Of a stretch of 20,560 nucleotides of DNA, positions 1 through 20,560 are shown piece after piece. How positions within the stretch are numbered: position 1 is the stretch's first letter; every line of letters begins with the position of its first letter. A model generated the notes under the pieces. The model saw nothing but the letters and a program-made list of their open reading frames with translations. It did not search any database and was not told the origin of the DNA. The stretch is from the NCBI GenBank assembly GCA_003560175.1, contig PWIZ01000357.1:1-20560 (forward strand). The letters are read 5' to 3'. Made by a program: the position numbers and the translations under genes. Origin of the DNA: Halomonas sp. GTDB taxonomy: Bacteria; Pseudomonadota; Gammaproteobacteria; Pseudomonadales; Halomonadaceae.

Positions 1-355
1 CCAGGTCCGGCACCACTACCTGCAGCAGGAAATCCGACTCCCCCGACACCAGATGCGCCGAGACCACCTCCGGCAGGGCGACGACCGCCTCGCGGAAGGC
101 GTTGGCCTGGGCCTCGTGGTGGCGCTCCACCTTGATGCCGACGAAGACGGTGAGGCCGAAGCCAACGCCCCCTCGATCCAGCTCGGCGTGATAGCCGCGG
201 ATCAGCCCCGCCGCCTCCAGCTGGCGCACCCGGCGCAGGCAGGGCGACGGCGAGAGGCTCACCTCCTCGGCCAGCTGGACGTTAGTCAGCCGGGCGTCGC
301 GCTGCAACGCGGCCAGAATGCGCCGGTCAATGGCATCGATTCGCTGAGTTGGCAT
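1..355 (-). CDS. Lrp/AsnC family transcriptional regulator (partial, C-terminus off the left edge)
   Basis: The first 118 residues of a leucine-responsive/AsnC-type regulator, read on the minus strand from ATG at 355-353. It begins MPTQRIDAIDRRILAALQRD, the usual start of the N-terminal winged helix-turn-helix. It continues through LAEEVSLSPSPCLRRVRQLE, the recognition helix with the family's SPS.C..R pattern, and then GLIRGYHAELD, the linker to the RAM effector-binding domain. An AGGAA ribosome binding site lies about 10 bases upstream. Full-length family members are about 150-160 residues, so roughly a quarter is missing beyond base 1. It is divergent from a LysE-type exporter, a common arrangement in which the regulator senses an amino acid and controls its export. 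A palindrome at 380-396 could be its operator. The effector cannot be told from the sequence. Confidence 0.93.
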   Translation of the reverse strand, partial: MPTQRIDAIDRRILAALQRDARLTNVQLAEEVSLSPSPCLRRVRQLEAAGLIRGYHAELDRGGVGFGLTVFVGIKVERHHEAQANAFREAVVALPEVVSAHLVSGESDFLLQVVVPDL

Positions 356-379
356 CTTTCATCATTCCTGCCTGAGGCA

Positions 380-396
380 TTGGCATTAAATACCAA
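380..396. promoter_or_regulatory. Candidate Lrp/AsnC operator palindrome between divergent genes
   Basis: The 17-base sequence TTGGCATTAAATACCAA matches its own reverse complement at 14 of 17 positions (TTGG arms, AT-rich centre). It lies in the AT-rich part of the 157-bp gap, 25 bases upstream of the Lrp-type start codon and 117 bases upstream of the exporter start. Position and symmetry fit an autoregulatory site that also controls the exporter. The assignment is inferred; no binding data are visible. Confidence 0.5.
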
Positions 397-512
397 CTAT
401 AGCTTTTCTACTGATAGATTTCGCAAGGACCTGCCCGCGCCCTCGGCGATAGACTGGCACCCTTACCTACGCATCATTACCTGCGCGATATCCTACGGTA
501 GGAGACGAGCCC

Positions 513-1130
513 ATGGAGCTCTGGCTATTTATTGCCGCCCTGGCGGCGGTCTACCTGCTGCCCGGCCCCGATATGTTGCTGGTGCTGCAGACCGGCAGCC
601 TGCAGGGGCGCTCCCGGGCGCTGGCTACCGCTCTGGGCCTGGCGGTGGCCCGTGCCCTGCATGTGGCCCTGGCCGCCCTGGGGCTAGCCACGCTGTTCGT
701 CACCGCCCCCTGGACCTTCGACGCCGTACGTTACGCGGGCGCCGCCTACCTGAGCTGGATCGGCCTGCAGCTGCTGCGCACGCCCTCCAGCCCGGCCTTT
801 GACACCTCGGGCCAGACGATGCCACCCGCGGCGAGCCACCGCCTGGCCTGCCGCCGGGGACTGCTCACCAATCTGCTCAACCCCAAGTCGCTGCTGTTCT
901 GCTCGGTGCTGCTGCCACAGTTCGTGCACCCCGACCAGGGACCCGTGCTGGTGCAGTTTGCCCTGCTCGGTACGCTGCTGGTGGCCATCGGCCTGCTGTT
1001 CGATGCCGGATATGCCACCCTGGGTGCCGCCCTCCAGAGCTGGTTTACAGACAGCCCGCTAAGGGCAAAACTGCAGCGCTGGACCTTCGGCTCACTGCTG
1101 ATCGGCTTCGGCCTGCGCCTGGCCGCCTGA
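513..1130 (+). CDS. LysE/RhtB family amino-acid exporter
   Basis: A 205-residue inner-membrane protein of the LysE/RhtB family, which exports amino acids or related small molecules by proton antiport. The N-terminus is a hydrophobic helix running into YLLPGPDMLLVLQTG, the family's hallmark PGPD block. Several further hydrophobic segments follow (about residues 40-65, 70-90, 110-135, 145-165 and 180-205), with the conserved NLLNPKSLLF at about 120-130, matching the six-helix topology and usual length of about 205-210. The ATG at 513 has GGAG 9-10 bases upstream, so the longer overlapping frame from base 53 is not the gene. It is divergent from an Lrp-type regulator that probably controls it. 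The substrate cannot be assigned. Confidence 0.93.
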   Translation: MELWLFIAALAAVYLLPGPDMLLVLQTGSLQGRSRALATALGLAVARALHVALAALGLATLFVTAPWTFDAVRYAGAAYLSWIGLQLLRTPSSPAFDTSGQTMPPAASHRLACRRGLLTNLLNPKSLLFCSVLLPQFVHPDQGPVLVQFALLGTLLVAIGLLFDAGYATLGAALQSWFTDSPLRAKLQRWTFGSLLIGFGLRLAA

Positions 1131-1238
1131 CCCCCTCACCTGCCTTGTCCTGCGTCAAGACGCCGCTTCGACGCCTCGCCGACGAACGCGCTCCCTGTGC
1201 CATAGTGAAACCATTATTCTCGATGTAAGGAGAGCCCG

Positions 1239-2705
1239 ATGCAGCAACGTGAGGTCGATATCGCCATCGTCGGTGCCGGCAGCGCCGGCCTGAGCGCCTG
1301 GCACGCCGCCCGCCGGCACAGCGACAGCGTGGTACTGATCGAGGGAGGCGCCTTCGGCACCACCTGCGCCCGGGTGGGTTGCATGCCCTCCAAGCTCTTG
1401 ATCGCCGCCGCCGAGGCCGCCCATCGCGCCCGGGATGCCGGGGGCTTCGGCATCCGGGTGAGCGGTGTCGAGGTGGACGGCGCCGCTGTCATGGCCAGGG
1501 TCAAGCAGGAACGCGACGGCTTCGTGGGCCGGGTCTTCACGTCGATGCGACGCATCCCCGACCAGGACCGCCTGGAGGGCCATGCCCGCTTCGTGGATCC
1601 CCACACCCTGACCGTCGGTGACCACACCCGGGTGACCGCCCGCAACATCGTCATCGCCACCGGCTCGCGTCCCACCTGGCCCGGTATGTTCGATGCCGCC
1701 GGCGACCGGCTGATCATCAACGACGACGTCTTCGCGTGGGACGACCTGCCCGAGTCGGTCGCGGTATTTGGCCCCGGCGTGATCGGCCTGGAGCTGGGCC
1801 AAGCGCTGCACCGCCTGGGCGTGCGGATGCGGGTGTTTGGCGTGGGCGGCGCCCTGGGCCCCTTCCGGGACGAGAAGGTGCGCGACAGCGCCGAGGCCAC
1901 CTTCAACGAGGAGCTCTATATCGACCCCGACGCCAAGGTGGAGACGATCGAGCGCGACGGCGACGCCGTGGTGATCACCTTCATCGAGCGCGACAGCGGC
2001 GAGCGCCTGACCGAACGCTTCGACTACTTGCTGGCCGCCACCGGACGGCGCCCCAACGTCGACCGGCTAGACCTGGAGAACGCCGGCCTAACCCTGGATG
2101 ATCGCGGCGTGCCGCGCTTCAACCGCTTCACCCTGCAGTGTCTGAACGCCGACGAGGGCCCCGGCCATATCTTCATCGCCGGCGACGCCAACCAGGAACT
2201 GCCGCTGCTCCACGAGGCCAACAGCGAGGGGCGTATCGCCGGCGACAACGCCGGGCGCTTCCCCGAGCTGCGCGCCGGCCGGCGCAACGTCCCTCTGGCC
2301 ATCGTCTTCACCGAACCGCAGATGGCTACCGTGGGAGAGAGCTACGCCTCAATGGAGAAGCGCCTGGGCGGCTGCGACTGCCTGGCCGTGGGCGAGGCCT
2401 CCTTCGAAGACCAGGGACGTGCCCTGGTGATGCGGGAGAACCGTGGGCTGATGCGCGTCTACGCCGAGCAGGGCTCCGGGCAGTTCCTGGGAGCCGAGCT
2501 CTTCGGTCCGCGGGTGGAGCATATGGCGCACCTGCTGGCCTGGGCCCTGGAACAGAAGCTCAGCGTCGGCCAGATGCTGGCCATGCCCTGGTACCATCCG
2601 GTGGTCGAGGAGGGGCTGCGCGGCGCCCTGCGCGACCTCAACGCCAACCTCAACCTGGGTCCGGCGATCACCGAGCGCTGCATGGAGTGCGGCCCCGGCG
2701 ACTGA
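1239..2705 (+). CDS. Dihydrolipoyl dehydrogenase-like pyridine nucleotide-disulfide oxidoreductase
   Basis: A 488-residue class I flavoprotein disulfide reductase. It has an N-terminal FAD Rossmann motif (GAGSAG, residues 12-17) and the redox-active disulfide in TTCARVGCMPSK (Cys43, Cys48). The NAD-binding fold is in VAVFGPGVIGLELGQAL (about 177-193), the second FAD motif in IFIAGDAN (about 313-320), and the C-terminal dimer interface carries the His-Pro active-site base in WYHPVVEEG (His453). ATG 1239 follows a strong AAGGAG. No E1 or E2 genes of a 2-oxoacid dehydrogenase complex are nearby, so the natural disulfide partner is uncertain. The protein ends in a CMEC tail (Cys481, Cys484), beyond the usual end of the dimer domain. 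It converges on the FtsH gene with only 14 bases between stops. Other flavin disulfide reductases of this family remain possible. Confidence 0.9.
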   Translation: MQQREVDIAIVGAGSAGLSAWHAARRHSDSVVLIEGGAFGTTCARVGCMPSKLLIAAAEAAHRARDAGGFGIRVSGVEVDGAAVMARVKQERDGFVGRVFTSMRRIPDQDRLEGHARFVDPHTLTVGDHTRVTARNIVIATGSRPTWPGMFDAAGDRLIINDDVFAWDDLPESVAVFGPGVIGLELGQALHRLGVRMRVFGVGGALGPFRDEKVRDSAEATFNEELYIDPDAKVETIERDGDAVVITFIERDSGERLTERFDYLLAATGRRPNVDRLDLENAGLTLDDRGVPRFNRFTLQCLNADEGPGHIFIAGDANQELPLLHEANSEGRIAGDNAGRFPELRAGRRNVPLAIVFTEPQMATVGESYASMEKRLGGCDCLAVGEASFEDQGRALVMRENRGLMRVYAEQGSGQFLGAELFGPRVEHMAHLLAWALEQKLSVGQMLAMPWYHPVVEEGLRGALRDLNANLNLGPAITERCMECGPGD

Positions 2706-2719
2706 CGCCGGCCAGCGCC

Positions 2720-4699
2720 TCAGGCACGAACCGGCAGCCGCGAGGCGCCCCCTTCCAGCACCTCGCGGATCTCCTCGCCCTCCAGAGTCTCCCGTGACTC
2801 CAGCGCGGCGGCCAGTCGGTCCAGCTCCGCCCGATGCTGCTCCAGCAGCTGGCGACCGCGCGCCTCCAGCTCCATCAAGAGCCGTCGGATCTCCTCATCC
2901 ACCAGGCCGGCGGTGGCCTCGCTGTGCTCACGCAACTGGGTCATCTCGCGACCCAGGAAGGCGTGCTCCTGCCCCTGGGAGAGGGCGACCGGGCCGATCC
3001 GCTCACTCATGCCCCAGCGCGCCACCATGCGTCTCGCCAGGCGGGTAGCCTGTTCTAGGTCGTTCTCCGCCCCGCTGCTCACCTCACCGAAGACGATCGA
3101 CTCGGCCAGCCGACCGCCGAACATCACTGTGATGCGGTCGCGCAGGTAGGAGGCGTTGTAGTGGACCCGCTCCTCGTCGGGTACCTGAGCGGTGACGCCC
3201 AGAGTGCGCCCCCGGGGCAGTACCGTGACCTTCTCCAGCCGGTCGGTGTGGGGCAGCAGGTGGGCGAGCAGCGCATGGCCCGCCTCATGGTAGGCGACCA
3301 CGTGACGCTGGGCTTCGGAGAGCCCCAGCTCGCGCTCCTCGCCCAGCATCACCCGATCCCGGGCGTCCACGAAGCTGCTCCAATCCACCTCGCTGAGACC
3401 GCGCCGCCCGGCCAGCAGGGCGGCCTCATTGGCTAGGTTGGCGAGATCCGCCCCGGAAAAGCCGATAGTGATCTCGGCCAGCCGCGCCAGGTCGACATCG
3501 GCGGCCAGCGGCATGCGCCGGGTGTGCACCCCAAGGATCGCCTCGCGGGCCTGGCGATGGGGGTTCTCCAGGGTCACCTTGCGGTCGAAGCGCCCAGGAC
3601 GCAGCAGCGCCGGGTCCAGTACGTCGGGGCGGTTGGTGGCGGCTAGCACCACCACCGCCTCATGGCCCTCGAAGCCATCCAGCTCGGCGAGGATCTGGTT
3701 GAGGGTCTGCTCGCGCTCGTCGTGGCCGCCGCCCACTCCGGCACCCCTAGTGCGGCCGATGGAGTCGATCTCGTCGATGAACACCACCGAGGGCGCCTTC
3801 TCCTTGGCCTGGCGGAAGAGGTCGCGCACCCTGGAAGCGCCCACCCCCACGAACATCTCGATGAATTCCGAGCCGCTGATGCTGAAGAAGGGCACCCCTG
3901 CCTCGCCGGCCACCGCCCTGGCCATCAGCGTCTTGCCGGTGCCGGGCGGCCCCATCATCAGGATGCCCCTTGGCATACGTGCGCCCAGCGCCTGGAAGCG
4001 CTCAGGCTCCTTGAGGAACTCGATCACTTCGAAGATATCACGCTTGGCGTTCTCGGAGCCCGCCACGTCGGCCAGCTTCACCTGGCTCTGCTGGGGCTCC
4101 ACCAGGCGGGCCCGGGACTTGCCCATGCCGAAGGTGCCTCCGCCGCCGGTCAAGCGCTCCTGCATGCGGTTCCAGAACCAGAACAGCAGCGCCAACATCA
4201 GCAGCCAGGGCACCACGCCGGCCAGCAGGCGCTGCCACATGGCGGGGTCCGTCGGCCGCGCCGCGATCCGCACCCCGTGACCCTCCAGTCGCTCCAGCAG
4301 TCGCTCGCTCTCGACGTCTGGACGCGTGGTCGCAAAGGCCTCGGCCTCACCGAGGTCCAGATCCAGCCGGCCCGAATCGCTGAAACGCCCCTCGAGGGAC
4401 TGGCCGCGCAGCGTCACCTCGTCGACGTGCCCGGCGTCCACCGCCTCGAGGAAGTCGGAATAGGTCAGCTCGACCCGAGCCTGGTGCTGGGTACCGTCCA
4501 GGTAGTGGAACATCACCAGGATCACGAAGGCCATCCACACGAACAGCAGCCACTGCTGGCGGGGGTTGCCGGAGGGAGGCTCCTGCCCGTTGGTCGTCGG
4601 CTGCCGGGGGTCGGAGGGAGGCTCCTGCCCGCTGGTCGGCGGCGGCCGGGGATCGGAGGGAGGCTCTGGCGGCGGGTTACGAGGAGCAGGAACGGCCAT
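2720..4699 (-). CDS. FtsH-family membrane AAA+ zinc metalloprotease with proline-rich N-terminal extension
   Basis: A 659-residue ATP-dependent membrane protease. In order it has a proline-rich cytoplasmic tail (1-48), TM1 (about 49-67), a periplasmic domain (about 70-155) and TM2 (about 157-176). The AAA+ module follows, with Walker A GPPGTGKT (250-257), pore loop FVGVG (283-287), Walker B VVFIDE (305-310) and the second region of homology ending in LLRPGRFDR (365-373). The protease domain has the zinc motif HEAGH (471-475) and the third ligand Asp547 in [11 protein letters not shown]. All catalytic elements are present, so it should degrade membrane and soluble proteins. It is probably a paralogue of the housekeeping FtsH, because it lacks the usual rlmE/folP context and carries an extra 40-odd N-terminal residues with a 14-residue repeat. 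ATG 4699 has only a weak ribosome binding site. It is divergent from the patatin-like gene. Confidence 0.93.
4571..4666. repeat. 42-bp in-frame tandem repeat in the ftsH-like gene
   Basis: The sequence GGAGGGAGGCTC recurs at 4571, 4613 and 4655, giving a 42-bp period of just over two copies. In the protein this is [14 protein letters not shown] followed by [14 protein letters not shown] (residues 15-42). The period is a multiple of three, so copy-number change would leave the frame intact. Confidence 0.85.
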
Positions 4700-4840
4700 G
4701 GCAGACTCGAGGTAGTGGGGCTCTCACAACCATGGCCCCGAGCTCCCGTCCTGGCAAGGCCTGCGCCATGGCGAAGCGTGGGCGGTGCCCCATGGCTATG
4801 ACATAGTGTCGATCAGCAACCATTCCATCAGGAGAATGTG

Positions 4841-5770
4841 ATGAGCCCTTCGCCACCTGCTGCCGCCTGGCTACTGTGCCTTGCCCTGCTGCTACCAATG
4901 CCGTTGCCGGCCGAGGAACCGCCGCCGCGCCCTACCATCGGTCTGGTACTGGGTTCCGGCGGGGCCAACGGCCTGGCCCATATCGCCGTGCTGCAGGTCT
5001 TCGACGAGCTCGAGATCGTTCCCGATCGCATCGCCGGCACCAGCATCGGCGCGGTGATCGGCGGGCTTTACGCGGCGGGACTCTCCGCCGAGGAGATCCT
5101 GGATATCTTCGACGACGTGGCGGGCTCGCCGCTGGATGCTCTTTCGGGTCTCGCCGGCTCGGAGCTGGGCCTGGCCAACCTGCTGAAGATCGATCTGAGC
5201 AATGGCGGGCTGCTGGATTCCGGCGGCTTCCTGCGCTTCCTGGCCAGCCACACCGAGGTGCGCTGCTTCGAGGAGCTCAGAATCCCGCTGACGGTGGTGG
5301 CCACCGACTACTGGACAGGCAATAGCGTGGAAATCGACGAGGGCCGGCTCTTCCCGGCCATCGCGGCCAGCATGGCCGTGCCGGGGCTATTCTCGCCGGT
5401 GCACCGCGACAAGCAGCTGCTGATCGATGGCGGCACCTCCAACCCCCTGCCCTATGATCTTCTGCTCGACGACATGGACCTGGTGATCGCGATCGATGTC
5501 TCGGGCAGCCGCCACCCGGAATCCGAGTCCGACCCCGGCATCACCGATCTGCTGTTCAAGACATTCAGTATCATGCAGCAGTCACTGATCCGCCAGGCGC
5601 TGGAGCACCGGCGCCCGCACCTTTATCTCAAACCCGAGGCCGAGGGAGTGCGCCTGCTCCACTTCAACCGCATCCACGAGATTCTCGCCCAGAGCGAGGC
5701 GGCGACAGCGGAGCTGCGCGACCAGCTGGTGATCTGGCAGGCCATCCAGGCCGACGCCGTGCAGCCCTGA
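4841..5770 (+). CDS. Patatin-like phospholipase, exported (RssA/YchK-like core)
   Basis: A 309-residue serine lipid hydrolase of the patatin family. Residues 1-24 form a signal peptide (hydrophobic AAAWLLCLALLL, probable cleavage after PLPA), predicting periplasmic or secreted location. The core has the oxyanion-hole loop GLVLGSGGANGLAH (34-47), the nucleophile elbow GTSIG with Ser68, and the catalytic Asp196 in IDGGTSNPLP, so the Ser-Asp dyad is complete. In the oxyanion loop, Asn43 replaces the arginine usual in bacterial members (GxGxxRG). A GTG at 4838 is in frame just before ATG 4841, but AGGAGA at 4830-4835 is correctly spaced only for 4841. Expected activity is hydrolysis of phospholipid or lysophospholipid acyl esters; the substrate is unknown. 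It is divergent from the FtsH-type gene. Confidence 0.9.
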   Translation: MSPSPPAAAWLLCLALLLPMPLPAEEPPPRPTIGLVLGSGGANGLAHIAVLQVFDELEIVPDRIAGTSIGAVIGGLYAAGLSAEEILDIFDDVAGSPLDALSGLAGSELGLANLLKIDLSNGGLLDSGGFLRFLASHTEVRCFEELRIPLTVVATDYWTGNSVEIDEGRLFPAIAASMAVPGLFSPVHRDKQLLIDGGTSNPLPYDLLLDDMDLVIAIDVSGSRHPESESDPGITDLLFKTFSIMQQSLIRQALEHRRPHLYLKPEAEGVRLLHFNRIHEILAQSEAATAELRDQLVIWQAIQADAVQP

Positions 5771-5822
5771 TGGCTCCTTCGTGTATGCTCAGTTCAGCCC
5801 CACCGCCCAAAGGAGACCCGCG

Positions 5823-6155
5823 ATGGCCGACGCTCCCGCAAGGTTCAGCGCCCTAAAGGAAAGCATTCGGGAACTGGCCGACCTGGCCGGCCCCGAGCAC
5901 CGCGAGCGAGCCAGCACCCTGGCAGACTCGCTGGTAGACGAGCTTGAAGGCCTCCTCGGGGAGATGCCCTCGGCACTCAAGCCGGCCAGGCAGCGACCCA
6001 AGGCACCCCGGGATGAGGTGGAGCGCTGCCCGGTGTGCACCCTGAGCAGCTACCATTACCAGCGCGGCACCATCCGCGAGAGCGAGCATGGCGGCTTCGA
6101 GGCCTTCTACCGCTGCGGCAGCTGCGCCCACGAGGGCTGGAAAGAGATCCAATGA
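5823..6155 (+). CDS. Small zinc-ribbon protein of unknown function
   Basis: A 110-residue soluble protein that I do not recognise. Residues 1-55 are largely helical and rich in Glu, Leu and Arg. Residues 69-101 form a likely zinc ribbon, with CPVC (Cys69, Cys72) and, 25 residues later, CGSC (Cys98, Cys101) in a beta-rich stretch (YHYQRGTIRE, FEAFYRCGS). ATG 5823 is preceded by AAAGGAGA, which decides against an upstream in-frame ATG at 5781. It starts 52 bases after the patatin-like gene on the same strand and may be cotranscribed. It converges with the following lipoprotein gene, 7 bases between stops. The ribbon suggests nucleic-acid or protein binding, but no function can be given. Confidence 0.75.
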   Translation: MADAPARFSALKESIRELADLAGPEHRERASTLADSLVDELEGLLGEMPSALKPARQRPKAPRDEVERCPVCTLSSYHYQRGTIRESEHGGFEAFYRCGSCAHEGWKEIQ

Positions 6156-6162
6156 CCCGAGC

Positions 6163-6825
6163 TCACCGGCAGAAGGGGCCGAACTGATAGAAGCGCCGGC
6201 ACTGGAACTCCGCCTCGCAGCTCGCCAGCTGTGACTGATAGCGCCCGGTCCGTGCCGCTACCTGGCGAGCGGTCCGCTGCACGCCGGGCTTGCTGCGCCA
6301 GGTCCCGCGCTGATAGCCGCCGGCCCCTTCGTGATAGGCCAGGTAGAGATGCTCAGGGTTGTGCAGGGAGATGCCCGTCTGGCGGCGAGTGCGCTCGTTG
6401 TACCAGCCGATGAAGTCGGTGGCGTGTTTCATATGGCTGCGCCGAGCCAGCGTACCGCCGGCCTGGTCACGGTACTCTCCCCACACCGGATCCAGGGCCT
6501 GCGCATAGCCCCGCGCCGAGGAGGGCCGGGGCCCCGGGATAAACCCCAGGTAACGCTTGCGTGGCGGACGCACGTGGCTCTGGAAGGAGGACTCCTGTTG
6601 GATGAAGGCCAGCTGGGTGGCAATGGGCGTGCCCCACTCCTGCTCCGATGCCCGAGCGTAGTCATACCACCTCGGCTGCTCACGGAAGATCTCACAGATG
6701 TTGCTCTGGTCCTGCGGGGGTGACGGCGCCATCATCGCACAACCGCTGACCAGCAGGCCGAGCCCTACCGCCAGCAGCAAGCGCCCCGCCCGGACTGCCC
6801 GGTTGTTTCCGACGCATTCTCTCAT
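6163..6825 (-). CDS. Lytic-transglycosylase-like lipoprotein (SLT fold)
   Basis: A 220-residue lipoprotein. Residues 14-29 (GRLLLAVGLGLLVSGC) form a lipoprotein signal with lipobox LVSGC and lipidated Cys29; Ala30-Met31 follow, with no Asp at +2, so sorting to the outer membrane is expected. The body resembles the SLT lysozyme-like fold. ATQLAFIQQESSFQS carries the candidate catalytic Glu78, followed by ARGYAQALDPVWGEYR, a version of the usual GLMQ-like block, and YLAYHEGAGGYQRGTWR. Such enzymes cleave the MurNAc-GlcNAc bond of peptidoglycan. Several cysteines (Cys44 and three near the C-terminus) could form disulfides. ATG 6825 has GGAGG 4 bases upstream; the in-frame ATG at 6843 has none. 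It converges on the zinc-ribbon gene. The enzyme class is likely; the exact subfamily is not identified. Confidence 0.82.
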   Translation of the reverse strand: MRECVGNNRAVRAGRLLLAVGLGLLVSGCAMMAPSPPQDQSNICEIFREQPRWYDYARASEQEWGTPIATQLAFIQQESSFQSHVRPPRKRYLGFIPGPRPSSARGYAQALDPVWGEYRDQAGGTLARRSHMKHATDFIGWYNERTRRQTGISLHNPEHLYLAYHEGAGGYQRGTWRSKPGVQRTARQVAARTGRYQSQLASCEAEFQCRRFYQFGPFCR

Positions 6826-6874
6826 CCCGCCTCCCGCTTGCATGTCTCGACGCAGCCGGCATCCGCCACCGAGC

Positions 6875-7267
6875 TCAGTTCAGGGCCGCGCGAATCTTCT
6901 CGGCGGCGGCGGCCAGCTCCTCGGCGGGCGCCATCTCCAGCCCCAGCACACGGATATCTTCCATCGCATCGAGCGGCGTCAGATGGATATGCACATGGGG
7001 CACCTCCAGCCCCACCACCAGCAACCCCACCCGCTTGCAGGGAAAGGCACGCTTGATCGCCTTGGCCACCCATCGAGAGACGCTCATCAGGTGGGCGTAG
7101 AGCGGATCGGGAAGATCATCCCAGTGGTCGATCTCCTCGCGGGGAATCACCAGCACATGCCCAACTTTCATCGGCTGAATGGTCATGATGACCACGCACT
7201 GGTCGTCCTCATGGACGAAATGGCCAGGGATCTCTCCCTGCATGATACGACTGAAAACACTTGCCAT
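6875..7267 (-). CDS. HIT family protein (histidine triad nucleotide-binding/hydrolase)
   Basis: A 130-residue histidine-triad protein. It has the N-terminal pattern FSRIMQGEIPGHFVHED (residues 5-21), the central GHVLVIPREEIDHW (36-49) and the triad VPHVHIHLTP (His91, His93, His95). HIT proteins bind purine nucleotides and hydrolyse phosphoramidate or dinucleoside substrates through the triad. ATG 7267 is preceded by AGGAGAG, and homology begins there, so an in-frame start 120 bases upstream is rejected. It lies 49 bases upstream of the lipoprotein gene on the same strand and could be cotranscribed with it. It is divergent from the small hypothetical gene at 7415. The specific substrate is unknown. 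Confidence 0.93.
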   Translation of the reverse strand: MASVFSRIMQGEIPGHFVHEDDQCVVIMTIQPMKVGHVLVIPREEIDHWDDLPDPLYAHLMSVSRWVAKAIKRAFPCKRVGLLVVGLEVPHVHIHLTPLDAMEDIRVLGLEMAPAEELAAAAEKIRAALN

Positions 7268-7414
7268 GGGCGCTCTCCTGACAGTGGGGGCACAAGGCCA
7301 CGGCGCAAGGACTGCAGTGGCGACACGAAACCGGTATGCTGAAGGCGCAACACCCCTCAGTACGGAGCAGAATACACGATCGATCATTCATTCCAAGCCA
7401 GCACGGAGGTTCAC

Positions 7415-7732
7415 ATGAAGGTCTACAAACCTGAATGGCGGTGCACGTTTAGCGTAAACGAAGGCGCGGATGAATCAGCCAGCTGGAAGGAACGCATTGC
7501 CTGGCAGCTGAGAGAGTTCGCCAACCGGCTCGACGGCGGCGGCAGGACCCTGAAGATCGACTGCGACGTCTCCCCCGCAGTGAGCCGGGACGAGATCGAC
7601 ACCTGCATGGGCAAGGGCTTTGCCGTGACTCAGAACCTGCTTACCCAGCTGGCCCAACAGGCCGCCTGCGAGGACGTCATGCGCAATGCCAAGGCCGAAC
7701 TGTTTGCGGAAGAGGAATACCAGCGGCACTGA
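7415..7732 (+). CDS. Small protein of unknown function
   Basis: A 105-residue acidic, soluble protein that I do not recognise. It has no signal peptide or membrane segment. Residues 20-45 (SASWKERIAWQLREFANRLD) look helical, followed by a short beta-like stretch (RTLKIDCDVSP) and a helical C-terminus that includes three Cys in all (Cys50, Cys64, Cys84 by rough count). GGAGG lies 5 bases before ATG 7415, a strong site that supports it as a real gene. A hairpin terminator follows at 7764-7795, so it is probably a single-gene transcription unit. It is divergent from the HIT gene with a 147-bp gap. No function is proposed. Confidence 0.72.
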   Translation: MKVYKPEWRCTFSVNEGADESASWKERIAWQLREFANRLDGGGRTLKIDCDVSPAVSRDEIDTCMGKGFAVTQNLLTQLAQQAACEDVMRNAKAELFAEEEYQRH

Positions 7733-7763
7733 CACGCGCCGTCGCAGCCGCGTGACATCCCCA

Positions 7764-7795
7764 CGCCCCACCCGGTCCACCGGATGGGGCGTTTT
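7764..7795 (+). terminator. Rho-independent terminator after the small 105-aa gene
   Basis: The arms CGCCCCACCCGGT (7764-7776) and ACCGGATGGGGCG (7779-7791) pair over 13 positions with one C-A mismatch. The hairpin is GC-rich and is followed by TTTT. It lies between the 105-residue gene and the LD-carboxypeptidase gene. It also argues against starting the latter at 7784, inside the hairpin. Confidence 0.8.
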
Positions 7796-7831
7796 CAATG
7801 GTGGCCTGCCGAATGCATCCGGAGTCGCGGC

Positions 7832-8761
7832 ATGCCATCCTTGAGCCTTCGCTCGCCACCGGGTCGTGACGCCATGCCGCTTGCCATCAGCCTGATTGCC
7901 CCCTCCTCCTTCACCCCAGAAGACGCCATCGAGCGCGGCGTGCAAGGGCTCGAGTCCCTGGGGGTGACGGTGCGCCGGCCGGCGCCTCTGCAGCGACGGA
8001 CCCGCTATCTGGCGGGCGATAGAGAGTGGCGCCTGGCCCAGCTCCATGCGGCCCACGAGGATCCCGACACTCAGGCGGTGTGGGCGGTGCGCGGCGGCTT
8101 CGGCTGTGCGCAGCTGGCGGAACATATCGACTGGGCGAGGCTCGCCCACCGCCCCAAGCCGCTGATCGGCTACTCCGATCTCACCACCCTGCTCCACCAG
8201 TACCGCCTCCGCGGACTGCCGGCGATCCATGGACCGGTTGTCAAGGCTGCCGGCCAGCTGCTTCAGGCTCCCCGGTCGGTGAGCGCCATCATCCGCGACC
8301 AGTTCGAGGAGACCCTCGCCCTGATCCGCGGCCCAGCGTGCCTGGATTACCCCCTTGCCCCCTGGGGCGAGGCACCGGTGCGACTGGAGGGCCCGCTGGT
8401 AGGCGGCAATCTCGTCACCCTGGCCAGCCTGGCCGGCACCCCGCTCGCCTTCCGCGCACCGCCCGGTGCCCTGGTGATCCTCGAGGATATCGGCGAGCCC
8501 TACTACCGCCTGGAACGCGCCCTCTGGCAGCTGGTCGAGTCCGGGGCCCTGGATGAGGCCGGCGCCATCTGCCTGGGGACCTTCGAGGGGTGTCGCGGCG
8601 TCGATGACACCTCGCTGGAAGCCATCATCGCCGAGGCTCTCGCCCCCCGAGGGCTCCCGCTCTACCACGGCCTACCGGTGGGCCACGGTCTGCACAACCG
8701 TCCCTGGCGCTATGGTGCCACCGGCGTTATCGATGGCTCTCGCCTAACGGTCGCGGGGTAA
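7832..8761 (+). CDS. ldcA: LD-carboxypeptidase (muramoyltetrapeptide carboxypeptidase, S66 family)
   Basis: A 309-residue cytoplasmic serine peptidase of family S66. It removes the terminal D-Ala from tetrapeptides during murein recycling. The family opening is LIAPSSF (21-27), then the nucleophile in IGYSDLTTLL (Ser115), the catalytic Glu in VILEDIGEPYYR (Glu218) and His in GLPVGHG (His285), a complete Ser-Glu-His triad. Length is near the 304 residues of E. coli LdcA. Two starts are possible. ATG 7832 has GGAG at 7821-7824 with good spacing and is used here; ATG 7874 lies closer to where homology begins but has no clear ribosome binding site. The nearby transglycosylase-like and RlpA-like genes also act on peptidoglycan, though not as one operon. 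Confidence 0.9.
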   Translation: MPSLSLRSPPGRDAMPLAISLIAPSSFTPEDAIERGVQGLESLGVTVRRPAPLQRRTRYLAGDREWRLAQLHAAHEDPDTQAVWAVRGGFGCAQLAEHIDWARLAHRPKPLIGYSDLTTLLHQYRLRGLPAIHGPVVKAAGQLLQAPRSVSAIIRDQFEETLALIRGPACLDYPLAPWGEAPVRLEGPLVGGNLVTLASLAGTPLAFRAPPGALVILEDIGEPYYRLERALWQLVESGALDEAGAICLGTFEGCRGVDDTSLEAIIAEALAPRGLPLYHGLPVGHGLHNRPWRYGATGVIDGSRLTVAG

Positions 8762-8957
8762 GTGACGGCGCTCCTCGGTGCCTCATAACAATACTGACTA
8801 TGCTCTATTAGATGATTGTCGCCATCTTGCGCCGAACATCGCCGATCTTCAGCCAGGGGTTGCCGCCGATTCAAAGCCCGGGTACCATGCAAAACGTCGG
8901 CATCTTACTGCATTGCAGCATGCATGAACCGCACTACAAGAACTGTGAGGTAACCCC

Positions 8958-9335
8958 ATGGGAACCCTATCGAAGTTATTCCTTGCCTGCGGCCTCTCAG
9001 GCGCGATGATTCTCGGTACCCAGGCAGTCATGGCCCATGAGGCAGAAACTCAGGAAGGCATCGCCTCCTTCTATCACGACAGGTTTCATGGCCAAACCAC
9101 CGCCAGCGGCGAGTCCTTCGACCAGAACCAGCTCACCGCCGCCCACCCCAGCTTGCCCTTCGGCACCGAGGTGGTGGTAACCCGGCCAGATACCGGTCGC
9201 GAGGTCACAGTGGTGATCAACGACCGCGGCCCCTTCGTAAAGGGGCGCATCATCGATCTTTCCAAGCGTGCCGCCCGTGAGCTGGGCATCCTCAACCGCG
9301 GCCTAGCGCCGGTGATCATCACCGCCATCAACTGA
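8958..9335 (+). CDS. RlpA-like septal-ring/peptidoglycan protein (DPBB domain)
   Basis: A 125-residue exported protein. Residues 1-26 form a signal peptide ending in AVMA, followed by a single double-psi beta-barrel: GIASFYHDRFHGQTTASGE (34-52), TAAHPSLPFGT with His63, and VVINDRGPFVKGRIIDLS with Asp89. These are the conserved residues of RlpA-type lytic transglycosylases that act on peptide-free glycan strands. It lacks the C-terminal SPOR domain and the lipobox of E. coli RlpA, so it is a minimal, probably soluble periplasmic form. ATG 8958 has GAGGT upstream. It converges on the alternative oxidase gene with 21 bases between stops. The 196-bp upstream gap shows no structure I can name. Confidence 0.9.
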   Translation: MGTLSKLFLACGLSGAMILGTQAVMAHEAETQEGIASFYHDRFHGQTTASGESFDQNQLTAAHPSLPFGTEVVVTRPDTGREVTVVINDRGPFVKGRIIDLSKRAARELGILNRGLAPVIITAIN

Positions 9336-9356
9336 GACGGCGGCACCGCCCGGCGG

Positions 9357-10001
9357 TCACCGACCCCCGGCGATCTGGCTGGCGAAATCGTGGTTGACGT
9401 CGCGATGTTCGGCTTCATCGGCCCGCACCGCCTCGACCACCTCGCGCAGGCGCGCATCTGCCGGCAGCTTCCAGTAATCGATGGCAATCTGCGGTGCCGG
9501 GATGTTCTCGTACTTGCCGCTGTCGATGCCCTCGAGATACTCGGTATAGCTGACCACCGCCTCCTCCTCGAGATACCCCACCACCCGGTGAGCCGTTCTG
9601 CTTGAGCACAGGTAGAGCAGGAAGAACAGATTGTAGAAGGCCCCCTGAGCCACCACGATCAGGCCCCGCTCGAACCGAGAGGGTCGCGCCACCTCGATAA
9701 AGGTCATCAGGTGCATGCGCTCGTTCTCGGCCTCATCGAGCAGGGTACGAATCCAGCCATCGTCGCCCTTCAATTTTCGCAGCGCACGCAGGTGCTGCAG
9801 CGTACCGCCCACCATGCCCGGCACGGCCGCCACGGTCTCCAGCACCACGGCGCGATGGCCGTAGCGACCGGCGAAGAACAGGTCGGCAAAGAAGCGCATA
9901 AAGCGCACCAGCCGGTAGGCGAACCAGTCGGAGAAGCCCCTCGGGCGGTGATGGCGGCGGAGCGGCAAGTCGGAAGGCGAAGACGCTTCATGGGAGCTCA
10001 T
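9357..10001 (-). CDS. aox: Alternative oxidase (cyanide-insensitive ubiquinol oxidase)
   Basis: A 214-residue diiron membrane oxidase that oxidises ubiquinol and reduces oxygen to water without proton pumping. The carboxylate and histidine ligands are all visible: Glu55 in [11 protein letters not shown], Glu94 and His97 in ENERMHL, the [15 protein letters not shown] block (144-158), and Glu196 and His199 in [14 protein letters not shown]. Hydrophobic stretches at about 55-65 and 113-133 are the interfacial membrane-binding helices. ATG 10001 has AAGGAGAG 7 bases upstream; the upstream in-frame ATG at 10112 lacks homology. It lies 129 bases downstream of yghU on the same strand. Bacterial AOX proteins sustain respiration when cytochrome oxidases are blocked by nitric oxide, cyanide or sulfide. 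No NsrR-like site was seen upstream. Confidence 0.95.
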
Positions 10002-10130
10002 GCAACACTCTCCTTGTCTCGGTAGCTGGACGTTCGTCTGACTGAACGGGTCTACTTCAAAGACTTGCGACCCGCCGGGGGGTTCCCTGCGCCGGGACGA
10101 GTCACGCCTCACCCCGGCGCTGCCTCACGC

Positions 10131-11006
10131 TCAGCGCTCGGCGTCGAGCCGATCCTGGGTCCGGGTCTCGAAGTCACCGGCGTCATGGCGCTCATGCAGC
10201 TGCATCTCGGGCTCCCCGAAGGTGCGGTTGACCATGCGCCCGCGCTGAACCGCCGGGCGCGCATCTATCTCGCTGGCCCAGCGCTGCACGTTCCGATACT
10301 CCTGCACCTGCAGAAACTCACCGGCGTCATATAACCTGCTCAGCACCAGCTGACCATACCAGGCCCAGTTGGCGATATCGGCAATGGTGTAATCCTCTCC
10401 TCCAAGATAGCGGTTCTCGGCCAGCCGGCGGTCCAGCACATCCAGCTGACGCTTGACCTCCATGGCGAAGCGATTGATGGGGTATTCGAACTTCTCCGGC
10501 GCATAGGCGTAAAAATGCCCGAACCCACCGCCCAGGTAGGGGGCGCTGCCCATCTGCCAGAACAGCCAATTGAGGGTCTCGGCCCGGGCAGCATGATCGC
10601 TCGGCAGGAACTCACCGAACCTTTCTGCCAGATAGAGCAGGATCGCCCCCGATTCGAACACCCGAGTGGGCGGCGTGGTGGCGTGATCCCTCAGCGCCGG
10701 GATCTTGGAGTTGGGATTCGCCTCAACGAAACCGCTGCCGAACTGGTCTCCCTCGGTGATGCGGATCAGCCAGGCGTCATACTCGGCGCCGGTGTGGCCC
10801 AGCGCCAGCAGCTCCTCCAGCATCACCGTGACCTTGACCCCGTTGGGCGTGCCCATGGAGTAGAGCTGCAGCGGATGCTGGCCCACCGGCAGCGCCTTGT
10901 CATGGGTGGGGCCGGCGACAGGCCGATTGATGCTGGCAAACTTGCCGCCGCTGGGCTGCTCCCACTGCCAGACCCGGGGCGGAACGTAGGCGTCCTGATC
11001 GCTCAT
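10131..11006 (-). CDS. yghU: Glutathione-dependent disulfide-bond oxidoreductase, YghU type (GST superfamily)
   Basis: A 291-residue nu-class glutathione transferase, near-identical in layout to E. coli YghU (288 residues). The N-terminal extension contains INRPVAGPTH. The thioredoxin-like domain contains HPLQLYSMGTPNGVKVT, where GTPN is the glutathione-contacting turn. NPNSKIPAL and VFESGAILLYLAE supply the cis-Pro and glutathione-binding ES. The alpha-helical C-terminal domain holds GGGFGHFY and YTIADIA, and the protein ends in LHERHDAGDFET. The family binds two glutathione molecules and reduces disulfides, with some peroxide reduction. ATG 11006 has GAGGAG 7 bases upstream; a longer in-frame ORF to 11081 lacks homology. 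It is a cytoplasmic enzyme. Confidence 0.96.
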   Translation of the reverse strand: MSDQDAYVPPRVWQWEQPSGGKFASINRPVAGPTHDKALPVGQHPLQLYSMGTPNGVKVTVMLEELLALGHTGAEYDAWLIRITEGDQFGSGFVEANPNSKIPALRDHATTPPTRVFESGAILLYLAERFGEFLPSDHAARAETLNWLFWQMGSAPYLGGGFGHFYAYAPEKFEYPINRFAMEVKRQLDVLDRRLAENRYLGGEDYTIADIANWAWYGQLVLSRLYDAGEFLQVQEYRNVQRWASEIDARPAVQRGRMVNRTFGEPEMQLHERHDAGDFETRTQDRLDAER

Positions 11007-11107
11007 GATGGCTCCTCGCTGAGTAATACCCAGCAAGCACCATACCTTGCCGCGCTGGGCGCTTCGAGCCCGGCCACTCAACGTCGGCCGGCACAGGGGA
11101 GCACCGC

Positions 11108-11144
11108 AAACGAAGACAGCCGCCCTTGGGCGGCTGTCTTCGTT
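11108..11144 (-). terminator. Strong hairpin terminator between tRNA-Leu and yghU
   Basis: Bases 11109-11125 and 11128-11144 form a perfect 17-bp inverted repeat separated by two bases (CGCCC-TT-GGGCG at the centre). On the minus strand the 3' arm ends CTTCGTTT. It lies about 70 bases downstream of the tRNA 3' end and can terminate that transcript. The plus-strand tail (CTGTATTCT) is weaker, and no plus-strand gene ends here. Confidence 0.8.
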
Positions 11145-11213
11145 CTGTATTCTGGGCCTGTCTCTTCAATCCAGCTTTTCAGATCAATCCGACGCTTCAG
11201 ACAAGCGTCAAGC

Positions 11214-11300
<87 letters not shown>

Positions 11301-11312
11301 AACGCGGGAGGC

Positions 11313-11340
11313 ATTATACGTGGGCCCGGCAGCAGGTCAA
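11313..11340 (-). promoter_or_regulatory. Sigma-70 promoter for tRNA-Leu
   Basis: Reading the minus strand: -35 TTGACC (11340-11335), a 16-base spacer, and -10 TATAAT (11318-11313), with the mature tRNA starting at 11300. The stretch just after the -10 (GCCTCCCGCG) is GC-rich, the discriminator type associated with stringent control of stable RNA genes. Confidence 0.85.
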
Positions 11341-11348
11341 TCGCGGGC

Positions 11349-11377
11349 CTGACTTCGCGCCATCGAGCCGGTATCCT
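11349..11377 (+). promoter_or_regulatory. Possible promoter for queA
   Basis: CTGACT (11349-11354, four of six matches to TTGACA) and TATCCT (11372-11377) are separated by 17 bases, about 40 bases upstream of the queA ATG. It is plausible but unsupported by other features. Confidence 0.35.
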
Positions 11378-11416
11378 AGGCGGCTTGCCCCGAGCCACCG
11401 GATCCCGATACTGCCC

Positions 11417-12457
11417 ATGCAGCGCGCCGACTTTCACTTCGAGCTCCCCGACGAGCTGATCGCCCGCTATCCCTCCGAGCAGCGCACCGACTGTCGGCTG
11501 CTCTGCGTCGACGGCAAGAGCGGTGAGCTGGCTCACCGCCGCTTCCCGGACCTTATCGAGCTACTCGAGCCCGGCGACCTGCTGGTGTTCAATGACACCC
11601 GGGTGATTCCGGCGCGACTGCACGGCCACAAGGCCAGCGGCGGCCGGGTGGAGATGCTGCTGGAACGTCCCCTGGACCCCCACCGCGGCCTGGCCCACCT
11701 GCGTTCGAGCAAGTCGCCCAAACCCGGCACCGAGCTGATCTTCGAGGGCGACGTACGTGCCGTGGTCGAAGGACGTCGCGACGCCTTGTTCGAACTGCGC
11801 TTCCTCGGCGAGACGCCGCTGATCGAGCTACTGGAGCAGCACGGCCATATGCCGCTGCCACCCTATATCGACCGGGCGGACGAGCGCAGCGACCGCGATC
11901 GCTACCAGACCGTCTATGCCCGCCGTGACGGCGCCGTGGCGGCTCCCACCGCCGGACTGCACTTCGACGAGCCGCTGCTCGAGGCGCTTGCCGCCAAGGG
12001 GGTGGAGCGCGCCTTCGTTACCCTGCATGTGGGCGCCGGCACCTTCCAGCCGGTGCGCGCCGACGACATCCGTGAGCACGTCATGCACAGCGAGTGGCTG
12101 GAGGTGGACGAGACCACCTGCGAACAGGTGCGCACCGCTCGGGCCCATGGCAAACGCGTCATCGCCGTGGGCACCACCAGCGTGCGCTGCCTGGAGAGCG
12201 CCTGCGCCAACAGCGAGAGCGGCGAGATCGCGCCCTACACCGGCGAAACCGACATCTTCATCTACCCGGGCTACGAATGGCGCTGCGTCGATGCCCTGAT
12301 CACCAACTTCCATCTGCCGGAATCCACCCTGCTGATGCTGTTGGCCTCCTTCGCCGGGTACGACACGACCCTTGAGGCCTACCGCGAGGCGGTGGCCGAG
12401 CGCTATGCGTTCTTCAGCTATGGCGATGCCATGTTTTTAACCCGCGAGAGCTCCTGA
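11417..12457 (+). CDS. queA: S-adenosylmethionine:tRNA ribosyltransferase-isomerase QueA
   Basis: A 346-residue cytoplasmic enzyme that transfers and isomerises the ribosyl group of AdoMet onto preQ1-modified tRNA to give epoxyqueuosine at position 34. It opens [19 protein letters not shown] and carries [34 protein letters not shown] and [26 protein letters not shown] and [13 protein letters not shown] close the protein, all signature blocks of QueA. Length is close to the 356 of E. coli. The open frame runs back to 11126 through the tRNA gene, but homology begins at ATG 11417. The ribosome binding site is weak. tgt follows 51 bases later, and the two act in consecutive steps of queuosine synthesis. 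Confidence 0.97.
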
Positions 12458-13645
<1,188 letters not shown>

Positions 13646-13688
13646 GAGCGGCCGACAGCATTCCCTCTGGGCTCGATGCCGGCTGATA

Positions 13689-13710
13689 CTGTCTCGCCTT
13701 GGCGGGACAG
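13689..13710 (+). other. Hairpin between tgt and yajC
   Basis: CTGTCTCGCC and GGCGGGACAG form a 10-bp stem (one G-U pair) around a TT loop. It is followed by GCAACC rather than a T-tract, so it looks like an RNA processing or stability element rather than a terminator. Confidence 0.4.
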
Positions 13711-13746
13711 GCAACCTTATCCAAACCAACCAGGAGACACCCACCC

Positions 13747-14079
13747 ATGATGGATTTCTTCATCGCTCCGGCCTACGCCCAGGATGCCGCTGCCGGCAGC
13801 GGCATGGCCCAGATCGTCATGCTGCTCGGCTTCGTGCTGATTTTCTACTTCCTGCTGTGGCGCCCCCAGGCCAAGCGCGCCAAGCAGCACAAGCAGCTGA
13901 TCGGCGGGCTCTCCAAGGGCGACGAGATCGTCATCGGCGGCGGCGTACTGGGCCGCATCACCAAGGTCAGCGATGACAGCGAATTTCTGACTCTGGAGAT
14001 CGCCGAGGGCACCCAGGTCAACGTGCAGAAGAACGCCGTGGCAGCGGTGCTGCCCAAGGGCACCATCAAGGCCATCTGA
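13747..14079 (+). CDS. yajC: Preprotein translocase subunit YajC
   Basis: A 110-residue single-span inner-membrane protein of the SecDF-YajC accessory translocon complex. After a short N-terminus (MMDFFIAPAYAQDA), the transmembrane helix is at about 19-39 (MAQIVMLLGFVLIFYFLLW). It is followed by the YajC signature RPQAKRAKQHKQLIGGLSKGDEI and GGVLGRITKV. AGGAGA lies 9 bases before ATG 13747; the adjacent ATG 13750 is also possible. Length equals E. coli YajC. It is followed by a terminator-like hairpin rather than running directly into secD. Confidence 0.96.
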   Translation: MMDFFIAPAYAQDAAAGSGMAQIVMLLGFVLIFYFLLWRPQAKRAKQHKQLIGGLSKGDEIVIGGGVLGRITKVSDDSEFLTLEIAEGTQVNVQKNAVAAVLPKGTIKAI

Positions 14080-14092
14080 ATCGTGTCCTTCC

Positions 14093-14120
14093 GGCCCCGC
14101 CCCTCGGCGGGGCCGCTTTT
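14093..14120 (+). terminator. Terminator/attenuator hairpin between yajC and secD
   Basis: GGCCCCGCC (14093-14101) and GGCGGGGCC (14106-14114) form a perfect 9-bp GC stem with a CCTC loop, followed by GCTTTT. It looks like a Rho-independent terminator within what is normally one operon, so it may be partial or may separate transcription units. Confidence 0.75.
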
Positions 14121-14229
14121 GATCGCCGCGACAACTCCGTGGCGATCATGACGTTTAGACGTCATTTTCCTAACGTCCGCAACGCACGTTGCCAGCAAAC
14201 GTTGTCAGCAATCTGAGGGCAGGGCTCGC
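14121..14229 (+). promoter_or_regulatory. Structured leader of secD with a possible 22-codon ORF
   Basis: After the hairpin at 14093-14120 the leader holds three more inverted repeats. They are GATCGCC...GGCGATC (14121-14127/14141-14147), ATGACGT-TTAG-ACGTCAT (14148-14165, perfect 7-bp arms, followed by TTT), and GCAACG-CA-CGTTGC (14179-14192). An ORF from ATG 14148 to TGA 14214-14216 (MTFRRHFPNVRNARCQQTLS plus Ala-Ile) ends 13 bases before secD. Its stop overlaps the GAGGG of the secD ribosome binding site. Its own ribosome binding site is poor, so coding is doubtful. Regulation of secDF here is an inference. Confidence 0.35.
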
Positions 14230-16080
14230 ATGCTCAACCGTTACCCAATGTGGAAGTATCTGCTGATACTGATCGTTCTCGCCGTCGGCGTGGTCTACTC
14301 GCTGCCCAACCTCTATCCCGAAGATCCGGCGGTACAGATAAGCAGCGGTCGAGGCGACGCCACCCTCGATCAGCGCCAGCTCGAGCGCATCCAAGACTCC
14401 CTGCGCGAGGCAGGCATCACCATCAAGGCCGTGGAGAGTAGCGAGAGCAGCGTACTGATCCGCCTCGGCGACGCCGACGAGCAACTTCAGGCCCGCGACC
14501 GTATCGCCGCCATGCTCGACGATGACTTCGTGGTGGCACTGAATCTCGCCGAGTCCACCCCGCGCTGGCTGCAGGCGCTCTCCGCCTCGCCAATGACCCT
14601 GGGCCTCGATCTGCGCGGCGGCGTCCACTTCCTGCTGGAAGTGGACATGGACGCCGCAGTGACTCAGCGCCTGGAAGTCAACGCCAGCGCCGTGCGCGAG
14701 CAGTTGCGCAGCGAACGGATCCGCTACCGCGACACCGAGATCGAGGAACGCACCCTCACGCTGACCTTTACCAACGAGGAGGATCGCGACGCGGCCCGGC
14801 GCCTGATCAGCCGGGAATTCCGCGACTTCGACTATCAGGATGTCGGTGATGGTCGCGGTGCGGCCCTGGCCATGACCCTCACCGACCAGGCGGTCAACGA
14901 GATCCAGGACTACGCGGTTAACCAGAACCTCACCACCCTGCGCAACCGGGTGGACGAACTGGGGGTTGCCGAGCCCATGGTCCAGCGCCAGGGGCCGGAT
15001 CGCATCGTGGTGGAGCTGCCCGGCGTACAGGACACCGTGGCCGCCAAGCGGGTGGTGGGCGCCACCGCCAATCTGGAGTTCCGCCTCGAGGCGCGTCCGG
15101 ACACCCCGGACAACGAGACCGAGGCCTTCTCGTTCCGCAACGATGAGGCGCGCAGCGCCGACCTGATGCGCGACGTGATCATCACCGGCGACAGCGTCTC
15201 CAGCGCCAGCCGCAGCTTCGATGAAAGCGGCCGCCCCCAGGTCAATATCAACCTGGACGGCACCGGTGGCACCCTGATGAACCGCGCTACCCGTACCAAT
15301 ATCGGCCGCAACATGGCGGTGCTGTTCATCGAGCACAAGACTCGCGACAGCGTGGAGATGGTCGACGGCGAAGAGGTCATCGTCCGCGAGCCTTACACCG
15401 AGCGCGGCCTGATCAGCCTGGCCACCATCCAGAGTGCGCTGGGCAACAGCTTCCGCATCACCGGACTCGACTCGCCCACCGAAGCGGCGGAGCTGGCCCT
15501 ACTGCTGCGCTCGGGCTCGCTCGCCGCGCCCATCTACTTCGTGCAGGAGCGCACCATCGGTCCCAGCCTGGGCGCCGAGAACATCAAGCGCGGTGTCATG
15601 TCGGTACAGATCGGCCTGCTGCTGGTGGTGCTGTTCATGCTGATCCGCTACAAGGTTTTCGGTGTCATTGCCAACGTGGCGCTGGCCCTCAACCTGACTC
15701 TGCTGATGGCGGCCATGTCCATGCTCGGCGCCACCCTCACCCTGCCCGGCATCGCCGGCATCGTGCTGACTCTGGGTATGGCAGTGGACGCCAACGTCTT
15801 GATATTCGAACGCATACGCGAGGAGTTGCGCGGCGGGCTTTCGGTGCAGCAGGCGATCCATGCCGGCTACGAGCGCGCCTTCACCTCCATCGTCGACGCC
15901 AATATCACCACCCTGCTGGTGGCGGTGATCCTGTTCTCGATCGGCACAGGGCCGGTCAAGGGCTTCGCGGTAACCCTGTCGCTGGGGATCATCACGTCGC
16001 TGTTCACCGCCCTGCTGGTGACCCGCGCGATGGTGAATCTCGTCTACGGTGGCAAGCCGGTCAAGAAGCTCTGGATATAA
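14230..16080 (+). CDS. secD: Protein translocase subunit SecD
   Basis: A 616-residue inner-membrane protein of the RND superfamily that, with SecF, uses the proton gradient to drive late steps of Sec export. TM1 is at about 9-24, followed by the large periplasmic P1 region with the D1 motif GLDLRGGVHF (125-134). The cluster of five C-terminal transmembrane helices follows (about 455-600), with the motifs NVALALNLTLL, LPGIAGIVLTLGMAVDANVLIFERIREE and SIVDANITTLLVA. These carry the conserved transmembrane Asp. Length matches E. coli SecD (615). ATG 14230 has GAGGG and AGGG within 10 bases upstream. secF follows after 9 bases, so the two are cotranscribed. Confidence 0.98.
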   Translation: MLNRYPMWKYLLILIVLAVGVVYSLPNLYPEDPAVQISSGRGDATLDQRQLERIQDSLREAGITIKAVESSESSVLIRLGDADEQLQARDRIAAMLDDDFVVALNLAESTPRWLQALSASPMTLGLDLRGGVHFLLEVDMDAAVTQRLEVNASAVREQLRSERIRYRDTEIEERTLTLTFTNEEDRDAARRLISREFRDFDYQDVGDGRGAALAMTLTDQAVNEIQDYAVNQNLTTLRNRVDELGVAEPMVQRQGPDRIVVELPGVQDTVAAKRVVGATANLEFRLEARPDTPDNETEAFSFRNDEARSADLMRDVIITGDSVSSASRSFDESGRPQVNINLDGTGGTLMNRATRTNIGRNMAVLFIEHKTRDSVEMVDGEEVIVREPYTERGLISLATIQSALGNSFRITGLDSPTEAAELALLLRSGSLAAPIYFVQERTIGPSLGAENIKRGVMSVQIGLLLVVLFMLIRYKVFGVIANVALALNLTLLMAAMSMLGATLTLPGIAGIVLTLGMAVDANVLIFERIREELRGGLSVQQAIHAGYERAFTSIVDANITTLLVAVILFSIGTGPVKGFAVTLSLGIITSLFTALLVTRAMVNLVYGGKPVKKLWI

Positions 16081-16089
16081 GAGGTGGTA

Positions 16090-17016
16090 ATGAAAACCCT
16101 CATCAACCGACAGTTCGACTTCATGGGCAAGCGCCGGGTCGCCTTCGCGATCTCGGCCGCGCTGATCCTGGTGTCGATCGTCTCGCTGCTGTTCCAGCAG
16201 CTCAACCTGGGGCTGGACTTCACCGGCGGCACCCTGGTGGAGGTCCGCTACGCTGTGGCGCCCTCCCTTGAGGCCGTGCGTCAGACCCTTGAGAGTGCCG
16301 GGTTTCGTGACGTCTCGGTACAAACCTTCGGCGCCTCCACCGAGGTGCTGATCCGCCTGCAGCAGGCCTTCGACCCAGAGGTCGGTGACCAGGTGGTGCA
16401 ACTGCTGCGCTCGGGTGGCGAAAGCGTCGAGCTGATTCGCGCCGAGTTCGTTGGCGCTCAGGTGGGCGAGCAGCTGCGCGATCAGAGCGGCCTGGTCCTG
16501 CTGGTGGCCTTGGGCATCGTGATGCTCTACGTGGCGTTTCGCTTCCAGTACAAGTTCGCCATCGGCGCCCTGCTGGCACTGATGCACGATGTGATCATCG
16601 TGGTCGGCATCTTCTCGCTGTTCCAGCTCGACTTCGACCTCACCGTGCTGGCGGCGCTGCTGGCGGTGATCGGCTACTCCCTCAACGACACCATCGTGGT
16701 CTACGACCGCATCCGCGAGACGATCCGCAAGTCGCGCCTCGACGACATGCCGGCGATCTTCAACGAGGCGATCAACATGACCCTGTCGCGCACGCTGGCG
16801 ACTTCCGGTACCACTCTGCTGGTACTGATGGCACTGCTGCTGCTGGGCGGGGACATGATCCACCAGTTCTCGATTGCCCTGATCATCGGCGTGGTGGTCG
16901 GCACCTTCTCCTCCATCTACGTGGCCGCTGCCCTGCTGATCGCCGTGAAACTTCAGCGCGTAGACCTGATGCCGCCCAAGAAAGAGGATGCCGAGGCCGA
17001 AGAAGAGCTGCCCTGA
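16090..17016 (+). CDS. secF: Protein translocase subunit SecF
   Basis: A 308-residue partner of SecD with six transmembrane helices. TM1 is at about 16-36, followed by the D1-like motif LGLDFTGGT (40-48). A short periplasmic domain leads to ALLALMHDVIIVVGIFSL and IGYSLNDTIVVYDRIRE, the family signature with the transmembrane Asp, and then NMTLSRTLATSGTTLLVL. ATG 16090 follows GAGG at 16081-16084; an in-frame GTG at 16084 overlaps that site and is rejected. It starts 9 bases after secD. A hairpin terminator at 17063-17098 ends the unit. Confidence 0.98.
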   Translation: MKTLINRQFDFMGKRRVAFAISAALILVSIVSLLFQQLNLGLDFTGGTLVEVRYAVAPSLEAVRQTLESAGFRDVSVQTFGASTEVLIRLQQAFDPEVGDQVVQLLRSGGESVELIRAEFVGAQVGEQLRDQSGLVLLVALGIVMLYVAFRFQYKFAIGALLALMHDVIIVVGIFSLFQLDFDLTVLAALLAVIGYSLNDTIVVYDRIRETIRKSRLDDMPAIFNEAINMTLSRTLATSGTTLLVLMALLLLGGDMIHQFSIALIIGVVVGTFSSIYVAAALLIAVKLQRVDLMPPKKEDAEAEEELP

Positions 17017-17062
17017 GGCCGACGCTTCCGCCTGACCTGCGCCCCCAGCGGACGGGACGCAT

Positions 17063-17098
17063 GAAGACCACCCGGCTTGCCGGGTGGTGTCTTCGTTT
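17063..17098 (+). terminator. Rho-independent terminator after secF
   Basis: GAAGACCACCCGG pairs with CCGGGTGG(TG)TCTTC through a 13-bp stem with a two-base bulge and a CTTG loop, followed by GTTT. It lies 47 bases after the secF stop. It is also placed to act on the minus-strand flavohemoglobin gene converging from the right, though its minus-strand tail (ATGC) is poor. Confidence 0.75.
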
Positions 17099-17128
17099 CA
17101 GCCCCCCTGTCAGAGAGCCTCGCTGGTG

Positions 17129-17917
17129 TCAGGAGGCCCCGCTGAAGCGGATACGCGGACCGAAGATCTCGTAATGGAGTTGGTCGTCGCCGTAGCCCAT
17201 CCGCTTGAGCAGAATGTTCAGGCCCGACATGAAGGGCGTCGGGCCACAGAAATAGACATCGCCGCGCCCCTCGAAGGGCAGCCACCTCTCGAGAATGGCC
17301 GTATCCAGATAGCCGATGTGGTCGGCCCCCTCGCCCTGCTCGTAGGCGACATAATACTGGAAGCCCTTCTGCGCACTCAGCGCGCGAAGCTCATCGTGCA
17401 TGACATGGTGGGAGCGGTCGCGACAGCAGTGGATAAATACCAGATGTTCCAGATCCCAGGCTTGCTTTACCGCATTGAGCAACATGCTGATCAGCGGCGT
17501 GATGCCAATGCCCCCGCCGATCAATACCGGCCTCACGGAACGCTTCTCGACGACAAAGTCGCCGGTGGGCGGCCGAAGCCGGACCCTGTCGCCGACACTG
17601 GCATGGTGCAGGAAGTTGGAGACCTGACCGGGGACCGGGGCCCCGGGGGCCTCTGCCTTGACGGTAATGCGATAGAAAGGCTCACCGGGGGCACTAGATA
17701 GCGAGTACTGGCGAATCTCGTCGTATGCCGATGACGGTGGCTGGGTCTTGACCCCCACATACTGGCCGGGCCGGAAGTCGGCGATCGGCTGGTTGTCTTC
17801 CGGGCGCAGGTAGAAGGACTTGACGTCGCCGGTCTCGCGTTCGGCCCTGTCGATGATGAAGACCCGATCGCCGCGCCAGCCACCAGGCGTGGCCTCGTTC
17901 GCCTGATAGATCCCCTC
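17129..17917 (-). pseudogene. FAD/NAD(P)H reductase half of the interrupted hmp
   Basis: The frame after the amber codon encodes 262 residues of ferredoxin-reductase-like FAD and NAD(P)H domains, with all expected motifs intact. The nearest in-frame start is GTG 17758, which would delete the first FAD-domain strands, including FRPGQY. An AGGAGG sequence overlaps the TAG (17919-17914), but no ATG, GTG or TTG lies in frame close behind it, so independent translation is doubtful unless the stop is read through. Confidence 0.55.
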
Positions 17918-18328
17918 CTAGGTCTGAATGAAGATCGCCGCCAGGGCCTGGTAGGCCTCTGCCCACGCCGTCAGCACGGGATCGTCGTCATGCAGCTTGA
18001 GGTGGTCACGAATCGCTTCCAGCAGGTATTTGCCAACGATGGGGTAGTGCTCCGGGGCCACCTGCAGGCTGGCATGCTTGTGGGCGATGCGCTTGACAGC
18101 CGGCCCCAAGGCCTCCAGCTGGTCGATATGGCTGGCATAGGCGAAGACCGAATCGGCCAGGGCACGCGACTGCTCACCCTTCGCCTGGTTGGCCATGTTG
18201 AAGATGTGCTTGAGCTCGGGGTGGTGGTTGAACAGCTTGTCATAGAACAAACGGGTGATCCTTTCCCCTTCATCCCCGAGTAGCGGGGCAGTGCTCTTGA
18301 CCGTATCGATGGTGGACTGAGACAGCAT
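17918..18328 (-). CDS. Globin-domain fragment of the interrupted hmp
   Basis: The translatable part before the amber codon is a 136-residue single-domain haemoglobin. Distal Tyr29 (FYDKLF), the FNMANQ loop, proximal His85 (IAHKHASLQV) and Tyr95 (EHYPIVG) are all at the same residue numbers as in E. coli Hmp. It ends AAIFIQT, just where the third proximal residue, Glu135 in E. coli, would be encoded. A stand-alone globin could still bind haem and oxygen but would lack its own reductase and the Glu of the His-Tyr-Glu relay. It is translated with a good ribosome binding site, so the fragment is probably made if the stop is real. Confidence 0.7.
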   Translation of the reverse strand: MLSQSTIDTVKSTAPLLGDEGERITRLFYDKLFNHHPELKHIFNMANQAKGEQSRALADSVFAYASHIDQLEALGPAVKRIAHKHASLQVAPEHYPIVGKYLLEAIRDHLKLHDDDPVLTAWAEAYQALAAIFIQT

Positions 18329-18358
18329 GCAAACCTCCGATGTGATGTGAGAGCTTTA

Positions 18359-18375
18359 AGTTGCATCTATAATAC
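18359..18375 (-). promoter_or_regulatory. Possible hmp promoter with NsrR-like half site
   Basis: On the minus strand TATTAT (18375-18370) could serve as a -10. It is followed directly by TAGATGCAACT (18369-18359), which matches 8 of 11 bases of the NsrR half-site AAGATGCATTT as I recall it. NsrR is the NO-sensing repressor of hmp in many gammaproteobacteria. No convincing -35 or second half site was seen. On the plus strand the same stretch contains a perfect TATAAT (18368-18373). Confidence 0.25.
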
Positions 18376-18395
18376 TTGTTATAGCCTGATAAAGC

Positions 18396-18469
18396 GGGAG
18401 GCGCCTCCCCGAGGCACCACTCTCGGGAACAGCGCCGGTCACGGCGCTGCGCGCCATGCCTGGCGCGCA
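18396..18469. repeat. Cluster of three perfect or near-perfect palindromes
   Basis: GGGAGGCGCCTCCC (18396-18409) is a perfect 14-bp palindrome. AGCGCC-GGTCAC-GGCGCT (18431-18448) has 6-bp arms. TGCGCGCCA-TGCC-TGGCGCGCA (18448-18469) has perfect 9-bp arms. They sit between the hmp start and the suhB terminator. Function is unknown; they could be part of the hmp control region or of a small RNA. Confidence 0.6.
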
Positions 18470-18471
18470 AT

Positions 18472-18502
18472 AAAAAACCCCCGCAGGGTTTCCCTGCGGG
18501 GG
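18472..18502 (-). terminator. Rho-independent terminator after the suhB-like gene
   Basis: On the minus strand CCCCCGCAGGG-AAA-CCCTGCGGGGG forms a perfect 11-bp stem followed by TTTTTTATT, an almost ideal terminator. It lies 38 bases after the suhB-like stop codon. In the plus direction the tail (TCATTGTTATT) is a much weaker T-tract. Confidence 0.92.
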
Positions 18503-18540
18503 TCATTGTTATTGGCAACTGGAATCTTGTGACGGGTGGC

Positions 18541-19335
18541 TTAGAAGTGCGGCTTGAGCTGCTGCACCAGGCCCTTGTAGAGGCGCGGGCCCGCGGCCAT
18601 CAGCCGGCCTTCTACCTCGACCTTGGGCTGGCCGTCCGGCGTGCCCATCAGCGCACCGGCTTCCTTTAACAGCAGGCTGCCAACATGCATGTCCTGCTCC
18701 TCCAGGCCCAGCACGAAGGCGGCATCGGCCCGGCCAGCGGCCAGCTCCGCCAGATCCAGCAGGCCGCTGCCCGTGGCGCGCTGCACCTCGATGACCGGGC
18801 CGAGCTGCTGAACCAGCGTCAGATAGGACGGCAGGTGGCGCATGCGCAGCCAGGTCTCGGGCAGCCCCATGGCGATGCGCGCACCTTCCACCACCAGGGT
18901 CTTGGGCACGCGGATGCGCTTACCATTGTGCTGGGCACCCCGGCCACGGCTGGCCAGGTACTCGTCGTCGCTGAAGGGGCAGATCACCACCGCATGCTCC
19001 GGACGGCCCTTGACCAGGCAGACCACCGACAGGGCAAAGCCTGAAGCGGCCACGCCGAGGTTGGAGTAGCCATGGAAGGGTTCGATCTTCCAGAGGGTGT
19101 CGGCGCCGTCACCCTCTCCGGCACGATGGGGGGTGAAGCGCCCGACGACGCCGTGCTGAGGGTAGCCGCGGGAGAGCTGACGAACAATCAGTGTCTCGGC
19201 ATTGCGAGCGGCGTCCTCGAGCAGACGGTCGAGGCTGCTCTCTTCGTGGGCATTCTCGATACGTTCGCGAATGCGCAAAAACTGTTCGCCGGCGCTGCGC
19301 GCGGCGCGCAGCGCATATTGGACCATCGGATGCAT
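18541..19335 (-). CDS. suhB: SuhB-like inositol monophosphatase family protein with degenerate active site
   Basis: A 264-residue protein clearly related to SuhB: MHPMVQYALRAARSAGE at the start, YPQH (58-61), LASRGRGAQHNGKRIRV (127-143), ATGSGLLDLAELAAGRADA (187-205) and QDMHVGSLLLKEAG (214-227). The metal-binding residues are mostly gone. The TEES/GEEG motif reads GRFT (65-68), and DPLDGT reads EPFHGY (85-90); only the later Asp215 (WDxAAG in homologues) remains. Phosphatase activity is therefore unlikely. In E. coli SuhB also acts in rRNA antitermination with the Nus factors, a role that does not need catalysis, and the position between secDF and trmJ is the usual suhB locus. ATG 19335 fits homology; the in-frame ATG at 19395 does not. 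It is divergent from trmJ. Confidence 0.85.
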   Translation of the reverse strand: MHPMVQYALRAARSAGEQFLRIRERIENAHEESSLDRLLEDAARNAETLIVRQLSRGYPQHGVVGRFTPHRAGEGDGADTLWKIEPFHGYSNLGVAASGFALSVVCLVKGRPEHAVVICPFSDDEYLASRGRGAQHNGKRIRVPKTLVVEGARIAMGLPETWLRMRHLPSYLTLVQQLGPVIEVQRATGSGLLDLAELAAGRADAAFVLGLEEQDMHVGSLLLKEAGALMGTPDGQPKVEVEGRLMAAGPRLYKGLVQQLKPHF

Positions 19336-19453
19336 GATCGGGCCTTGAGGAGTCGGTGGTGTTAAAGAACGGGGGTGTTCACGGCAACTGTTCATTGAAA
19401 CGGTCGGCGCGAATCCTAGCAGACCCCGCCCGATTCCGCCACGCCGGCGCGAG

Positions 19454-19480
19454 GTTGATCAGGGGCAGGCCCTCATCAAC
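19454..19480. promoter_or_regulatory. Inverted repeat in the suhB-trmJ divergent region
   Basis: GTTGAT.AGGG and CCCT.ATCAAC are arranged symmetrically over 27 bases with one central mismatch per arm. It lies 119 bases before the suhB-like start and 76 bases before trmJ, where an operator for both divergent genes could sit. The spacing does not fit an FNR box. Its role is unknown. Confidence 0.35.
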
Positions 19481-19556
19481 ATGCTAGACTCGTCCCCCCA
19501 GATTCATCGGCCCGACCTCTTTCGCCTCGATCTCTTTCGCCCTTGGGAAGCACACC

Positions 19557-20321
19557 ATGCTCGACCGCATCCGTATCGTCCTGATCGGCACCAGCCACCC
19601 CGGCAATATCGGCGGCGCCGCCCGCGCCATGCACAACATGGGGCTTTCCGACCTGGCCCTGGTGGCGCCACGCTGCACGGCTGTTACTGCCGACAGCGTC
19701 TCGCGAGCCTCCGGAGCCGATCACCTTGTCAACGGCGCCCGGGCCGTGGAGACCCTGGAGCAGGCGGTGGCCGACTGTACCCTGGTGGTGGGCGCCAGCG
19801 CTCGCTCGCGCACCCTGCCCTGGCCGATGATCACGCCCCGCGAACTGGGGGCACGCCTGCCGAAGGAGCTGGCCGATGATGCCACGCGCATCGCGCTGGT
19901 GTTCGGCCGCGAGGACAGCGGCCTGACCAACGCCGAGCTCCAGCGCTGCCACGCCCACGTGCATATCCCCACCAATCCGGACTTCAGCTCCTTGAACCTG
20001 GCCGCCGCCGTGCAGGTGCTGGCCTACGAGTGCCGGCTGGCCTGGCTGGCCGAGCAGGAGGCCCCCAGCGAGGAGCCCGGCCAACCGCTCGCCGCCCATG
20101 AGGAGCTGGAGCACTACTTCGCCCATCTGGAGCGCACCCTGGTGGCCATCGGCTTTCATGACCCGGCCATGCCGCGCCAGCTGATGGCCCGCCTGCGCCG
20201 CTTCACCCTCCGGGCGCGCCCGGAGCGCATGGAGCTCAATATCCTGCGCGGTATTCTCTCCGATACCGAGAAGCTCGCGGCGGAACGCGACAGCGACATG
20301 GGTCGGCATCGCAAGGAATAG
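19557..20321 (+). CDS. trmJ: tRNA (cytidine/uridine-2'-O-)-methyltransferase TrmJ
   Basis: A 254-residue SPOUT-class methyltransferase that 2'-O-methylates position 32 in the tRNA anticodon loop using AdoMet. The N-terminal motif is VLIGTSHPGNIGGAARAMHN (8-27), with the motif 1 Asn and Arg. The trefoil-knot motifs are ALVFGREDSGLTNAEL (motif 2) and HIPTNPDFSSLNLAAAVQ (motif 3), which form the AdoMet site and dimer interface. The C-terminal extension is helical (LEHYFAHLERTLVAIGF, RRFTLRARPERMELNILRGIL), as in TrmJ rather than the shorter TrmL. ATG 19557 has a modest GGGAAG upstream. It is divergent from suhB and followed by cysE. Confidence 0.96.
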   Translation: MLDRIRIVLIGTSHPGNIGGAARAMHNMGLSDLALVAPRCTAVTADSVSRASGADHLVNGARAVETLEQAVADCTLVVGASARSRTLPWPMITPRELGARLPKELADDATRIALVFGREDSGLTNAELQRCHAHVHIPTNPDFSSLNLAAAVQVLAYECRLAWLAEQEAPSEEPGQPLAAHEELEHYFAHLERTLVAIGFHDPAMPRQLMARLRRFTLRARPERMELNILRGILSDTEKLAAERDSDMGRHRKE

Positions 20322-20367
20322 CCGGGGCGCGGGCCATGCCCTTGCCGGGTAGCAGCGACGCCGCGCC

Positions 20368-20397
20368 TTGAAGGTGACGTTCCGTGCCCCCAATAAT
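20368..20397 (+). promoter_or_regulatory. Possible promoter for cysE
   Basis: TTGAAG (20368-20373) and AATAAT (20392-20397) are separated by 18 bases, about 70 bases upstream of the cysE ATG. This is a reasonable sigma-70 match in GC-rich surroundings, in the 147-bp gap after trmJ. Confidence 0.4.
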
Positions 20398-20468
20398 GAC
20401 AGTTACCCCGGTGACCGACGGCCTAAGGCTCCGCTCTCCCTCCCGCCACCCCAGCCAAGGACCGCTGC

Positions 20469-20560
20469 ATGTTTCAACGCCTGCGCGAGGACATCAACAG
20501 CGTTTTCGACCGCGACCCCGCGGCCCGCAACTTCCTGGAAGTGCTGACCAACTACCCCGG
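20469..20560 (+). CDS. cysE: Serine O-acetyltransferase, N-terminus (partial at right edge)
   Basis: The first 30 residues, [20 protein letters not shown] then [10 protein letters not shown], match the N-terminal helix of the short SRP-type serine acetyltransferases that sit between trmJ and iscR in many gammaproteobacteria. The enzyme makes O-acetylserine for cysteine synthesis, and the location fits cysteine supply to the Isc iron-sulfur cluster pathway. AAGGA lies 6-7 bases before ATG 20469. The catalytic hexapeptide-repeat domain is beyond the window, so the call rests on the N-terminus and on context. Confidence 0.85.

Follow-up and report, generated by a model that had tools for sequence, protein, structure and literature searches.

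The window analysed here, 20,560 bases long, is the whole of contig C283 of a halomonad draft genome (G000; 2,625,658 bases in 439 contigs, 72.38% complete and 4.24% contaminated). On its minus strand, alone between secF and suhB (17013-18468), lies a frame for the NO-inducible flavohemoglobin Hmp (17129..18328; NCBIfam NF009805), consisting of 399 codons and a terminal TGA and broken at codon 137 by an in-frame TAG (17918..17920, minus strand). Apart from these two, no stop occurs in the 400-codon frame, as a first-pass annotation of this DNA had described it. The 5' piece (17921..18328, minus strand) encodes the globin domain in 136 residues, and the 3' piece (17132..17917, minus strand) comprises 262 codons of the FAD/NAD(P) reductase domain, the first 53 of which include no ATG, GTG or TTG. 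When the TAG is read as X, the full frame scores 461 bits against the family cut-off of 432; the separate pieces score 197 and 249 bits, both below it. A one-frame globin and FAD/NAD(P) reductase that passes the family cut-off is found only in this way, and not in the gene as encoded.

About 25-50 bases upstream of the start codon is a block (18352..18379, minus strand) that is partly conserved among the four orthologous loci aligned and that we take to be a candidate NsrR-like site. On the other side, between hmp and secF, an inverted repeat that looks terminator-like by eye (17063..17094) recurs in three of the four orthologous loci that were aligned. Far from hmp, the minus strand also carries a 659-codon frame for an FtsH-family protease (2720-4699) with a proline-rich, repeat-like N-terminus. 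A contaminant contig was considered and rejected: among 18 others searched, the best match to the window's tgt gene is 95% identical and comes from a genome of the same genus, and the secD-secF stretch is 93% identical to that of another, which argues that the contig fits its genus and bin. The closest named relatives of the hmp gene itself are Halomonas.

The position of the stop within the protein is well defined. The first-pass annotation had placed Tyr29, His85 and Tyr95 at their E. coli numbers and, after a two-residue offset ahead of an AW motif, the stop on E. coli Glu135; each of these points is borne out. In a HMMER alignment to E. coli Hmp (1gvh), residue 136 of the window pairs with residue 134, a gap of two residues having opened ahead of the AW motif; the alignment ends there, and the placement on residue 135 is that of the next position. 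Aligned with the Ralstonia eutropha flavohemoglobin FHP (1cqx), which requires no offset, the TAG codon has a glutamate as its partner. The haem-pocket residues Tyr29, Gln53, His85 and Tyr95 are all present in the window, and these four and Lys84 are each invariant in 120 of 120 homologues aligned (among the matches listed, 120 of 4,959 found). Glutamate occupies position 137 in the same 120 of 120 listed and is replaced by the TAG in the window. In E. coli, Glu135 presumably belongs to the haem network of Hmp.

Comparison with close orthologues suggests that the lesion is very young. The four closest with DNA (H. cerina, H. korlensis, H. jincaotanensis and a draft genome labelled Aquisalimonas; 89-91% protein identity) are stop-free over their first 399 codons and have GAG at the affected codon in all four cases, so that the comparison of relatives which had been proposed as a check supports the single change from GAG to TAG. 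The Hmp of Halomonas sp. HK25, known as a protein sequence only, is closer still (94% identical to that of the window), and none of the Halomonas orthologue proteins (H. cerina, H. korlensis, H. jincaotanensis and HK25; 89-94% identical) has an internal stop. Between the window and HK25, eight replacements and the stop fall on the window side, nine replacements on the HK25 side, and six are unplaced. Among five orthologous hmp genes, the window branch carries 28 synonymous and 21 nonsynonymous singletons and one nonsense; the four other branches have synonymous/nonsynonymous counts of 18/12, 18/3, 22/10 and 19/17, summing to 77 and 42. Of the positions conserved in at least 90% of 37 homologues, the stop is the sole one at which the window deviates. 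The description of an otherwise clean gene with both domains under constraint is supported by the orthologue singletons and the homologue alignment together, and hmp was probably under constraint until recently. In raw counts, the window-branch singletons are 21 synonymous and 19 nonsynonymous in the 3' part and 7 and 2 in the 5' part; this relatively greater number of replacements downstream of the stop leaves room for some relaxation. Close orthologues that are intact and a gene free of additional decay are what a young nonsense allele would show; both are found here, and they support the earlier suggestion that the lesion is either very recent or an error.

The distribution of hmp among the genomes searched is patchy, arguing that it is an accessory gene. 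At E<=1e-100, it is carried by 4 of 90 genomes of the genus and by 4 of 275 of the family, the window's own genome included in both counts; the other copies (3 of 89 in the genus, 3 of 274 in the family) are stop-free. H. cerina, H. korlensis and H. jincaotanensis have hmp at the same site, adjoining secF. In H. korlensis an extra 411-codon frame (1606-2841 of locus L034, minus strand), which we take by eye to be CNNM-like, separates suhB from hmp; the window has none. In five near relatives (G092, G094, G062, G003 and G061), secF adjoins suhB with no hmp between them: their alignments to the window break off at 17012-17016 and resume at 18468-18539, and where the gene would lie they have a spacer of about 36-132 bases. 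The three named hmp-bearing Halomonas are more distant relatives, yet the nucleotide identity of hmp to theirs (0.889-0.907) exceeds that of secF, secD and suhB to the same genomes (0.808-0.839). This suggests that hmp may move among halomonads, or is often lost, or evolves more slowly than its neighbors.

These data very probably reflect a lone and very young nonsense substitution in an otherwise intact hmp, present either as a consensus error or as a recent null allele, rather than a decoding signal. A single G:C-to-T:A substitution, presumably recent, would have converted GAG to TAG; read normally, the gene would yield 136 residues, an incomplete globin with none of the reductase, and the allele as written would be expected to yield no working Hmp. 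Other genes of the assembly were scanned for stops flanked by coding sequence in the same frame. The scan took in the window and 100 contigs, which make up 26% of the assembly (689,791 bases). The first batch consisted of the window and 60 contigs (357,838 bases), from which the best 25 candidates of one scan were considered, 24 listed and 10 inspected in another, and 217 viewed by eye in a third; the second batch of 40 contigs went through two narrower scans only, which were run on both batches and gave 58 candidates listed in one and 31 in the other, of which 15 were considered. The search was non-exhaustive and sifted by eye, and three cases, hmp included, were taken as lesions. Neither both-batch scan returned the Nif3 case described below, and a lesion followed by only a short piece can therefore escape them.

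The second lesion is a TAG in a Nif3/YbgI-type gene (NCBIfam PRK10799 and TIGR00486), at 2253-2255 on the minus strand of locus L093 (contig C273). It falls at residue 200 of the piece examined, where 29 of 29 relatives read encode glutamate (23 GAG, 6 GAA). The gene is present in all 90 genus genomes searched, and the stop is absent from all 88 other genomes with a match that covers the site, a count from which G097 was left out since its match ends at residue 153. The third lesion is a TGA in a regulator with a LuxR-type domain, at 2803-2805 on the plus strand of L123 (contig C304); the site is a cysteine codon in the 98%-identical copy of G092 and the 84%-identical copy of G025. With 400 kb of the relative G062, a homology scan of the longest open reading frames matched 44 of 304 and flagged 33 stops, mostly shadow frames by eye; with frames chosen by coding score, 57 of 318 proteins matched, with 65% as the lower limit and 17,354 residues covered, and the eight stops flagged were, by eye, shadow frames or pre-start stretches with no clear lesion among them. 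The homology scan against G062 left the Nif3 stop unflagged, and so it too misses cases.

All three lone lesions (hmp, Nif3/YbgI and LuxR-type) are G:C-to-T:A changes relative to their nearest copies. Given the spectrum of the window branch, the chance that a one-step route to a stop would be of this class is 0.22, 0.24 and 0.16 for the three, with a product of 0.0085; the product is 0.0064 with a pooled six-branch spectrum and 0.085 with a flat one, in what is a post hoc test on a sample of three. The signature fits oxidised-guanine damage, which could have occurred in the tube or in the cell. Two papers (PMC8748355, PMC12390751) reportedly associate G:C-to-T:A errors, or G-to-T mismatches, in sequencing with oxidised guanine. 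The ordinary singletons on the window branch number 67 in the 4,203 columns aligned within 12500-17016; 8 of them are G:C-to-T:A and 49 are G:C-to-A:T transitions, and the G:C-to-T:A share in five relatives is 12/85, 7/53, 2/29, 14/166 and 2/65. In hmp alone, the class accounts for 6 of 50 singletons on the window branch, with the stop counted, and for 1/30, 0/21, 4/32 and 4/36 on the others. Because G:C-to-T:A is not raised among ordinary singletons, there was no flood of oxidation-type errors. A mutator was rejected as well, the share on the branch being not clearly above that of relatives. A search of the 72%-complete assembly for MutY yielded nothing above the cut-off; a sub-threshold match appears by eye to be an intact endonuclease III, and the TAG that accompanies it apparently lies outside the coding part.

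The chances are about even that the TAG arose as an error, in the library or in the consensus of the draft, and that the living cells have an intact hmp. The gene shows no decay elsewhere, all three lesions share one class of change, and the Nif3/YbgI gene, kept throughout the genus, bears the same type of stop in the same assembly; for this last reason an error is judged slightly likelier than a recent mutation. The truncated allele also lacks a second sighting. No other reductase piece of a truncated allele was found at E<=1e-60 among 936 candidates, and the seven globin pieces found at E<=1e-40 among 111 candidates are none of them above 76% identity. These absences weigh little, however, since the protein collection searched is clustered at 90% and does not list the window's own pieces either, and the lack of any G:C-to-T:A excess among ordinary singletons also counts against an error.

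That the stop is a real and recent null mutation, in a gene that is accessory and that the lineage can do without, has a chance that falls somewhat short of even. Accessory-gene loss by nonsense mutation is common in bacteria, and both the rarity of hmp in the family and its absence from between secF and suhB in five near relatives are what such dispensability would lead one to expect. On the other hand, a profile search found the window's hmp to be the only gene of the assembly that matches globin family PF00042, so that no second Hmp is seen as cover, and a lesion of the same class occurs in the Nif3/YbgI gene, which is retained genus-wide.

Readthrough or suppression of the TAG, by which some residue would be inserted at position 137 and Hmp completed, had also been raised in the first-pass annotation, and it is very unlikely. 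The 3' half of hmp retains its sequence, and both TAG lesions (hmp and Nif3/YbgI) lie at conserved glutamates, both of which count in its favour. However, the suppressor tRNA search that had been proposed found no anticodon CTA among the 37 tRNA genes of the 72%-complete assembly (Rfam tRNA model, with anticodons assigned by ARAGORN in the loci read). A tRNA-Gln is likewise missing among the 37, which argues that the tRNA set is incomplete, and a suppressor tRNA could lie in the missing 28% of the genome. Release factor RF1 (prfA) is encoded and scores 542 bits, above its curated cut-off of 423, and TAG is an ordinary terminator, ending 92 of 485 coding segments of at least 150 codons in the stretches sampled, rather than the rare one that would go with a recoded or suppressed amber gene. 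In addition, the third lesion is a TGA at a cysteine codon. The tRNAs, RF1 and the use of terminal stops all fail to support recoding, which was rejected. Ordinary near-cognate misreading of TAG would not insert glutamate. The most specific form of this idea, a glutamate-inserting, TAG-reading tRNA in the unassembled part of the genome that would allow low-level production of both Hmp and Nif3/YbgI, is more improbable still. If TAG were indeed read as glutamate, the lineage would be one that suppresses amber codons naturally and places one of them in an active site.

Division of the gene into a working single-domain globin and a separate working reductase started within the frame is scarcely credible and was rejected for want of a start codon near the stop: although bacteria do have globins of a single domain, with which the first piece aligns, that piece is shorter than the Vitreoscilla haemoglobin alignment and lacks the conserved glutamate, and re-initiation after the TAG is unpromising, the next ATG, GTG or TTG being the GTG of codon 191 (17756..17758, minus strand), 53 codons past the stop and inside the reductase part.

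The lone, young nonsense substitution favoured here attaches no importance to the residue on which it fell. Special weight had been placed on Glu135, but a stop costs the protein all that follows, whatever residue it hits, and two other lone lesions occur in the assembly. In the intact hmp of H. cerina, 98 of 397 codons are one substitution away from a stop, and 30 of these 98 encode glutamate, the commonest residue of that kind; a stop that hits a glutamate is therefore unsurprising. The landing of the TAG on Glu135 is a coincidence, without mechanistic weight. Of the earlier reading, then, the placement on Glu135, the single change, the constraint and the choice between a recent lesion and an error stand, while readthrough and the importance given to Glu135 do not. 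The evidence favours a young lesion of the ordinary sort, or a consensus error, over recoding. Before recoding is invoked for a single stop in a draft genome made of many fragments, further genes of that assembly should be examined for comparison.

The relationship of this gene to known systems can be summarized from three sides. With E. coli Hmp (1gvh) and R. eutropha FHP (1cqx) it shares both domains, with Tyr29, Gln53, Lys84, His85 and Tyr95 in register; unlike a NO-inducible flavohemoglobin, the frame as encoded stops after residue 136. Vitreoscilla haemoglobin has a complete globin fold in one chain of 146 residues, whereas the globin piece of the window has 136, and the alignment to Vitreoscilla haemoglobin continues to read-through residue 142, so that a complete single-domain fold is not encoded either. 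A passage of PMC4810482 describes a premature stop in katE; the hmpA variant there is a missense change. The closest likeness of the window's hmp, with one in-frame stop and the rest of the frame preserved, is to bacterial pseudogenes and null alleles that arise by one nonsense substitution.
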